NCBI GenBank assembly: GCA_009838195.1
Contig: VXSC01000044.1
Location: 1-64,000 of the forward strand
Direction of reading: 5' to 3'
DNA: 64,000 bases
Origin: Rhodothermaceae bacterium
Lineage (GTDB): Bacteria > Bacteroidota > Rhodothermia > Rhodothermales > Bin80
This document shows, one piece after another, positions 1 through 64,000 of this stretch; the first letter of the stretch is position 1; the number at the start of each line of letters is the position of its first letter. The notes under the pieces were generated by a model, which saw nothing but the letters and a program-made list of their open reading frames with translations, did no database searches and was not told the DNA's origin. A program made the position numbers and the translations under genes.

Positions 1-478
1 ATACATAGCGCCCCGTAGCCTTATCTGACGGCCGTCCTACTATACCAGGGAAGTGATATAAATACACTCTAATCCAAGTGCTCCCCATCGATTGAAGCAG
101 GTGATCATACGAAGCAAACAGACCGTCCTCGCTCACATTTTTGTAGTAGAACGGGGGGAGGACCAGCATGCGTTGCACACCGGCGTCCAGTGCATGCTTT
201 GTTAAATCTGCTGTATCTGTCAGAGCGCAACAACCTGTGCCAACGATCAGATGATCAGGATCAACGCCAGCATCCAGGACCGTATCAAGGGCTCGTTTTC
301 TCTCCGACGTACTCAGACTATTCGCCTCCCCTGTCGTCCCCATCAGGACAACGCCCATGGCACCGCGTTCCAAAAGCCATTGCACATGGGCACCTAGACG
401 ATCATGGTCTATCCTCAAGTCTTGATCGAATGGAGTAAGGCTGGCCGTCAACACTGAAATTCCTGTGACTTGAGACAT
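1..478 (-). CDS. DapA/NAL-family aldolase, 3' end beyond window
   Basis: The minus-strand frame starts at the ATG at 478-476 and stays open to the window edge (159 codons). The visible half matches the class I TIM-barrel lyases of the dihydrodipicolinate synthase/N-acetylneuraminate lyase family. It has an N-terminal strand ending in a TPF segment and the GTTGEAxSLS motif that binds the pyruvate carboxylate. Near the cut edge is a YLYHFPGIVG segment, where DapA has its catalytic YN-x-P tyrosine. The Schiff-base lysine lies beyond the window, so the substrate (aspartate semialdehyde, keto-deoxy sugar acid or hydroxy-oxoglutarate) cannot be assigned. The HFP rather than NxP variant argues mildly against true DapA. 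It lies 63 bp downstream of galactokinase on the same strand, so cotranscription and a sugar-acid role are possible. Confidence 0.85.
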   Translation of the reverse strand, partial: MSQVTGISVLTASLTPFDQDLRIDHDRLGAHVQWLLERGAMGVVLMGTTGEANSLSTSERKRALDTVLDAGVDPDHLIVGTGCCALTDTADLTKHALDAGVQRMLVLPPFYYKNVSEDGLFASYDHLLQSMGSTWIRVYLYHFPGIVGRPSDKATGRYV

Positions 479-541
479 CAGAATAGCTAGTTCGTAAGGT
501 CTTGAATGCCGCCCTGCTCTACCGTTTTATTGTGGCTCCGA

Positions 542-1690
542 TCAGAGCCATTCTACATGTGCCTCAATTCCCGTACCGAGTACATGAACTCTGGCCTTAA
601 GCTGGTATTTTTCCTCATAGGCCGTTGAAACAGCTTTAGCAACCGATTGTGCGTCCTGGGACCGAGCCAGATTGATTGAACAGCCGCCAAAGCCACCTCC
701 CATCATCCTCGCCCCGAAGACTCCAGCAAGCGATTCCGCGTGCGCGACCAAAAAATCAAGTTCTTCGCAACTCACCTCATAGTCGCTTTTCAGGCTTTGA
801 TGTGATGCAGAAAGTATACTTCCCAGCAAGCTCCAATCTGAGCGGACTAAAGCATCGCATGCGTTCCTCACCCGCTCATTCTCATGAAAAACATGCCGGA
901 GGCGCCGCCGCAATACAGATTCTTCCAGACGATTGATATGATGAAGTTGTATCTGGCGCAGTGAGGTGATCTCCAGGTCGGCTGCTTTAATTTGCTGCAG
1001 GGCCTTGTGACATTCCGCACGCCGCTCATTGTACTTTGAGTGGGCAAGCTTTCTCTTTACCCGACTGTCAATCACAATGAATTGTGCATCCCGATTCTGA
1101 ATTGGAATATGCTCCCACTCCAGTTTCCCACAATCCAAAAAAAGTGCATGATCGGTACGGCCAACGCGGGATACAATCTGATCCATGATCCCGCACTGCA
1201 CTTTCGCGTACTTGTGTTCTACGACCTGACCGATCCGAGCGAGATCAAGCGGATCCATGGGGGTATCGCGGAGCTTTTCCAATGCGAGTCCGGTTGCCAT
1301 TTCCAGTGCGGCCGAAGAGCTAAGGCCTGCCCCCAAGGGGATGTCCCCCAAAATCAGCAGCTTGACAGGTTCCGGTGGGGGAAGTTCTTTAATCATCCCT
1401 GCAACGTACGTTGCCCAGTGCGCGTGCGGCACCTCAGGCCATTCCCCCGGACAATAGGATAGACTCTCCTGATAATTCAGTGATCGAAGTTCGTGGAATC
1501 CAGTTGAGCTATGACCCACAGCAACATAAACTGCCCGATCCAGCGTCATCGGCAGTGCTAATCCACCATTATAGTCCGTATGCTCCCCGACAAGATTGAC
1601 CCGACCGGGCGCACACGCTACAAACAATGGATCTGCACCTCCACGCCATCTCCTAAATGCCTCTCTTACACGCTCTTTGGAATTGAACAT
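542..1690 (-). CDS. galK: Galactokinase
   Basis: This GHMP-family kinase phosphorylates alpha-D-galactose to galactose-1-phosphate in the cytoplasm (Leloir pathway). The galactokinase signature GRVNLVGEHTDYNGG is near the N-terminus. The ATP-binding loop PLGAGLSSSAALE follows about 95 residues later, and the C-terminal GHMP motif is MMGGGFGGCSINL. The frame is open to a TTG at 1735, but I chose the ATG at 1690. It gives 382 residues, the length of E. coli GalK, and puts the signature at the usual distance from the start. No Shine-Dalgarno is evident at either start. No galT, galE or transporter is in view. A DapA-family gene follows 63 bp downstream. The family assignment is secure; galactose as substrate is inferred from the signature. 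Confidence 0.95.
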   Translation of the reverse strand: MFNSKERVREAFRRWRGGADPLFVACAPGRVNLVGEHTDYNGGLALPMTLDRAVYVAVGHSSTGFHELRSLNYQESLSYCPGEWPEVPHAHWATYVAGMIKELPPPEPVKLLILGDIPLGAGLSSSAALEMATGLALEKLRDTPMDPLDLARIGQVVEHKYAKVQCGIMDQIVSRVGRTDHALFLDCGKLEWEHIPIQNRDAQFIVIDSRVKRKLAHSKYNERRAECHKALQQIKAADLEITSLRQIQLHHINRLEESVLRRRLRHVFHENERVRNACDALVRSDWSLLGSILSASHQSLKSDYEVSCEELDFLVAHAESLAGVFGARMMGGGFGGCSINLARSQDAQSVAKAVSTAYEEKYQLKARVHVLGTGIEAHVEWL

Positions 1691-2125
1691 ATCGAATGCA
1701 ATCACTGCCGTTGTCTGGAGATCCGATTCATTCAATCTGGACGGCCAGGGATTCTTTTAAGCTTCATCAATATCACCGGCGAACAAATTTGACCGCAATG
1801 TCAGCCCCAAGAAATGTGTAACACGGGATGATCCTGTACGAATTTAGTTCTCTCAAAGTACTCATCCTGAGATACAACCACGAAGAATATATTTCTGCCA
1901 CGCATTCAACGAATTTTGCCTCCAGGACCCCTCAAACACGAAATTTACGCTCAGGTTACGAACCAAGAAGCTTTTTACTAGTTTTCGGTGAGTTTTCCGA
2001 AATAAACGGATCTCTCATTGCATTTTCGTCAAGTACTGGTTTCACCTGCAAGCACCAACTTCGCCTGCAGAATTAACCAACCGACAAACATCTGCGAATT
2101 TTGATTGACCATAAACTTTAGTAGT
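1691..2125. other. Gene-free divergent intergenic region
   Basis: About 435 bp separate the divergent galK and GcvT-like genes, so promoters for both strands should lie here. I see no convincing ORF, tRNA or strong hairpin. Just upstream of the plus-strand ATG (2126) is AAACTTTA, a partial match to the Bacteroidota -7 element TAnnTTTG, ending 5 nt before the start codon. That is compatible with a leaderless or very short 5' end. No matching -33 element was found at the expected spacing. Confidence 0.4.
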
Positions 2126-3316
2126 ATGCTTCCGACTGCATTTTATTCACGCCAATTAGACCTTTGTGAGAGCATGGATTGGACACGCTGGAGCGGATAT
2201 TATGCTCCCCAATCCTATCAACTGCACCACGAAAATGAGTATCACAGCATCCGCACCGCAGCAGGTTTGATTGACATCTCTCCACTTTTCAAGATTACAA
2301 TTACGGGCCCGGATAGTTTGACACTCTTGAATCGGATTGTCGTGCGCGATCTTTCTAAACTCAAGGAAAACCGTGTTGCCTACGTAGTGTGGTGTGATCC
2401 GGATGGGTTTATTCTTGGGGATGGCGTCGTCATGAGACAGGACACAGACACCTACTTCTTCATGTGCCATGATCCCACTTTCGGTTGGATTCAAAAACAC
2501 GCCACCCACCTCAATGTGTCTATTAGAGACGAGACGGAGTTACTTGCCGGCTTATCTTTACAGGGGCCCCATTCTGCCAAAATACTCTCCCATGCAGGTG
2601 TAAAGGACCTCTGCAGCCTCAAATACTTTGGAGCCATCCATACGAATATCAACGGTACACCAACCTGGATATCACGAAGTGGCTTCACAGGAGATTTAGG
2701 CTACGAATTGTGGTTTCCAAACAATCAGGCATTGAACGTTTGGGACACACTCATGGAATCAGGATCTGAGTTTGCTTTACGCGCCGCAGGCCTCAAAGCC
2801 CTGGATGTATGCCGGATTGAAGCGGGGCTGTTACAACATGGAGTTGATTTTCAGAATGCATCGCAAGTACTGGTTCGTGCACAGAAATCCACGCCCTATG
2901 ATTTGGGGCTCGGTTGGATGGTACACTTGGATCGTGACCCTTTTGTTGGACAGGCTGAACTTCGAAACCTCCAGAACTCCCGGTATACGATGGTCGGACT
3001 GGACATTGACTGGATTCAGACGCGAGATCTATATGAATCAAGAGGGCTGCCCCCTGCTCTCCCCGTTGAGGCATGGTCCACGTCGGTTCCACTTTATCGG
3101 GACCATGCACGCCAGCATCAGGTTGGCTATGCAACCAGTGGAACATGGTCTCCGATACTTAAGAAGTATATTGCACTGGCTACCATTGAGACATCCTACG
3201 CATCCGATTCTGTGCGAATTGAACTTGCCGTAGAGCATGCACGCCACTGTGTGGACGCGCATCTCGTAGAACCACGATTTTATGATCCCCCCCACAAGCG
3301 AGCACCCGTGGGATGA
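2126..3316 (+). CDS. GcvT-like aminomethyltransferase family protein
   Basis: This 396-residue protein has the glycine cleavage T-protein fold: folate-binding N-terminal domain (GLIDISPLFK, then ITGPDSLTLLNRIVVRDLSKL) and C-terminal barrel (LGLGWMV region). It is not the housekeeping GcvT. The N-terminus carries a WSGYYAP segment typical of the GcvT-like proteins found next to FAD oxidoreductases. Where GcvT has an I-D-D motif near its active site, this reads ILGD, so the first Asp is Gly. That suggests altered C1 chemistry (inference). The frame opens at a TTG (2105), but the ATG at 2126 fits homologue N-termini. The stop overlaps the next start (ATGA), so it is translationally coupled to two FAD oxidoreductases. 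Folate-dependent demethylation of an N-methyl compound is plausible but unproven. Confidence 0.85.
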   Translation: MLPTAFYSRQLDLCESMDWTRWSGYYAPQSYQLHHENEYHSIRTAAGLIDISPLFKITITGPDSLTLLNRIVVRDLSKLKENRVAYVVWCDPDGFILGDGVVMRQDTDTYFFMCHDPTFGWIQKHATHLNVSIRDETELLAGLSLQGPHSAKILSHAGVKDLCSLKYFGAIHTNINGTPTWISRSGFTGDLGYELWFPNNQALNVWDTLMESGSEFALRAAGLKALDVCRIEAGLLQHGVDFQNASQVLVRAQKSTPYDLGLGWMVHLDRDPFVGQAELRNLQNSRYTMVGLDIDWIQTRDLYESRGLPPALPVEAWSTSVPLYRDHARQHQVGYATSGTWSPILKKYIALATIETSYASDSVRIELAVEHARHCVDAHLVEPRFYDPPHKRAPVG

Positions 3317-4893
3317 GTGCCTCCTGGGATGCCGTGATCATAGGGGGAGGTCATAACGGACTGGTCTGTGCGGCCTACCTAGCACGTGCGGGGCGTAAAG
3401 TATTGGTCCTTGAACGCCGCGATGTCTTAGGGGGTGCGGCCGTATCTGAAGAAGTCTTTCCCGGGTTCACGTTCTCTGTAGCCTCCTATGTGATCAGTCT
3501 GTTCCGCCCGCGTATTATTCGTGAACTGGAGCTGGCGAAATACGGCTATCAGGTGATTCCCATGGATTGTGCATTCCAACCTTTGCACGATCATCACGGA
3601 CTTGCACGCTGGGGTGATGCAGTCCGAACATATTCAGAGATCAGTCGCTACAGCCGGCGCGATGCCGAAAACTACCATGAATTCAAACGCACTCTAACTC
3701 GATTCGGCCGCATCGCCGCCCAGATTATCAATCGCCCGGCTCCTACGGGATTTAGACCTCAGGACCTTCACACACTTACAGGACTGCTGCAATCGGTTCG
3801 AGGTCTTGAGCAGCATGAGTTGCAACAACTCGTGCGGTTACTTACACTGAGCGCTGCAGATTTTCTTGATGAATGGTTTGAATCAGAGATCCTAAAGGCT
3901 CCCCTCTCTGCGAGCGGAATCATCGGCACCTTCCAGGGAGTACGCTCCCCAGGCACTGCCTATGTCCTTCTACATCACTATATGGGGGAAATTGATGGCG
4001 CCTTCCGATCATGGGGCTTTGCCCGAGGAGGAACCGGGAGTGTGAGCCTGGCCTGCGCCAAAGCAGCCCAGGCTCACGGTGCAGTTATTCGCACGAATGC
4101 TGAAGTGACCAGTGTGCGTGTCCGAAATAATCGTGCAACTGGCATTATTCTGGCCGATGGCGAAGAAATCAGTGCCCGCAGAATTGTGTCGAACCTTGAC
4201 CCGAGGCGGACACTGACAGGATTGATGGATCCTGCACATCTGCCGGAGGATGCGGCAGATGCACTTGCCCGTTTCAAGTATCGGGGAAGTAGTGGTAAAG
4301 TGAATCTGGCTTTGAATGGCCTCCCGGACTTTACCTGCCGGCCAGGTGTGGGGGATCATCTAAGAGGTGACATTGCGATTGCACCGAGCGTTGATTATCT
4401 GGAGCGTGCGTTTGACGAAGCCAAGTATAGCGCGTTTTCATCCCGTCCCTTCATTAACGCGGTGATTCCATCACTTACGGACCCCTCCGTCGCTCCACCA
4501 GGCAAGCATGTGATGTCGTGTTTTGTCCAGTACGCCCCCTATGCGTTGGCGGGGGGACCGGAAGCCTGGAACTCACAACGCGAGGCATTCGGACAGGTGG
4601 TGCTGGATACGCTCGAGGAATTTGCTCCGGGGCTGCGCGACCGTGTAGAACACATGCAAATCCTGACTCCCCTTGACCTGGAACGTGACTTTGGATTAAC
4701 CGAAGGTAACATCTTTCATGGAGAACTCAGCCTGAACCAGCTTCTATTCCAACGCCCTGCCTGGGGGTTAGCTGGATACCGAACCCCGATACGGAATCTG
4801 TGGATGTGTGGGTCAGGTACACATCCTGGTGGTGGTGTAATGGGAGCCAGTGGCGAACTGGCGGCAAAGGAGCTTTTACGGGAACGGCGCTGA
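3313..4893 (+). CDS. FAD-dependent oxidoreductase, PYROXD2/phytoene desaturase-like (first of pair)
   Basis: This 526-residue flavoprotein opens with a Rossmann dinucleotide motif (IIGGGHNGLVCAAYLARAG) and LERRDVLGGAA. It ends with an FAD-contacting segment (MCGSGTHPGGGVMGASG) typical of the phytoene desaturase/PYROXD2 group of amine-oxidase-superfamily enzymes. The middle has the GGTGSVSLACAKAAQAHGA segment of this family. No signal peptide or membrane helix is visible, so it is probably cytoplasmic. Its ATG overlaps the stop of the GcvT-like gene, and its stop overlaps the next start. Carotenoid biosynthesis is unlikely because no crtB/crtE-like gene is near. Oxidation of an amine or lipid-like substrate feeding C1 units to the upstream GcvT-like protein is a hypothesis. 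Confidence 0.9.
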   Translation: MSASWDAVIIGGGHNGLVCAAYLARAGRKVLVLERRDVLGGAAVSEEVFPGFTFSVASYVISLFRPRIIRELELAKYGYQVIPMDCAFQPLHDHHGLARWGDAVRTYSEISRYSRRDAENYHEFKRTLTRFGRIAAQIINRPAPTGFRPQDLHTLTGLLQSVRGLEQHELQQLVRLLTLSAADFLDEWFESEILKAPLSASGIIGTFQGVRSPGTAYVLLHHYMGEIDGAFRSWGFARGGTGSVSLACAKAAQAHGAVIRTNAEVTSVRVRNNRATGIILADGEEISARRIVSNLDPRRTLTGLMDPAHLPEDAADALARFKYRGSSGKVNLALNGLPDFTCRPGVGDHLRGDIAIAPSVDYLERAFDEAKYSAFSSRPFINAVIPSLTDPSVAPPGKHVMSCFVQYAPYALAGGPEAWNSQREAFGQVVLDTLEEFAPGLRDRVEHMQILTPLDLERDFGLTEGNIFHGELSLNQLLFQRPAWGLAGYRTPIRNLWMCGSGTHPGGGVMGASGELAAKELLRERR

Positions 4894-6248
4894 TGCAAAA
4901 GCCTGACGTAATTATCGTCGGAGCCGGAATCAATGGCTTGGCGGCTGCAGCCGCTCTATCCAAAGCAGGGATGGATACCCTCGTCCTTGAAAAGAGGGAT
5001 GTCGCCGGTGGACTCTCCGCATATCACACGTTTGGGGGCAGATATCGGATTCCAGGATTCCGCCCCTACCCGGGTGGAACGGTGAACATGCTGAACAAAG
5101 CACTAAGAGTGATACTGTCCGAGCCGACTTCCAGTACAACCGCGGGACTCTGGGATCGTGAGCCCTTTGAGGTCGAGAGCCTCCCTGCTCTTGCGGATGC
5201 TGGCAATGCATTAAAAACACTACTCGGCGTTCCTCTGAGACACACTTCACTGCGGAATAAAAGTGCCTGGCTGACCACCTTGCTCCAAACGCGGATCAAA
5301 GATTTGGCCAGATGGATCCCGCTCAGTTGCGTAGATCTCTTCAATGAGTTCGATCTTCACGAGACGCAGCGCTGTGCTCTGGCTGTTCCCCTGTCTGTGC
5401 GCACCTTTGCAGGGCCCCGGTCGCCATTTGGAGCACTCCAACTGTTGCTTCATGCGACGGAAAATATTTCGAATGGGCATGCTTCGCTAGCGGCAGAACT
5501 GGAAGCTATTGCACGTTCGAGCGGAGCCGTGCTCCGAACAGGTACTCAGGTCAAACAAATTCGCTCTGACTCCAACGGGGCTCATGTATTGCTGCAGGAC
5601 GACGCCCCCATCTACGCCAGATTCATTCTGGTGACATGCTCCCCGGCAATGCTTCGTAACCATTTACTGAACCCTGCTTTGGTCAACCAGTGGCCCCCGG
5701 TCCGATCTCGTGGCACCTGTGCAGTGCTTGCACTTGCGATGGATGGGCTCCCGGACTGGCTCTCGTCAGCCCGAACGCGTGTGACTCCTGGCTTGGTTGC
5801 ACAGGAGCAAGCCTTCGATTGTGTCAAATACAATACAATCCCCACACAGCAGACACTCGAAATTGTCACGCAGCAAGAGGACAACACTGTGATCATTTAT
5901 GCGCTGCAAACCCCTTTCCAGACAAGTGACTCATGGGCCGAACCAGCGCGAGAATTATTGATCGAGCGAATCCTGAATCAACTCCCGGGCTTCGACCGAC
6001 CGATCCTTGCAAAGCAACTCTGGGTACCGGCGGATATAGCAGATGAATTTGGAGTTCCTGACGGGCATGTTCTCCATTTTGAACGTGACCTGGATCAGTT
6101 ATTGTTTCCTGCTCCTGATTGCCTTTTCCCTGGCGTATACTGGTCCGGTCATTTTGCCAATCGAGAGCTTGGGCAGATTGGTGCTGCCGGGTTGGGAGCA
6201 GCACGTAAAATCATCAATAAAAGAAACCACATGTCTAAACTCTCGTAA
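4893..6248 (+). CDS. FAD-dependent oxidoreductase, PYROXD2/phytoene desaturase-like (second of pair)
   Basis: This 451-residue flavoprotein is a diverged paralogue of its upstream neighbour. It starts with a Rossmann motif (IIVGAGINGLAAAAALSKAG) and LEKRDVAGG, and ends with an FAD-binding segment (GVYWSGHFANRELGQIGAAG) that is less glycine-rich than in the first copy. The frame stays open to 4800, but the ATG at 4893 overlaps the previous TGA (TGATG) and puts the Rossmann motif at the N-terminus. The AAGGAG about 20 nt upstream is probably too distant to act as its ribosome binding site. Co-occurrence of two such enzymes suggests a heterodimer or two sequential steps (inference). It is the last gene of the three-gene unit. 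The HtrA gene follows after 28 bp and may be cotranscribed or have its own start. Confidence 0.88.
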   Translation: MQKPDVIIVGAGINGLAAAAALSKAGMDTLVLEKRDVAGGLSAYHTFGGRYRIPGFRPYPGGTVNMLNKALRVILSEPTSSTTAGLWDREPFEVESLPALADAGNALKTLLGVPLRHTSLRNKSAWLTTLLQTRIKDLARWIPLSCVDLFNEFDLHETQRCALAVPLSVRTFAGPRSPFGALQLLLHATENISNGHASLAAELEAIARSSGAVLRTGTQVKQIRSDSNGAHVLLQDDAPIYARFILVTCSPAMLRNHLLNPALVNQWPPVRSRGTCAVLALAMDGLPDWLSSARTRVTPGLVAQEQAFDCVKYNTIPTQQTLEIVTQQEDNTVIIYALQTPFQTSDSWAEPARELLIERILNQLPGFDRPILAKQLWVPADIADEFGVPDGHVLHFERDLDQLLFPAPDCLFPGVYWSGHFANRELGQIGAAGLGAARKIINKRNHMSKLS

Positions 6249-6263
6249 AGAATTTTAGTCATG

Positions 6264-6271
6264 TATCTTTA
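6264..6271 (+). promoter_or_regulatory. Possible -7 promoter element (TAnnTTTG-like)
   Basis: TATCTTTA matches seven of eight positions of the Bacteroidota -7 consensus TAnnTTTG and ends 5 nt before the ATG of the HtrA gene. It would give a leaderless or nearly leaderless transcript. No -33 TTTG element is visible at the right distance, so support is weak. Confidence 0.3.
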
Positions 6272-6276
6272 GTTCT

Positions 6277-7431
6277 ATGGAACGTTTTCTCGTATTCGTA
6301 CATCTTTCTCTGGCCATCATACTGCTTGGATGCCAGCAAAACGTGCGCTCTCAGGCACAACTGGTTTCGCCGGAGTCTACAGCCACGATCAATGACTCCA
6401 TCACGCTTAGCCGGCAGACCGCCATCACACGTGCAGTAGAAACGGCGACACCTGCCATTGTCAGCATCAACGTTATTGAATTGCAACAAGTCCGTTACCG
6501 GGATCCATTCGCGGATCTTTTTCAGGACCCATTCTTCGGACAGTTTTTTTCCGAACGGCAATCGCGAATCATTGAACGCCGTGTCCAGAACCTCGGGAGT
6601 GGCTTCGTAATATCTCCGGATGGTTATATCGTGACCAACCACCATGTAGCTGGGAATGCAACCAAAGTGACTGTATCGCTAACTGATGGACAAACACTGG
6701 ATGCGGAGTTAATTGGAGCCGATAAGGCAACTGATCTTGCCCTCCTGAAGATTTCTCCAGATCGTCCTTTGGACTATTTACGTTTTTCCGAGTCCCCCGA
6801 GCCGATCGTGGGGGAATGGGCAATCGCCTTGGGAAACCCTTTTGGACTCTTTGAGGCAGCGGCCCCCAGTGTGACGGTTGGAGTAGTCAGTGCAGCAAAA
6901 AGAGACCTTGGAAGCAAGGATGGACGCATCTACCATGACATGATCCAAACAGATGCTGCAATTAACCGCGGGAACTCCGGTGGCCCACTCATCAATGCTC
7001 TCGGTGAAGTGATTGGCGTCAATGCTGCAATCTACAGTGAAAGCGGAGGATCCGTCGGCCTGGGGTTCGCGGTCCCCGCTGCCAGAGCTCAGAGAATTAT
7101 CAACGAGTTGCGTGAAACTGGCCGGGTTGACCGCTCCTACTATACAGGAATTAGTTTTGTAGCTGTGACCGCACAGATTGCTGAAGCTCTGGACCTGGAA
7201 GATACACGGGGAATATTGATTGCTGATGTAGACTCGGGTTCTCCTGCCGAAGAAGCCGGCCTGCTGCCCTATGATCTCATAGTGGGACTTCAGGACGAGT
7301 CGATCTCAAACCATGATGACTATGTCGCCCGAATATTTGATTTCAGACCGGGAGATGTGATCACGTATCATGTATTACGTGATAACCGCAAAGTGCAGTT
7401 AAGCTTACAAATTGGACGGCGGGAAGGTTGA
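6277..7431 (+). CDS. HtrA/DegP-type serine protease, lipoprotein
   Basis: This periplasmic or outer-membrane-anchored quality-control protease has 384 residues. The N-terminus has a short hydrophobic stretch ending in a lipobox (LLGC, Cys19), so it should be lipidated, unlike soluble DegP. The trypsin-like domain shows the triad His123 (TNHHVAG), Asp153 (ATDLALLKI) and Ser234 (GNSGGPL). One PDZ domain follows (about residues 285-380; GILIADVDSGSPAEEAGL), so it resembles DegS/HtrA with one PDZ rather than DegP with two. The stop overlaps a TTG start of the next gene (TTGA), suggesting coupling with a beta-propeller lipoprotein. The function is known from the family; the lipid anchor is a prediction from the sequence. 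Confidence 0.95.
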   Translation: MERFLVFVHLSLAIILLGCQQNVRSQAQLVSPESTATINDSITLSRQTAITRAVETATPAIVSINVIELQQVRYRDPFADLFQDPFFGQFFSERQSRIIERRVQNLGSGFVISPDGYIVTNHHVAGNATKVTVSLTDGQTLDAELIGADKATDLALLKISPDRPLDYLRFSESPEPIVGEWAIALGNPFGLFEAAAPSVTVGVVSAAKRDLGSKDGRIYHDMIQTDAAINRGNSGGPLINALGEVIGVNAAIYSESGGSVGLGFAVPAARAQRIINELRETGRVDRSYYTGISFVAVTAQIAEALDLEDTRGILIADVDSGSPAEEAGLLPYDLIVGLQDESISNHDDYVARIFDFRPGDVITYHVLRDNRKVQLSLQIGRREG

Positions 7432-8468
7432 TCAACGCATCTCATATCAATTCCAGCTGTCTGATTCTTGTCTCCTGCATCCTGCTCACAGGATGTCTTC
7501 CTTCCTCCTGTAACCGGATTGAATCGCAGACGATATCTCCCGCAGATTCTCTGTCTCGAACCATTGCAGCCGGGATCCCGCCTGATACCCTTGCATCTCC
7601 AGATGTGATTCGTGGAGCGGATCTAGAATATCCTCGGACCATACTGTTTGGTAAAGGTAATCGAATTTATGCGAGTGATACGGAAAGCGGGCGCATCTTT
7701 GTGTTTGATCTGAACGGAGTTGCTGAGACCTCTTTTTCGTTACCCAACACTACTTTCCCTTACCTTGCCGGATGGAAATCTGACTCTCTCATTGTCTTCG
7801 ATCCAGAGGCACACCGATTCCATTTTGTAGTGAACAGGACAAGTGTGGACTCCATCGTTGCTGAAAAAGTGCCCCCAAAGTCATTGCAGTATGTCTTGGC
7901 AAACGAAGATAAGTTGTACCTCAAGGCCGTTACACGTGACACAACCCACTTCCTTTGGACATTGGACCGAGCCGGAAATCCGATTCAAGAATCCGTTTTG
8001 TATGGATCTTCCTGGGAACATGCAGGATTTCTGCGTAACTTTGACGATCAACTTGTCAGTCTGAGTGGATTCTACCCATGGATTTTGATCTGGACAGAGG
8101 ATTTATCGGACGGCCCCGATACACTGCGATGGAGGGGCTTCGATTCACCGATGCTGCGACGAACCTATGCATTCGATCAGGGACAGGGTCGAGGTGCTCC
8201 CCTTATCACCAGTTCAGCCGCGACAGCGGGGGAATTCTGGTTCGTACTGAACCAGCGTGCCGGCTGGCTTCGTGTGGATGTCTATGACCGCTTAGGAATG
8301 CTCCAACACATACTCATAGAAGCCGACCCCAGTTACATCAAAAACTTTTACCCGATTGACCTGGCTGCGAAGTTGAACCCAGATGGGACCTATCAACTGG
8401 CAGTTGCACTCGTGGCACCGGAACCTTCCATCCGTGTGTATCTATGGACTCCTCCAATACAAACATGA
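7428..8468 (+). CDS. 6-bladed beta-propeller-like lipoprotein
   Basis: This protein has about 346 residues and a lipoprotein signal (ILLTGC, Cys about 23) but no recognisable enzyme motif. The body shows recurring propeller-blade strands (IYASDTESGRIFVFDLNG), as in NHL/6-bladed beta-propeller proteins of Bacteroidota. The start is a TTG overlapping the HtrA stop. No in-frame ATG lies before the signal sequence, and the GGGAAGG just upstream is too close for a normal ribosome binding site. Its stop overlaps the ATG of the next gene (ATGA). Coupling to HtrA suggests an envelope partner, adaptor or substrate receptor (inference). It is related in fold, but not obviously in sequence, to the secreted propeller protein at 10534-11589. 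Confidence 0.7.
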   Translation: MINASHINSSCLILVSCILLTGCLPSSCNRIESQTISPADSLSRTIAAGIPPDTLASPDVIRGADLEYPRTILFGKGNRIYASDTESGRIFVFDLNGVAETSFSLPNTTFPYLAGWKSDSLIVFDPEAHRFHFVVNRTSVDSIVAEKVPPKSLQYVLANEDKLYLKAVTRDTTHFLWTLDRAGNPIQESVLYGSSWEHAGFLRNFDDQLVSLSGFYPWILIWTEDLSDGPDTLRWRGFDSPMLRRTYAFDQGQGRGAPLITSSAATAGEFWFVLNQRAGWLRVDVYDRLGMLQHILIEADPSYIKNFYPIDLAAKLNPDGTYQLAVALVAPEPSIRVYLWTPPIQT

Positions 8469-9961
8469 ATACCGTGAGCGTTAAGCGTGAAGACATCAAG
8501 ACACTGGGAGATCTGAGAGCATCTTCTTACAAAGTGGAATCCGTCAAGGATGAACTTCGCCGAAATCTGCTGAAGCGCCTTCATGATGGGAGTGAAGTAT
8601 TTCCGAGCATTCTCGGATATGACCGTAGCGTGATCCCTCAACTTCAAAACGCGATCTTGAGTCGCCATGATATTCTTCTTCTCGGGTTGCGGGGCCAGGC
8701 AAAAAGTCGAATCCTCCGACTGATCCCTCTTCTGCTTGACGAATATATCCCTGTGGTGGCTGGTAGTGAGCTCAACGATAACCCCTTCTCTCCCTTATCA
8801 AAGTTTGCATGTGACCGGATCGCCAGCGAGGGTGAAGAAACGCCGATTGCATGGCTTCACCGAAGTGAGCGCTACGCAGAAAAATTGGCAACCCCGGATA
8901 CATCTATTGCCGACCTGATTGGAGACATCGACCCGATTAAGGCTGCGCATCGGCGACTCACCTATGCGGATGAGGAAGTGATCCATTTCGGAATCATTCC
9001 ACGTACAAATCGTGGGATTTTCGCCATCAATGAACTCCCTGACCTGCAGGCACGGATTCAGGTCGGCCTGCTCAATATTATGGAAGAGCAGGACATTCAG
9101 ATTCGCGGATTCAATGTGCGCTTCCCATTGGATCTGATGATGTTGTTCAGTGCCAACCCTGAGGACTATACCAATAGGGGAAACATCATTACCCCGCTCA
9201 AAGACCGCATTGATTGTCAGGTACTGACCCATTACCCAAAAGATCTCAATACTGCATTGGCCATCACCGATCAGGAGGCTTGGCAGAATCGTGGTGGTGT
9301 TCGAGTGACCATTCCAGAATTTATCCGACAGGTGATTGAAGTTGCGGCGTTCGAAGCCCGCGCTAGTGAATACGTGGATCAAAAATCAGGGGTGTCCGCA
9401 CGGATGACACGCTCGGCACTTGAGGCAGTGATTGCAAATGCCGAACGCCGGGCAGCTCTTTACGGACAATCACAGATCTGTGTCAGAGTTAGTGACCTCT
9501 ACTACGTAGAGTCGGCGATTACAGGCAAACTGGAACTTGTGTACGAAGGGGAGCAGGAGGGGCCACAAAAAGTCGCGCGGCTTCTCATTGGGCGAGCTAT
9601 CCGAAGAGTGTTTGCAGACTATTTCCCTGATCCCAGTCTCAAGGGAAGGGAGACCTATGGCAAGATCTTGGAATGGTTTGCCCAGGGAAATACCTTAACA
9701 CTTGATCCTGAATTGTCCGACGCGTCATTTAAGAAGTGTCTGCGTGCGGTCTCGGGGTTAGATGAAGTCATTACCGGCCAATTCGGGCCTGCTAAAAAAC
9801 AGCGCATCTCCGCAAAAGAACGCTGGATTCTTAGGGAATTTGTCCTTGAGGGGCTGCATCAGGCATCTATGCTCGGCAAAGAAGAGCAGACCTATTCCGA
9901 CATGATGGGAAGTATGCTGGGATCATTGGATCCAAGCGAAGAGGAAGAAGATTTTGAATGA
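8465..9961 (+). CDS. Magnesium chelatase subunit I/MoxR-like AAA+ ATPase
   Basis: This cytoplasmic AAA+ ATPase has 498 residues. The Walker A motif is GLRGQAKS (about residues 74-81), with Ala where GxGKS/T has Gly. FAINELPDLQ is the Walker B region, and LMMLFSANPEDYTNRG is the sensor region. This pattern is typical of ChlI/BchI-like helper ATPases. Such proteins usually work with a VWA-domain partner to remodel metalloenzymes or complexes. No VWA gene is adjacent, and no tetrapyrrole gene is in the window, so chlorophyll synthesis is unlikely. An ATG at 8444 is also in frame, but 8465 gives an ATGA overlap with the upstream stop. The coupling to HtrA and a propeller lipoprotein is unusual. 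The C-terminus is acidic (EEEED). Confidence 0.85.
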   Translation: MNTVSVKREDIKTLGDLRASSYKVESVKDELRRNLLKRLHDGSEVFPSILGYDRSVIPQLQNAILSRHDILLLGLRGQAKSRILRLIPLLLDEYIPVVAGSELNDNPFSPLSKFACDRIASEGEETPIAWLHRSERYAEKLATPDTSIADLIGDIDPIKAAHRRLTYADEEVIHFGIIPRTNRGIFAINELPDLQARIQVGLLNIMEEQDIQIRGFNVRFPLDLMMLFSANPEDYTNRGNIITPLKDRIDCQVLTHYPKDLNTALAITDQEAWQNRGGVRVTIPEFIRQVIEVAAFEARASEYVDQKSGVSARMTRSALEAVIANAERRAALYGQSQICVRVSDLYYVESAITGKLELVYEGEQEGPQKVARLLIGRAIRRVFADYFPDPSLKGRETYGKILEWFAQGNTLTLDPELSDASFKKCLRAVSGLDEVITGQFGPAKKQRISAKERWILREFVLEGLHQASMLGKEEQTYSDMMGSMLGSLDPSEEEEDFE

Positions 9962-10007
9962 CTTTCGTATCTACCAAAATGGCTCAGGTTTTCGACGCAA
10001 CTATCAT

Positions 10008-10301
10008 TCACTTTGGAACGATACGGCCATCTGGAGTAATCCTTTCATTGTCGCCGGGGGGACGTGTTGGGAAGTTGGAAATTGGAACATTAGGATCCCG
10101 ATCCTTGGGGACATAATGGGAATGGTTACCGTGAGGAATCTCAGCATATTCGTTTTCCCCAAAAGGATTCAGAACAGTTTGCATTACAAAGAATAACAGG
10201 ACCGCTCCCACGATCAGCAAGAATACGCGAAACCGGCGTCGTGCAGGTGAGGTCTTTCGCGGATTTTCGGCTGCTTTTCGTGATTCAGATGATACTGCCA
10301 T
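10008..10301 (-). CDS. Small single-pass membrane protein, unknown function
   Basis: This 97-residue protein has a basic, Ser/Pro-rich N-terminus (residues 1-25) and one strong transmembrane helix (about 26-46; VFLLIVGAVLLFFVMQTVL). A Pro/Asp-rich extracytoplasmic tail follows (FPTRPPGDNERITPDGRIVPK). Topology by the positive-inside rule is N-in/C-out. The ordered layout and lack of a better frame on either strand support a real gene. It converges with the AAA+ ATPase gene 46 bp away. I do not recognise the family and no function can be assigned. Confidence 0.65.
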   Translation of the reverse strand: MAVSSESRKAAENPRKTSPARRRFRVFLLIVGAVLLFFVMQTVLNPFGENEYAEIPHGNHSHYVPKDRDPNVPISNFPTRPPGDNERITPDGRIVPK

Positions 10302-10533
10302 CCCCTTTAATCTCCGTGTGTTTCGACTCTAAAAAATAGTACAGTCAGGCAGCTAAGAACGCATCAAGTTCTTCTAAGTTTTTCAGACTCGCTTGGGTTC
10401 TGGACCACGTCCCTCATCAAATCTCCCGACGTAGTTTAAACTGGCGTAAGAATAGCCTTATCCCTGACCTCACACAACGATCTCGCCTTTTTCTCGTCTG
10501 ATCTTACCCTGCGGATAGGAAATTTCAGGAACC

Positions 10534-11589
10534 CTACGGTGAGATGTACTCATATACTTCGATAGATGGGTTGCCCAGATCAGTATAGTCCATATCTGGT
10601 TGTACCACTCGATACAATAATCCAGATTTGGCTTGCTTAAAGAGATAATTAGTACCCAATTCCTCTGTAACAAGGAAACCATCTTTCGTAAATATTTGGT
10701 AGCCAAGGCCCTTAGGGCCGGAGTATTGCACCATAATGCTTTGATCATTTAGTTCGAATATCCGACTCGTAAGTGTGCTACTGGCACGTAGGCGACTACT
10801 GGCTTTCATTTGTGCCGCAGGATTACCCGAACCATGGCTTGGAATATCCTTGGATACATCCTGAAACCAGGATGTTCGGTGTGAAATCTTTGAATCTATA
10901 GTACCGTCTCCAGCAACCTTTAGAACGTGAGGTTCTAGGGCTCCAGCATAAAACGTATGCGTCTCGTCGGCCACAATTCCACCCATTGCCATCCTAGCAT
11001 TTGCATTGGGGAACTTACTGGCAGGCAATTCAATCTCACGAACCGTTTCCCCGTTGGGAGTCATGAACCTTATGATTGACGCAGTTGGCGTACGGTAAAG
11101 ACCGACAAGATTGCCTCGGGAATCTGTATCCCAAAATCCCGGTCGGGAGACGAGAGAAAAATCCGAATGAACATTACCCAAACATCCTCCTTCTGCCGTG
11201 AAACGGTACCCCCACGGACCAGCATTTCCAAGAAAAATGGATTGATCATCCAGGAAAATTGCATTTACAGGTCGGAATTCAAAGCCCGGATGACATGAGG
11301 ACGGGTCCAGGACGGCTAGGAGACTGCCGTCTGAGTCAAATAGAAAAGCTTGTCCTCCTGATAGATCAACAACTAATAATCGCCCCTTGGAATCTATATC
11401 TAAGCTCCAGATTTGACTGATCAACAAGTCCTCTGTAAGTACCTCTTGCGGGTCGGACAACGTAATTGTTTGTACTTTTCGAAAGTTCTCTGACAGGATA
11501 TTACCGGATTGGGCACTTGCACTGCCTAAGGCAATCAAGCATCCAAATAAGCAAAGAGATGAATTATGACTGATTCGCCGATTGAACAT
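10534..11589 (-). CDS. Secreted 6-bladed beta-propeller protein
   Basis: A signal peptide (ending ALGSASAQ) precedes about 325 residues of repeated beta-blade patterns, such as SLDIDSKGRLLVVDLSGGQAF, AFLFDSDGSLLAVL and FWDTDSRGNLVGLY. This is typical of the 6-bladed beta-propeller/NHL proteins common in Bacteroidota. The frame is open to an ATG at 11661, and another ATG lies at 11625. I chose 11589 because it places the hydrophobic signal near the N-terminus. No ribosome binding site decides between them. The role is probably ligand or protein binding in the envelope. The gene stands alone, with about 230 bp to the next minus-strand gene. Confidence 0.7.
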   Translation of the reverse strand: MFNRRISHNSSLCLFGCLIALGSASAQSGNILSENFRKVQTITLSDPQEVLTEDLLISQIWSLDIDSKGRLLVVDLSGGQAFLFDSDGSLLAVLDPSSCHPGFEFRPVNAIFLDDQSIFLGNAGPWGYRFTAEGGCLGNVHSDFSLVSRPGFWDTDSRGNLVGLYRTPTASIIRFMTPNGETVREIELPASKFPNANARMAMGGIVADETHTFYAGALEPHVLKVAGDGTIDSKISHRTSWFQDVSKDIPSHGSGNPAAQMKASSRLRASSTLTSRIFELNDQSIMVQYSGPKGLGYQIFTKDGFLVTEELGTNYLFKQAKSGLLYRVVQPDMDYTDLGNPSIEVYEYISP

Positions 11590-11754
11590 CGCAAACGCGA
11601 TCCCCTGAATCCATGAAGCATTCATCGTGAACGAGTCTCTAATGCTCTTTAGATCTACCATTTCTATGACTGAGGGGAGCGCGTATCGGCTAGGGTGTAC
11701 TCAAACATCTTAAAATTATTCCTGGTTTAATCATTTTGTCAGCTACTGTTCTTG

Positions 11755-12468
11755 ATGCGTGTCCTGGTTATCATTCCTGCATTTAATGAAGCCGAAGCAA
11801 TCGCCCAAGTGATTCAAGATATCCCTCGTGGACTCGTTACCGAGGTCGTCGTTGTGAATAACGCTTCTACAGACGCAACAGAAAAAAATGCATCCAGGGC
11901 AGGAGCAACGGTACTGTACGAATCCCGCCGCGGATATGGCTATGCTTGTCTTCGCGGGCTTGCCTATGCGTCAAGCCGGAATCCAGACGTAATCGTATTT
12001 CTTGATGGCGACTATTCGGATCACCCCGATGAGATGTCTGCCCTGATCGCCCCAATTCTAGCAGGAACCCACGATCTCGTGGTCGGCAGCCGCATCAGGG
12101 GAGTGAGTGAGCACGGTGCCCTTTTACCACAGGCACGCTGGGGAAATCGACTGGCTTGTCTGCTGATGCGGTTACTCTGGGGGGCTCACTATAGTGATCT
12201 GGGGCCCTTCCGGGCCATTCGATATCAGTCCCTCATGAAGTTACATATGCGCGACGCGACCTTCGGCTGGACCATTGAGATGCAAATCAAAGCACATATA
12301 GCGGGTTTACGTATCACAGAAATACCGGTCTCCTATCGGAGACGAGTAGGTGTATCCAAAATCACCGGATCCCTGGCAGGAGCCGCAAAGGCATCGGTAA
12401 AAATCCTTGGAATTATCTTCCGATTTGCAATCATATCACGTCATCTGCGTAGAAGACTAGCCGCGTAA
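11755..12468 (+). CDS. Glycosyltransferase family 2 (dolichyl-phosphate mannose synthase-like)
   Basis: This 237-residue GT-A protein has the N-terminal nucleotide-sugar binding strand (VLVIIPAFNEAEAIAQVI) and VVVNNASTDAT. The DxD-type metal motif is FLDGDYSDHP, and acceptor-side motifs include DLGPFRAI and FGWTIEMQIKA. It lacks the C-terminal membrane helices of larger GT2 enzymes, although its C-terminus is hydrophobic and basic. It probably transfers sugar from a nucleotide donor to a polyprenyl phosphate or lipid. The annotated TTG at 11752 immediately precedes this ATG, which I take as the start. It is monocistronic or heads a unit with ilvE, 62 bp downstream. Confidence 0.85.
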   Translation: MRVLVIIPAFNEAEAIAQVIQDIPRGLVTEVVVVNNASTDATEKNASRAGATVLYESRRGYGYACLRGLAYASSRNPDVIVFLDGDYSDHPDEMSALIAPILAGTHDLVVGSRIRGVSEHGALLPQARWGNRLACLLMRLLWGAHYSDLGPFRAIRYQSLMKLHMRDATFGWTIEMQIKAHIAGLRITEIPVSYRRRVGVSKITGSLAGAAKASVKILGIIFRFAIISRHLRRRLAA

Positions 12469-12530
12469 CTGTCTCAGATTGCAACCGCATGTCTTCTTAT
12501 ACGTAAGTGCGCTTTCAAATTCAATTCAGC

Positions 12531-13442
12531 ATGAATTACGATATCTGGTTTAACGGGAAGTTTGTCCCCTACGAAGAGGCAAAAGTTCATGTGCTTGCTC
12601 ACGTGATTCACTACGGCTCAAGTGTATTTGAAGGCATTCGTGCTTACCAGACCAAAAAAGGTACGGCTGTGTTTCGTCTTCGCGAACACATGCGTCGTTT
12701 ACTGGATTCGGCCAAGATCTATCGTATGGAGCCTCCTTATGATCTGGAAGCTCTCCAGCAGGCAGCAATTCAAACCGTCTCCCGGAGTAACCTACAGTCC
12801 AGTTATATTCGGCCTATTATGTTTCGAGGGCTGGGCCCGATGGGAGTGAGTCCATTGGATAATCCCGTCGAAACCGCCATTGCAGTCTTTGAGTGGGGCC
12901 CATACCTTGGAGCGGATGCACTGGAAGAAGGGATTGATGTGCAGGTGGCTTCGTGGAACCGATTTGCTCCGAACACCGTGCCGGCTCTTGCAAAAGCAGG
13001 AGGAAACTACATCAATGCCAGCCTAGTCAAGATGGATGCAATGCTCAATGGGTACGAAGAAGGAATTATGTTAACTACCAGTGGCTATCTTGCAGAGGGC
13101 AGTGGGGAGAATTTATTCCTTGTTCGCGATGGTGAAATTTTTACGGCACCGACAGCCTTCTCTATCCTGCCTGGAATCACGCGTTCAACGGTGATCCAGT
13201 TGGCGAAAGCTGCAGGGATTCCGGTACATGAGGGAAGTATGCCACGCGAGGCGCTCTACGTTGCAGATGAGCTATTCTTTACAGGCACCGCTGCTGAAGT
13301 CACTCCCATCCGCTCGGTAGACAAATATGTGATCGGTAACGGAAAACGTGGAGAGATCACTCACAAAATACAGGAAGCATTTTTCGATATCGTTGAGCAA
13401 GGAAACGATCCATTCGGCTGGCTCACTCCCGTCTCCAGCTAA
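12531..13442 (+). CDS. ilvE: Branched-chain amino acid aminotransferase
   Basis: This 303-residue fold-type IV PLP aminotransferase makes or degrades Leu, Ile and Val by transferring the amino group from or to glutamate. Family motifs include the N-terminal VHYGSSVFEGIRAY-like segment (HVIHYGSSVFEGIRAYQ) and AKAGGNYINASL, where the PLP-binding lysine lies. The cofactor phosphate segments are LAEGSGENLFLV and FFTGTAAEVTPI. Length matches the IlvE class (about 300). The frame is open from a GTG at 12507, but the ATG at 12531 fits the usual N-terminus. No other ilv/leu gene is near, so it is a stand-alone housekeeping gene. Confidence 0.95.
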   Translation: MNYDIWFNGKFVPYEEAKVHVLAHVIHYGSSVFEGIRAYQTKKGTAVFRLREHMRRLLDSAKIYRMEPPYDLEALQQAAIQTVSRSNLQSSYIRPIMFRGLGPMGVSPLDNPVETAIAVFEWGPYLGADALEEGIDVQVASWNRFAPNTVPALAKAGGNYINASLVKMDAMLNGYEEGIMLTTSGYLAEGSGENLFLVRDGEIFTAPTAFSILPGITRSTVIQLAKAAGIPVHEGSMPREALYVADELFFTGTAAEVTPIRSVDKYVIGNGKRGEITHKIQEAFFDIVEQGNDPFGWLTPVSS

Positions 13443-13676
13443 CCTCAGTCGGTTCTTACCTCAATTTCAGGATGTGATTTGGGGGAATCCAAACACTCCG
13501 AAAACAAGCCCCATCACATCCCGCTCAGGAAGATATGAAACAGGGAGGCGGTATCAACTCTACCAGGGAATAATACCTGAACGCCTGTATACTCAAATGT
13601 ACCCCCTGCTGCTAAACAGATTACCGCTGAGTACTTCGTGCACCTACGCGTGTATCCGCTACAGTATCAACTTGTG

Positions 13677-15248
13677 CTAAGACGCTTTTAGGGCCAATAC
13701 CACCCTGGTCTGATCCCATTCGATCACCATATCTATTCCATCCTCACTTCCTTCGAAACGAATCGTGAATGCCTCCCGGATCGAATCCAACTGAGTGGCT
13801 GGAACTACAACTCGCAGCACATCCTCTTCTTCATCGTACTGACCTGTGCCATTCTGACCCAGACCGCGGTTCATAATCAACGTCCACTGCGTCTCATCCG
13901 GGATACTGAACAGTGAATACGTTCCCGCTGGTAATTCCTGACCACCAACTTGAACATCTCCAGTAAACGTGATTTCTGTGGCCTCATTGGCGGCGGTACG
14001 CCAAAGCTCTCCGAATGGAACCAGATCCCCAAATATCTTGCGACCCCGTTTGCGTGGCGAACTGTAGTGCACTTTCACATAAGCATCCCCCAGCTGCGTA
14101 CGGGCTAATTGGAGTGGACTCAGACGAGGCTCCTCGGCAGGGATATGATCCGTGTTCCAGTCATCCTCATACAGACTTTCATCAATTGCTGGAATAATCC
14201 GAAGTGCATTCTTGTAGTACACCTTACGCAAAACCTCATCGGGTAAATCCAACCCGTACATCGTCCACCAAGCATGACGTTTCCGATAATAGGGGAAGAA
14301 TTCATCAGCGGTTTCAAAGAGACGGATATAGGTATGATATTCGGCGGCGTTCCAGGAATCCTTGCCCATTAGTACACGATCCTGGTAATCGATCATCCAC
14401 TGCCGTGCAGTATGCGGCTGACGGCCGAGCTCTGCGACCACAGCTCCCAATTCCGTATAGACATTGGGAAACTCGTCCAAATGCTCTCCCAGTCGCTGCA
14501 AATCATTTCCCAACCAACCAAGATGTGCGTTGAGGAAGATCGTCTCGGGATGTTTTCTGAACACATTCCACTGCTCTTGGATCAACACATCCCAAGATGG
14601 GTCCGGCTCCCGCTTTCGTCCCGGGCGCTCCTTCAACTCAAACCAGCGCTCGTTGAATCGGTCGTGGGGGAGCCAGAATTGTGATGGGTCCGCAGTATGA
14701 ATCAGAACCGGAATACCTAATTCCCCACACTTTGCCCAGATTGGATCCAGTCGTGGATCATCCGTTTTTAGCCGGACTCCGCTCGAATCAAAGACCGACA
14801 TCCCCAGATTTTTGAATATTTTTAGCCCTGCAGCACCATTCTTTACATCCATCTCCAGTTGTGCTGCAGCAGCCTCTCCGAATCCAGCCTCATCAATTCT
14901 CGAAAAATCAATGTTGGCAAAATGCACAAATCTGCCGGGTGCATGTAAATCCGTGTTTTTAACCTTTTGCAATAGATCCTGACCGCTGCCCCCACTTAAA
15001 TTGACCATCGTCACCAAGTTCAAGTCATCCATTGCCGCAACCAATTCACCTATTTCTTCCTTGGATGCTGTGCCAATCCGCCATTGATGCCCGTGTGCAT
15101 CAACAAAACGATATTTTGCTTTCGTTAGTAGATTTTCTTCAACCACAAGCGTAGAAACGGGGGCATAGTCTTCCCATTGAAGGGTTTGCCCCTCGGCCTG
15201 AAATACAATGAATGTCAGGCCAAGAATAATCAGAAGTCGGTGTGTCAT
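13677..15248 (-). CDS. Secreted amidohydrolase fused to DUF2911
   Basis: This 523-residue protein has a signal peptide (ending FQAEGQ). Residues about 45-370 form an amidohydrolase-2-type TIM barrel with VDAHGH near the N-terminus, LIHTADPSQFW, NAHLGWLGNDLQRL and LMGKDSW. These supply the metal-binding His/Asp set of metal-dependent carboxyl hydrolase/decarboxylase relatives. Residues about 390-523 are a complete DUF2911 domain (VKVHYSSPRKRGRKIFG, GELWRTAANEATEI, LPAGTYSLF). DUF2911 is usually a separate secreted protein in Bacteroidota, so the fusion is notable. The substrate is unknown. The gene is divergent from uvrB and convergent with ilvE. Both domains look intact. Confidence 0.85.
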   Translation of the reverse strand: MTHRLLIILGLTFIVFQAEGQTLQWEDYAPVSTLVVEENLLTKAKYRFVDAHGHQWRIGTASKEEIGELVAAMDDLNLVTMVNLSGGSGQDLLQKVKNTDLHAPGRFVHFANIDFSRIDEAGFGEAAAAQLEMDVKNGAAGLKIFKNLGMSVFDSSGVRLKTDDPRLDPIWAKCGELGIPVLIHTADPSQFWLPHDRFNERWFELKERPGRKREPDPSWDVLIQEQWNVFRKHPETIFLNAHLGWLGNDLQRLGEHLDEFPNVYTELGAVVAELGRQPHTARQWMIDYQDRVLMGKDSWNAAEYHTYIRLFETADEFFPYYRKRHAWWTMYGLDLPDEVLRKVYYKNALRIIPAIDESLYEDDWNTDHIPAEEPRLSPLQLARTQLGDAYVKVHYSSPRKRGRKIFGDLVPFGELWRTAANEATEITFTGDVQVGGQELPAGTYSLFSIPDETQWTLIMNRGLGQNGTGQYDEEEDVLRVVVPATQLDSIREAFTIRFEGSEDGIDMVIEWDQTRVVLALKAS

Positions 15249-15352
15249 GACGATTGATCGAATGCAATAGTGAGTTGAGAGACGTCAGAATATACGCCAG
15301 TATAGTACTTTATTCATACAACCGTTAAACTCTTTTTCTGTTGACTATACCC

Positions 15353-17419
15353 ATGTCGGTTCCGCTTTCCCAGCGCACATTTGAGCTATCTGCTTCGTTC
15401 GTGCCGTTTGGAGATCAACCAGGTGCGATCAAGGCCCTTACAGAAGGGTTGGTTCAAGGAAAAGAGCATCAGACGCTTCTTGGAGTGACGGGATCCGGGA
15501 AAACATTCACAATCAGCAACGTGATCCAGAATATCGGAAGGCCAACCCTGGTTATGAGCCATAACAAAACGCTGGCCGCTCAGCTCTACGCCGAGTTTCG
15601 GCAATTTTTCCCGAATAATGCTGTTGAATTCTTTATATCCTACTATGATTACTATCAACCCGAAGCCTATATCGTTCACTCCGATACCTATATAGAAAAA
15701 GATCTGTCCATTAATGATCGAATTGATCGACTTCGGTTGAGGGCAACCAGTGCTTTGGTATCCGGACGGTCAGATGTGATTGTAGTGGCAAGTGTTTCCT
15801 GTATTTACGGCTTAGGCTCCCCCAAAGAGTATCAATCCCAAATTGTCCAACTCGTACCCGGCCAGAAAATAGAACGTGGGGACCTATTGCTGCAGTTGAT
15901 TGGAATTTTCTATAAACGCAATGACATGGAGCTCCAACCTGGGACATTCAGGGTACGCGGAGATACTGTAGATATTTACCCCACTTATGCGGAAGATATC
16001 GCATACCGTGTTCTCTTCTGGGGAGATGAGATTGAACAGATCACCATGATCCATCCACTCACAGGAGAGACTCTCGAACAGGAACACGCGGCACTGACCA
16101 TCTATCCCGCCCGGATTTTCGTGACACCGAAGGAACAGATTGATCGTGCAGTTGCTGCCATTGAAGACGAGCTGCAATGGCGCCTGGCAGTGCTCCGGCA
16201 AAGAAATCAAATGTTGGAAGCCCAGCGCTTGGAGCAACGTACACTTTTTGATCTTGAGATGATCCGTGAACTGGGCTATTGCTCAGGGATTGAGAATTAT
16301 AGCCGTCATATGACCGGATTGCCCGAGGGGCAGCGTCCATATTGCCTCATGGATTACTTCCCGGATGATTTCCTTCTTGTGGTTGACGAGAGCCATACAA
16401 CAATTCCGCAAGTACGGGCAATGTACAACGGCGATCGAGCCCGCAAACTCACACTGGTTGAGCATGGCTTTCGTCTGCCCTCTGCGCTGGACAATCGACC
16501 AATGACGTTTGAAGAGTATGAAGAGCGGCAACACCAAACGATCTTCATGAGTGCAACCCCGGGAGACTACGAACTCATCAAATCAGAGGGAGAATTTGTT
16601 GAGCAAGTTATTCGTCCTACCGGCATCCCTGATCCGCCTGTCTTGATCCGACCCAGTGAACATCAAATTGATGACCTTCTGGAAGAGATTCGTAGTGTGA
16701 ACCGACGCGGTGAACGAACCTTGGTTACGACACTGACAAAACGCATGGCAGAAGATTTGACGGACTATCTGGAATCATTTGGGATCCAATGCCGCTATCT
16801 CCACTCAGACATTGATGCGCTCACAAGGGTTGAGTTATTGCGGGATCTTCGACTTGGCGCATACGATGTACTGGTGGGGGTGAACCTGCTTCGAGAAGGA
16901 CTTGATCTCCCGGAAGTATCTCTCGTAGCGATCATAGATGCTGATAAAGAAGGCTTCCTCCGAAGTGACCGTGCGCTCATACAGACAGCTGGACGTGCCG
17001 CACGCAACATCAATAGCAAGATCATACTGTATGCAGATAAAGTCACCGGAAGTATGCAACGAATGCTTGATGAGACCAACCGCCGCCGAACAAAACAGCT
17101 GGCCTATAATGAAAAACATGGAATCGTCCCCCAGACGGTGCACAAAGACCGCCGTGATGTGCTGCGTGGAACCGTGGTCGCTGAGGAGCGCGAGCCTGGA
17201 GGACAAACACCACTCATCCACCCCGAAAAAGCCCCTGAAATACCACGGGAGCTGAATGATCCCTTGATTAAAATGCTCACCGAAGCGGAGAAGCGAGATC
17301 TGATTAAGCAAATGAATGTGGAAATGCTTGAAGCTGCCGAGAAAATGGAGTTTGAGAAGGCCGCAGCACTCCGAGATACGATCGCCCGCACTGAGGCTCT
17401 TCTCAAAGATGGAACATAG
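15353..17419 (+). CDS. uvrB: Excinuclease ABC subunit B
   Basis: UvrB is the damage-verification helicase of nucleotide excision repair, loaded by UvrA and handing damage to UvrC. The 688-residue protein has Walker [10 protein letters not shown] (residues 44-52) and the [10 protein letters not shown] beta-hairpin region that probes the lesion (about 95-105). DESHTTIPQ is the Walker B motif, and the helicase motifs run to [11 protein letters not shown]-terminal UVR domain (about 640-685) follows a linker. Length is normal. A TTG 12 nt upstream is in frame, but the ATG at 15353 matches family N-termini. It is divergent from the amidohydrolase-DUF2911 gene, and rpmE follows 56 bp downstream. Confidence 0.98.
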
Positions 17420-17475
17420 CCGAAGCAGAATGATTAGAGCGGGGCTATTGTGTATACCTGATACGAGATCGATCA

Positions 17476-17694
17476 ATGAAAAAGGGAATCCATCCAGACT
17501 ACAGCCCGATCAAGGTGCGCCTCGCCGATGGGACCGAGTTTGAAACGCGGTCAACGATGCCGTCCGAGCAGTATGTGTCCGACGTTGACAGTACAAATCA
17601 TCCATTTTATACGGGACGTCGGCAATACGTAGACACCGCAGGTCGCGTCGAAAAATTTCATCGTAGGTACGGCAAAAAAAGTGCCAGCAAATAA
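17476..17694 (+). CDS. rpmE: 50S ribosomal protein L31, zinc-free form
   Basis: This 72-residue protein carries the L31 hallmarks: the MKKGIHPDY start, RSTMPSE, and HPFYTGRRQYVDTAGRVEKFHRRYGKK. L31 forms the B1b bridge between ribosomal subunits. There is no cysteine, so the CxxC zinc ribbon of classical RpmE is absent. Such C-minus paralogues usually serve zinc-poor conditions or are the only copy in Bacteroidota-like genomes. Its length and motif order are type A-like rather than the longer type B. A likely terminator follows at 17724. Confidence 0.95.
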   Translation: MKKGIHPDYSPIKVRLADGTEFETRSTMPSEQYVSDVDSTNHPFYTGRRQYVDTAGRVEKFHRRYGKKSASK

Positions 17695-17723
17695 TAGCTT
17701 TTGCGTATTTGAATGTCTTAGGG

Positions 17724-17750
17724 GGCGGACCGTGATCTGGTTCGCCTTTC
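17724..17750 (+). terminator. Probable intrinsic terminator after rpmE
   Basis: GGCGGACC and GGTTCGCC form an 8-bp stem (one G-U pair) around a 7-nt loop, directly followed by a short T-rich run. It lies 30 bp after the L31 stop and 16 bp before the next start, so it probably ends the rpmE transcript. The T-tract is short and interrupted. Confidence 0.55.
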
Positions 17751-17765
17751 GTGTTTCGTACAGTC

Positions 17766-19127
17766 ATGGATGCAATCCAGATCATTAAGAAGAAGCGTGA
17801 GGGCTCAGAGCTTTCATCCGCCGAGATTCAGTATCTGATTGAAGGATATACCGCAGGGCGTATCCCTGATTACCAGATGGCAGCGTTTCTGATGGCTGCA
17901 CAACTGCGTGGCATGGCCCTGAATGAGACGATCACACTGACCCAGTGCATGCTGAATTCTGGGAGGATCCTAGACTTCTCTGCCATTTCCACTCCCGTAG
18001 TTGATAAGCATTCAACGGGCGGAGTTGGAGATAAAATTTCACTCGTGCTCACTCCCATTGTCGGGGCGTGCGGGGTTCGTGTACCCATGATCTCAGGCCG
18101 AGCTCTAGGACATACTGGAGGAACACTTGATAAGTTGGAATCTATCCCCGGGTTTCGTACGAACCTGCAAATCCATGATATCTACCGCCAGATCCGTGAG
18201 CTTGGCGTAGCAATGATTGGAGCAACCAAGGAAATCGCGCCGGCTGACCGCCAGCTGTATGCCCTGCGGGATGTGACTGCGAGTGTCGACTTTATCCCCT
18301 TCATTACCGCCTCAATCCTAAGTAAGAAACTGGCAGAAGGCATCGATGGATTGGTGCTTGATGTGAAACTCGGTCGCGGCGCTTTTATGAGAAAGAACGA
18401 AGAGGCACGAGAGCTTGCTGAGACCCTGGTAAACGTTGGAGAACACTTTGGGATGAGTACGATTGCTTGGCTCACCAATATGAACATTCCCCTAGGGCAG
18501 GCCATCGGGAATTGGCTTGAGGTTGAAGAATCCATCAACTGCCTACGTGGGGAAGGTCCCGAAGATGTACTTGAGTTATCGCTGAAGCTGAGCGGTGAAA
18601 TGATTGCGCTCGCGGATTTGGCTGGGTCACCTGGAGAAGGTGAGGAAATGGCACAGGCTGCAGTGCAATCCGGCCACGCACTGAATTTTCTGGCGAAGAT
18701 TGTCGAGGCCCAGGGTGGAGACCCTGCTGTCATTCATGATCCTGCGCTTCGTATGCGTACCTTGGAGCCTCAGACCGTCACGGTCCCGCTGGATATCAGT
18801 GGATACGTGAGTGACGTGGATGCTTTCACGCTTGCCGAAATCGGGAACAGCCTTGGAGTCGGAAGACTGGTGATCGATGACAAAATTGATCCTGAAGCTG
18901 GGATCGTATTACACCTGCGTCCAGGCGAAAGAGCCACACCCGGTCAACCGCTGGCAAGCTTCTATACTCGAAAGACTGATCAACCTGAGCAGGTTGCACA
19001 CAGTATCTTTGACGCCTTTACGTTCTCGAAAAAACCCGTTGATAAACCAAACATTCTTATTGACCGCCTCACTTTTGAAGGATGGGCATCTGATTCGCGA
19101 GAACATAATTTAATCTCGCAGAGTTAG
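17766..19127 (+). CDS. pdp: Pyrimidine-nucleoside (thymidine) phosphorylase
   Basis: This 453-residue enzyme of the nucleoside phosphorylase-II family splits thymidine/uridine with phosphate into base plus (deoxy)ribose-1-phosphate for salvage. It has the family signature SGRALGHTGGTLDKLES, the phosphate-contacting DKHSTGGVGDK, and LDVKLGRGAFM. The usual length is 430-440, so it is slightly long. Pdp (broad) versus DeoA (thymidine) cannot be separated by eye. The TTG/GTG-open frame begins at 17751, but the ATG at 17766 fits. It sits immediately downstream of the L31 terminator, so it probably has its own promoter, although the space for one is only about 16 bp. Confidence 0.95.
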   Translation: MDAIQIIKKKREGSELSSAEIQYLIEGYTAGRIPDYQMAAFLMAAQLRGMALNETITLTQCMLNSGRILDFSAISTPVVDKHSTGGVGDKISLVLTPIVGACGVRVPMISGRALGHTGGTLDKLESIPGFRTNLQIHDIYRQIRELGVAMIGATKEIAPADRQLYALRDVTASVDFIPFITASILSKKLAEGIDGLVLDVKLGRGAFMRKNEEARELAETLVNVGEHFGMSTIAWLTNMNIPLGQAIGNWLEVEESINCLRGEGPEDVLELSLKLSGEMIALADLAGSPGEGEEMAQAAVQSGHALNFLAKIVEAQGGDPAVIHDPALRMRTLEPQTVTVPLDISGYVSDVDAFTLAEIGNSLGVGRLVIDDKIDPEAGIVLHLRPGERATPGQPLASFYTRKTDQPEQVAHSIFDAFTFSKKPVDKPNILIDRLTFEGWASDSREHNLISQS

Positions 19128-19160
19128 GTATCTTACAGTTCAGCTAATCCCCTTTTTAAC

Positions 19161-19916
19161 ATGTCTCTCTGGACCCGATTCAAACGTGCAATTCGATCAA
19201 TTTTTGGGGGCGCTATCTCTTCCCTGGAAAACCCCAAGCTAATTCTGGAGCAGAATATCCGGGAACTGAATGATCAGGTTCCGAAAATGAACGAGAACAT
19301 TGCGACCGTAAAGGCCAATGTAATCCTCCTGCAAAAAGAACTCAAACGTGTCCAGTCCGAAGTGCACACATTGAGGTCAAAGATCCAGTCCGCAATCCAA
19401 GGTGGACGTGACGACCTTGCACAGCAACATGCAGTTCGATTTGAAACTGCCCAGGCAAATCTAGTAAAAACCCAGGAACAGCTTGCTCATGCAACTGCGG
19501 CCTATGATAAAGCGCAACAGGTTAAAAAAGCTTTCATGCGTGAGCGCCAGAGGAAGATTGATGCTGCTCAAGAGGCCCTGCGTGCAAGCGAGCGTGCAAA
19601 ATGGCAAGCAAATGTTGCCGATGCACTTGAGAAATTCGAAGTAGGCGGGATTGATCAGACGCACGATGAAATGATCCAACGCTTGGATCAGGAAACGGCC
19701 AAAAATGAAGCACGTATTGAAGTTGCCATGGATTCCGTGGATCTGCAGGCAATCCGCTTGGATGAAGAGGCTGAAGATTTGCGAGCTGCCGAACTGGTGA
19801 ACCAGATGAAACGTGAAATGGGGCTGCTCTCTGAACCAACAACGGATCCTGAACGTATTGATGTAGAGAGCCCTGAGGAAAAGACCATGGGGCGTACACG
19901 CAACCGGGAATCGTAG
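19161..19916 (+). CDS. pspA: PspA/IM30 family envelope-stress protein
   Basis: This 251-residue protein is almost entirely helical and coiled-coil. It starts with the amphipathic SLWTRFKRAIRSIFGG helix that binds stressed membranes. The ENPKLILEQNIRELNDQV segment identifies the PspA/IM30/Vipp1 (ESCRT-III-like) family, which assembles on the inner face of the cytoplasmic membrane. The C-terminal part includes RLDQETAKNEARIEVAMDS, which recurs in the next gene. No PspBC or PspF is present. It heads an apparent operon with two coiled-coil proteins and a CNNM/CorC-like protein (2-bp gap to the next gene). It follows the phosphorylase gene by 33 bp. Confidence 0.93.
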   Translation: MSLWTRFKRAIRSIFGGAISSLENPKLILEQNIRELNDQVPKMNENIATVKANVILLQKELKRVQSEVHTLRSKIQSAIQGGRDDLAQQHAVRFETAQANLVKTQEQLAHATAAYDKAQQVKKAFMRERQRKIDAAQEALRASERAKWQANVADALEKFEVGGIDQTHDEMIQRLDQETAKNEARIEVAMDSVDLQAIRLDEEAEDLRAAELVNQMKREMGLLSEPTTDPERIDVESPEEKTMGRTRNRES

Positions 19917-19918
19917 CG

Positions 19919-20272
19919 ATGCCTGAAGAGGAACGCGCACGTCTTAAAGAACAATATATCAAGGAGCTTCGAGAGCGTAAGCAGATCCGTCGTACGATTG
20001 AGTCCGCCAAGAAAACACAGGCAATCAACAGTGCTCTGGGTGCGATGGTGGACACTCTGGCTAGCGCGGGAGATACTGCAGACGAATTTACGGCACGACT
20101 GGATGCTGAGACAGCTTTGAATGAGGCCCGTCTCGAAGTTGCATTAGAAGACGAACTGTCAAAAGAGAAAACGTCGGCTGCTGATTTGGATGCGGCCGCT
20201 CAAACCTCCGATCCTCCCACCAAGACCATTGGTCCCAGATTAAAGGCTGATACTCCCGACAAAGACGCATGA
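19919..20272 (+). CDS. Small coiled-coil protein with PspA C-terminal motif
   Basis: This 117-residue acidic protein is mostly helical (charged RERKQIRRTIESAKKTQ) with a disordered tail. It contains RLDAETALNEARLEVALED, which closely matches RLDQETAKNEARIEVAMDS in the upstream PspA. It may therefore be a partial PspA paralogue that retained only the C-terminal segment. It starts 2 bp after the pspA stop and overlaps the next gene by ATGA, so all three are tightly coupled. No signal peptide or TM is seen. A role as a PspA assembly regulator or co-subunit is inferred from motif and context only. Confidence 0.75.
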   Translation: MPEEERARLKEQYIKELRERKQIRRTIESAKKTQAINSALGAMVDTLASAGDTADEFTARLDAETALNEARLEVALEDELSKEKTSAADLDAAAQTSDPPTKTIGPRLKADTPDKDA

Positions 20273-21111
20273 AAGAGGGAGAGATCAACTATACCCGCGA
20301 GACCTTCCTGCATCCGTGGAATTTATCCTTCCTTACCATTGGGGCGGGGGCTGCACTCGCACTCAGTACTATTGGAGGACCAGTAGGAGATACGCTCTTT
20401 CAATCCATATTGACCGCAATCATTGCCTTTGAACTATTGATCTTGGGTTATATGCCCCGTCACAAACGGTTTCGGAACCTTATCCGTGCCAAATATGCAG
20501 CAATTGCTGCTAAACCTCCTTCTCAGCGTGAGATGTATCGGCAGCTCAGCCGGGTAAATCAGCGTCGTTACATTCGGTTAAAAGATCTGGAAAAAGAATT
20601 GCAGGCGAATTACCGCAAATTTAGTTTCGCATCTCAGGGGATCCTGGAGAGTCATACCGGCAAAATCGAAGGACTCATGACTTCCTGCCTGAAACTCATG
20701 TTTCAGCAGGAACGGTACACCTCTTTTGGTCAACACAAACGTGAACAGGAGCTTACCACGGCAATTGCTGCCGTTGAATTAGAGTTGGAAAATGCCTCTG
20801 AACCCATTCGCAACATCAAACTTCGGCGACTGAGGGTGTTGGAACAGCGCAAAGAACGCTTCAAACAGACCCAGGAGCAACTGGAAATGATTGAAGCGCA
20901 GGTCGCTACAATTGAAGATGTCGTGAAGTACATTCACGAACAGTCGCTAACCCTGAATAACCCTGAGGAAATCACCTACCAGCTCGACCTTCTTCTCTCC
21001 GAGGTTGAGGAAACCGAAGCATCTGTTTCTCAAATTGAATCTGTATTTGGACCAGAGGAAAGTGAGAATGACTGGGAGGCTCCGGCACTGCAGTCCAGAT
21101 CCCGTACCTGA
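20269..21111 (+). CDS. Two-TM coiled-coil membrane protein linked to PspA
   Basis: This 280-residue protein has two hydrophobic helices near the N-terminus (about 18-34 and 45-63). They are followed by about 190 residues of highly charged alpha-helical coiled coil (KDLEKELQANYRK, RLRVLEQRKERFKQTQEQLEMIE) and an acidic tail. The predicted topology leaves the coiled coil in the cytoplasm, where it could dock PspA at the membrane as PspB/C do in E. coli. There is no sequence match to PspB or PspC. The ATGA overlap with the previous gene and 15 bp to the next support an operon. I do not recognise the family. Confidence 0.8.
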   Translation: MKEGEINYTRETFLHPWNLSFLTIGAGAALALSTIGGPVGDTLFQSILTAIIAFELLILGYMPRHKRFRNLIRAKYAAIAAKPPSQREMYRQLSRVNQRRYIRLKDLEKELQANYRKFSFASQGILESHTGKIEGLMTSCLKLMFQQERYTSFGQHKREQELTTAIAAVELELENASEPIRNIKLRRLRVLEQRKERFKQTQEQLEMIEAQVATIEDVVKYIHEQSLTLNNPEEITYQLDLLLSEVEETEASVSQIESVFGPEESENDWEAPALQSRSRT

Positions 21112-21126
21112 TCGCCTGCTTCACGC

Positions 21127-22365
21127 ATGGCCTTGTCTGTAATAATTAGTACTCTCTTTTTGAGTGCGTTCTTCTCTGGCACAGAAATCGCATTCGTCGC
21201 CGCGAACCGCCTACGCGTCGAAATGCGTGCACGGCGCCGCGGTGTTCTCGGGCATCTGGTCACTTTTTTCTTCGAATCACCTACACGACTACTGACGACC
21301 ACTTTGGTCGGCAATAATATCGCACTGGTCATCTTTTCCACCGCCATGGCACTCGTTCTGGCCGAACCACTATCCCGCTATGTGACCGGTGAGAGCCCGC
21401 AGTTGATTGTTCAGACACTCATCGCTGCGATTGTGGTGCTGCTGATTGGCGAGATACTACCCAAAACTATCATGCGGGAGACTGCAAATCGAGCGGTCTT
21501 TTTTCTCGCGATCCCGCTTGTCGCAACCTATATCGTACTGCTACCTCTCATCCTCCTGGTTGGCTGGACATCACAGCTACTTGTCAAGGGACTCGGTGGT
21601 GCATCTGATCAGCTTACCCGTTTTTCCCGCCGCTCGTTCGAAAAAATGATCGAGGAGAATGTGGAGCGCGGATCTCTTGACCTTGACGCCGAGGAAACAG
21701 AGATGCTTACCAATGTTTTTGGGCTGCACGCAAAACGCGCGAAAGTATGCATGACACCGCGTACGGAGATCATATCTATTTCGGAAGACACTTCTCTCGA
21801 AGATTTTCGGCAAATCTGCATTGAGAGCGGGTATTCCAAAATACCAGTCTACCGGGAAAACATTGATACGATTGTGGGCATTGCCTTTGCCTACGATTTA
21901 TTTGATAGCCCCAAGACTTTACACGAGGTCGTGCGCCCTGCCCGATTCGTTCCAGAATCGAAGCCTGCCAAAGAGCTTCTTCGAGAATTCAGGGACAGTC
22001 ACCGATCTATCGTGATTGTCATTGATGAGTACGGTGGAACTGCCGGCTTGATCACACGCGAAGACCTTCTGGAAGAGCTCTTCGGTGATATTCAGGATGA
22101 GTTTGATACGGAGAAGATAACCATGAGCGAAACAGCACCCCGTACTTACAGATTCAGCGGAAAAGCCGAAATTGATGAAATCAATGAACGCTTTGATATA
22201 GCAATCCCCACGGGAGATTTTGAAACTATCGCCGGGTTTATTCTTGATCACAGCGGCGCAATTCCCTCCCCGAACGACCGCTTGATCGTTGGTACCTTCC
22301 GAATCGAAATTCTTAAAGCCTCACGAAATCGGATCGAGCTCGTCCAGCTCTCCCTTATCGATTAG
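21127..22365 (+). CDS. CNNM/HlyC-CorC family membrane protein with CBS domains
   Basis: This 412-residue protein has an N-terminal DUF21 membrane domain with four helices (residues about 1-185; [21 protein letters not shown]). Next comes a CBS pair (about 200-315; [36 protein letters not shown]) and a C-terminal CorC/HlyC transporter-associated domain (about 335-410). The family is implicated in Mg2+ or Co2+ export and membrane resistance. It sits 15 bp after the two-TM coiled-coil protein, so it is probably the last gene of the PspA operon. Its stop overlaps the floA stop by 4 bp. Confidence 0.92.
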
Positions 22366-23366
22366 GATGATGGGGGCTTGCCCTCACCGGTAGACTCCGC
22401 ATCTCCACCAATTGCCGAGCGCATATCTGTATCTGCCTCAATATTGCGCAGATTATAATAATCCATCACCCCCAATTGGCCTTTGCGGAACGCCTCTGCA
22501 ATTGCTTCAGGAACCATTGCCTCGGCTTCTACAACACGAGCACGAGCTTCCTGTACACGGGCGATCATCTCCTGCTCAAGCGCGACGGCGGCGGCACGCC
22601 GCTCCTCCGCCTTGGCCCGCGCAACCTGCAGATCTGCCTCCGCCTGATCCGTCTGCAGCTTCGCACCAATATTCTCGCCAACATCTACATCCGCAATATC
22701 AATGGAAAGGATCTCAAATGCAGTCCCCGAATCTAGTCCCTTCGCTAGTACAGTCTTGGAGATAATGTCAGGGTTTTCTAGCACAGCAGCGTGCGAGTCA
22801 GATGACCCGATGGTGGATACAATGCCCTCCCCTACCCGAGCAATGATGGTTTCCTCACCCGCTCCTCCCACGAGCCGCTCAATATTGGCACGCACAGTCA
22901 CACGCGCAATGGCACGAAGTTGGATCCCATCTTTCGCGATTGCGGAAATGGGTGGGGTTTCAATGACCTTCGGGTTCACGGAAACCTGAACCGCCTCAAA
23001 TACATCCCGCCCTGCAAGATCTATCGCCGTTGCACGCTCAAACGGCAGGTCAATGTCTGCTTTGTCTGCCGAAATCAGCGCATTGATGACCTGTTGGACA
23101 TTACCTCCCGCCAAGAAGTGTGCCTCCAGTTTTGGAGTTTCAGAGGGAATCCCAGCCTTGTGCGCCGTGATGAGCGGCTTTACAATCCGATCCGGTGGGA
23201 CCCGCCGGAGTCGCATTCCGACCAAATCGCGGAAAAGTTTCAGATGAACACCTGAGAAGATTGCCGTGATCCAGAGTCGTACCGGAACGAAGTACAACAA
23301 CAGGATAGCACCAAAAAGGATCAGCAGAATAATGAAAAAACTGCCAAAGTTCAATAAATTCTCCAT
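22362..23366 (-). CDS. floA: Flotillin-like protein FloA
   Basis: This 334-residue protein is a UPF0365/FloA flotillin-like scaffold of functional membrane microdomains. It has an N-terminal membrane-inserted hydrophobic segment ([20 protein letters not shown]) and an SPFH-type body ([29 protein letters not shown]). The EA-rich coiled coil [26 protein letters not shown] supports oligomerisation. The length is usual. It converges with the PspA/CNNM operon, with stops overlapping by 4 bp. Flotillin and PspA are often genomic and functional neighbours, so a shared membrane-stress role is plausible. Confidence 0.95.
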
Positions 23367-23393
23367 TTGTTTCGTCTACAGGTTTTTTTTCTG

Positions 23394-23879
23394 TTACGGA
23401 GTACTGTCAACTGAATAGCGACCACGCACACCACCCTCTTTGGATACTAGTCGTATGTCAGTGATACGTATTGCCTTCGAAATAGATTTACACATGTCAT
23501 AGATGGATAACGAAGCGATCGACACAGCCGTCAATGCTTCCATCTCCACTCCGGTGCGTCCGCATGAAGTAACCTTGGCTTGAATCTTAACAGCGTGCGT
23601 CTTTTCATCAAACGAAAACGAAAGTACGACCGAATCCAATGGAATCGGATGGCATAATGGAATCAGCCGGGCAGTATCTTTCGCCCCCATGATTCCAGCT
23701 AGCTGCGCTGTAGTTAGTACATCCCCCTTGGCAATACGCTTCTGCGTCAGTGCCGTGTATGCATCAACACCTAATTGTATAACCCCCTCCGCGGAGGCAC
23801 TGCGTGTCGAGGAAGGCTTCCTCGAAACGTCTACCATGTGGATGCCACCTTCATCCTCCAGATGAGTAAATTCCGGCAT
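23394..23879 (-). CDS. moaC: Cyclic pyranopterin monophosphate synthase
   Basis: This 161-residue enzyme converts the MoaA product into cPMP in molybdenum cofactor biosynthesis. Diagnostic segments are DVSRKPSSTRSASAEG, LIPLCHPIPLD and the active-site YDMCKSISK region with Asp and Lys. The frame is open to 23954, but the ATG at 23879 (MPEFTHLEDEG) matches family N-termini. Downstream of floA lies only this gene, and no other Moco gene is in the window. If moaA/moeA occur elsewhere it is functional. Confidence 0.95.
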   Translation of the reverse strand: MPEFTHLEDEGGIHMVDVSRKPSSTRSASAEGVIQLGVDAYTALTQKRIAKGDVLTTAQLAGIMGAKDTARLIPLCHPIPLDSVVLSFSFDEKTHAVKIQAKVTSCGRTGVEMEALTAVSIASLSIYDMCKSISKAIRITDIRLVSKEGGVRGRYSVDSTP

Positions 23880-24045
23880 TCTAGAATCGTATGAATTACC
23901 TGATACCTGACAGGGGTTCTTTTGTCCCTGTCCTAAAATTTTCGTACAATTCACCCTAATGTAACGTAATCACATCTGAAGTATCCCCTGAATGGGTAGG
24001 ACACTCCTGGATGTGAGGTGATATCGCAATAATTCCGCTGATACT

Positions 24046-25782
24046 ATGACTGATATTTCGACCCTCTGTGACTTAATTGATTTTGGCCTGACCCATAACT
24101 CTGGCATTGTTTCTTCTACCAAAAGGAAGGGAACATGGATCGATACGGACGTGGCTACATTTCGAGAGCGTATGGATGCCTGTGCTGCAGGTTTTTACAG
24201 CCTGGGCATACGAAAAGGGGACCGGGTTGCTCTCCACTCGGAAAACAGCACTGAATGGCTCATTGCTGATCAGGCACTGTTATCTCTGGGGGCAGTCAGC
24301 GTGCCTATCTATACCACCCAGCCCGAAGGGCAAATCTTACACATTGTTCGTGATGCTGGTGTGCATGGATATATCGTATCGTCTCAGGAATTGTATGATC
24401 GGTGTCCCAGCGAGATGATGGTAAATTCAGACTTGAAATGGGTGATGGGAATCCTCGGCAAATACACCGATGATATGTTCACCATGGAGGATCTGATTGA
24501 GCGTGGCAGAAAACAGCTTTCCGAGACACCAGATCTGCTCAATGAAACCAGATCGGCGGTGAGCAGCGACGACCTGGCGACACTTTGCTACACGTCCGGT
24601 ACTACTGGTCAGCCCAAGGGGGTTATGCTCACACACGGGAATTTGACGACCAATGCACTTGCATTGGCCGAACGCTTACCGTTCGATGTTCCCGCACGTG
24701 TCCTGTCCTTTCTTCCCCTGTCTCATTCGCTGGAACGCGTTGCCTCTACCTTCTATCTCTCCCAGTCTTGTCCCATCTACTTCATTGAAACGACCGATGA
24801 GTTGATGGAGGATATGCAACATGTGCGCCCGGCACACATGACGACGGTGCCTAGATTGCTTGAAAAGGTTCATGCAGGTATCATGACCAAAGCCGTAGCC
24901 GAGAAAGGAATCCCAGGATTGATTGCCCGGTGGGCCTTTGGACGCGCGGAACGGTTTGATCTTGAAAACCCCAGTTCAGGTTTGCAGGACAAGCTTGCGG
25001 ACAAGCTTGTCTACAGTAAAGTACGGAACACACTCTTTGGTGGAAATCTGCAGGCACTGACCAGCGGGGGTGCTGCACTGTCAACTCAGGTGCAGGCTTT
25101 TATCAATGGCTTGGGCATTTATTGTGGCCAGGGATACGGTCTAACTGAAACCTCTCCCGTAATTACCCTCTACGAGCGTAAAAAACTTCGTCCAGGCTCG
25201 GTCGGAACCGCGATTCGAGATGTAGAAGTGAAGATTGCTGAAGATGGAGAAATTTTGACCCGGGGGCCGCATATTATGCGTGGATACTATAACATGCCCG
25301 AAGAGACCGCGGAGACGATTACCGATGACGGATGGTTGCACACCGGCGATATCGGGAAGCTTGATGAAGATGGCCATCTATACATTACTGATCGAAAAAA
25401 ACAACTCTTTAAGCTCTCTACCGGAAAATACATTGCTCCCGTGCCAATTGAGGTAAAGCTGGCTTCGGATGCTCTCATTGAGCATGCCGTTGTGATTGGC
25501 CCTGATTTCAAGTTCTGTGCCGCTCTGATCGTCGTAGATGCCGCCTACGTAGAAAATGCTTACGGATCTGAGCCGGATGTACAGATCCTGAATAACGCAG
25601 TCCAGACCGTAATCGATAAAGTGAACGAAGATCTGCCGCCCTGGGAACAGGTGAAGAAGTTTCATTTGATCCTTGATCCATTCACCATTGATACGGGGGA
25701 ACTCACACCCACGCTGAAAGTGAGGCGGAAGAATGTATTTGCAAAATATCAGAAAGAAATTGACGGACTTTACTCGTCCTAG
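24046..25782 (+). CDS. Long-chain acyl-CoA synthetase (AMP-forming)
   Basis: This 578-residue member of the ANL adenylating superfamily activates long-chain fatty acids to acyl-CoA via acyl-AMP. The ATP-binding P-loop-like motif is TSGTTGQPKGVMLTHGN (about residues 185-202), followed by QGYGLTETSPVI. The core motif is DGWLHTGDIGKLDEDG (about 430) and the hinge region KKQLFKLSTGKYIAP. It resembles FadD15-type FACL proteins more than E. coli FadD. The N-terminus is soluble, with no signal peptide. It is divergent from moaC and is followed by pckA after 80 bp. Confidence 0.95.
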   Translation: MTDISTLCDLIDFGLTHNSGIVSSTKRKGTWIDTDVATFRERMDACAAGFYSLGIRKGDRVALHSENSTEWLIADQALLSLGAVSVPIYTTQPEGQILHIVRDAGVHGYIVSSQELYDRCPSEMMVNSDLKWVMGILGKYTDDMFTMEDLIERGRKQLSETPDLLNETRSAVSSDDLATLCYTSGTTGQPKGVMLTHGNLTTNALALAERLPFDVPARVLSFLPLSHSLERVASTFYLSQSCPIYFIETTDELMEDMQHVRPAHMTTVPRLLEKVHAGIMTKAVAEKGIPGLIARWAFGRAERFDLENPSSGLQDKLADKLVYSKVRNTLFGGNLQALTSGGAALSTQVQAFINGLGIYCGQGYGLTETSPVITLYERKKLRPGSVGTAIRDVEVKIAEDGEILTRGPHIMRGYYNMPEETAETITDDGWLHTGDIGKLDEDGHLYITDRKKQLFKLSTGKYIAPVPIEVKLASDALIEHAVVIGPDFKFCAALIVVDAAYVENAYGSEPDVQILNNAVQTVIDKVNEDLPPWEQVKKFHLILDPFTIDTGELTPTLKVRRKNVFAKYQKEIDGLYSS

Positions 25783-25862
25783 TCAGCGATATTCATCACT
25801 TTCCCGCGCAACGGATATGGAGCATCGCCGTATGCCACGGCCGTGATATTTCTTCCTTAATC

Positions 25863-27470
25863 ATGAAACTTGACCTGACTCCTTTTGGCATTGAAGTCAA
25901 GGATATTCGACGGAATGTGGTTCCGGCAGTACTGTACGAGGATGCTCTGCGCAATGAAGCCACCGCAGCAATTACACAGAGTGGTGCACTGGCCATCACA
26001 AGTGGAAAAAGGACAGGCCGCAGCCCTCGGGATAAGCGCATCGTTAAGATGCCTCCAAGCGCAAGCGATATCTGGTGGGGTTCTGTAAATCTGCCTATTG
26101 ATCAGCATACCTTCGAAATCAATCGGGAGAGGGCTCGCGATTATCTCAATACCCGCGAACGACTCTATGTGGTGGATGGCTATGCCGGATGGGATCCCCG
26201 CTACCGTATCAAGGTGCGCATCATCTGCGAACGAGCGTACCATGCCCTGTTTATGCGAAATATGCTGATTCGGCTCAGCGATGAGGAGTTGAAAGCCTTT
26301 GGCGAACCGGACTACGTCGTCTACAATGCCGGTATGTTTCCAGCCAATCGCCACACGACCTATATGTCCTCTAAAACCAGCATTGATCTTTCTTTCGAAG
26401 ATCAGGAGATGGTCATCCTAGGTACGCAGTACGCCGGGGAGATGAAAAAAGGCATCTTTACGATCATGAATTACATCATGCCCCGCAGAGGGGTATTGTC
26501 TATGCATTGCTCGGCGAATCAGGGAAGGGAAGGTGACGTCTCTCTTTTTTTCGGGCTTTCGGGAACGGGAAAAACCACATTGTCTGCGGATCCTGCCCGT
26601 GCACTGATTGGTGATGATGAACATTGCTGGACAGAAAATGGGATTTTCAATATCGAGGGTGGCTGTTATGCCAAGGCCATCAATCTGTCTGCTGACCAAG
26701 AACCGGAGATTTTCAATGCAATCCGCTTTGGTACTGTTCTGGAAAACGTTGTTTTCGATCCGGTCACACACACCGTGGACTATACGGACACGACCCTGAC
26801 CCAAAATACCCGTGCCTGTTTCCCCATTGAGTTTATGCAGAATGCGCAGATTCCCTGCGTAGGGAGGCACCCGTCAAATATCATTTTCCTCACATTTGAC
26901 GCTTTTGGGATTCTGCCACCAATTGCGCGCCTGAGTCCCGAACAGGCAATGTATCACTTTATCAGCGGCTATACCGCCAAGGTTGCAGGAACGGAAGTAG
27001 GGGTCAATGAACCGGTGGCAACCTTTTCTGCGTGCTTTGGTGCGGCATTTCTGGTATGGCACCCCGCAAAATATTCTGAATTGCTGGCGACAAACATTGA
27101 AAAACATAAGGTCAATGTCTGGCTTATCAATACCGGTATGGTCGGGGATCGAAATGAGCGAATCCAGCTTCGGTATACCCGCGCGATCATTGATGCCATC
27201 CATAATGGAGACCTCCTTGATGTACCCACAGTACGCGAACCTATCTTTGGGTTGGCAATTCCTACAACGTGCCCCGGCCTGCCAAAAAGTCTCCTGTTTC
27301 CTGAGAAGGCGTGGTCTGATCCAGATGCTTATCAGGAAGCAGCCCAGCGCCTCGCAGTTCTCTTTACTGATAATTTTGCTCAGTACATCAGCAAATGCTC
27401 TCCCGAAGTTCAGTCTGCCGGTCCTCTGAGTAACCAGGGATCGGAGGTGTATTTTCCCCGAGGCGGATGA
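25863..27470 (+). CDS. pckA: Phosphoenolpyruvate carboxykinase (ATP)
   Basis: This 535-residue enzyme catalyses oxaloacetate + ATP to PEP + CO2 + ADP, the gluconeogenic entry from the TCA cycle. Visible motifs are the kinase P-loop GLSGTGKTTLSADP (about 232-245), the substrate-binding GRSPRDKRIV near the N-terminus, and NEPVATFSACFGAAFL. Length and order are typical of ATP-type PckA. The ATG at 25863 fits family N-termini. Together with the neighbouring acyl-CoA synthetase, the pair suits growth on fatty acids or amino acids (inference). It converges with the DUF4249 gene. Confidence 0.97.
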   Translation: MKLDLTPFGIEVKDIRRNVVPAVLYEDALRNEATAAITQSGALAITSGKRTGRSPRDKRIVKMPPSASDIWWGSVNLPIDQHTFEINRERARDYLNTRERLYVVDGYAGWDPRYRIKVRIICERAYHALFMRNMLIRLSDEELKAFGEPDYVVYNAGMFPANRHTTYMSSKTSIDLSFEDQEMVILGTQYAGEMKKGIFTIMNYIMPRRGVLSMHCSANQGREGDVSLFFGLSGTGKTTLSADPARALIGDDEHCWTENGIFNIEGGCYAKAINLSADQEPEIFNAIRFGTVLENVVFDPVTHTVDYTDTTLTQNTRACFPIEFMQNAQIPCVGRHPSNIIFLTFDAFGILPPIARLSPEQAMYHFISGYTAKVAGTEVGVNEPVATFSACFGAAFLVWHPAKYSELLATNIEKHKVNVWLINTGMVGDRNERIQLRYTRAIIDAIHNGDLLDVPTVREPIFGLAIPTTCPGLPKSLLFPEKAWSDPDAYQEAAQRLAVLFTDNFAQYISKCSPEVQSAGPLSNQGSEVYFPRGG

Positions 27471-27514
27471 TTCTGGCCTTATTAGTCATCAATCGTCGGG
27501 CATGATACCCCCGA

Positions 27515-28501
27515 TTACTCAATCACTGCCAGATCGAAAAGACGATGGCTTGCAGAATAACCGGCGAAGATGCCGCGCCCACCTTCAAGGTTTGTGTATA
27601 TATTGGCCGGTTCTCCAAATCCACCAAAATCCTCCTGCTCTTCAATTGAGCCATGGTATTCCACATATTCAGGACTCAAAGCCGTAACGAAAAGGATCAG
27701 AGTCGCTTCCTCAAGATTTCCCAAATCTGATGGTATTTGCACCTTGATATCAAAATCAAAGTCTGGATCATCCACAAAACGATCAGAAGAGACCCCAAGG
27801 GAACAATCAAAGTCATCACTAGCTTCCACGGACACGGGATTCAGGACATCACTAAATGAACAGAACCAGCGTGGACTGTCATGGCGCATGGGTAGACCTT
27901 GAACCCGATATGTTGTCCCGCCCAGAGGGAATCCAAGAAAAATGCCAAAACTATAATAATTGAGACCCGGGCGATTCTCCAAACTAAAACTGACTACATA
28001 CCCTGAATCTTCGAACACGTCAGTAGGGTCCAATCTTGAGATCTCTGCATCTGAAATGACTGGAGGTGCAGGAGCCATCGAAATGGCAGATACGGAAGGA
28101 AGTCCTGGAGCTTCGACAACGATACGGTAGGAGACATTTGCCCTCGGCTTGCGCAACTGTGATGAGACATACCAGCCATCCTCTCCTCCATCATGTATCA
28201 ATCGGGCAACAAGCGACTCCTCCCTATATACCATTACCGTAGCGTCGGTTAAAAATGCATCTGTTGTATCACCCAAACTCCCGAGCGGAAGGGTTTTTGT
28301 GACTCGCGCTGACCAGACCGAATCTGGAGAGAATTTGCTGATAATGGCGAGTTCGGAGTCGTAATCCGGTGGATCAATTTCGACTACCGTTTCACAGGCC
28401 GACAACAGGACCATACTCATTACAATCGGCCAGATTAATCGGAAAGAGGTCAACTTTGATTTTCTGCTAAATTCGGTCCGAGTGGGCCATTGACGTATCA
28501 T
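27515..28501 (-). CDS. DUF4249 family lipoprotein
   Basis: This Bacteroidota envelope protein of unknown function has about 328 residues from the chosen start. The signal ends in a lipobox (LLSAC), followed by CETVVEIDPPDYDSELAIIS, the typical DUF4249 N-terminus, and beta-rich sequence. DUF4249 genes usually lie downstream of a TonB-dependent receptor, as here: the receptor is upstream on the same strand. The frame is open to an ATG at 28618, which would add about 39 residues before the signal. I prefer 28501 because it puts the hydrophobic signal near the start; 28528 is another option. Confidence 0.85.
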   Translation of the reverse strand: MIRQWPTRTEFSRKSKLTSFRLIWPIVMSMVLLSACETVVEIDPPDYDSELAIISKFSPDSVWSARVTKTLPLGSLGDTTDAFLTDATVMVYREESLVARLIHDGGEDGWYVSSQLRKPRANVSYRIVVEAPGLPSVSAISMAPAPPVISDAEISRLDPTDVFEDSGYVVSFSLENRPGLNYYSFGIFLGFPLGGTTYRVQGLPMRHDSPRWFCSFSDVLNPVSVEASDDFDCSLGVSSDRFVDDPDFDFDIKVQIPSDLGNLEEATLILFVTALSPEYVEYHGSIEEQEDFGGFGEPANIYTNLEGGRGIFAGYSASHRLFDLAVIE

Positions 28502-28628
28502 GCAACTCGCTAAAAATGAATTCCTCATCACCATTTTGTCTGGGTCCGCCAGAAAAGCTGAAAGAGCCTTTTTTCTTGCCTGAAGTAACCAGCCGTCAAT
28601 ATGAACAGCACTTTGCATTTTGACATAA

Positions 28629-31001
28629 CTAGAAAGACAACTGATAGCTGATGGAAGGCACGATTGGGAGTATCGAAAACTTCTTGAAGATCAAATCACC
28701 ATTATCAGCACTATCGGCAAAAATGCTGATTGCATTCCTTCGACTGTACGTGTTGTAGGTACCTAGGGTCAGGGTGCGCTTTACGCGTGTCATTGTTCGA
28801 TGAATACGCATCCCAATGTCCAGCCGATGATAGGCTGGCATTCGTGCGCCGTTGCGGGCGCTCTGCACCCGATACAGCGCCGTCCTCTCACCTCTTGTCC
28901 ATGGAAAAACAGTCCGCGAGGATGACTCAGCGACGAGATGTCCGACTGGTAGCGTAACCGCCTGACCTGTACCATAAACCCATGTTCCACTGATATCAAA
29001 CCGGGCGTTGAGTTTATGGCTGATTACCAGTGCGGCATCATGACGGCGATCATACCGATATGGAAACCAACGGCCATCGTTAATTTCATCGAACTTTCGG
29101 CGACTCCAGGATAGAGTATAGCCGATCCAGCCTGTCGTCCGCCCTGACCGCTTCCGAATAAAGACCTCTCCACCGTAAGCAACCCCATACCCCGACACCA
29201 CGCGATCTTCCCAGTTCCCATAGGTGGCATTAAAATAATTGGCACCATCTTCATATTCGATCAGATTATCCATCTTTTTGTAATACCCTTCCAGTGACAG
29301 CTCGAGCTTTCGGTCCGCGAGCATCTGGACAACTCCACCTGCAACCTGCCATGATTTTTGGGGCAGCACTTTTGCCGTTGCAGGGACCCATAGGTCTGTC
29401 GGCAGAGATAATCCACTAGTCGTTGCTAACAGATGAATATACTGTTGCATGTATGCAAGAGATGCTTTCAGACTAGTTTGTGCGTTCAAACGCCACAGTG
29501 CCGCAATCCGAGGTTCGAGTGAGACGTAGGTTCGGTCTTCAATCAAAAAGTTTGATGCATGCACACCAGTATTCAAGCGGATCCGGGAACTAAGACGCCA
29601 ATCATCTTCGATGTATGCCTGGAACTCTCCCGCTCGGAGGCGGCGATTAGGAGAAGATGTTGAATCCGTGATGGCACCATCAACCCTGAAGACCTCCTCG
29701 TAGGCACCAGTGAGGAAGTAATGCTGCAGTGCGCCCACCCCAAAACGGATGCTGTGATTGGCACTTGGGATGAATTCCAAATTCACACGTGCATGCAAAT
29801 CACGAATACCAGATTCGTATGAGTTTTTATATCGAGAAGTTGAGGTTCCCCCTGTATCGTATCGGTATTCGCTGTCAGCAAGCAGCGCGTAATCGGTATA
29901 GCCAACCAAAACATTCGAAAATAACCGTGCTCCGAAGATGTGATTCCATCGGATGGTCGCCGTCAGATTGCTCCAGCTTAACCCACTTCGATCCTCATCG
30001 TCATTCCCCTCGTACCTGTAATAAGAGTACAAACGATCATTCCCTGCATAACCGCTTAGATAAATTCGGTCATTGGGTGAGAGAATCACGTTGGTCTTTA
30101 CATTAAAATCATAGAAATAGTACCCAAAATCTTCTTCATCGCGATCGAGGAAGGGGCGGACGAGCAGGTCGGCATAGGATCGGCGTGCGGAGATTAAAAA
30201 AGATGCGCGGTCACGCTTGATGGGCCCCTCCAGTGTCATACGGGATGCCAAGAGCCCAATGGCTCCCGTTCCTGTAAACCGCTTCATATTCCCCTCCTTC
30301 ATGGTGATGTCAATCACTGAAGATAGTCGCCCACCGTAACGTGCCGGAAATCCCCCCTTGAGGACACGGACATCCTTGATAGCATCGGAGTTGAACGTAC
30401 CCAAAAATCCAAATAGGTGACTCGGATTATAAACTTGGGTCCCGTCGAGGAGATATAGATTTTGGTCCGGCCCACCTCCACGCACATAAAGACCCGTTGA
30501 GCCCTCTACACCGGACTGAACTCCAGGCAGAAGTTGAATGATGCGTAATACATCCGCCTCTCCCAGAAGCGATGGAAGATTCTCGATATCCTGGACAGGA
30601 ATTGTTACTCCGCTCATCTGTGTTGTCTGCAGTGCGGATTCGGCAGGTGCAATCACTTCCAATTCCCCCAGAGCGAGCCTAGCAGGCACAAGCGAGATAT
30701 CCAGGACAAGGTCCTCCTGAGACGAATAGGTCAACCGTTGCGTAGTATATGCGACATGACTGACGACCATGCTCACGCTGTCGCCAAGCAATGTCAGGCT
30801 GTAATAACCGTATTGATTGGTCGTGACTCCTATGTCTTGAGTAGACACATACAACGCCGCTCCGACGACCAGCTCTCCGGTTTCAGAATCCGTTACGGTT
30901 CCACTGACTGTGATGGGGTTCTCCTGAGCAGACACAACTGGCAGGCATAGACCAAAACCTATGAATACCAGCAAGATCGGGATCTTGTGTGAACCAATCA
31001 T
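28629..31001 (-). CDS. TonB-dependent receptor with carboxypeptidase-regulatory-like N-terminus
   Basis: This 790-residue outer-membrane receptor imports an unknown ligand with TonB energy. It has a signal peptide (ending PVVSAQ) and a CarboxypepD-reg-like domain (about 30-110; VSGTVTDSETGELVVGAALYV). A plug follows (about 120-260) with GLYVRGGGPDQNLYLLDG and FGFLGTFNSDAIKDV. The beta-barrel runs to the C-terminus, ending ...ISYQLSF with a terminal aromatic. It lacks an obvious SusC-type length or a SusD partner. Its downstream partner is the DUF4249 lipoprotein, the usual pair, which may act as a surface ligand-binding subunit. Confidence 0.93.
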   Translation of the reverse strand: MIGSHKIPILLVFIGFGLCLPVVSAQENPITVSGTVTDSETGELVVGAALYVSTQDIGVTTNQYGYYSLTLLGDSVSMVVSHVAYTTQRLTYSSQEDLVLDISLVPARLALGELEVIAPAESALQTTQMSGVTIPVQDIENLPSLLGEADVLRIIQLLPGVQSGVEGSTGLYVRGGGPDQNLYLLDGTQVYNPSHLFGFLGTFNSDAIKDVRVLKGGFPARYGGRLSSVIDITMKEGNMKRFTGTGAIGLLASRMTLEGPIKRDRASFLISARRSYADLLVRPFLDRDEEDFGYYFYDFNVKTNVILSPNDRIYLSGYAGNDRLYSYYRYEGNDDEDRSGLSWSNLTATIRWNHIFGARLFSNVLVGYTDYALLADSEYRYDTGGTSTSRYKNSYESGIRDLHARVNLEFIPSANHSIRFGVGALQHYFLTGAYEEVFRVDGAITDSTSSPNRRLRAGEFQAYIEDDWRLSSRIRLNTGVHASNFLIEDRTYVSLEPRIAALWRLNAQTSLKASLAYMQQYIHLLATTSGLSLPTDLWVPATAKVLPQKSWQVAGGVVQMLADRKLELSLEGYYKKMDNLIEYEDGANYFNATYGNWEDRVVSGYGVAYGGEVFIRKRSGRTTGWIGYTLSWSRRKFDEINDGRWFPYRYDRRHDAALVISHKLNARFDISGTWVYGTGQAVTLPVGHLVAESSSRTVFPWTRGERTALYRVQSARNGARMPAYHRLDIGMRIHRTMTRVKRTLTLGTYNTYSRRNAISIFADSADNGDLIFKKFSILPIVPSISYQLSF

Positions 31002-31109
31002 TTTTGAGCCAAGATCATGGGCGACAAATCTTCCATTCCGCTACCATATTCTCCTCTCCATTTAGGATATCATAGGCTATTTCCCGGCGAGCAGGCATGA
31101 TTTTGACCA

Positions 31110-31436
31110 TCACTGGCAACAACCTTCCCGATTGAAGTTTTCCAGCAACCAGGACGGAGCAATCGTACTTGAGGTAACGTACGGTCTACCGGCAACAACA
31201 TTGCTGGTTGAAGTTTCAATGATCAGCCGCTCGCTCTGAGTCGAACCCTTCAGGGAACCGAACCGCATCCACAGCACTCCCTCGTCATCTGCTACCATGG
31301 TGTTGAATGTAGGCTTCAGTATTAGGGATGTCTCGGAATAGCTGATCTTTCTCCTCATCAAGGTAACACAACGACTGCCTGCCGTAAAACAACGGGCGCG
31401 GTGGCAAAAGAGAACATGAATACGCTGGGACCGCAA
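31110..31436 (-). pseudogene. Possible remnant of a beta-propeller protein
   Basis: This 108-codon minus-strand frame lies in an otherwise gene-free 453-bp gap between the pyrB 3' end and the TonB receptor. The segment TFNTMVADDEGVLWMRFGSLKGSTQSE resembles the last blade of 6-bladed beta-propeller proteins (V.DDEG.LW). The N-terminal part has no such pattern and there is no signal peptide. It may be the decayed 3' end of a propeller gene or a spurious frame. I rate the remnant reading as weak. Confidence 0.25.
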
Positions 31437-31454
31437 GGATACCGTCCCAATTCA

Positions 31455-32405
31455 TCACTTCGTGCCAGAAGCAAGCAGATAAATGACAGCCATTCGTACG
31501 GCAACACCGTTCGTGACCTGATCAAGGATCACAGCCCGCTCGTGCTCTACAACTTCATCATCTAATTCAACCCCTCGATTTACCGGACCCGGATGTAGCA
31601 CAATCATATTCGGACTCCGCTCCATGTGATCTGCCCTTAGCCCATAGAGGGCATGATATTCACGCAGAGACGGGACTAGACTCGCCCCAAATCTTTCACG
31701 CTGCATACGCAGTGTTATCGCTACATCACAGTCTTGGAGTGCATCGTCGAGATGATGCACGACTCTGACCCCCAATTTATCTATGTGAACGGGCATGAGG
31801 GTTTGGGGACCACAGACCGTGACGTGGGCACCCAGTGTCGTGAGTGCAAAAATATTTGATCGCGCAACACGGCTGTGTGCAATATCCCCGATGATTGATA
31901 CACGCAGATTCGAAAAGGACTCATAGTGCTCTGAAATTGTCAGCAAATCAAGAAGCGCCTGAGTCGGGTGCTCGTGGGCTCCGTCCCCTGCATTGATAAC
32001 ACTTCCCTGAATACAACGTGTGAGAAAATGTGCTGCACCAGGTGAACTATGGCGAATCACTGCCATATCTACCTTCATCGCCTCAATATTCTGAGCTGTA
32101 TCACGCAAGGTCTCTCCTTTGGACAAACTGGATCCTGATCCGCCGAAGTTGACTAGATCTGCAGATAGCCGCTTTGCAGCGAGCTCAAAAGAGATACGTG
32201 TTCGTGTAGATGGCTCAAAAAACAGGTTCGCGATCGTGAACCCGCGCAGGGTCGGGACCCGCTTGATCGGGCGTTCCAAGACCTGGCGGAATTCTTTCGC
32301 TGTCTCAAGGATCAGATAAAGTTCACCGGCACTGTACGTTGATAGGCCAAGTAGATGCTTATGTTGGAGAATCTTTGAGTTGGTTTGTGAGCTTGCACCT
32401 TCCAT
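31455..32405 (-). CDS. pyrB: Aspartate carbamoyltransferase catalytic subunit
   Basis: This 316-residue enzyme catalyses carbamoyl phosphate + L-aspartate to N-carbamoyl-aspartate, the first committed step of pyrimidine synthesis. It has the carbamoyl-phosphate motif [13 protein letters not shown] (about 60-72), [14 protein letters not shown] and the aspartate-side [10 protein letters not shown]. The length is typical. Its ATG overlaps the pyrR stop (TGATG), indicating translational coupling. No pyrI is nearby, so the enzyme is probably unregulated by a PyrI subunit. Confidence 0.97.
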
Positions 32406-32962
32406 CAGTCTTCCCCCCGTTCAACTAACCAGACGCCATCACGATCATCAACTTCACGAAACTGCACACGCACCTCTTCCCTAGAAATCGTCGGGACAAC
32501 ACGCCCAACCATATCCGCACGAATAGGCAATTCGTAATGGCCTCGATCAATAAGCGTGAGAAATTGTATTCTCGATGGTCTCCCTAAATCTGTGACTGCA
32601 TCCATCGCTGCACGTACAGTGCGTCCGGTGTACAACACATCATCCACCAAAACCAGATGTTGGTTACCTACGTCGAACGGAATGTCGGTCGTTCGCATTT
32701 GTGCCATGCGGGGTCTCTTTCGAAAATCATCGCGATACATCGTTACATCCAGGGTCCCCGTAGGAACTTCTACACCCTCCAAGTCACGTATAAGTGCCTG
32801 TAGCCTTGATGCGAGATAGACACCACGCCGATGCAGACCGACGATTGCAATCCCGCTATCGGGATCCCAAGACTCAATAACCTCTCTGGCCAACCGAGTG
32901 ATTGTCCGCTGTACATCTTGCGCGTCCATCAAACGCGCTTTAACGATATCTGAAGGTTTCAT
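32405..32962 (-). CDS. pyrR: PyrR: pyrimidine operon attenuation regulator / uracil phosphoribosyltransferase
   Basis: This 185-residue PRTase-fold protein has the PRPP loop [19 protein letters not shown] (about residues 101-119) and the YRDDFRKRP region seen in PyrR. In Firmicutes PyrR binds UMP and pyr mRNA leaders; the family may also have weak UPRTase activity. Here it is the first gene of a pyrR-pyrB pair. Only 46 bp separate it from the divergent DUF58 gene, so there is no room for a leader attenuator upstream. TAGATTAT ends 4 nt before its ATG and may be a promoter element. Confidence 0.95.
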
Positions 32963-32965
32963 GCG

Positions 32966-32971
32966 TATAAT
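32966..32971 (+). promoter_or_regulatory. Possible -10 element for the DUF58 gene
   Basis: TATAAT lies 37 bp before the ATG at 33009, inside the 46-bp divergent gap. The same bases read on the minus strand fall next to the pyrR start. No good -35 is visible, so this is a weak call. Confidence 0.2.
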
Positions 32972-33008
32972 CTAAGCACTGACATGCATCTTTCAACGCC
33001 TCCACCCA

Positions 33009-33947
33009 ATGGAAAATACTAATTCAGCCAGCTCGCTCAAATATTTGGACCCTATCACGGTGTCCCGGCTGAAGAACATGGAAATGCGAGCCCGTCTGGT
33101 TGTTGAAGGATTCATTACCGGCCTGCATAAGAGCCCTTACCACGGATTCTCGGTTGAGTTCGCAGAACACCGACTTTATAACCCGGGAGATGAGTTAAGA
33201 CATGTAGACTGGAAGGTCTATGCAAAAACAGACCGTCATTATGTCAAGCAATACGAGGAAGAAACAAATCTGCATCACTACGTCGTTCTGGACACATCAG
33301 CCTCCATGCAGTACCGCCACACGGGCCACCTGTCAAAACTGGAATATGGGGCATATCTGGCGGCAGCATTGCACTTCCTCATGATCCTGCAACGAGATGC
33401 GACCGGGCTGTTATCCTTTGACTCCGAACTTCAGACGTTTCTCAGGCCGAGAAGTACGATGCGCTATTTACGAGAAATTCTGTCGCATCTGGAACGCTTG
33501 GTAAAAACTAGAAGCACAGAGACCTATACCGGAACCGCACGCGCACTTCATCAAGTTGCAGAACGGGTCCGGCGACGATCCCTGATTGTCGTGATTTCAG
33601 ATCTGATCGAAGAATCTGACTCTCAGGAAGGTATCGTTCGCGCATTGAGGCACTTGCGCCACAGGGGGCATGAAGTGCTCATCTTTCGCATACTTGAAAA
33701 AGAAACTGAGAAATTGTTCAATCTTCCGGACCACCCTATGATTTTGCAAGACATGGAATCCGGCTCAGAGCTCTCTCTCCACCCCGGGCAATTGCGTGAG
33801 GCCTACATAGAGCGTATGAATTCACTTACCGAGACGCTCAAGCGTCAATGCCTTAAACACACCATCGATTATGTCGAACTTGATACAGGCGTGACGTACG
33901 ATAAAGCACTTGTAGCGTACTTGAATAAGCGTAAGACCCTACATTAG
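33009..33947 (+). CDS. DUF58 domain protein
   Basis: This 312-residue protein has the DUF58 signature LYNPGDELRHVDWKVYAKTDR (key GD..R.(V/I)DW..YA). It then has a VWA-like fold with VVLDTSASM, the DxSxS metal-binding motif, at about residues 95-103, and ISDLIEES. DUF58 proteins usually pair with MoxR AAA+ ATPases and transglutaminase or BatA/BatB proteins. No MoxR is adjacent, although an AAA+ of the related ChlI type lies at 8465. It has no membrane helix here. It is transcribed divergently from pyrR. Confidence 0.92.
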   Translation: MENTNSASSLKYLDPITVSRLKNMEMRARLVVEGFITGLHKSPYHGFSVEFAEHRLYNPGDELRHVDWKVYAKTDRHYVKQYEEETNLHHYVVLDTSASMQYRHTGHLSKLEYGAYLAAALHFLMILQRDATGLLSFDSELQTFLRPRSTMRYLREILSHLERLVKTRSTETYTGTARALHQVAERVRRRSLIVVISDLIEESDSQEGIVRALRHLRHRGHEVLIFRILEKETEKLFNLPDHPMILQDMESGSELSLHPGQLREAYIERMNSLTETLKRQCLKHTIDYVELDTGVTYDKALVAYLNKRKTLH

Positions 33948-34567
33948 GCCGAAGGGATCAAAGTCCTGCCTGAAATGGAGAACCGTTGTCTACCCTGAGC
34001 GGTCCCTCGAGAGTACCCTCCTTTGACTTTCGTTTACCCGAAGGAGTCGAATCCAACCATCGACTTTAGGGCATATTTCGCGTCACGCGTGAGTATTTAC
34101 ATGTGCGGTTTGCACACCTCCATGTGGTTCTCGAACTCAACCTGCCGAGCTACCGACTCGAAGCTGTACAGCAGTGGCAGCCTGGTAGGCAGTACTCCCT
34201 GAAACCGTTTCCTCTTGAGCGTGCAAATGCACCTTGAATTGATGACTCTCTCGAGAACAGATTCTCCCTGCCGCATCCGATTCGAGTCCGTCTCCAACTG
34301 CCGATCCATTAACGTAGGTTTGGACAAAATCCCCGTTATGCACCGTGCGCAACGAAGGGGAGCAGCAGACTGCCAAGCGAAGCTGCGCGTGCTCCTACGA
34401 TGAAACTTTTGAGTGTCACCGATTTAGAATTCGGTCACTGCCAAACATCGAGGCAGTCGTTGAATGAGCTGATTTGGGTATTTTCTCCCTATATTTTCCT
34501 CGTTTTTTCAATAAAACATTTCCTTACCTTTATTGGGCGCAGACTTCAGCAGTAAGTTGAGTGATTT
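33948..34567. other. 620-bp gene-free stretch before the first partner-switching module
   Basis: No ORF with recognisable protein features is seen; the few 60-80 codon frames on both strands look random. Visible elements are an inverted repeat CTCCTT...AAGGAG (34018-34046), a 10-bp palindrome TCACGCGTGA (34083-34092) and a T-rich tract with a likely promoter near the 3' end. I found no match by eye to tmRNA, RNase P or SRP RNA. Confidence 0.4.
34503..34532 (+). promoter_or_regulatory. Probable Bacteroidota-type promoter for the phosphatase gene
   Basis: TACCTTTA (34525-34532) matches the -7 consensus TAnnTTTG except for the last base. A T-rich TTTTTT tract (34503-34508) lies about 17-19 bp upstream in the -33 position. 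It is about 35 bp before the ATG at 34568. The fit is by eye and the region is generally T-rich. Confidence 0.4.
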
Positions 34568-37135
34568 ATGGGGCAAAGCTCAGACTCTAATATCCTTTCG
34601 TTTTTCGGTAAGTTGATCCAGCCATTCATTCCAAGAGTGAATCGCTTGGCCACGGTGACTTTCATTGCGAACGTGGGATTGCTCGTGATCACTGGATTGG
34701 CTTTGTCTGCGACATACATCACCAATTCGATGAATGGGCAGCGAGAGGAAGCCCGTGGCACCGCAGAAAAGAGTGCAACCCAATATTCTGAAGTTTTTGC
34801 AGATATTGGCGAAATTTCTATTGCAAGCGTAGCACGGACGGCCGACGCGTCCCTGAACGCACCGATGACCGCCCAGGCGTTCACGGCTGCTTTTTTAGTC
34901 AGTGCCGCCGCCGAAGCCAACTACGACACCTCCTACGTGATTCAAATCCTAACCTCCATTACCGAGGAAACGGTATTAGATGAGTTCTGGATTACCGACA
35001 GGGAAGCCCTCTCCTACCTTACCAACGTTCGTGGACCGGACGGTGCTCTGATCCCTTTCCGATTCGCGGAGAGCCCGGTTGAGCAACCACAAGCATACAA
35101 GTTCTACTCACTGTTGGACATACCACCTGATTCATTTCATGTGGTTACGCAGCCCGCGCAAGTGCGTGAAGTAGATCGGGCCGTATACAAGTATGTTGGC
35201 ACCAATGGCGTGGACCACGAACGAATTGTACAGGTCGGAAATTTATTGGATTTCGGCAACGATGAGCTGCTCAGTCAAACCCATGCAGATGAAACTGCTG
35301 ACGTTTCTGCTGTAATTGAGGGCAACCTGTCCGCCAACATGCGGGTGGTCGGTGTCATCCTTGATCACTTTGTGGTCGCTTCTATCGCTGCAAGTCGTAG
35401 TGTCGATGCTCTGGAGGAAGACTTACGTAGAATTATACAGCATACTGCCGTCGGCGAAATCACGATAGCTGACCGTGAAAGCCGGGTGTTGTTTTCCGAA
35501 AATGCCTCTGGTGGATCACGACTTATTTCTCTTGAATATCAGGAGGAACTAGACGATTTATTGACGAATCAGTGGGTGGACCATAGTGGGGCAAAAATTC
35601 ATCGTGGTGATTCGTCACAGTACAAGTATGTCACGGTCGCTCGCCCCAGTAGCCCATACATAGTTCAGGTTGGTCTTCCACTTGTCCGAGGAAATAGTGC
35701 CAGTATCTTGAATACTGTGTATCAGGAGCAGGCAGAGGTCCTTGTTCGCGAGGGGCGTCCCGAAGCACTCTGGTTTATCGATTCGAACGGCAATACGGCA
35801 GCAGCAGCCCAGTACTCCGAGACAAATGATATCACCGAAATGGAGGAAGCCTGGCGTAACCCCTATGAGCTGCGATCAAGTACTGCCACCCAGATCATTG
35901 AAGCCGCAACCGAAAGTGGCCGCTCCAGTAGTGCCGCACGACTTGGACTTATTGATCGTAATCAACGAGAACTCTGGGTTGCTGCGCCCGTTGCAATTGG
36001 AGAAAACCAGATCGGCACCGTCCTAGCCTTCATTAACCTGGACGATACCGTAGCTGGAATCTGGAATAGTATCCGTCAGGGACTGCTTGTCACGCTATTG
36101 ATGTTGGTATTTACTGCAATTGGCAGCTTTGTTGGAGCACGCCTAATTACGCGCCCCATCGAAAAAATTGCGGAATCTGCACGTTTTGTTGAGAGCGGAG
36201 AACAACCCGATGAAGAACTGCTTGGGAGCGTCCTGGACCGTGCAGACGAGATTGGATCTTTGGCTAGAGTCTTCCAGGATATGACGATCCAGGTCTTCAG
36301 TCGTGAGGAAGTGCTCGAAACACTAGTGGCCGAGCGTACCTCCGAACTTGTCTCTGCAAATAATGAGCTCCGGCTTGCCCAGGAAGCCATCAATCAAGAC
36401 CTGGAGATGGCGATGGTTGTGCAAGCCGCTCTGGTAAGGGACGGAACCGCGGATCTTCATAACTTCAAGGCTTCTGCGCGGATGGAACCTGCACTGCAGG
36501 TTGGTGGGGATTTTGTGGACTTCTTCGAAGATGGTAACTCACTAATCTGCGTGGTCGGAGATGTATCTGGAAAAGGAGTGGCAGCTGCTCTTTTCATGGC
36601 AGCTTCACAGGCAGCAATTCGGTTTGCAACCAGTGAAAGCAAAGATGTAGCCCAAATTTGCCAGAATGCAAACAATCGCCTCTGCCAGCAAAACCCGATG
36701 GGACTCTTCGTAACCGTGCTCGTGGCTAAGGTGGATCTGGATAGTGGAGAAGTAACCTATGTTTCTGCAGGCCATGAACCTCCCTACTTACTGAACAATT
36801 CCCAGCGTTCGACCGTATCTGGAACTGGAGGAATTGCCATGGGAGTAATGGACGGAATTGACTATAATTCGAGCGTAATCCAAATGCAACCCGGGGAAAT
36901 TTTATTCTGCTACACGGATGGTCTGACGGATATGGTCAATATTGCCGGAGAGATTTATGGGAAAACCCGACTTGAGCTATCTTTAGATGGTGCTCCAAAT
37001 TCCGACCCCACAGAAGTCATGAACCACGTATGGGATGATATCAGTAAATTTTCCCACGGGACTGCAGCTGCAGATGATCGAACTTGTTTAGTGCTTCACA
37101 GAAAAACTAATTCCCAAAAAACAGAAACAACATGA
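34568..37135 (+). CDS. SpoIIE/RsbU-type PP2C phosphatase with sensor and HAMP domains
   Basis: This 855-residue protein has a TM helix at about 29-51 and a large extracytoplasmic sensor region (about 55-500). A second TM (about 504-526) is followed by HAMP (about 527-580), coiled coil (about 585-620) and a C-terminal PP2C/SpoIIE domain (about 630-845). Catalytic signatures are VGGDFVDFFEDG (about 644), VVGDVSGKGVAAALF (about 664), CYTDGLTD (about 780) and a late DDRT (about 835). It should dephosphorylate the STAS antagonist encoded two genes downstream in response to an external cue. It is coupled to the kinase gene by ATGA overlap. The sensor ligand is unknown. Confidence 0.93.
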   Translation: MGQSSDSNILSFFGKLIQPFIPRVNRLATVTFIANVGLLVITGLALSATYITNSMNGQREEARGTAEKSATQYSEVFADIGEISIASVARTADASLNAPMTAQAFTAAFLVSAAAEANYDTSYVIQILTSITEETVLDEFWITDREALSYLTNVRGPDGALIPFRFAESPVEQPQAYKFYSLLDIPPDSFHVVTQPAQVREVDRAVYKYVGTNGVDHERIVQVGNLLDFGNDELLSQTHADETADVSAVIEGNLSANMRVVGVILDHFVVASIAASRSVDALEEDLRRIIQHTAVGEITIADRESRVLFSENASGGSRLISLEYQEELDDLLTNQWVDHSGAKIHRGDSSQYKYVTVARPSSPYIVQVGLPLVRGNSASILNTVYQEQAEVLVREGRPEALWFIDSNGNTAAAAQYSETNDITEMEEAWRNPYELRSSTATQIIEAATESGRSSSAARLGLIDRNQRELWVAAPVAIGENQIGTVLAFINLDDTVAGIWNSIRQGLLVTLLMLVFTAIGSFVGARLITRPIEKIAESARFVESGEQPDEELLGSVLDRADEIGSLARVFQDMTIQVFSREEVLETLVAERTSELVSANNELRLAQEAINQDLEMAMVVQAALVRDGTADLHNFKASARMEPALQVGGDFVDFFEDGNSLICVVGDVSGKGVAAALFMAASQAAIRFATSESKDVAQICQNANNRLCQQNPMGLFVTVLVAKVDLDSGEVTYVSAGHEPPYLLNNSQRSTVSGTGGIAMGVMDGIDYNSSVIQMQPGEILFCYTDGLTDMVNIAGEIYGKTRLELSLDGAPNSDPTEVMNHVWDDISKFSHGTAAADDRTCLVLHRKTNSQKTETT

Positions 37136-37554
37136 TTGCGACCGATTTTCATGTCCAGGTTGCTGCGCGTGTATCAGAGTTACGTGATCTTGCCGCAATG
37201 GTAGAAACCTTCGGTGAGACGCATGATCTTCCTCATCGGACTATTTTTATCGTAAATCTTGCTCTGGAAGAACTCGTTACCAATACGCTTGTACACGGCT
37301 CATTCGAGGAAGGTGTTGAGCCACAAATCGCCATTGATCTCAGCATTCGCGATAATCGTGTGCATGTGGTGGTTGAATCAAATGGCGGCAAATTTGACCC
37401 AACAGAAGACACCGAACCTGATCTGACGAGTGAACTGGATGCCCGGCCGATTGGCGGGCTTGGAATCCATCTCGTAAAAACTCAGGCGGATAACTTCTCC
37501 TACGAGTTTGTTGATGGTATCAACCGCCTGATTCTGGAGTATAACTTAACTTAG
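37132..37554 (+). CDS. Anti-sigma factor serine kinase (RsbW/SpoIIAB-like)
   Basis: This 140-residue HATPase_c_2 protein of the GHKL superfamily has an N-box NLALEELVTNTLVHG (about 39-53) and a G-box VRDN...GGLGIHLVKT (about 112-120). In partner-switching circuits such kinases bind a sigma factor and phosphorylate the STAS antagonist. ATGA overlap with the phosphatase, and 71 bp to the STAS gene, support a module. The cognate sigma factor is not in the window. Confidence 0.9.
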   Translation: MIATDFHVQVAARVSELRDLAAMVETFGETHDLPHRTIFIVNLALEELVTNTLVHGSFEEGVEPQIAIDLSIRDNRVHVVVESNGGKFDPTEDTEPDLTSELDARPIGGLGIHLVKTQADNFSYEFVDGINRLILEYNLT

Positions 37555-37612
37555 TGCCTGGAGAGTCTCAGATTCCTGAGACATTGTAATGCTGACTAAC
37601 CAAAAAATTTAC

Positions 37613-37618
37613 GGAGGG
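37613..37618 (+). promoter_or_regulatory. Strong Shine-Dalgarno deciding the STAS start
   Basis: GGAGGG lies 7 nt before the GTG at 37626. It is one of the few clear SD sequences in the window and fixes this GTG as the start. That suggests the antagonist is translated at a high rate relative to its neighbours. Confidence 0.7.
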
Positions 37619-37625
37619 ACCAACC

Positions 37626-37976
37626 GTGGCTAACAATATTGAAGTGCTTGAAGAGCACGAAGGAGATGTACTCATACTGACCCCAGTAGGACGTGTCGAT
37701 AGTTCTAATGCTCCCCTGTTCGAGCGTATGATTAAGGACCGCATCGACGATGGTGAGATACATATTGTTGTTGACTTTACCAAGTTATCGTTTATCAGCA
37801 GTTCTGGCATGCGCGTATTACTGATCGGAGCAAAAAGTATTCGGTCAAATCAGGGGAAGCTTATCCTTTGCAGCATGCGTGACAGTATCCGGGAAATATT
37901 CAGTATCAGCGGATTTGATACCATCATTCCCGTAGTAAAGGATCGTATCGCAGCGATTGACGCTAACCCAGCTTAG
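37626..37976 (+). CDS. STAS-domain anti-sigma factor antagonist
   Basis: This 116-residue STAS protein has the core segment DFTKLSFISSSGMRVLL (about 50-66); the conserved Ser in the SSSGM motif is the expected phosphorylation site. It should be dephosphorylated by the upstream phosphatase and then sequester the kinase, freeing sigma. The start is a GTG with a strong SD (37613-37618). Gene order is phosphatase-kinase-antagonist. Confidence 0.93.
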   Translation: MANNIEVLEEHEGDVLILTPVGRVDSSNAPLFERMIKDRIDDGEIHIVVDFTKLSFISSSGMRVLLIGAKSIRSNQGKLILCSMRDSIREIFSISGFDTIIPVVKDRIAAIDANPA

Positions 37977-38432
37977 GTCTCCGCGTCTGTGAGACTCAGT
38001 GGCTAATAAAATCTCGCTGCATTCATTTTGAAGAAGAGCTCCCTACTCATCAGGCGTTCTGTGGTGTGGTGGCTCGGCGGGATTCTGCCCTGCGGTAGAG
38101 GCTGTACTCCATTGTGAGTCTGGATTTGCGCGACCAATTGAAACCCGTACCTGTTACGGGATTCGCTTTATTTGGCAGATAACCTTGAGCCGGAACGGTG
38201 CTTAAATGAATGCGCCGAGCCCATTTTGATTGTAGGAGCATCACGGTACCTCTGCATCTCTGGCGGATCATATAACGACCACCCTTAATTCATCCCAACC
38301 CGCTGCTAGCGCGTACGACACGACCGTCTGATTGCCAGACTCACGCCAGCACCAGCACAAACAGAAGTGAGGTCCGCCACCCCCAAGATCCAAAAGTCCA
38401 AAGAGAATCGGCAGGAACTACGATAGACTCAT
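37977..38432. other. 456-bp gene-free stretch after the first module
   Basis: No convincing coding frame; a 73-codon minus-strand frame at 38050-38271 looks random. A perfect hairpin CCCGTA/TACGGG (38144-38160, 5-nt loop) is visible. It is followed on the minus strand by TTTCAATTGG, so it could be a weak terminator for amt about 270 bp downstream of its stop. Nothing else is recognised. Confidence 0.4.
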
Positions 38433-39713
38433 CTATTCTTCGTCCTCATCATAGTCCTCTGGCATCAATACGAATTCGGGATAGGAATCTACACCCAACT
38501 CCGCAGTATCCTGTCCAAGACGCTCAACAGATTTTGAAACACGGGTTCCAATAAGAACATCTATCAGCTTCCATACTGCAAATGAAACAGCGAAAACAAA
38601 AGCTCCGATTACTACGATCCCTAAAAGCTGGATCCCGAAGCTTGTCCCATCCACAGTAAATGCAACCGCAATCGTTCCCCAAATTCCTGCAAAGAGATGA
38701 ACAGGCACTGCACCGACAACATCATCGATCTTCAGTTTGTCCAATAATTTGATTGCCAGGACACAAACGATACCACCGACAAAACCAATGAGAATGGCAA
38801 TCCCATGATGGTGCATTGTGGGGGCAGCTGTAATGGATACCAATCCAGCCAGCGCACCATTCAAGATCGCAAACATATCAAATCGACCCAATATTGGACG
38901 CGAAACGACAATCGCAGCAAAAACCCCGGCAGCACCTGCAAGGGTTGTATTGGCGACAATTCCCGCAGCAGCAATTAAGTCAGTGGTTCCTGCTAAAGCC
39001 AATTGAGACCCAGCGTTGAATCCATACCAACCAAACCATAAAATGAACACACCTAAAGTAACGATTGGGACGCTAGAGGGTGGCGTCGGATTTACGCTAC
39101 CATCCTTCTTGAATTTGCCCAAACGGGGCCCCAATATGATTGCCCCTGCAAGTGCAGCCCATCCTCCTGTACCATGGACAATCGTTGAGCCGGCAAAATC
39201 CGAAAAGCCTAGCTCATACAGCCAACCCTCTCCCCAAGTCCATGCGCCAACAATCGGGTATACAATAGCTGTCAAAGCAAGCACGAACGAAAAAAAGGCC
39301 CATAACCGGATCCGTTCTGCCAACGCACCCGACACGATGGATGCGGTAGTGGCCACGAACACCATCTGAAAAAACCACCCCGACATTTGGGAATACCCAC
39401 TGTCTACGACCGCCTCATGTACACTTGAGTCTCCACCGACCAGAGCGACTTCTTCTGGGGTGGCATTGAAAAACAGCTTAAAGCTCCCAATGAAACCGGA
39501 CACATCCGTATACATCAGGTTGTAACCGATAACATAATAGGCTAAGGCTGCTATGGCGTATAAGCCTAGATTTTTGAGGCAAATCACGGATGCGTTTTTG
39601 GTGCGGACCGACCCGGACTCCAACATCGTGAAGCCGGCAGCCATCCACATTACAAGGGCTCCCCAAATAAGAAAACCGAACGAATTAAGAACAAACTGAG
39701 TCTCAGGTGTCAT
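38433..39713 (-). CDS. amt: Ammonium transporter
   Basis: This 426-residue Amt/MEP/Rh-family protein conducts ammonium or ammonia across the inner membrane. About 11 hydrophobic helices are visible. The family motif DFAGSTIVHGTGGWAALAGAII carries the first conserved pore His, and PTMHHHGIAILIGFVGGI carries the second His region. The C-terminal cytoplasmic tail is acidic. GlnB/GlnK, which normally neighbours amt, is not visible. It is divergent from nothing close; about 280 bp separate it from the Tsx-like gene upstream. Confidence 0.95.
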   Translation of the reverse strand: MTPETQFVLNSFGFLIWGALVMWMAAGFTMLESGSVRTKNASVICLKNLGLYAIAALAYYVIGYNLMYTDVSGFIGSFKLFFNATPEEVALVGGDSSVHEAVVDSGYSQMSGWFFQMVFVATTASIVSGALAERIRLWAFFSFVLALTAIVYPIVGAWTWGEGWLYELGFSDFAGSTIVHGTGGWAALAGAIILGPRLGKFKKDGSVNPTPPSSVPIVTLGVFILWFGWYGFNAGSQLALAGTTDLIAAAGIVANTTLAGAAGVFAAIVVSRPILGRFDMFAILNGALAGLVSITAAPTMHHHGIAILIGFVGGIVCVLAIKLLDKLKIDDVVGAVPVHLFAGIWGTIAVAFTVDGTSFGIQLLGIVVIGAFVFAVSFAVWKLIDVLIGTRVSKSVERLGQDTAELGVDSYPEFVLMPEDYDEDEE

Positions 39714-39996
39714 TTTGAAAAATTGAAGTGATTCCAGAATTATACAAAATAAAAATGGGAATCAGCACAACAAAGTCGAGCCGGGGGAAAGTGGTACTAT
39801 GGGCCACGGCGATGGGCACCTCGACATTGAGGGACTCCCAAGATTCGAGGCCACGTTTCGCGGGCTCAGCGTTTACGTCAGCCAATACCTTCGGGTAGTG
39901 GGCGAAATCGCCACCGAGCTGATCGAGAATATTAAATGGAAGGCCTTCGGTCGGTGTCAACAAAATGTGATGTCTCTCCTTCACCCATGAGAAGAC

Positions 39997-40770
39997 TCAT
40001 TGCATGCGCCAGACAACCAAAAACTCAGGGCGGAACTCATTCTGACCGTCAACTCCTAGTTTGTTTGACCAGTACTGAAGCTCAACTCCCATGTGGAGCC
40101 AGCCTGGCGACTTAAACAGATTCCCCACATCCCATACCAGCTGTGGCTGCGCCAGAATCCAGGCCTCAATCGTCCCTGTGTCATACTCGAGTTCTACTGA
40201 ACTGATGTACTCGGCATGTCCCATGAACGAAAAAGACTGGCTTCCAATATTGAATACCTTGAGCCAACTGATATCAAACATGAATCCGGCATCATGTCGT
40301 GTTCCGTCGCTATAATCCACGATTGCGGCGAAATCCGTATTCACGAATATAAATCCAGGGATATTCCACGAAAGCTGCACACCAGGTAGAAACTTGAGAA
40401 CGTTGACATCTCCATCAAAGTTCAAGCCACCAACCGCAGAAACATCTACAATGGGCCCCATCTTGATGTCCTGACCAAAGAGCTTGCTGAAGCTCAAGGA
40501 TGGATACCATTCTCCATAAAAATCTCTATCGTTAAATCCATCATTCTCCACGTCATCCAAAAAATCAATGAAGAAAAAAGTCCTCCCCAGCTTCCAGCTA
40601 CCTGCATGCTGGAACGTGAGGATATTTGTTGCGTGATGACGTCCCGAGAATGGATTCAACAGGCTGCCCCTCTGATATTGAAATTCCATCTGTGCGGAAG
40701 CAGACAGAGGCTGCAGTCCAATAAAAACGGTCAAGGCTAGAATGCCTGCCAAAAGTCCTTTTTGATTCAT
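39997..40770 (-). CDS. Tsx-like outer-membrane channel protein (DUF5020)
   Basis: This 257-residue protein has a signal peptide (ending PLSASA) and beta-strand-rich sequence. The pattern ...NPFSGRHHATNILTFQHA, FFFIDFLDD and DGFNDRDFYGEWYPSL is characteristic of Tsx-like/DUF5020 outer-membrane barrels. Tsx proteins are nucleoside-specific channels, so nucleoside uptake is plausible. It ends in WRMQ rather than a strict terminal Phe. AGGATAAG immediately before the ATG is a reasonable SD. Confidence 0.85.
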   Translation of the reverse strand: MNQKGLLAGILALTVFIGLQPLSASAQMEFQYQRGSLLNPFSGRHHATNILTFQHAGSWKLGRTFFFIDFLDDVENDGFNDRDFYGEWYPSLSFSKLFGQDIKMGPIVDVSAVGGLNFDGDVNVLKFLPGVQLSWNIPGFIFVNTDFAAIVDYSDGTRHDAGFMFDISWLKVFNIGSQSFSFMGHAEYISSVELEYDTGTIEAWILAQPQLVWDVGNLFKSPGWLHMGVELQYWSNKLGVDGQNEFRPEFLVVWRMQ

Positions 40771-40815
40771 CTTATCCTGAGTTTGTGTTTTCTGATGCCC
40801 TACTATGTTAGCGCC

Positions 40816-41070
40816 TCACACTGCATCCACTCGCGAAATTTGTGGTACAGCATGCCGCAATGCCTGCTCAATCCCTGCACGTAATGTCATAGTACTCATT
40901 GGACATGTACCACAGGCACCGAGTAACTTAAGCTCTACAACCATGTCATCTGTGATTCTGTGTAGCTGAACCTCTCCACCATCAGCAACAAGATACGGAC
41001 GAATAGAATCAAGTCCATCTTCTATTTTCTGGCGAAGGGCGGCATCCATATTTGGATCATATCTGGACAT
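40816..41070 (-). CDS. NifU-like C-terminal domain Fe-S scaffold (Nfu)
   Basis: This 84-residue protein corresponds to the Nfu domain alone. The CxxC motif GACGTCPMSTMTL would bind a [4Fe-4S] cluster at a dimer interface, and PYLVADGGEVQL is the family's N-terminal motif. The upstream GTG (41073) is in frame, but the ATG at 41070 is the likely start. It lies 20 bp downstream of mrp on the same strand, so the two probably cooperate in Fe-S delivery. Confidence 0.95.
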   Translation of the reverse strand: MSRYDPNMDAALRQKIEDGLDSIRPYLVADGGEVQLHRITDDMVVELKLLGACGTCPMSTMTLRAGIEQALRHAVPQISRVDAV

Positions 41071-41090
41071 CACAGCGGAAATTTTTGAGC

Positions 41091-42170
41091 CTATTGATAC
41101 TCAATAAGTGGAGATGCAGGAGAAGTTTCCCTCTCTGCCAATGAAGTGACGATCCTACCTGCAATAGATCGGAACGCTTGGGCGGATCCACTAGAAGGCG
41201 CTGATAACACGATCGGGCGCCCCTCGTCACTTGAAACCCGCAGAGGCTCCTCCAAAGGAATCTTACCAAGCAGCGGAATACCGGTTTCGGTTGCAAGACG
41301 GTCGGCTCCACCATCCCCAAAGAGATAATACTTGCGCTCGGGGAGATCTGCAGGGGTGAACCAAGCCATATTCTCAATAATCCCCAAAACGGGTACATTT
41401 ACTTTCGAAAACATCACCAGTCCTTTTCTGGCATCCGCTAGGGCCACTTTTTGTGGCGTTGAAACAATGACGGCACCAGCCAAATTGACGGTCTGCACAA
41501 TCGTAAGTTGGATATCCCCCGTACCCGGCGGCAAATCCAGCAGAAGAAAATCAAGGTCTCCCCACTCCGCATCGTTCAGGAACTGTCGAACAGCCCCAGA
41601 GACCATTGGACCACGCCAAATCACGGCTTCAGAATCATCCACTAATAACCCCATTGAAAGTACATGCACACCATGTTTGATGATCGGAACGATTTTTCGT
41701 TGATCATTGACACGCGGTTTCTCTCCCTCCAGCCCAAACATCACCGGAACACTTGGACCGTAGATATCTGTGTCTACCAGACCTGTCCGATAGCCTTCCG
41801 CTGCAAGAGCTACGGCGATATTTGTTGCTACAGTACTTTTGCCAACCCCTCCCTTACCTGAAGCAATGGCAATCATGTGCCGGGCTCCGAGCTTAAGTTG
41901 CTGTGCACGCCCCTTGGAGTAGGTTAATTCAATCTGGACTTCTACATCCTCCCCAAACTCAGACCGAATCACTTCTCTGCACTGTTGGACAACCGTTTTG
42001 GAAAATGTAGTCCCCGGTTGGGAAATAGAGAGCTTAAATGCGATGGACCGACCATCAATCACGACATCCTTTACAGAACCAAGCCGAATAATATCACTGT
42101 CCCGTTCCGGGTCATGTATCTTACTCAAGACCTGATAAACAGCTTTACGTCTGATCATTTTTCGGTTCAT
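41091..42170 (-). CDS. mrp: Mrp/NBP35-family Fe-S carrier ATPase
   Basis: This 359-residue protein starts with a MIP18/DUF59 domain (about 1-90; SKIHDPERDSD) and continues with a P-loop ATPase. The deviant Walker motif is ASGKGGVGKSTVATNIA (about 100-116). Other motifs are DTDIYGPSVP and LDFLLLDLPPGTGD. Mrp/ApbC proteins carry and transfer Fe-S clusters. The usual CxxC near the C-terminus is replaced by ENMAWFTPADLPERKYYLFG, the variant I associate with Bacteroidota. Nfu follows 20 bp downstream. The N-terminal MIP18 part is intact. Confidence 0.93.
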   Translation of the reverse strand: MNRKMIRRKAVYQVLSKIHDPERDSDIIRLGSVKDVVIDGRSIAFKLSISQPGTTFSKTVVQQCREVIRSEFGEDVEVQIELTYSKGRAQQLKLGARHMIAIASGKGGVGKSTVATNIAVALAAEGYRTGLVDTDIYGPSVPVMFGLEGEKPRVNDQRKIVPIIKHGVHVLSMGLLVDDSEAVIWRGPMVSGAVRQFLNDAEWGDLDFLLLDLPPGTGDIQLTIVQTVNLAGAVIVSTPQKVALADARKGLVMFSKVNVPVLGIIENMAWFTPADLPERKYYLFGDGGADRLATETGIPLLGKIPLEEPLRVSSDEGRPIVLSAPSSGSAQAFRSIAGRIVTSLAERETSPASPLIEYQ

Positions 42171-42345
42171 CCCCTCTTCATACCTTAATGATTCGATGAG
42201 TTGATTCGCATTTCAACGCCTCCTCCCTACAAAAATAGGAAAATCTGCTTCCCGTTGATGCCGGACATACTGTCCTGATTCGCTCTGTGCATTTTCCTGT
42301 GTAGTCTAAGCAGCTTCAAGCTCGATCACTCCTTCATGTCTACGG

Positions 42346-43320
42346 CTACTTTATTGCACCCGTCTTGAAAATTCTCAACGCCATGCCATGACATAGCCCC
42401 CACGGGCTCACGGTTATTGATTCTTGTCTCAGCATGTTCATCACTTCCAGAAAAATCAGGATTGCAGCAGGAAATACATCAGCTCTGCCTTGAAGCCTTC
42501 TTGGGTTTAGGGCCAGAACGTCAGACATTGCCATACGAGTCAAGAACTCCAGCCAATACTTTACCTGAGTACATGAGAGTTTATCTGGATGCTCCTCTTT
42601 CACCTGGAGTCGTTCCCAATTCGGGTTCAATTTGTCAAATTTTATCGGAAGTTCTCCTGCACTCAATTCATGTTGCAACTCCAGTAAAAGACGATGTACA
42701 TCTGACGCACCGACAAGGATCTCCGTCTGAATTCCCGAAATGGGTAACTCAGACAGCGATTTATTGATGAATTCCGTGGCCCCTTTTAGTTCACTGGAGT
42801 CAGGAGGCTGGGAAGAAAAGTATCGCTCTGTAATACGTACGGAGCCAATATCCAAACTGAACCGCTGAAGGATGCGACCATCCGGCATTCCTTCAACAAT
42901 TTCTGTCGAGCCTCCACCTATATCACATGTAACGATCCTGCCCGTAACATTGGCTAGCCCAGCAACTGCTCCTTCATAGCTTAAATCTGCTTCCTGATCT
43001 CCCGAGAGTATTTCATAGTGCAATCCCGTTCGTTCTCTTACGATCGTGACAATTTTATTGCCCGTATCCCGAGAAGCACTGGTTCCAGCCACAACACACC
43101 TCTCCACTTGCCACTGATCCGCTGCAGATTTAAATCCCTGTAACGCCTGAACAAGACGTTCAATGGCCGATTCTGTGAGGACGCCGTGTGCATCTACCCC
43201 TTCTCCAAGCCGAATCATTCGGTGCTCTTCCGCAAGTGGATTCAATTTGCCACTAGGAGTCAACTCAGAGATTAGAAGCTTTGCAGAGTTTGTCCCGACG
43301 TCAATAGTTGCAAGCTTCAA
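42346..43320 (-). CDS. Ppx/GppA family exopolyphosphatase
   Basis: This 324-residue protein of the ASKHA fold shows the N-terminal phosphate motif TIDVGTNSAKLLI (about 5-17) and VTCDIGGGSTEIVEG (about 135-150). Ppx hydrolyses polyphosphate ends, and GppA hydrolyses pppGpp to ppGpp; the two cannot be separated by eye. It lacks the C-terminal HD domain of E. coli Ppx/GppA, as do the ~320-residue homologues common outside Proteobacteria. It lies 87 bp downstream of the triple-repeat membrane protein on the same strand. Confidence 0.93.
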   Translation of the reverse strand: MKLATIDVGTNSAKLLISELTPSGKLNPLAEEHRMIRLGEGVDAHGVLTESAIERLVQALQGFKSAADQWQVERCVVAGTSASRDTGNKIVTIVRERTGLHYEILSGDQEADLSYEGAVAGLANVTGRIVTCDIGGGSTEIVEGMPDGRILQRFSLDIGSVRITERYFSSQPPDSSELKGATEFINKSLSELPISGIQTEILVGASDVHRLLLELQHELSAGELPIKFDKLNPNWERLQVKEEHPDKLSCTQVKYWLEFLTRMAMSDVLALNPRRLQGRADVFPAAILIFLEVMNMLRQESITVSPWGLCHGMALRIFKTGAIK

Positions 43321-43407
43321 ACCCTACCTCAATGGTGATCTTCCGAATAGATGATTGCTCACGATTCTGAGCCACCGCAAAGGTACAAAACCTCTGTAGA
43401 TCGGTTG

Positions 43408-44751
43408 TTATTGGGGGGCAGTAGGAACCGTAGGAGAGGCCCCAACTGTGATTGCAGCACCTTGGCTCTGGACTGGAAACATCGCAACTCCCCATCGCTC
43501 AGGATAATCTGGCTCAGGTGAATTCCAGTCATCGTACGAGTGAGAGCCGTCCGATTCATAGTGCAGTCTATAGACTCCAGGCTCTAGCCTAAGAAATTCA
43601 ATCTCCTTTCGATTCTTTCGAGCCCCGCCTGCATGTACAGAACTATCATAGGACATCTGCCACTGCACTCTTGATTCTCCCGTACCTTCCTGCTTTTCCA
43701 GCCATGCCAAATCATATCCGTTGTCGGGACCTGTAATCTCTCCTAGAGCATAGAGTACCACCGCCGCCGTATCCTCCACAACAAAAGGTTGTACATGCTG
43801 CTCGTCATCCCCAACCTGAGTGATACGGATGATCGGATCACGCTGCATCCAGGGATCAAAAGTAGAAACATCTTCCTTATCAGAGGTGCGTATATTCAAT
43901 CCCCACCCCTGGGGATAAAATGGGGGATTCCCTACCCAACTATCATAGTGGTGCGCACTGTTGGTCACTGCGATGGCGCGATAGACACCCGGGGGGAGAA
44001 CGCGTTGACCTTTGAAAATTCGATTTTCCTGTACTCCTCCCGCCCAATCTGTGTTATCGCGGGAAAGCTGCCATACGACGTGCCCGCTCACTGCATCCTC
44101 GATACGTGAGTAATCCACCGGCTGCACTTCGTCCTGGCTACCTAATTGGCCGATCGCATGAATCTCGAATTCTGTCGGGCGATGAACTTCAAAAAGGCTC
44201 TCTCTCTTTTCTTCACCGCGCAGAGGTACAGCATCCCACGTCTTATTGTCAGAGTTGTCCCCTAATGGACGCGTGATCGTCCGTAACGCATCTTTGTTAT
44301 CCGGTGAATGAATTGTCACATGCCACTTGCGGCGATCCTTTCGAAACGTCAAATTTGAACGACGCTGAAGCTGACCGTACGAAGCAAAATTCAAAATGTA
44401 CGAACCTGTATCCAGCTCCAATTCTTCTTGATCCACATAAGCGATGGACCCTTCCTGCCTCGTATTCGCGGCATTCATGGACCACACAACTTCTCCCGTA
44501 TGAGCGCGGGTAATCCAGGAATATGCTGCCAGCCCAGTTGCTCCTTGACGTTCATCAATGGAACCAACTGCATTAATCACAACCTGCAAAGGTCCTGAGA
44601 CCTGAAAAGCCTGTTGTTTTAGTTCACGAACATCAAGATCGGAAAGCATGATTGCTCCACTCGGTGGCGGAGACTCGGAAAACAGTCTCACGACTACCAA
44701 GAAACCTAGGAACACTAATAATATGACCTGAAACCGACTCCAATTACTCAT
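43408..44751 (-). CDS. Membrane-anchored protein with three internal repeats, unknown family
   Basis: This 447-residue protein has an uncleaved N-terminal TM anchor (about 8-22) and a large extracytoplasmic region. Three tandem units (about 46-148, 186-288 and 323-427) share a plan. Each has a hydrophobic strand, a Y..(A/E)..(T/S)G..V.W.(M/L) segment, a GG...NR or related loop, an L.PG.YR strand and, in units 2 and 3, SAHHYDSW or SHSYDDW then YP..WG. Unit 1 is the most diverged. Its Trp/Tyr-rich beta pattern suggests repeated beta-sandwich domains binding a ligand. It is divergent from the second PP2C phosphatase (188 bp gap) and followed by Ppx. I do not recognise the family. Confidence 0.85.
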   Translation of the reverse strand: MSNWSRFQVILLVFLGFLVVVRLFSESPPPSGAIMLSDLDVRELKQQAFQVSGPLQVVINAVGSIDERQGATGLAAYSWITRAHTGEVVWSMNAANTRQEGSIAYVDQEELELDTGSYILNFASYGQLQRRSNLTFRKDRRKWHVTIHSPDNKDALRTITRPLGDNSDNKTWDAVPLRGEEKRESLFEVHRPTEFEIHAIGQLGSQDEVQPVDYSRIEDAVSGHVVWQLSRDNTDWAGGVQENRIFKGQRVLPPGVYRAIAVTNSAHHYDSWVGNPPFYPQGWGLNIRTSDKEDVSTFDPWMQRDPIIRITQVGDDEQHVQPFVVEDTAAVVLYALGEITGPDNGYDLAWLEKQEGTGESRVQWQMSYDSSVHAGGARKNRKEIEFLRLEPGVYRLHYESDGSHSYDDWNSPEPDYPERWGVAMFPVQSQGAAITVGASPTVPTAPQ

Positions 44752-44939
44752 GACCGCGAAATATCACTACTACAAGCCCTTACGGTAACTCCCATAGCAA
44801 AGTTGCTCTCTCTGCCTATCTGTAACAAATTTTTCCAAGCTAGGTAATAACTTGTTCCAGGCACTTTATTGACGGGGTACCCCAAATCAGTTTTTCCAGA
44901 GTTCTTTCAAGAAAGGCGCTCGTTGCACTGTTCAAGCGT

Positions 44940-47087
44940 TTGTGGCGCTGGATTCCCCCTATTACGTTTGTCCTCTTCCTCTGCGGTACGACCATCTTCT
45001 CGTATATGGGAGGTGTCGGCGAGACGGCTCCGGTAAGCACGAAAATCCTTCATCAGGCGGCATTGGCAGTCTGTTTTCTGTGTCTGTGGATTACCATTGC
45101 ACGTACGACTCAAAATTCACGGCTACCGCCGGTTCAAATTTTCTGGCGGGCAAGTTTGACGATTCTGGCTGCCCTTGTCTTGGTTGTGCTGATCCTGCAG
45201 ATTCCGGGTGACTTTATCGTTGAAAATACCCCTGCCGCCCCAATCGTCCACGTAAAAAGTACCCTTCTGAGTACGATCCTCGCAGGACTGGGATTCATTT
45301 TGGTTCAGCGATTCGGACAGTTGGTTCGATTCCGTCGTACCCGGCGAAGTGAACGAGAATGGTCCCTGCTGATGCTTTTTGTCAGCATCACTTTCGTGGC
45401 TGTCGCCCCGTTCCATCATCATTTTGATGCTGAATCCTCCCCGTTCAGTTTCATTCTGGATGTCATTGCAAGCGCAGCGATTCTCGGTTCCATTATATTC
45501 ATAGGTTTGAATATAATCCGTTTTGCGTGGATTCTTCGTTTGCCCGTAAAGCAAAAGATGGGCGCACTCGGATTGGGCGTTGTCGTGGTCTGCTTGACTT
45601 CTGCCACTTTGCTGCTTCTGTTCCGCCCATTTTCCCTTCCCTCGGTTGCTGGACAGTCCTATCCCATTGAGTACCTGTCTTTTTACAGTCTTCCACTCAT
45701 GGCCGTCACTATTCTGTTTATCACCTTTGCATTTATTTACGGTCTGACCTCCGTGCTGTCCATGATTTTCCATTTACCCACAATTGGAGACTATCAGCGA
45801 AGCGTGGATGAAATGGCAGCCATGCAGGCGCTGACGGTTCTGGTACGTGAGGTTGCAGATCCTGAAAAACTCTACCACTGGGTCGTCTCAACACCCGTCG
45901 ACTCGGGGCGTGGAAAAGCGGCATGGCTGACCATACAGGAATTGGATTCCGGGTCCTTGAAACCCCAAATTGTCGCCGCACACAACATCGAAGCATCGAT
46001 TGCGGATGACGTATGTGACGTGAATGCCATCCACGGTGAGGCGGCAAGAACCCGCACCTTGGTTTCCATCCAAAACACCTCTTCTGACCGCAGAATTCAG
46101 AACGGAAAAACAAGTGGGATTATGAGCCTGTTGGCGATTCCGCTCACAACCCGTACCGAGGTGCTCGGAACCCTGTTTGTGTCTCGCGATGTTGCCCATG
46201 CGTTTGAGAATGAAGACATTGAATCCATCGGGGTCTTTGCATCACAGGCAACGCTTGTACTCGAAAATGCTCGCCTGTTGGAAGCACAATTTGAGCGTGA
46301 GCGTCTTGCAAGTGAGCTTGCAATTGCACATGATGTGCAGCGACGCCTGCTACCCCAGACAATGCCCAGGGTTTCTACTTTGAGTCTGGCGGCCTCTAGC
46401 ACTGCGGCCCAAGAGGTTGGTGGAGACTATTACGATCTCCTTGAATTGGGCGATGGAAAGTTGGCTTTTATCATCGCGGATGTCTCAGGCAAGGGCACTT
46501 CGGCGGCGTTCTACATGGCTGAAATGCAGGGAATCTTTCAAGCAGTGGCCCAGATTGCTCCAGATCCTCATGATTTTCTCTGTCATGTAAACAATGCCCT
46601 AGGGCGATCACTGGAAAAGAATGTTTTCGTAACCGCGATTTATGGAGTCCTTGACTGCACATCTGGCGCGATCTCCATCGCGCGCGCAGGACATCCCCCC
46701 GCGGCATTTGTAGATGTGACCGGTCGTACAACGCTTTTACGCTCCGGCGGATTAGGGATTGGGCTGGATCGTAGTGAGTTGTTCGCGCAAACGCTGGAGG
46801 TCAAGCAACATGTATTCAATCCCGGTGACCTGATTGCCCTGTACACCGATGGTGTGACCGAAAGCCGGAACCCTGAAGGGGAAGAATTTGGATATGACCG
46901 TCTCCTACAAAGCATCCAGTCTGCCCGATATGAGCGTGCACAGGGGGTACATGACGCCGTACTTCAATCTGTGGATCAGTTCCTGGGACCAGAAAAGAAA
47001 TATCTTGATGATCTCACCGTACTGATCATCAAGTGGCATGGCCCTGAGCCCGCAGCGCATAATGCCGAAGACGACCCCTTGCTTTAA
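44940..47087 (+). CDS. Multi-TM GAF-PP2C phosphatase (RsbU-like)
   Basis: About 715 residues: roughly eight TM helices in residues 1-270, then a GAF domain (about 290-440), then a PP2C/SpoIIE domain (about 480-700). The PP2C signatures are VGGDYYDLLELGDG (about 493), IIADVSGKGTSAAFYM (about 513), LYTDGVTESRNPEGE and LDDLTVLII. It should dephosphorylate the STAS protein encoded next. The start is a TTG at 44940. No ATG precedes the first TM helix, and the frame is closed upstream by a TAG at 44841, so an alternative start such as the CTG at 44928 is possible. AAGAAAGG lies about 24 nt upstream. Confidence 0.9.
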   Translation: MWRWIPPITFVLFLCGTTIFSYMGGVGETAPVSTKILHQAALAVCFLCLWITIARTTQNSRLPPVQIFWRASLTILAALVLVVLILQIPGDFIVENTPAAPIVHVKSTLLSTILAGLGFILVQRFGQLVRFRRTRRSEREWSLLMLFVSITFVAVAPFHHHFDAESSPFSFILDVIASAAILGSIIFIGLNIIRFAWILRLPVKQKMGALGLGVVVVCLTSATLLLLFRPFSLPSVAGQSYPIEYLSFYSLPLMAVTILFITFAFIYGLTSVLSMIFHLPTIGDYQRSVDEMAAMQALTVLVREVADPEKLYHWVVSTPVDSGRGKAAWLTIQELDSGSLKPQIVAAHNIEASIADDVCDVNAIHGEAARTRTLVSIQNTSSDRRIQNGKTSGIMSLLAIPLTTRTEVLGTLFVSRDVAHAFENEDIESIGVFASQATLVLENARLLEAQFERERLASELAIAHDVQRRLLPQTMPRVSTLSLAASSTAAQEVGGDYYDLLELGDGKLAFIIADVSGKGTSAAFYMAEMQGIFQAVAQIAPDPHDFLCHVNNALGRSLEKNVFVTAIYGVLDCTSGAISIARAGHPPAAFVDVTGRTTLLRSGGLGIGLDRSELFAQTLEVKQHVFNPGDLIALYTDGVTESRNPEGEEFGYDRLLQSIQSARYERAQGVHDAVLQSVDQFLGPEKKYLDDLTVLIIKWHGPEPAAHNAEDDPLL

Positions 47088-47123
47088 CTTAAGACCATTA
47101 CCTACTATTGACTACAATTGCCT

Positions 47124-47495
47124 ATGAGTAATTTTTCTGTTGCATTCCGGGATGCTGGTTCGGCCACCATATTGGCCGTATGTGGGGAGCTGGATGCCCA
47201 TACAGCACCCGAACTGGAGTCTGCCATTAAAAAGTGTCGGGATGAGGGAAAGTCGAACCTCATCGTAAATGGGAGTGAACTTGACTACATCTCCAGTGCA
47301 GGGCTCGGCGTATTTATGGCATTTATTGAAGAAATCCGCACCTTGGGCGGAGACATCAAAATATGCGCCCTGAAACCGAGAATTTTCGATGTATTCGACC
47401 TTTTAGGATTCCCGAAGATCTACCATATTGTCGAAACAGAAGAAGAGGCCCTTTCCCTCTTTGAGCAAGGGATTCAACCGATACAGGGGGACTAA
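47124..47495 (+). CDS. STAS-domain anti-sigma factor antagonist (second module)
   Basis: This 123-residue STAS protein has LDYISSAGLGVFMAFIEE; the Ser in SSAG (57-60) is the expected phosphosite. The sequence is only distantly like the first antagonist. A TTG at 47118 is in frame, but the ATG at 47124 is preceded by TACAAT 7 nt upstream. That would be a -10 for a leaderless start, or coincidence. Gene order here is phosphatase-antagonist-kinase, the reverse of the first module. Confidence 0.92.
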   Translation: MSNFSVAFRDAGSATILAVCGELDAHTAPELESAIKKCRDEGKSNLIVNGSELDYISSAGLGVFMAFIEEIRTLGGDIKICALKPRIFDVFDLLGFPKIYHIVETEEEALSLFEQGIQPIQGD

Positions 47496-47498
47496 ACC

Positions 47499-47945
47499 AT
47501 GGGCCGTGCGTCCATTACTCATACCCTCGTTGTACCCAGTGAAACAAGGCAACTGGCGAAGGTGCGCAATTTCGTCGTGAAACATGCGCGCCAAGCAAAA
47601 GTGGGTGAGACGCACATAGAGGCGTTGCGCTTGGCTATTGACGAAGCCTGTGCCAACGTGATTGAGCATGCTTACCAAGGCAATCCAGAAAAGGAAGTTT
47701 CCCTTGCCATCACCATTGAACCAACACGGGTGGTTGTACAGATCCGCGACCATGGACGCCCTTTCGATCGGACAACCTATCAGCGACCCAACGTGATGGA
47801 ATTATCGCGCAAACGTAAATCCGGGGGGCTCGGCGTAGATATCATCCGCCGCCTGATGGACGAGGTGCAATACCTCAATCATGGAGACACCAACGAAATC
47901 AGGTTCGTTCGATTCCGTCGGGCTCATCGTGATGGCCTTCGGTAG
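47499..47945 (+). CDS. Anti-sigma factor serine kinase (second module)
   Basis: This 148-residue HATPase_c_2 protein has an N-box ALRLAIDEACANVIEHAY (about 42-59) and a G-box KSGGLGVDIIRRLMDEV. It starts 3 bp after the STAS stop, so the three genes are tightly linked. The extra C-terminal FRRAHRDGLR differs from the first kinase. Its 3' end overlaps the convergent ubiE coding sequence by 47 bp. Confidence 0.92.
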   Translation: MGRASITHTLVVPSETRQLAKVRNFVVKHARQAKVGETHIEALRLAIDEACANVIEHAYQGNPEKEVSLAITIEPTRVVVQIRDHGRPFDRTTYQRPNVMELSRKRKSGGLGVDIIRRLMDEVQYLNHGDTNEIRFVRFRRAHRDGLR

Positions 47946-48660
47946 CATAGCCTGTATAGAGGGACACGATCCCGAACGTGAGTGGCTCTTCCCGTGTTCG
48001 CTCAAACCCACATCGTTCCAGCCGCACCAAAAAGTTATACCCACTCGGAAAAACCTCTATTGAATCCGGCAAATATGTGTAGGGCCCGGTGACCCCGGAA
48101 AGCATCCGCCCGATCCTTGGAAGTATCCACCTCGAATACATTCTGTAGAGCATCTGGATGAATCGACTCTTTGGCTGACTAAACTCAAGCACGACTAGCG
48201 GTGCCTGGGGCTTTAGAACGCGCTGCATAGACCGCAATCCCGCATCTAAGTTGGCAAAATTGCGCACCCCAAACGCCACGATAGCCCCATTAAAACTGTT
48301 GCTCTCAAATGGTAGCTGTTCCGCCGAGGCTTTGACAAAGTCAATTCTTTCTGTGTCGTACCTGGATGACTTTCGTCGTGCTATCTGCAGCATTTCGTCA
48401 GAAATATCCACCCCCACAATTTCTTCCGGTTTCAGCTTTCGCATTGCGAACGCTATATCACCCGTTCCGGTAGCGACATCAAGAACTCGTTTCTCGAACT
48501 GGTTCCCCAGTCGCCGGATCGCCGCGGTGCGCCATGTACGATCCAAACCAAAGCTAAGTACACGATTTAGTCTATCGTAGCGCTGCGCAATCGCATCGAA
48601 CATGTCCGCTACTTCTGCTTCCTTTGATTTATTCTCTCCCACTGGTGGGTAATAGCGCAT
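47899..48660 (-). CDS. ubiE: Demethylmenaquinone/ubiquinone methyltransferase
   Basis: This 253-residue SAM-dependent methyltransferase performs the C-methylation of demethylmenaquinone (MenG) or the ubiquinone precursor (UbiE). Motif I is VLDVATGTGDIAFAM (about 60-74), motif II GVDISDEML, and the family segment is AFGVRNFANLDAGLR. The N-terminus YDRLNRVLSFGLDRTWR is diagnostic. In Bacteroidota-type organisms menaquinone is the likely product. A TTG at 48663 precedes the ATG I chose. The C-terminus overlaps the plus-strand kinase gene by 47 bp, a larger convergent overlap than elsewhere. Confidence 0.95.
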   Translation of the reverse strand: MRYYPPVGENKSKEAEVADMFDAIAQRYDRLNRVLSFGLDRTWRTAAIRRLGNQFEKRVLDVATGTGDIAFAMRKLKPEEIVGVDISDEMLQIARRKSSRYDTERIDFVKASAEQLPFESNSFNGAIVAFGVRNFANLDAGLRSMQRVLKPQAPLVVLEFSQPKSRFIQMLYRMYSRWILPRIGRMLSGVTGPYTYLPDSIEVFPSGYNFLVRLERCGFERTREEPLTFGIVSLYTGYATEGHHDEPDGIERT

Positions 48661-48774
48661 CAATCGTAAAGTCTTGGCTGGTTCTCAACGTTCTCGTCCC
48701 AATTCACGTTAGAGACTGATGAGGCATCAATGGCGAACTTCTGATTATTTATTTGTTAGTATGCCGATCCCGGT

Positions 48775-48796
48775 TTGACATTTCACCTTGTGTCAA
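48775..48796. promoter_or_regulatory. Inverted repeat in divergent gap (possible operator)
   Basis: TTGACA (48775-48780) and TGTCAA (48791-48796) form a perfect 6-bp inverted repeat with a 10-nt spacer. It lies between the divergent ubiE and biotin-carrier genes and could be an operator. TTGACA also resembles a -35, but no -10 follows at the right distance. Confidence 0.25.
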
Positions 48797-48895
48797 TCTC
48801 CCCATCGTTCTGGTTCATCAAACAAGGTTATACTCCCCGCGTTGCAGTGTAGCTGAACTGCCATCTACTGTGCGCTGTACGCTCCTGATCCAGTA

Positions 48896-49393
48896 ATGAC
48901 AAAAGAATTCCTTGTTGACATAGATGGCCAGCGGATACCCGTGACGCAGTCGGGGAATCAGCTCTACGTACTTGACAAGAAAACCAATGCATCACTTGTA
49001 GAATTGCGACCGGGTCTTTACAGCCTTGTGCTCAAAGGCAAGAGTCACCTGATTCATATGGATGGAGGACCGGATCCTCTGATGACTATCAATGGGCAGA
49101 CCGTCAATTCTAACATTGTCAGTAAGCGCTCTGAGCTCATCCTGCGCCACGGACAGCAAAAAGGAATTCAAGAAGTAGTCAGCGAACTCCGGGCCCCCAT
49201 GCCGGGGTTGATCATGGACATCATGGTTCAAGTGGGTGAAGAGGTTGTTCAAGGGCAGGGACTGATTGTACTTGAAGCCATGAAAATGGAAAATGAACTT
49301 CGGGCTCCTTGTACAGGTCGAGTCAAACACATACATGCGCAGGAAAAAGATGCTGTAGCGCTTGATGCGATTCTTATGGAATTTGAATCATGA
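48896..49393 (+). CDS. Biotin carboxyl carrier-type protein
   Basis: This 165-residue protein has a C-terminal biotinyl domain (about 95-165) with the biotin-accepting motif EAMKMENELRAP (Lys in MKM). An N-terminal domain (about 1-90) is typical of acyl-CoA carboxylase carrier subunits rather than AccB. It should shuttle carboxyl groups for a biotin carboxylase/carboxyltransferase, probably propionyl- or methylcrotonyl-CoA carboxylase or a decarboxylase. No carboxylase genes are adjacent. The stop overlaps the next start (ATGA). Confidence 0.93.
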   Translation: MTKEFLVDIDGQRIPVTQSGNQLYVLDKKTNASLVELRPGLYSLVLKGKSHLIHMDGGPDPLMTINGQTVNSNIVSKRSELILRHGQQKGIQEVVSELRAPMPGLIMDIMVQVGEEVVQGQGLIVLEAMKMENELRAPCTGRVKHIHAQEKDAVALDAILMEFES

Positions 49394-50361
49394 ACGTACT
49401 GGTCACGGGTGCAACTGGGTTTTTGGGGAGTGAACTGGTGTATCAACTCCTGGAGGTAGGATATCATATCCGGATTTTCAGGCGGGAGACCTCCAAATTA
49501 GACCTGCTGAGTCCTGTAGTAAACGACATAGAACATGTGACTGGTGATGACATCACAGATCTGGAAGCACTGCGTAGGGCGATGAAAAACGTCCAGGTTG
49601 TTTTTCATGTGGCGGGCAATGTGAAATTCGGATCCAGATCCCTCAACCACGTCAATGTCCGGGGAACCGCAGCGGTCGTAGATGCCGCCAGAGAGACCGG
49701 AATTGAGCGATTGGTGCATACATCCAGTGTTGCCGCGATTGGGACCTCTGAGGGGGTTATTTCGGACGAGAATGCTGAATGGCAGGATAAGCCTTGGCCC
49801 TATGCGCAAAGCAAACACATGGCTGAACTGGAAGTGCAGCGTAGTATTGCCGAGGGACTTGATGCGGTGATTGTCAATCCATCCTTGATCCTGGGACCAG
49901 ATCGTAGTGGAGGAAAAGCCCTGAACCTTACCCATGACTATGCTCTCAAAATTCGTGCAGGAAGGGCATGGCTATATCCCACTGGGGGAACGAATGTTGT
50001 AGATGTGGCGGATGTTGCGGCCGGCCACCTTGCAGCATTGGAGCATGGGCAAACAGGCGTTCGCTATATTCTGGGAAGCGAAAACCTCAGCTGGAAATCC
50101 ATCATCTCTACTTTGGCAGAGGCTCTGGGAGTCAAGCCTCCGAGGATTCCATTACCTTACAACTTGGCTCTCGTGGGAGGGGGATTTATAGATTTGTTGA
50201 GTTTCATGATGGGGAGGCGATCTCCCCTGGGACGATCCACCGTGACCTACGCCCTGAAAACGCGTGAATACTCGAATACGCGTGCAATCTCGGAACTTGG
50301 ATGTTCATTCCGTCCCTTTTCTGAGACAGCTCAACGGGTCGCGGATTCGCTGAAACGCTAA
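49390..50361 (+). CDS. NAD(P)-dependent epimerase/dehydratase (extended SDR)
   Basis: This 323-residue extended SDR has the Rossmann motif VTGATGFLGSELVYQLL (about 5-21). HTSSVAAIGTSEG carries the catalytic Ser region, and PYAQSKHMAE has the YxxxK motif. It resembles dihydroflavonol-4-reductase-like/HpnA-like SDRs; substrate unknown. Overlap with the biotin-carrier gene (ATGA) is intriguing, but no shared function is known. It converges with the TonB-receptor-like gene. Confidence 0.93.
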   Translation: MNVLVTGATGFLGSELVYQLLEVGYHIRIFRRETSKLDLLSPVVNDIEHVTGDDITDLEALRRAMKNVQVVFHVAGNVKFGSRSLNHVNVRGTAAVVDAARETGIERLVHTSSVAAIGTSEGVISDENAEWQDKPWPYAQSKHMAELEVQRSIAEGLDAVIVNPSLILGPDRSGGKALNLTHDYALKIRAGRAWLYPTGGTNVVDVADVAAGHLAALEHGQTGVRYILGSENLSWKSIISTLAEALGVKPPRIPLPYNLALVGGGFIDLLSFMMGRRSPLGRSTVTYALKTREYSNTRAISELGCSFRPFSETAQRVADSLKR

Positions 50362-50371
50362 AGAAGGATCC

Positions 50372-52219
50372 CTATTTGCGCTGATATTGCAGCGCAATTT
50401 GTAATGACCGCCCCGGCTCAGCATACGTGCTATAGAGGTATGTGTACGTCGCGTCCAACAGATTCCTGATTCCAATCTGCAACGATATGCTATTCAGCTC
50501 CGCGGTCTGGATCCACACATCCGCGCTCGCCCACGCAGGGGAATCAAATAAAGTGCCATAGAGCTCTGTGCCCAATGAAAAGAGGTCTAGTGGGCCTCTC
50601 ACCGTAGCATGGACCCGTGCCCATGTGGACAGTGAAGTCTCAGAGATCAACGATGAGGTATTTGATAGAGAGGTGTACGTGGCCAACCACCACCACGAAC
50701 CGCGTACGAGTGCAGTCATTCCATGGATACGGCCACCCTCCGAGTCGCGCAAAAACGTCATAAGCTCAGCAGAACTTTCAATCCCGTTCCACCTGAATCC
50801 CACATCTGCTTGCTCCAGAACACCTCTTTCCGACTGCGCGCGACCGGTTCCGGCGATCAGTTGCCAGTCACCGCTGAGTTGCCAAGTCAAAAACGTCATT
50901 CCCCCCCAATGACCGCGATCAGGGTCTATTCTGAACTGTCCCTCAATTAGTAAACGTGAAATCCGATGCAATGCCGTGACAAATACACTACCCTCTACAG
51001 ATGAGCTTGCGTCATCCTCTCCTTTGGTGGGGTGATTCAAACTCCCGCTTTCCATGTAACGATAAATATCTGCACCTATGTTCAGACGTAGATTTCGCAG
51101 CGGCAAAAGCGTGACCGTAATGGATCCACTCCGCTGTTCTCTATGCAGATCATCGTTTAGCTGCTGAAGAGCCGCCGTTGCAACCACCCCCTGCAGAAAA
51201 CCAGCCTTTTGAGAATACCTGTACTGTACGATCCCCGCATGCTGACGGATGTCTCCTCCAGTAGATTCGAGGTCCTGTAACCAGCCGCCACTTCCTGAAA
51301 GATGATGATTCGGGCCCATCCGTATCCCGGCGCGTCCGGCAACGTTTCCCGAACGAATTCCGGCCTGCTGAAGAACCCCGCTCCCATCTGAATAATTGCT
51401 TGCCGTCTCATAGATTCCACTGAGCGTTCCATAAACCCGGGACCAGTTGCGATGGAATGTCATTCCTGAACGTACCCTCTGTGTTCTTGAATCATAAAGC
51501 AGCTCTGCACCCGTTGAAGACTGTTCAGGTATCTTGTACTGGATTGACGCATCCATTCCAAGACCTAGGTTATAAGGGCTGGGGATAACCTCTGAACCCT
51601 CTAAATCTGCGATCAACGTAAGCGGCATTGAGGGATCAATCAATCGCACTCCATCCAAATAGAACGATTGTGGAGTGAGCTCTGACCCATACAAGGTATA
51701 CTGAAACTCAATCGCACTCACTCGGCGAGGTAATAGACCTCTAAACATTCGCGTGGCCCATCCTCCCTGTGGGTTTACAAATACATGTTGATCCGGTAAA
51801 TCATAAGCCTCGAGCATCAGAAAGATTTTCAGTTCCAGGTTATCTTCAACGTCAACTGACTCTTGGAAAGGAGTGTATCCTTCCGCAGATACGGTGAGTA
51901 TATATTTTCCGGGATTGATGCCGGTAAATTCGAAGCGGCCATCTGGCCCGGTGAGTGATCCATGCAGTGTTCCCGCCAGTAGGACGACTGCCCCAGAAAC
52001 TGGAGTCATTGTTTTTGAATCCAGAACCGAACCAACAATCCTAGGTGACGATTGGGCAACAACGCAGTTCAGACCAATACAAAAAACAAGACACTGGAAT
52101 ATCAAACGCAAGGATAGCGCCCCGAGCCGTGCGGCGCTCAATAAGAACAGGCTCGCTTCTGTTGGCTCAACCAACCTTGACCGAGTGCTCCGATCAGTTT
52201 TGACCATACCCACCGGCAT
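50372..52219 (-). CDS. TonB-receptor-like outer-membrane protein with reduced plug
   Basis: About 615 residues. A hydrophobic signal-like segment (about 31-55) lies far from the ATG at 52219, so the true start may be internal, for example the Met at residue 5. Next is a carboxypeptidase-regulatory-like domain (about 59-135; IVGSVLDSKTMTPVSGAVVLLAG, FEFTGINPGKYILTVSAEGY). A short plug-like region (YLDGVRLIDPSMPL) precedes a beta-barrel ending LQIALQYQRK. Typical TonB receptors are 700-1000 residues with a clearer plug. It may be a degenerate receptor or a barrel of another type. No ligand is suggested. Confidence 0.75.
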   Translation of the reverse strand: MPVGMVKTDRSTRSRLVEPTEASLFLLSAARLGALSLRLIFQCLVFCIGLNCVVAQSSPRIVGSVLDSKTMTPVSGAVVLLAGTLHGSLTGPDGRFEFTGINPGKYILTVSAEGYTPFQESVDVEDNLELKIFLMLEAYDLPDQHVFVNPQGGWATRMFRGLLPRRVSAIEFQYTLYGSELTPQSFYLDGVRLIDPSMPLTLIADLEGSEVIPSPYNLGLGMDASIQYKIPEQSSTGAELLYDSRTQRVRSGMTFHRNWSRVYGTLSGIYETASNYSDGSGVLQQAGIRSGNVAGRAGIRMGPNHHLSGSGGWLQDLESTGGDIRQHAGIVQYRYSQKAGFLQGVVATAALQQLNDDLHREQRSGSITVTLLPLRNLRLNIGADIYRYMESGSLNHPTKGEDDASSSVEGSVFVTALHRISRLLIEGQFRIDPDRGHWGGMTFLTWQLSGDWQLIAGTGRAQSERGVLEQADVGFRWNGIESSAELMTFLRDSEGGRIHGMTALVRGSWWWLATYTSLSNTSSLISETSLSTWARVHATVRGPLDLFSLGTELYGTLFDSPAWASADVWIQTAELNSISLQIGIRNLLDATYTYLYSTYAEPGRSLQIALQYQRK

Positions 52220-52368
52220 AATAGATCCTTGATGCTGCGATGAAGATTCCTGCCAGTACTATAAAATACTCTTACCTGTCTGAGTGGCCCGGACGCACTG
52301 ATCGCTATATATCTGAATTGCAAAAACCAGTTTTTGCTGTACCTAACGGGTCACGCTCCCAGTTGATG

Positions 52369-53526
52369 CTACCACCCGGAATTGCCTAGATCATCAACGG
52401 AGCGCGATATCAGATCAATGCGGCGCCTACCACTCTCAGAAAGAGAGAAGTTATTCCCCCTTCCCCTTACGAGGCCGTTTGTCAGATACTGATAGGCAAT
52501 TGATGATCGTTGAAGGACATTCAGCTTTGGTGAGTCCACCATTTCGTCGGACGGTTCAAATTTGATTGGCAACCCAGAGGCAGCAAACGTAATTTTCCAA
52601 GAATTCCCCATTTCAATTGGAGCCCCATATTCGGGGACCCAATCTTTCAACTCGTCGCACAGCCACGGATAGCGCCATAAGATATCCGGGAGTGTTGGCC
52701 CCAGTGGAACGGTGACCTCAAAAAAGGGCGTTTCCCGCGTAAAAAGCTCTGGAATGGTCAGGTCTGGATTCTCCCTCAGCTCCAGGTACAAAGACGCAAC
52801 ATCTATCCCGACCAAGTTGAGCCCATTATAGATTTCATGATGATTAGGGGCTGCTCTTTTTAGATGATCATCATACCAGGCATTGAAGGCCTCGCTCAGC
52901 ATGAGGTTGATTTCTAGGTGTAAGTGTGCCCGGTCACGACTGACTCCCCTTCCTGTATAGCCCATGATACCAATGGGAGCCCCCTGATCAACTTGATCCC
53001 CAATGGATACGCTAACACTTTTTAGATGGGCATAAAGGCTGTAGTACGGTGATTGCCCCCACCAGTGCTCAACTACAATATATCTCCCGTAATTTGAGCG
53101 ACCCGACCCTTCGTTCACGTAGACAACTTCGCCATTCGCAATTGCCCTGACTTCATCCAGCGGCTCCCCTCTTGATGTGCGTTTTAGTGAGCGAATATCA
53201 ATGCCTTCGTGAAAACGACTGTAGATCACCCCCTGACTTGTGCGGCGCACATTCCGTACAAAGCCATACTGTCCTGCCGTCCAGTCAGGCTTTTCATTGG
53301 GCCTTGGCTGACGATACGTTCGCATATAAAATTCCGGTCCACCGCCCCGGAAAAGTGCATCATTATCCGTGGGTAAGACGATCGAAATTCGGGAGTCGTC
53401 CTGAGCTGTAACCCCTGGAGATACGATCCCCGAAATAAGAAGAACAATCCATACCCCCCCAACCAGCATTCGGTTTTTTGAAAATACTGCCAACCAAACA
53501 ATTGACACCCAATTCCTCATGCCCAT
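52369..53526 (-). CDS. M23-family (LytM) peptidase
   Basis: This 385-residue protein has an N-terminal signal or anchor (about 20-42) and an M23 domain (about 85-220). The zinc ligands are FHEGIDIRS (HxxxD) and RAHLHLEINLM (HxH). M23 peptidases cleave peptidoglycan cross-links. The active site looks intact. A C-terminal extension of about 160 residues, unknown to me, follows (residues about 225-385). A second Met at residue 20 is possible as a start. It lies 33 bp downstream of def. Confidence 0.9.
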   Translation of the reverse strand: MGMRNWVSIVWLAVFSKNRMLVGGVWIVLLISGIVSPGVTAQDDSRISIVLPTDNDALFRGGGPEFYMRTYRQPRPNEKPDWTAGQYGFVRNVRRTSQGVIYSRFHEGIDIRSLKRTSRGEPLDEVRAIANGEVVYVNEGSGRSNYGRYIVVEHWWGQSPYYSLYAHLKSVSVSIGDQVDQGAPIGIMGYTGRGVSRDRAHLHLEINLMLSEAFNAWYDDHLKRAAPNHHEIYNGLNLVGIDVASLYLELRENPDLTIPELFTRETPFFEVTVPLGPTLPDILWRYPWLCDELKDWVPEYGAPIEMGNSWKITFAASGLPIKFEPSDEMVDSPKLNVLQRSSIAYQYLTNGLVRGRGNNFSLSESGRRRIDLISRSVDDLGNSGW

Positions 53527-53559
53527 AATCTACTGTAACTAGTGGAAATAGAGAGTGAT

Positions 53560-54129
53560 CTACACTGATTGTACCGGATAGTCCGCACAAATATTGCCAC
53601 GTGCAATTTCTGTCAACTTCCGCTTAAGGATCGTGCGACGGAATGCACTGATGTGATCCGTAAACAGGATCCCCTCCAAATGATCGTACTCATGCTGAAT
53701 TACGCGGGAAAGAATTCCGTCAACCGTCTGGGAGTGCTCCTGCATATTTCTATCCTGGTAGGTGATCTGTACAGATTCCGGTCGAAATACGGGCTCTCTG
53801 ATATCTGGGATGGAGAGGCATCCTTCTTCAAATTCTTCCTCCTCCTCTGATTCCCAGGTAATCTCAGGATTAATGAACACCATAGGTTGCTCGGGCAAAT
53901 TATCCCTCACATCCTCCGGCATATCCTCCTTCAACCCCGAGACATCTACAACAAAGAGACGCTCTAATCGCCCAACCTGCGGAGCGGCAAGACCGATCCC
54001 TTCAGCATTGTGCATCGTCTCAATCATGTCGACAATCAACTTTTGAACCTCTGCATCAACAGATTCGACAGGCTTGGTTTGTTGACGGAGAATGGAGTCG
54101 CCAAACAAACGTATTGAGAGTATCGCCAT
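53560..54129 (-). CDS. def: Peptide deformylase
   Basis: This 189-residue iron/zinc metalloenzyme removes formyl from initiator Met. All three motifs are present: GIGLAAPQVG (about 44-53), EEGCLSIP (about 100-107) and QHEYDHLEGILF (about 144-155) with His-Glu-x-x-His. A run of acidic residues (EEEEEFEEG) precedes the second motif. It is in a minus-strand cluster with DUF411 and DUF4835 genes, spaced 5 and 4 bp, and the M23 gene follows 33 bp downstream. Confidence 0.97.
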   Translation of the reverse strand: MAILSIRLFGDSILRQQTKPVESVDAEVQKLIVDMIETMHNAEGIGLAAPQVGRLERLFVVDVSGLKEDMPEDVRDNLPEQPMVFINPEITWESEEEEEFEEGCLSIPDIREPVFRPESVQITYQDRNMQEHSQTVDGILSRVIQHEYDHLEGILFTDHISAFRRTILKRKLTEIARGNICADYPVQSV

Positions 54130-54134
54130 GAATA

Positions 54135-54602
54135 CTACGGATCCACCTGGGCGTAGACACCCGTAACTGTTTCCTCGTTGAATGTTACGATCTCGTAGGG
54201 TTGCGCATTCGGACCCTCCATTCCCGGCGATCCGATGGGCATCCCCGGTACTGCAATGCCTGGTATATCCGGCCTCTCCTCAAGCAATTTGTGTACATAA
54301 GCAGCCGGCACATGACCTTCCACTATATACCCATCTACGACTGCAGTGTGACATGAATGTGCGGCCTGCGGTACCCCCAATTCCGCTTTAATTGAACCCA
54401 TAGCCCGCATATTACGGGACTCGACTTCGAAACCAGCCGCCTCCATATGCTCCGCCCACTTGACACAGCACCCACATGTTGGAGATTTATATACAACCAT
54501 CGTTGGCTTCACCTCCTGGCCGCCTGGTCGCAAGGTAAACCCAACTATGGCAACAGCACAAAGCCCCACGCCTGTCAGTACTATTAAGATGGCACGCTTC
54601 AT
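54135..54602 (-). CDS. DUF411 metal-binding protein
   Basis: This 155-residue protein has an N-terminal signal or TM (about 5-26) and a DUF411 domain. PTCGCCVKWAEHMEAAGFEV carries a CGCC motif, and AHSCHTAVVDGYIVEGHVPA carries the second Cys/His. Family members occur near copper or heavy-metal resistance genes; metal binding is likely. Here it is linked to def (5 bp gap) and to DUF4835 (4 bp gap) without other resistance genes. The C-terminus is Gly/Pro-rich (GMPIGSPGMEGPN). Confidence 0.92.
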   Translation of the reverse strand: MKRAILIVLTGVGLCAVAIVGFTLRPGGQEVKPTMVVYKSPTCGCCVKWAEHMEAAGFEVESRNMRAMGSIKAELGVPQAAHSCHTAVVDGYIVEGHVPAAYVHKLLEERPDIPGIAVPGMPIGSPGMEGPNAQPYEIVTFNEETVTGVYAQVDP

Positions 54603-54606
54603 GATC

Positions 54607-55491
54607 TTATTCGATTAATACGTTATAGTTGGACAGCCGGGAAGGATCCACATCAGAAAGAAGGTCATACACTTGTCCACGTTCTTCTGCGTCCTGAAAC
54701 ATTCCTACCAGTTCTTTGGATTTTGTGCTGAAAAAAATGTCGAAGACATATTGTCTAGATTGATCATCATACAGATCAGACATAGTTTGTAAGACCTCCA
54801 ACACTTTGGCGCGCGCAGCCTCCATGTCCAAGGTAAATAAATCCAATGCCTCCATATGATACTGATAATACACTTGGCGAAGAGGACGCATACGTGGACT
54901 TGTCATTTGATCTACAATCCGTGCACGTCCGTCAACATCTATAGTACTCCACCCCACGGCGTTCGTAGCTACGGCCAACTGCTGGATACGCTTGGCTTTC
55001 TGAAAATGTTGTTCTCCCCCATATTCACTAAACGAATCATAGTCGTAACCCAACATGAGATAGGCATAGTAGTCTAGTACAGATGTAAGTCCATCGAATC
55101 GTTCGACTTCGAATACCAAAGGGGTTCCTTGTGAATAGTTAAAATCCCACGCTTCATCACTGATCTGCAGCATAGGGGTCTTTGCCATGGTCCCGTAAAT
55201 CGGACGGGTGCTGTTTAAAATTAGTTGTGCACGAAAGGAAGTCAGCGTAAAATTCTGTTGGATCACAACCTGGATGGAGCATTCAATGAGTTCGTGCACT
55301 TCGAACTGATCCTCCGTCCAATTATTGTTGTTCATGTAATCCTCGATTTCCCCTTCCAGCTCATCAAGAAATGAAAAGCCTGAGCCCTCAAGCTGCCGAT
55401 AATTCACCTGCGCAGTACACTGGAACTCCCGCGCAACCGGGGCGGATACGAATCCCGCTAAAACACAAATGAGGATGATCTGTCGCATCAT
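54607..55491 (-). CDS. DUF4835 (PorD-like) protein
   Basis: This protein of about 294 residues has a signal peptide (ending VSAPVA). The N-terminal REFQCTAQVNYRQLEGSGFS resembles DUF4835 proteins linked to type IX secretion (PorD). Most of the length is helical and acidic. The longer frame reaches 55572, but the ATG at 55491 (or 55488) places the signal at the start. Other type IX genes are not in the window. It is followed 4 bp later by DUF411. Confidence 0.85.
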   Translation of the reverse strand: MMRQIILICVLAGFVSAPVAREFQCTAQVNYRQLEGSGFSFLDELEGEIEDYMNNNNWTEDQFEVHELIECSIQVVIQQNFTLTSFRAQLILNSTRPIYGTMAKTPMLQISDEAWDFNYSQGTPLVFEVERFDGLTSVLDYYAYLMLGYDYDSFSEYGGEQHFQKAKRIQQLAVATNAVGWSTIDVDGRARIVDQMTSPRMRPLRQVYYQYHMEALDLFTLDMEAARAKVLEVLQTMSDLYDDQSRQYVFDIFFSTKSKELVGMFQDAEERGQVYDLLSDVDPSRLSNYNVLIE

Positions 55492-55762
55492 CGTTTGGTT
55501 TTGACACCAAGGGTTATGCCGGATGTACTGTTTTGACGTATACAAAGCTGCATGATTCCAACGGTTCAGCAAGTCCCCCAGATCTCATCAAGCATGAACT
55601 TACAGAATCCCTTTCCACTATATCATGTGTGGAAAAAGATTGATCGCGATTGCAGTTCCTGCCAGTTTTTATAATTGATACTACGGAAAAACTGCTTCCC
55701 GCCGCCCGTACAAAATTTGGCCCAATTTGTTCGTTCATCGGATACCTTGCAAGCATTGGAGA

Positions 55763-58582
55763 TTACATGAGCGAGAAGTACCCCTTATTAAAATCCAATG
55801 GATTAAACGAGGCACGTACTTCCAAGTCCAAATAATGCAGTAGCCGGAACTGAAGCCCCATCCCGAGCCCCGCCGACCAGTTGCCACGATAATCTGGGCT
55901 GACAACTACTCTCTGTATAAATCCATACACGTAGAGAACCTTGAAGTATGAAGGCACGGTCAGGAATCCATTTTGTATGTACCAAACAGGTTGCAGAATT
56001 TCTGCATCAACCCGAACGTGCGCTCCCCTGCCCAGAAATGCTTCGTGCCCCCTGGGAAGAACTAACGACCGGCTATATACCCCGGCACCATTTTGAGACA
56101 ATAGAGACGCACCCAGTATCATACTTGTGTTCGATCTCCGGGAAATGGACCAGTACTGGTTTAGTCTCATGTAGAAACCCGTCCGTCTGGGATCACGTTC
56201 TCGGATCACATCTGCACGTCCATATATCCCAAGAACTGTCCCTCTGTTTGGCCGCACGTCCCGTGTATTCTGCTGCAAGCCAACGGCAAGTAAAATACCT
56301 ATATCCACGCGCGTGCTGCGCTCCCATTCAGCAAGGGATTGACGTGTATCTCTTCGATACGGAACTGGATTCTCATCCAGGCTGAACCACCGTGTCCGCT
56401 CACTGCGTACACCTGCGAGGATGCTGGCATAACTATGACGCACATTCGCTTCAAAGCGAAGTGGGAGGGTGAATGTCATTCCAATCCCCCTGGATTGCTC
56501 TCCATAGGTGATATCCCGGATGGATTCTTTTCCATCTTCCTGCGTCAGGACCCTAGCAATGGCAACATCAGGCTGGCTATAGACGTCAATAGTTGCGACC
56601 ACCGGACGAAAAACTGCACTCACCTCCGCCCGCCCCCATAGCTTTCGTGCCTGTACGGTTGTCTCCATCGCATAGGTGCGACGGCGAAGAGGATCACTCC
56701 CATGGATTGAGAGTCCGCCACCCAGCCCCAATCTTCTTTCTGGAGTATCGTTTGACCACACACCTACAGGGAGAAACATCCGAGGAAAAAGCCTTTCCCA
56801 TGATTTGTATGGCTCGTGAGTGAAATCTTTCGGTAATCCCAACCTGGAGGAAATCTTGGGCAACTCACTCACGGGCGTAAGGGGTACTTCGACCCACTCT
56901 TCTGGGGCAAATTCCACAGCCACAACATTATAGCGCTCATGCTGGTAATCAACATAAACGAGGGTGCGATTATCCTCAGAGAGGATAGGGTCTAGTGCCC
57001 CGTACAGGACATCTGAAAGCTGCAGTGTGCGCTTCGATTCCAGGTCATGACATAATACGTTGGTTACGCTACCCAACTCTGCGGTGAAGAGGAGGTATCG
57101 TCCATCCGAACTCCATGAGAGCTCACGAATCGCTGCACCATCGATGAAAATCCATGGCTCCAGCACCCCGCTTGAATCCGCACGATAAATTGCCTGCGCC
57201 CGATCATGTCGAACCAGGACGGCAGTGGTTTCCGCCGAGGGCGCGATCTGGATAAGATCTGCCTGACTTCGGCCGCGAATCGTCTGAATACCGCCAACTG
57301 CATCAACCTCAATCCAGGTGTTGCGCTGTCCATCATTTTGAAGTGCCCAAATACCGGAGGAGCTCTGTACAGGGACATGGGCACGAGCTCCTTGAGTTAG
57401 ACGTCTCTCCCGATTCTCAGATAGATCGTACTCGAATATATCTGCAGATGAAGCCAGCGTCGAAAACCGGTCTGGAACATAGCGGGAATAGAGTATGACA
57501 CTATCTGCTACGCTAAACCATGCATCTTCCGGTAACTGGACGGAGTGAATTCGTTTCGTGGCTCCGCTCTCAATATCCAGACTATACAGTCCCGGAGTTT
57601 CATTTAGTCCTCTCCGGTATACGACGAGTGTCGAATCATTCAACCATTGTGGCCGACGCTGCAGGATACCCGGACTTTCTACAATGGGCTCTTGCAACCT
57701 TGGACGTCGATGGACTAGCGTAGTCGACGTCTCCTGCCGAAACTCAGTAACCAATTCACTTAAAGGCTGGCCAGTTGTGCGACGTAAATCCAACCCCGTT
57801 GATCGGACTGGGTTACGAAACCGCTGGGTCCGCATCTTTTCAAAGAAGAGGCCCTGGTCCTTTGAATACTGCCAAGCGAAAAAGTTGGCACCTCCGATAT
57901 AGTGACGATTGGCGTGAAAACCATACCGGGACGACTCGAAGAGCTGTGACAGGCTCCATGGGCGCTCAGATGCCGCTGCGGCTCGGTACTGCATCTGAAA
58001 TCGAGCATCATTCAACCGCCCCGCGCCGTGAGGTCCTGGGCTCTCAAAATAAACTGCAGCTCCTTCATTCAGGCCTGGCGGCAAAGACAAATTCAATGCG
58101 CGCGCAGCGTCGGGTGCAAACCAATGAAGGACCTTTCCCACCCCCCACGGCCCGCTTGCCTGCGCTTGTGTGGCATGTACCAGTTCATGCGTCGCAACTG
58201 CTTCAATCCATGAATGGGACCTTGTCCCTATCCGGTTTCCCTTAATGTGAGGAACTTCGATCTCTTGTCGAAATGGATGGGTATGGACGTACCCGTTGGC
58301 TCGATCACTGGAGTTGTTCAGGATCACCGGCATCCACATCTTCCCAGCCAACCCGGAAAGAGACTGTGCCTCGGGGAGTGTTCGCTCTAAGATGAGCGCA
58401 GTCTGCCAAGCCTCTACCTCACTTCCTTCTTCAAAAATGATCTCAAAATGCTGTGCCTTATGGACGCGATATTTACTCCCCAGCGGCCGCACAACAGGTT
58501 CGTAGTATTGCCCCAGAACAGACGAGGGGACCAGGAATGCAATCGTAAAAGCAATCAGAGATTTTGACAGCCTGTGAACCAT
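55763..58582 (-). CDS. Zinc-peptidase / beta-propeller / outer-membrane barrel protein
   Basis: This 939-residue protein has a signal peptide (ending SSVLGQ). Residues about 25-280 form a gluzincin-like metallopeptidase domain. The motif AVATHELVHATQA has His132, Glu133 and His136, and NEGAAVYFE offers Glu173 as the third ligand. Residues about 300-600 show TolB/WD40-like blades (RRPQWLNDSTLVVYRRG, LSWSSDGRYLLFTAE). Residues about 640-939 are beta-rich (WSAGLGMGLQFRLLHYLDLEV) and end ...GYFSLM, compatible with an outer-membrane barrel. I infer a cell-surface protease with a propeller adaptor; each domain class is known but I do not recognise this combination. Two hairpins lie in its leader. 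Confidence 0.8.
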   Translation of the reverse strand: MVHRLSKSLIAFTIAFLVPSSVLGQYYEPVVRPLGSKYRVHKAQHFEIIFEEGSEVEAWQTALILERTLPEAQSLSGLAGKMWMPVILNNSSDRANGYVHTHPFRQEIEVPHIKGNRIGTRSHSWIEAVATHELVHATQAQASGPWGVGKVLHWFAPDAARALNLSLPPGLNEGAAVYFESPGPHGAGRLNDARFQMQYRAAAASERPWSLSQLFESSRYGFHANRHYIGGANFFAWQYSKDQGLFFEKMRTQRFRNPVRSTGLDLRRTTGQPLSELVTEFRQETSTTLVHRRPRLQEPIVESPGILQRRPQWLNDSTLVVYRRGLNETPGLYSLDIESGATKRIHSVQLPEDAWFSVADSVILYSRYVPDRFSTLASSADIFEYDLSENRERRLTQGARAHVPVQSSSGIWALQNDGQRNTWIEVDAVGGIQTIRGRSQADLIQIAPSAETTAVLVRHDRAQAIYRADSSGVLEPWIFIDGAAIRELSWSSDGRYLLFTAELGSVTNVLCHDLESKRTLQLSDVLYGALDPILSEDNRTLVYVDYQHERYNVVAVEFAPEEWVEVPLTPVSELPKISSRLGLPKDFTHEPYKSWERLFPRMFLPVGVWSNDTPERRLGLGGGLSIHGSDPLRRRTYAMETTVQARKLWGRAEVSAVFRPVVATIDVYSQPDVAIARVLTQEDGKESIRDITYGEQSRGIGMTFTLPLRFEANVRHSYASILAGVRSERTRWFSLDENPVPYRRDTRQSLAEWERSTRVDIGILLAVGLQQNTRDVRPNRGTVLGIYGRADVIRERDPRRTGFYMRLNQYWSISRRSNTSMILGASLLSQNGAGVYSRSLVLPRGHEAFLGRGAHVRVDAEILQPVWYIQNGFLTVPSYFKVLYVYGFIQRVVVSPDYRGNWSAGLGMGLQFRLLHYLDLEVRASFNPLDFNKGYFSLM

Positions 58583-58601
58583 GCGAACAAAGATTGAACC
58601 G

Positions 58602-58621
58602 ATTGAGCACGAACGCTCAAT
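58602..58621 (-). promoter_or_regulatory. Perfect hairpin/inverted repeat upstream of the peptidase-barrel gene
   Basis: ATTGAGC and GCTCAAT form a perfect 7-bp inverted repeat with a 6-nt spacer, 20-39 nt upstream of the ATG at 58582. It could be an operator or a structured leader. A second, similar hairpin (TCAGAAG/CTTCTGA) lies further upstream at about 58681-58700. Neither is followed by a T-tract on the minus strand, so termination is unlikely. Confidence 0.3.
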
Positions 58622-58745
58622 TATCTCTCATTGGATCACCATCGATCGTGAGGTTAAGATTCGGGAACAGACGGACTCTTTCAGAAGATAGGCCTTCTGA
58701 GGTAGCCTTGTGCTTGATCGGGTATACCCACATCTCAGAAGAAAG

Positions 58746-58831
58746 CGGAGGGGGAGGGATTCGAACCCCCGGTAGGCAATGCCTACAATGGTTTTCGAGA
58801 CCACCCCGTTCGACCACTCCGGCACCCCTCC
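58746..58831 (-). tRNA. tRNA-Ser (anticodon CGA)
   Basis: An 86-nt class II tRNA fits by eye: acceptor GGAGGGG/CCCCTCC and a D-arm CCG...CGG. The anticodon stem-loop GTGGT-CTCGAAA-ACCAT has anticodon CGA (reads UCG). A long variable arm GTAGGC-ATT-GCCTAC and T-arm GGGGG-TTCGAAT-CCCTC follow, with discriminator G. The long variable arm confirms serine. CCA is not encoded. It lies 41 bp downstream of alaS on the same strand and may share its transcript. Confidence 0.95.
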
Positions 58832-58872
58832 GAAACGCCCGTCAACGAACACGGAAAGTGGTTTGTTCGTGA

Positions 58873-61746
58873 TTATGCCGATGCAGGCAATACGCTGCGA
58901 ATCAACTCTGGTGCATTCTCGAGCACAGCACCTAGCTTTTCAGGCTCTCGTCCACCCGCTGTGGCAAGCTCCGGCCGGCCCCCGCCCCCACCGCCAATTT
59001 GACGCGCAAAGTGACCAGCTATCTTCCCTGCATTCACGCCCTTGGATAATAAGTCATCCGTCACAACAGCCACCAAATAAGCTTTTTGCCCACCGGGATC
59101 CCTTGCACCCAAGATCCCTACACTGGATGCATTCAGGCGCTGCCGTAGCTCCTGCCCCTGTGCCCGCAACATATCCATATCTGCATCGTCAATCTGCCCG
59201 GTAGCCAAATGAATATCATCTACGGTGACCATACTGTTTAGTACTCCATCCAACTGCGCGGAAAGTCGCTCATGACGAAGTTTTTCCACCTCCTTCTGAA
59301 GGAGACGATTCGCCTCAAGGAGCTCTGCCACAGACTCCTCCACGGGGCGCTTTAATCCCCTGAACTGCCTTCTGGTTTGCTCCAGTGAGGTCCGCTCCCG
59401 AGTCACCATATCGACTGCATCCACTCCCGCTATGGCTTCAACGCGGCGGACCCCCGTGGCAATCGAGCCTTCGGATTGCAATATGAAAAGTCCTATTTCA
59501 CCCGTGGCTTGCACATGAGTCCCCCCACATAATTCTACAGAGAACGCTGGATCGAACGTGACCACGCGAACCACATCCCCATACTTCTCTCCAAAGAGTG
59601 CTGTTGCCCCTCGTGCCAATGCTTCTTTGTAGGGAACCTCTGGATCAATTTCCGCAGCAATATTTCGCTGTATCTGCTCATTGACCCGATCCTGGACACG
59701 TCGTAGATCCTCCACACTTACCCGCTCATAGTGATTGAAATCAAACCGTAGATGTCCTTCTGCGACTAGCGACCCCCTCTGCTCTGCTCCAGGCCCTAGA
59801 ACCTCTCGTAATGCGGCATGCATCAGGTGTGTTGCCGTATGATGCTTTGCAATTCGATGACGACGCTCTGCATCTACGATAGCCGTTACTGGGCACTTCA
59901 GCGTCGATGGAAAGCGATCCACCCTGTGAGTAATCTGACTTCCCACAATCTGCGTGTCTGTCACCTGGATCACTTCACCATCGAAATTAAGTGTTCCAGT
60001 ATCTCCAATCTGTCCTCCTTTTTCCGCATAGAAAGGACTCCGGTCCAGTACGATGACTCCCGCATCTTCGTCCGATGCAATAACTCGCGCCCCTTCCAGA
60101 GTGGTCTGCTCGTAGCCAACAAACTCCGACTTGTGGCTTCCATCTACCTTCCCGATTGACTGAACTACGGCTTCTGTAGATTTCGCACTGCGTGCGCGGT
60201 GCCTCTGCTCTGCCATCAACTCTTCAAAGCGTGACATATCGACCCGGCGCCCCCGCTCACGGGCCATGAGCTGCGTCAGATCAATGGGGAACCCATAGGT
60301 GTCATGCAATAGAAATGCAACCTCTCCCGGGATACGGCTCAGTTTAACGACCGAGACAAACCGGCGAAGCATTTCGCCTGGCACAGCCCTGTCCATCGTA
60401 CTTGCGTAGGCTTTCCGTAAGAGATCCTGGGCCGAGGCATCTTCCCGTAATTGGTCTACGAACGCGTCTTCCTCCTCAGAAGTGACCCCATCTATATAAT
60501 CGCATACCCGATCAAACAGTGCCAATCCACGTCCTAGTGTGTGCAAGAATGCACGCTCTTCCCCGCGAATATTTTCTGTGACAAGCTTCTCTCTAGTGCG
60601 CAATTCTGGGAAAATCTCCGCAAGAGATTCAATCACAACGGGCACCAAGCGACAAAGGAATGGCTCCTTGATCTTCAGAGTGGTGTATCCATAGCGTACT
60701 GCACGGCGCAGGATCCTGCGAATCACATATCCCCGCCCCACATTCCCGGGGACGACCCCATCCGCAACAGCGACTACGGTCCCGCGAATATGATCTACAA
60801 CCACCCGCATTGCCACTCGGATCGCATCTATGTCCAGCGCAGAATCAATATCATCATAACCTCGGATACCAGAGACCGGGGTTAATTCAGCCAATTGATC
60901 CAAAAGCTCCCTAAACGCGTCCGTATCATAGGTACTAATCTTGCCCTGCATCACCGCCGCAAGACGCTCTAAACCCATGCCTGTATCTACATGACGGGCA
61001 GTTAATGGGAGCAGATTCACCGAAGATTGGGCAGTGTCAGTCGAAGTACTCTTGCTGGGCGATGGCTTGTTCACCTGAGCGTCATACTGGATAAACACCA
61101 GATTCCACAGCTCAATCACTGTCGGGAGGTCTTGGTTTACACATTCATGCCCGGGAATTTGCTGGCGCAATTCATCAGGACGCAGATCAATATGGATTTC
61201 GGAGCAGGGGCCGCAGGGGCCTGTCTCCCCCATCATCCAGAAGTTATCTTTCGTACTACCGTACAAAACCTGATTCTCGGGGAGATAGCGCCTCCACAAA
61301 GTGGCAGCCTCTTCATCCGCAGCAAGGTTCAAAGCAACATCGCCCTTATGTACAGTCGCATACAGTCGATCTTCGGGAAGTTTCCAGCGGTTTACCAATA
61401 GCTCCCAGGCCATGTCAATCGCTTCCTCCTTGAAGTAATCCCCGAAGCTCCAATTGCCGAGCATTTCGAAGAAAGTATGATGGTACGTATCATGTCCCAC
61501 CTCTTCGAGATCATTATGCTTTCCAGATACCCGCAGACACTTTTGGGTATCTGCCGCGCGAACATACGACCGCGTTTCCTGCCCCAGGAAGATCTCTTTG
61601 AACTGCGCCATTCCTGAGTTGATAAAGAGCAGCGTAGGATCATCCGCAGGGACCAGAGAGGCACTTGGAACAATCATATGCCCCTTCTCACGAAAAAACT
61701 CCAAAAATTCCGCTCGAATCTGTGCAGTGCTTTTGTATGTCGCCAT
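58873..61746 (-). CDS. alaS: Alanyl-tRNA synthetase
   Basis: This 957-residue class II synthetase charges tRNA-Ala. The N-terminal catalytic motif is FINSGMAQFKEIFLG (about 40-54). The editing-domain zinc site shows HTATHLMHAAL (about 630-640) and CGGTHVQATG (about 735-745). A C-Ala domain carries a GGGGGGRPELATAGG segment near the end. It is longer than the about 875 residues of E. coli AlaRS. The extra length appears mainly between catalytic and editing parts and is not visibly a foreign domain. No SD precedes the ATG. tRNA-Ser follows downstream. Confidence 0.98.
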   Translation of the reverse strand: MATYKSTAQIRAEFLEFFREKGHMIVPSASLVPADDPTLLFINSGMAQFKEIFLGQETRSYVRAADTQKCLRVSGKHNDLEEVGHDTYHHTFFEMLGNWSFGDYFKEEAIDMAWELLVNRWKLPEDRLYATVHKGDVALNLAADEEAATLWRRYLPENQVLYGSTKDNFWMMGETGPCGPCSEIHIDLRPDELRQQIPGHECVNQDLPTVIELWNLVFIQYDAQVNKPSPSKSTSTDTAQSSVNLLPLTARHVDTGMGLERLAAVMQGKISTYDTDAFRELLDQLAELTPVSGIRGYDDIDSALDIDAIRVAMRVVVDHIRGTVVAVADGVVPGNVGRGYVIRRILRRAVRYGYTTLKIKEPFLCRLVPVVIESLAEIFPELRTREKLVTENIRGEERAFLHTLGRGLALFDRVCDYIDGVTSEEEDAFVDQLREDASAQDLLRKAYASTMDRAVPGEMLRRFVSVVKLSRIPGEVAFLLHDTYGFPIDLTQLMARERGRRVDMSRFEELMAEQRHRARSAKSTEAVVQSIGKVDGSHKSEFVGYEQTTLEGARVIASDEDAGVIVLDRSPFYAEKGGQIGDTGTLNFDGEVIQVTDTQIVGSQITHRVDRFPSTLKCPVTAIVDAERRHRIAKHHTATHLMHAALREVLGPGAEQRGSLVAEGHLRFDFNHYERVSVEDLRRVQDRVNEQIQRNIAAEIDPEVPYKEALARGATALFGEKYGDVVRVVTFDPAFSVELCGGTHVQATGEIGLFILQSEGSIATGVRRVEAIAGVDAVDMVTRERTSLEQTRRQFRGLKRPVEESVAELLEANRLLQKEVEKLRHERLSAQLDGVLNSMVTVDDIHLATGQIDDADMDMLRAQGQELRQRLNASSVGILGARDPGGQKAYLVAVVTDDLLSKGVNAGKIAGHFARQIGGGGGGRPELATAGGREPEKLGAVLENAPELIRSVLPASA

Positions 61747-61894
61747 CAGGGAGAATAATTCACAACCCTATAGAACGCTTAACTGGGGAATCTTGTGCCT
61801 TTTGGCAAAAGCAGAGTACCTCCGACGAGCTGTCTGCAACCTGACTAAGTGTTGTTGCGTACGGCAGGTTCAGCATTTTAAAAAACCCAGCCCA

Positions 61895-62995
61895 ATGTAC
61901 GTACATCCCAAATTCATTCCGGCCGCCTTGACTTTGATCATGATAGCGACCTCGGTTCAGGCGCAAATCACGCTTACTCCAATTGACGAGAAATATGCTG
62001 CTGATGAAGTTCGTGACCTCATGGTTAGCGTTGCAGATGCCGATGTTACCGTCAATACATCCGATGTATCCACTGTTGAGGTACAGGTTACCGTGGAAGG
62101 TGACGACCGTGACAAAGCGATGGACTATTACGAGAAGCAAAATTTCAGTGTTACACTTGACCGTGGAACACTGCATGTGAATTCAAAAAGCGAAAGAACC
62201 CGTGGAACATTGTACGGCTGGCGTAACTCGGTAAATATTCATGTGGCGATCAACATGCCATCCAATATCTCCTCAAATATCCGCACATCTGATGGAGATC
62301 TAGTCATTGGTGAGTTAACCGCTGGAACGACAATTGTGACCAGTGATGGGGATATTGAGGCCGCACGGTTGGAAGGCGCCTCTGTCTCGGTTAAGACCAG
62401 TGATGGAGATATCAGCATTTTAGCTGCCTCCAGCGAAAAAATTGCAATACAGACGTCAGACGGAGATATTGAAGCTGGTTGGTTGGAAGGAGCTTCTATT
62501 TCGGTTAGAACCAGTGATGGCGATCTCAAATTGGGCGATGTTGCTGGTGACCTGCAGATTCAAACCTCTGATGGCGACATCATGATTGACTCCATCAACG
62601 GAAAATTGGACGCAAAAACATCCGACGGAGATCTCGCGATCGGTGAAGTCATCTCATCCAACGCAGAAGTGCGAACCTCTGATGGCGAGATAACCATTGG
62701 AACGGCTACTGGAAGCTTGACGCTCAGAACCAGTGATGGCGATGTGGCATTAGGGCTGATTGATCCCGAAAATATCAACGTGACGATCTCCTCTGGCGAT
62801 GCACTCTTAACAATGCCGCAAAATCTGCCTGCCACACTGAATATCAGAGCAAAAGATATAGAGATGGACTCTTTTTCAAACTTCTCGGGAGACCTTGATG
62901 ACTCACGAGTTGACGGGGACCTCAACGGTGGCGGAGCACTCATTCGAGTGCATATATCTGATGGTGATGTCGTCATGCGTGCGATGGAACAATAG
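61895..62995 (+). CDS. DUF4097-like solenoid protein with (T)SDGD repeats
   Basis: This 366-residue secreted protein has a signal peptide (about 1-24, ending SVQAQ). An N-terminal domain (about 25-125) contains YYEKQNFSVTL and WRNSVNIHVAINMP. A solenoid follows with TSDGD/TSDGE at residues 131, 149, 168, 187, 206, 224, 242, 261 and 279 (period 18-19). Diverged copies SSGD, VDGD and ISDGD come near the C-terminus. DUF4097 repeats form a right-handed beta-helix-like stack; the acidic turns could bind calcium (inference). The frame is open upstream to 61598, but the ATG at 61895 gives the signal peptide. A tandem paralogue follows 81 bp later. Confidence 0.9.
   Translation: MYVHPKFIPAALTLIMIATSVQAQITLTPIDEKYAADEVRDLMVSVADADVTVNTSDVSTVEVQVTVEGDDRDKAMDYYEKQNFSVTLDRGTLHVNSKSERTRGTLYGWRNSVNIHVAINMPSNISSNIRTSDGDLVIGELTAGTTIVTSDGDIEAARLEGASVSVKTSDGDISILAASSEKIAIQTSDGDIEAGWLEGASISVRTSDGDLKLGDVAGDLQIQTSDGDIMIDSINGKLDAKTSDGDLAIGEVISSNAEVRTSDGEITIGTATGSLTLRTSDGDVALGLIDPENINVTISSGDALLTMPQNLPATLNIRAKDIEMDSFSNFSGDLDDSRVDGDLNGGGALIRVHISDGDVVMRAMEQ
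62285..62800 (+). repeat. In-frame repeats encoding the SDGD solenoid
   Basis: Nine consecutive units of about 54-57 bp each carry a conserved ACCAGTGATGG(C/A/G)GA or TCTGATGG-type core that encodes TSDGD. Codons vary among units, so the repeat is maintained at protein level and is not a recent DNA duplication. Confidence 0.85.
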
Positions 62996-63076
62996 GCTCT
63001 CCTGCCAATTGATCGGATTGCTTGTCCGTAATCTACCGTCCTGAACCACGCAGACAAATTTCCAGCCCGAAAAATC

Positions 63077-64000
63077 ATGCGATCCTACTCGAAATACATC
63101 CTGATCACTTCACTGTTTTTGTCGGTTGTCACCTTTGCCAGTGCCCAGGTTGCATTCACTCCGATTGAGCAGCAATTTGATGCCAGTGCCGTTTCTGAAT
63201 TGATTATTGATGCACCGAATGCCAACATCACAATCAATACATCAAACCGGTCGGATATAGCCCTCCAAGTCGTGGTGACGGGGAAAAACCAGGAGAGAGT
63301 AGATGATTACTACGAAAGCCAGTATTTTGACCTGACTCTTGAAGAAGGAGCGTTACAACTACTCTCGGAGCCTGACTGGATTAAATTAGATCGTCGTAGT
63401 TGGCGTAACCCACCAACTATTGACGTGGCTATTGCTATGCCTCCAACCGTGTACTCCCAGCTTCGTACACACACTGGGGAGGTACTGGTAAATGAGCTCA
63501 GGGCTGGGGCAGAAATCAGGACATCCAACGGAAAGATCGCTGTCGATTCGATTTCCGGGGGGCCGATAAAACTACGAAGTTCCGATGGACACATCACCGC
63601 CAAAGAGCTCCGGGGATCATCTGTGACTGCCAGAACGATTAATGGCAACATTGTTGTAAACCTTCTTCACAGCGAAGATACAGAGATTCGAACCTCAGAC
63701 GGAAGCATCACCGCCGACAAGATACACGGCACTTCTGTGTCAGCAAGATCGATTAATGGCAGCATCGAGATTGGGGAACTGACATCTAAAAGAGACCTCC
63801 TCCTTCAGAGCTCAGATGGAAACATAACGACCAAACAAATTGATGCTTGGGCTCTGACAGCCAAAGCAATAAATGGCAATGTCAATTTGGGACGGGTATC
63901 CAGTGATCATGCCGAAATACGAACCTCCGATGGATTGATCAGTGTGGAGAAGTTTCAAGGCTCCTCCGTGTCAGCCAGATCAATTAACGGTAACATCAAG
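63077..64000 (+). CDS. DUF4097-like solenoid protein, alternating SDG/ING repeats (3' end beyond window)
   Basis: 308 codons are visible from the ATG at 63077 with no stop. A signal peptide (ending FASAQ) is followed by an N-terminal domain homologous to the upstream protein (FTPIEQQFDAS, DDYYESQYFDLTLEEG, SWRNPPTIDVAIAMP). The solenoid repeats from about residue 150 alternate between (R/Q)(T/S)SDG-x-I and (R/K)(T/S/A)ING-x-I, giving a double unit of about 38 residues. The upstream paralogue is uniform TSDGD. The pair arose by tandem duplication (inference). The C-terminus and any anchor lie outside the window. Confidence 0.9.
   Translation, partial: MRSYSKYILITSLFLSVVTFASAQVAFTPIEQQFDASAVSELIIDAPNANITINTSNRSDIALQVVVTGKNQERVDDYYESQYFDLTLEEGALQLLSEPDWIKLDRRSWRNPPTIDVAIAMPPTVYSQLRTHTGEVLVNELRAGAEIRTSNGKIAVDSISGGPIKLRSSDGHITAKELRGSSVTARTINGNIVVNLLHSEDTEIRTSDGSITADKIHGTSVSARSINGSIEIGELTSKRDLLLQSSDGNITTKQIDAWALTAKAINGNVNLGRVSSDHAEIRTSDGLISVEKFQGSSVSARSINGNIK

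Follow-up and report, generated by a model that had tools for sequence, protein, structure and literature searches.

A predicted gluzincin peptidase joined to a TolB-like propeller and, probably, an Omp85-type barrel in a conserved protein of Rhodothermales and their class

Gene and genomic context

The window, which is the whole stretch of DNA analysed here, covers 64,000 nucleotides of contig VXSC01000044.1 from a Rhodothermaceae bacterium. An initial sequence-only reading of this DNA had proposed a single chain of 939 residues at 55763..58582. The chain is encoded by a real open reading frame, with an ATG start at 58582 and a stop at 55763-55765; the strand, which was absent from that reading, is the minus strand, and the plus-strand reading of the same interval is full of stops. 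The protein begins with a predicted Sec-type signal peptide (residues 1 to approximately 25; 58508..58582, minus strand), read from the sequence as a hydrophobic core, LIAFTIAFLVPSSVLG, followed by Gln25, which is conserved in the family. Inspection of the N-terminal sequence found no lipobox cysteine. The remainder of the chain falls into three parts, these being a gluzincin domain (residues ~26-300), a TolB-like propeller (~301-575), and a probable Omp85-type barrel (~585-939).

Upstream are alaS and, between alaS and the gene, a tRNA-Ser (CGA) gene (58745-58831, minus strand). An ORF of 102 amino acids on the plus strand that overlaps this tRNA gene is a spurious reading of it. Directly downstream is the gene for the T9SS component PorD (54607-55572, minus strand; NCBIfam equivalog, E = 1.2e-79), and the other downstream genes on this strand encode a DUF411 protein, a peptide deformylase, an M23 peptidase, and a protein with a carboxypeptidase-regulatory-like domain. 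Across 24 orthologue regions, PorD is encoded within a few genes of the orthologue in 10, all of them inside the order, and the neighbours differ elsewhere. No gene is a constant partner in these 24 regions and the neighbours vary between families of the class. The proximity of PorD is read here as local gene order rather than as a functional operon, and a link between the gene and the T9SS was not adopted, since PorD lies near the gene in just a part of the class.

Genes for a BlaI/MecI-like repressor and a BlaR1-like M56 peptidase, recognised by eye from their sequence, are next to the orthologue on its downstream side in three families of the order (L056, L060, and L063). Elsewhere in the window, on the plus strand at 61598-64000, two tandem genes contain many 'TSDGD/RTSDG' repeats and, from their sequence alone, look like DUF4097-type beta-helix adhesin-like proteins.

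Domain architecture

The predicted peptidase domain (residues ~26-300; 57683..58507, minus strand) contains the motif HELVH at residues 132-136 (58175..58189), in which His132 and His136 would be zinc ligands and Glu133 the general base. The presumed third ligand, Glu173, is within GLNEGAAVY (58064..58066), and Tyr228 (57899..57901) is a possible transition-state residue, by likeness to other gluzincins. In a family alignment of 46 rows, which includes four duplicate rows and the distant relative L075 and reaches down to ~25% identity, His132, Glu133, His136, Glu173, and Tyr228 are identical in every row and Arg226 is identical in 45. A chance match to HExxH was rejected, due to this invariance of the zinc site. 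The combination of HExxH with a downstream glutamate ligand is that of the gluzincins, clan MA(E).

Neither the whole window protein nor its isolated N-terminal domain is matched by the Pfam model Peptidase_MA_2 (PF13485). When this domain was compared by hhalign with the N-terminal domains of three groups of paralogues, it matched them with E = 9e-10, 3e-12, and 2e-15, values that come from single pairwise comparisons and not from a database search, and the HExxH motifs were aligned with each other in the alignment that was inspected. The Peptidase_MA_2 cut-off of 32.4 bits is exceeded by paralogues L136 (36.0), L146 (42.2), L150 (44.2), and L152 (61.8). This places the domain within the Peptidase MA type as a divergent representative, homologous to groups with members that pass this model.

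The second part (residues ~301-575; 56858..57682, minus strand) is a beta-propeller of the TolB/PD40 type. The family profile matches TolB structures in the PDB, the best being 7mx5 (E = 7.5e-14), and PD40 is matched at E <= 0.1 by 24 of the 26 orthologues. On its own the window protein scores 16.6 bits against PD40, under the cut-off of 20.9, and the TolB profile (TIGR02800) matches it with E = 8e-6, far under the score needed to call a TolB. The stretch of ~275 residues would fit six blades. Residues ~450-570 are the sole confident region of the AlphaFold model of the full chain.

The C-terminal third (residues ~585-939; 55766..56830, minus strand) is very likely an outer-membrane barrel of the Omp85 type, although this is probable rather than proven. 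The window protein scores 15.6 bits against Pfam Omp85, under the cut-off of 24, whereas its orthologue L062, from another family of the order and 31% identical, scores 29.3 bits (E = 7.8e-7) and passes it. The match of L062 spans model positions 48-292 of 325 (245 positions) and was also found independently in a six-frame search. Alternating amphipathic segments of ten residues number 16 in the C-terminal third, compared with 9.9 +/- 2.3 when the columns are shuffled, and only 0.3% of shuffles reach 16; the other two domains do not have this excess. The motif RD(x2)P(x2)G at 774-781 (RDxxPNxG), the RD...G of which is invariant in the 41 distinct rows of the alignment, recalls the D...P..G motif found in BamA and TamA-like proteins from the same genomes. 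Likewise, a degenerate PRG at 843-845 resembles the L6 motif (V/L)RG[FYW]; it is a PRG[HYFW]-like form (843-846) and not (V/I)RG(F/Y), and its arginine is kept in 26 of the 41 rows. A terminal phenylalanine after an alternating strand is usual for outer-membrane proteins, and orthologues from a second order often end in this way. No POTRA domain was found in Pfam scans of the window protein and its orthologues.

Set against the BamA, TamA-like, and TamL barrels of relatives in profile-profile comparison, the barrel gave no significant match (the lowest E was 0.011, and a shuffled control reached 0.031), and the barrels of the paralogues gave none either, by a method that is weak for barrels, given that BamA and TamL of the same genomes match each other with only E = 0.004. 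AlphaFold gave mean pLDDT values of 32 for the full chain and 30 for the barrel alone, in each case from an alignment of no more than four sequences, the window protein with three close relatives. The full-chain model shows helices in the barrel region at pLDDT < 35, which is too low to count as evidence.

These results bear on what the sequence-only reading had described. The intact HExxH...E site was given at the correct positions and proves invariant throughout the family, and the propeller region is borne out by the TolB structures and by PD40 in the orthologues. The C-terminal barrel is the least secure of the three: the strand statistics, motifs, C-termini, and the score of L062 are in its favour, and the window protein itself falls short of the cut-off.

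Distribution and conservation

Some match to the protein is present in 52 of 59 genomes of relatives, and the closest relatives by named records are Rhodothermales. Every sampled member of the genus and family has a full-length, single-copy orthologue, as do most other families of the order, with identities of 31-77%. In other families of the same class, most sampled members have a near-full-length match to the profile. Outside the class, elsewhere in the phylum, most profile matches cover just the propeller, in cousins whose length is similar. No relatives were found in a scan of viral contigs or in a plasmid search. The search for full-length homologues that had been suggested at the outset thus finds orthologues across nearly the whole class; a literature search, with most subscription journals outside its reach, found no characterised one. 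One full-length copy in nearly all of the sampled class members fits a housekeeping role.

Regional identity and motif counts were taken from the 41 distinct rows of the alignment. Mean pairwise identity is 48% over residues 85-235, 34% over the propeller, and 30% over the barrel, making the peptidase core the slowest-changing part of the protein and the barrel the fastest. Selection thus constrains the peptidase more than the other parts.

Paralogues

The same genome, of 3 Mb, encodes at least three further proteins of ~980-1090 residues in which HExxH lies near residue 137-140 and which also have a TolB-like propeller. They are C20 (L136), C27 (L137), and C32 (L138), all on other contigs. 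Omp85 reaches the Pfam cut-off in C20 and C27, and was not found in C32; L136 clearly exceeds the cut-off, as do L146 and L150. In a tree of the N-terminal part, the window family is separate from the paralogue groups with support of 0.87. In the paralogues, current Pfam models already detect Peptidase_MA_2, PD40, and Omp85 together, so that databases already contain this architecture.

Proposed role

There is about an even chance that the protein is a periplasmic metallopeptidase anchored in the outer membrane, with a part in envelope quality control or processing that would resemble the work of BepA. The protein would be exported by Sec and its C-terminal barrel would insert in the outer membrane, leaving the gluzincin domain and the propeller attached to the barrel at its periplasmic face. 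Periplasmic placement of the peptidase is expected because the N-terminal parts of Omp85 proteins are periplasmic by precedent, including that of PlpD (PMC11116518). The propeller may gate or restrict access, or present substrates, and the predicted zinc site would have peptidase activity and cleave them. The likeliest job would be envelope maintenance, in which outer-membrane or exported proteins are trimmed or removed close to the assembly machinery. Of the steps proposed, this quality-control or processing role, suggested by likeness to BepA, is the least certain. The genome also encodes an M48 peptidase, so a BepA-like role is not vacant, and since the neighbours differ between families no operon partner points to a link with BAM.

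BamB, a partner of BamA, is a beta-propeller. An Omp85-like barrel with a propeller before it might belong to what is chiefly an outer-membrane assembly factor, a fusion like BamA with BamB in which the peptidase has just a helper role, cutting or sensing clients, in keeping with the proposal made for WD40-Omp85 proteins (Heinz and Lithgow, 2014; PMC4104836). This is unlikely. The arginine of the L6-type motif, near-universal in working Omp85 insertases, persists in only 26 of 41 rows, which makes BamA-like insertase work doubtful, while the RD...G of the barrel and all of the zinc ligands are invariant. The lack of a detected POTRA domain, the separate BamA, TamA-like, and TamL-like proteins in these genomes, and the rapid change of the barrel also argue against it.

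Surface and secreted proteases are frequent among heterotrophic Bacteroidota, and the gene for PorD, a T9SS component, is the immediate neighbour in the window and lies near the orthologue in the 10 regions noted above. Both would suit a peptidase and propeller exposed at the cell surface, or carried out through the barrel as a type-Vd-like passenger, digesting external proteins or processing those of the surface. This is a distinctly unlikely explanation, because the domains are arranged as in Omp85 proteins whose N-terminal parts are periplasmic, TolB-type propellers are periplasmic, there is no T9SS sorting domain, the C-terminus being the barrel, and the type-Vd model has been overturned for PlpD itself (PMC11116518). 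The term surface protein, used in the sequence-only reading, is accordingly not supported; nothing in the sequence favours export of the peptidase, and in PlpD, the single enzyme-Omp85 fusion to have been tested, the enzyme domain is periplasmic.

It is improbable that the C-terminal region is some other beta-rich domain and the protein a soluble periplasmic peptidase-propeller, as might be argued from the Omp85 score of the window protein, the non-significant profile-profile tests, and the AlphaFold models without a confident fold (from a shallow alignment of four close sequences), given that L062 passes the cut-off over 245 of the 325 model positions, paralogues L136, L146, and L150 clearly pass it, the 16 alternating segments are in the C-terminal third only, and terminal aromatic residues of the outer-membrane protein type are present.

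The anchored periplasmic metallopeptidase is therefore preferred. A fuller version of it can be put forward only tentatively: in this class-wide, single-copy zinc peptidase, the Omp85 barrel may have given up insertase work and now be the anchor, or the substrate port, of a propeller-gated protease for outer-membrane quality control or processing, with the several paralogues in each genome specialised for different clients. To our knowledge, almost all of the Omp85 proteins studied so far act in the assembly or movement of other proteins, and PlpD demonstrated that an Omp85 barrel can also carry an enzyme. If the present proposal is true, the near-universal gluzincin-propeller-Omp85 protein of a class of Bacteroidota would be a second, different case of an enzyme joined to Omp85, and the WD40-Omp85 subfamily would be reframed, at least in part, as membrane-anchored peptidases. 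The prediction is that it is the zinc site that matters, rather than the insertase motif of the barrel.

Comparison with known systems

The nearest published description is that of the WD40-Omp85 subfamily, in which a TolB-like propeller precedes the barrel, an arrangement likened to a fusion of BamA and BamB, and there is no POTRA domain (Heinz and Lithgow, 2014; PMC4104836). The window protein shares the propeller N-terminal to a probable Omp85-type barrel and the lack of POTRA, but differs from the subfamily as described there in that its propeller follows an intact gluzincin domain, the best-conserved part of the protein. The main text of that paper never uses the word peptidase and names no peptidase for WD40-Omp85 proteins (PMC4104836). 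In 2024, the WD40 and metalloprotease Omp85 proteins were still listed as uncharacterised (PMC11116518).

The sequence-only reading had not recognised the combination of domains. Fusions of a propeller with Omp85 have been known since 2014 (PMC4104836) and Pfam sees the three domains in paralogues, so the combination itself is not new; the protease part of WD40-Omp85-type proteins is, as far as could be seen, undescribed in print. The Pfam family PF00149 is that of the calcineurin-like metallophosphoesterases and not a protease family. It defines a separate 'metalloprotease' Omp85 subfamily (PMC4104836), for which that label is probably a misnomer.

The same three domains in the same order, Peptidase_MA_2 (PF13485), PD40 (PF07676), and Omp85 (PF01103), are present in tri-domain proteins of Bacteroidota such as L136 and L150, in which all three are over or near the Pfam cut-offs. 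The window family differs from these in forming a separate clade (support 0.87) and in being too divergent for Pfam's peptidase model.

In the patatin-Omp85 protein PlpD of Pseudomonas aeruginosa, the enzyme domain is periplasmic, an earlier claim of surface display having been overturned (PMC11116518). PlpD has its enzyme domain N-terminal to an Omp85 barrel, the arrangement predicted for the window protein, and it serves here as the model for topology; unlike the window protein, PlpD has a lipolytic patatin domain with POTRA and has neither a propeller nor a zinc peptidase. BepA of Escherichia coli is a zinc peptidase that degrades or helps outer-membrane proteins during their assembly at BAM (PMC8423444; PMC13067283). 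As an envelope HExxH peptidase at the outer membrane it would resemble the window protein as proposed here, and the comparison is proposed for function only, since BepA is soluble, belongs to another peptidase family (M48), and has a TPR domain but no barrel or propeller. Overall, the window protein is best filed as a probable extension of the partly described propeller-Omp85 type, one that carries an intact and strongly conserved gluzincin domain.
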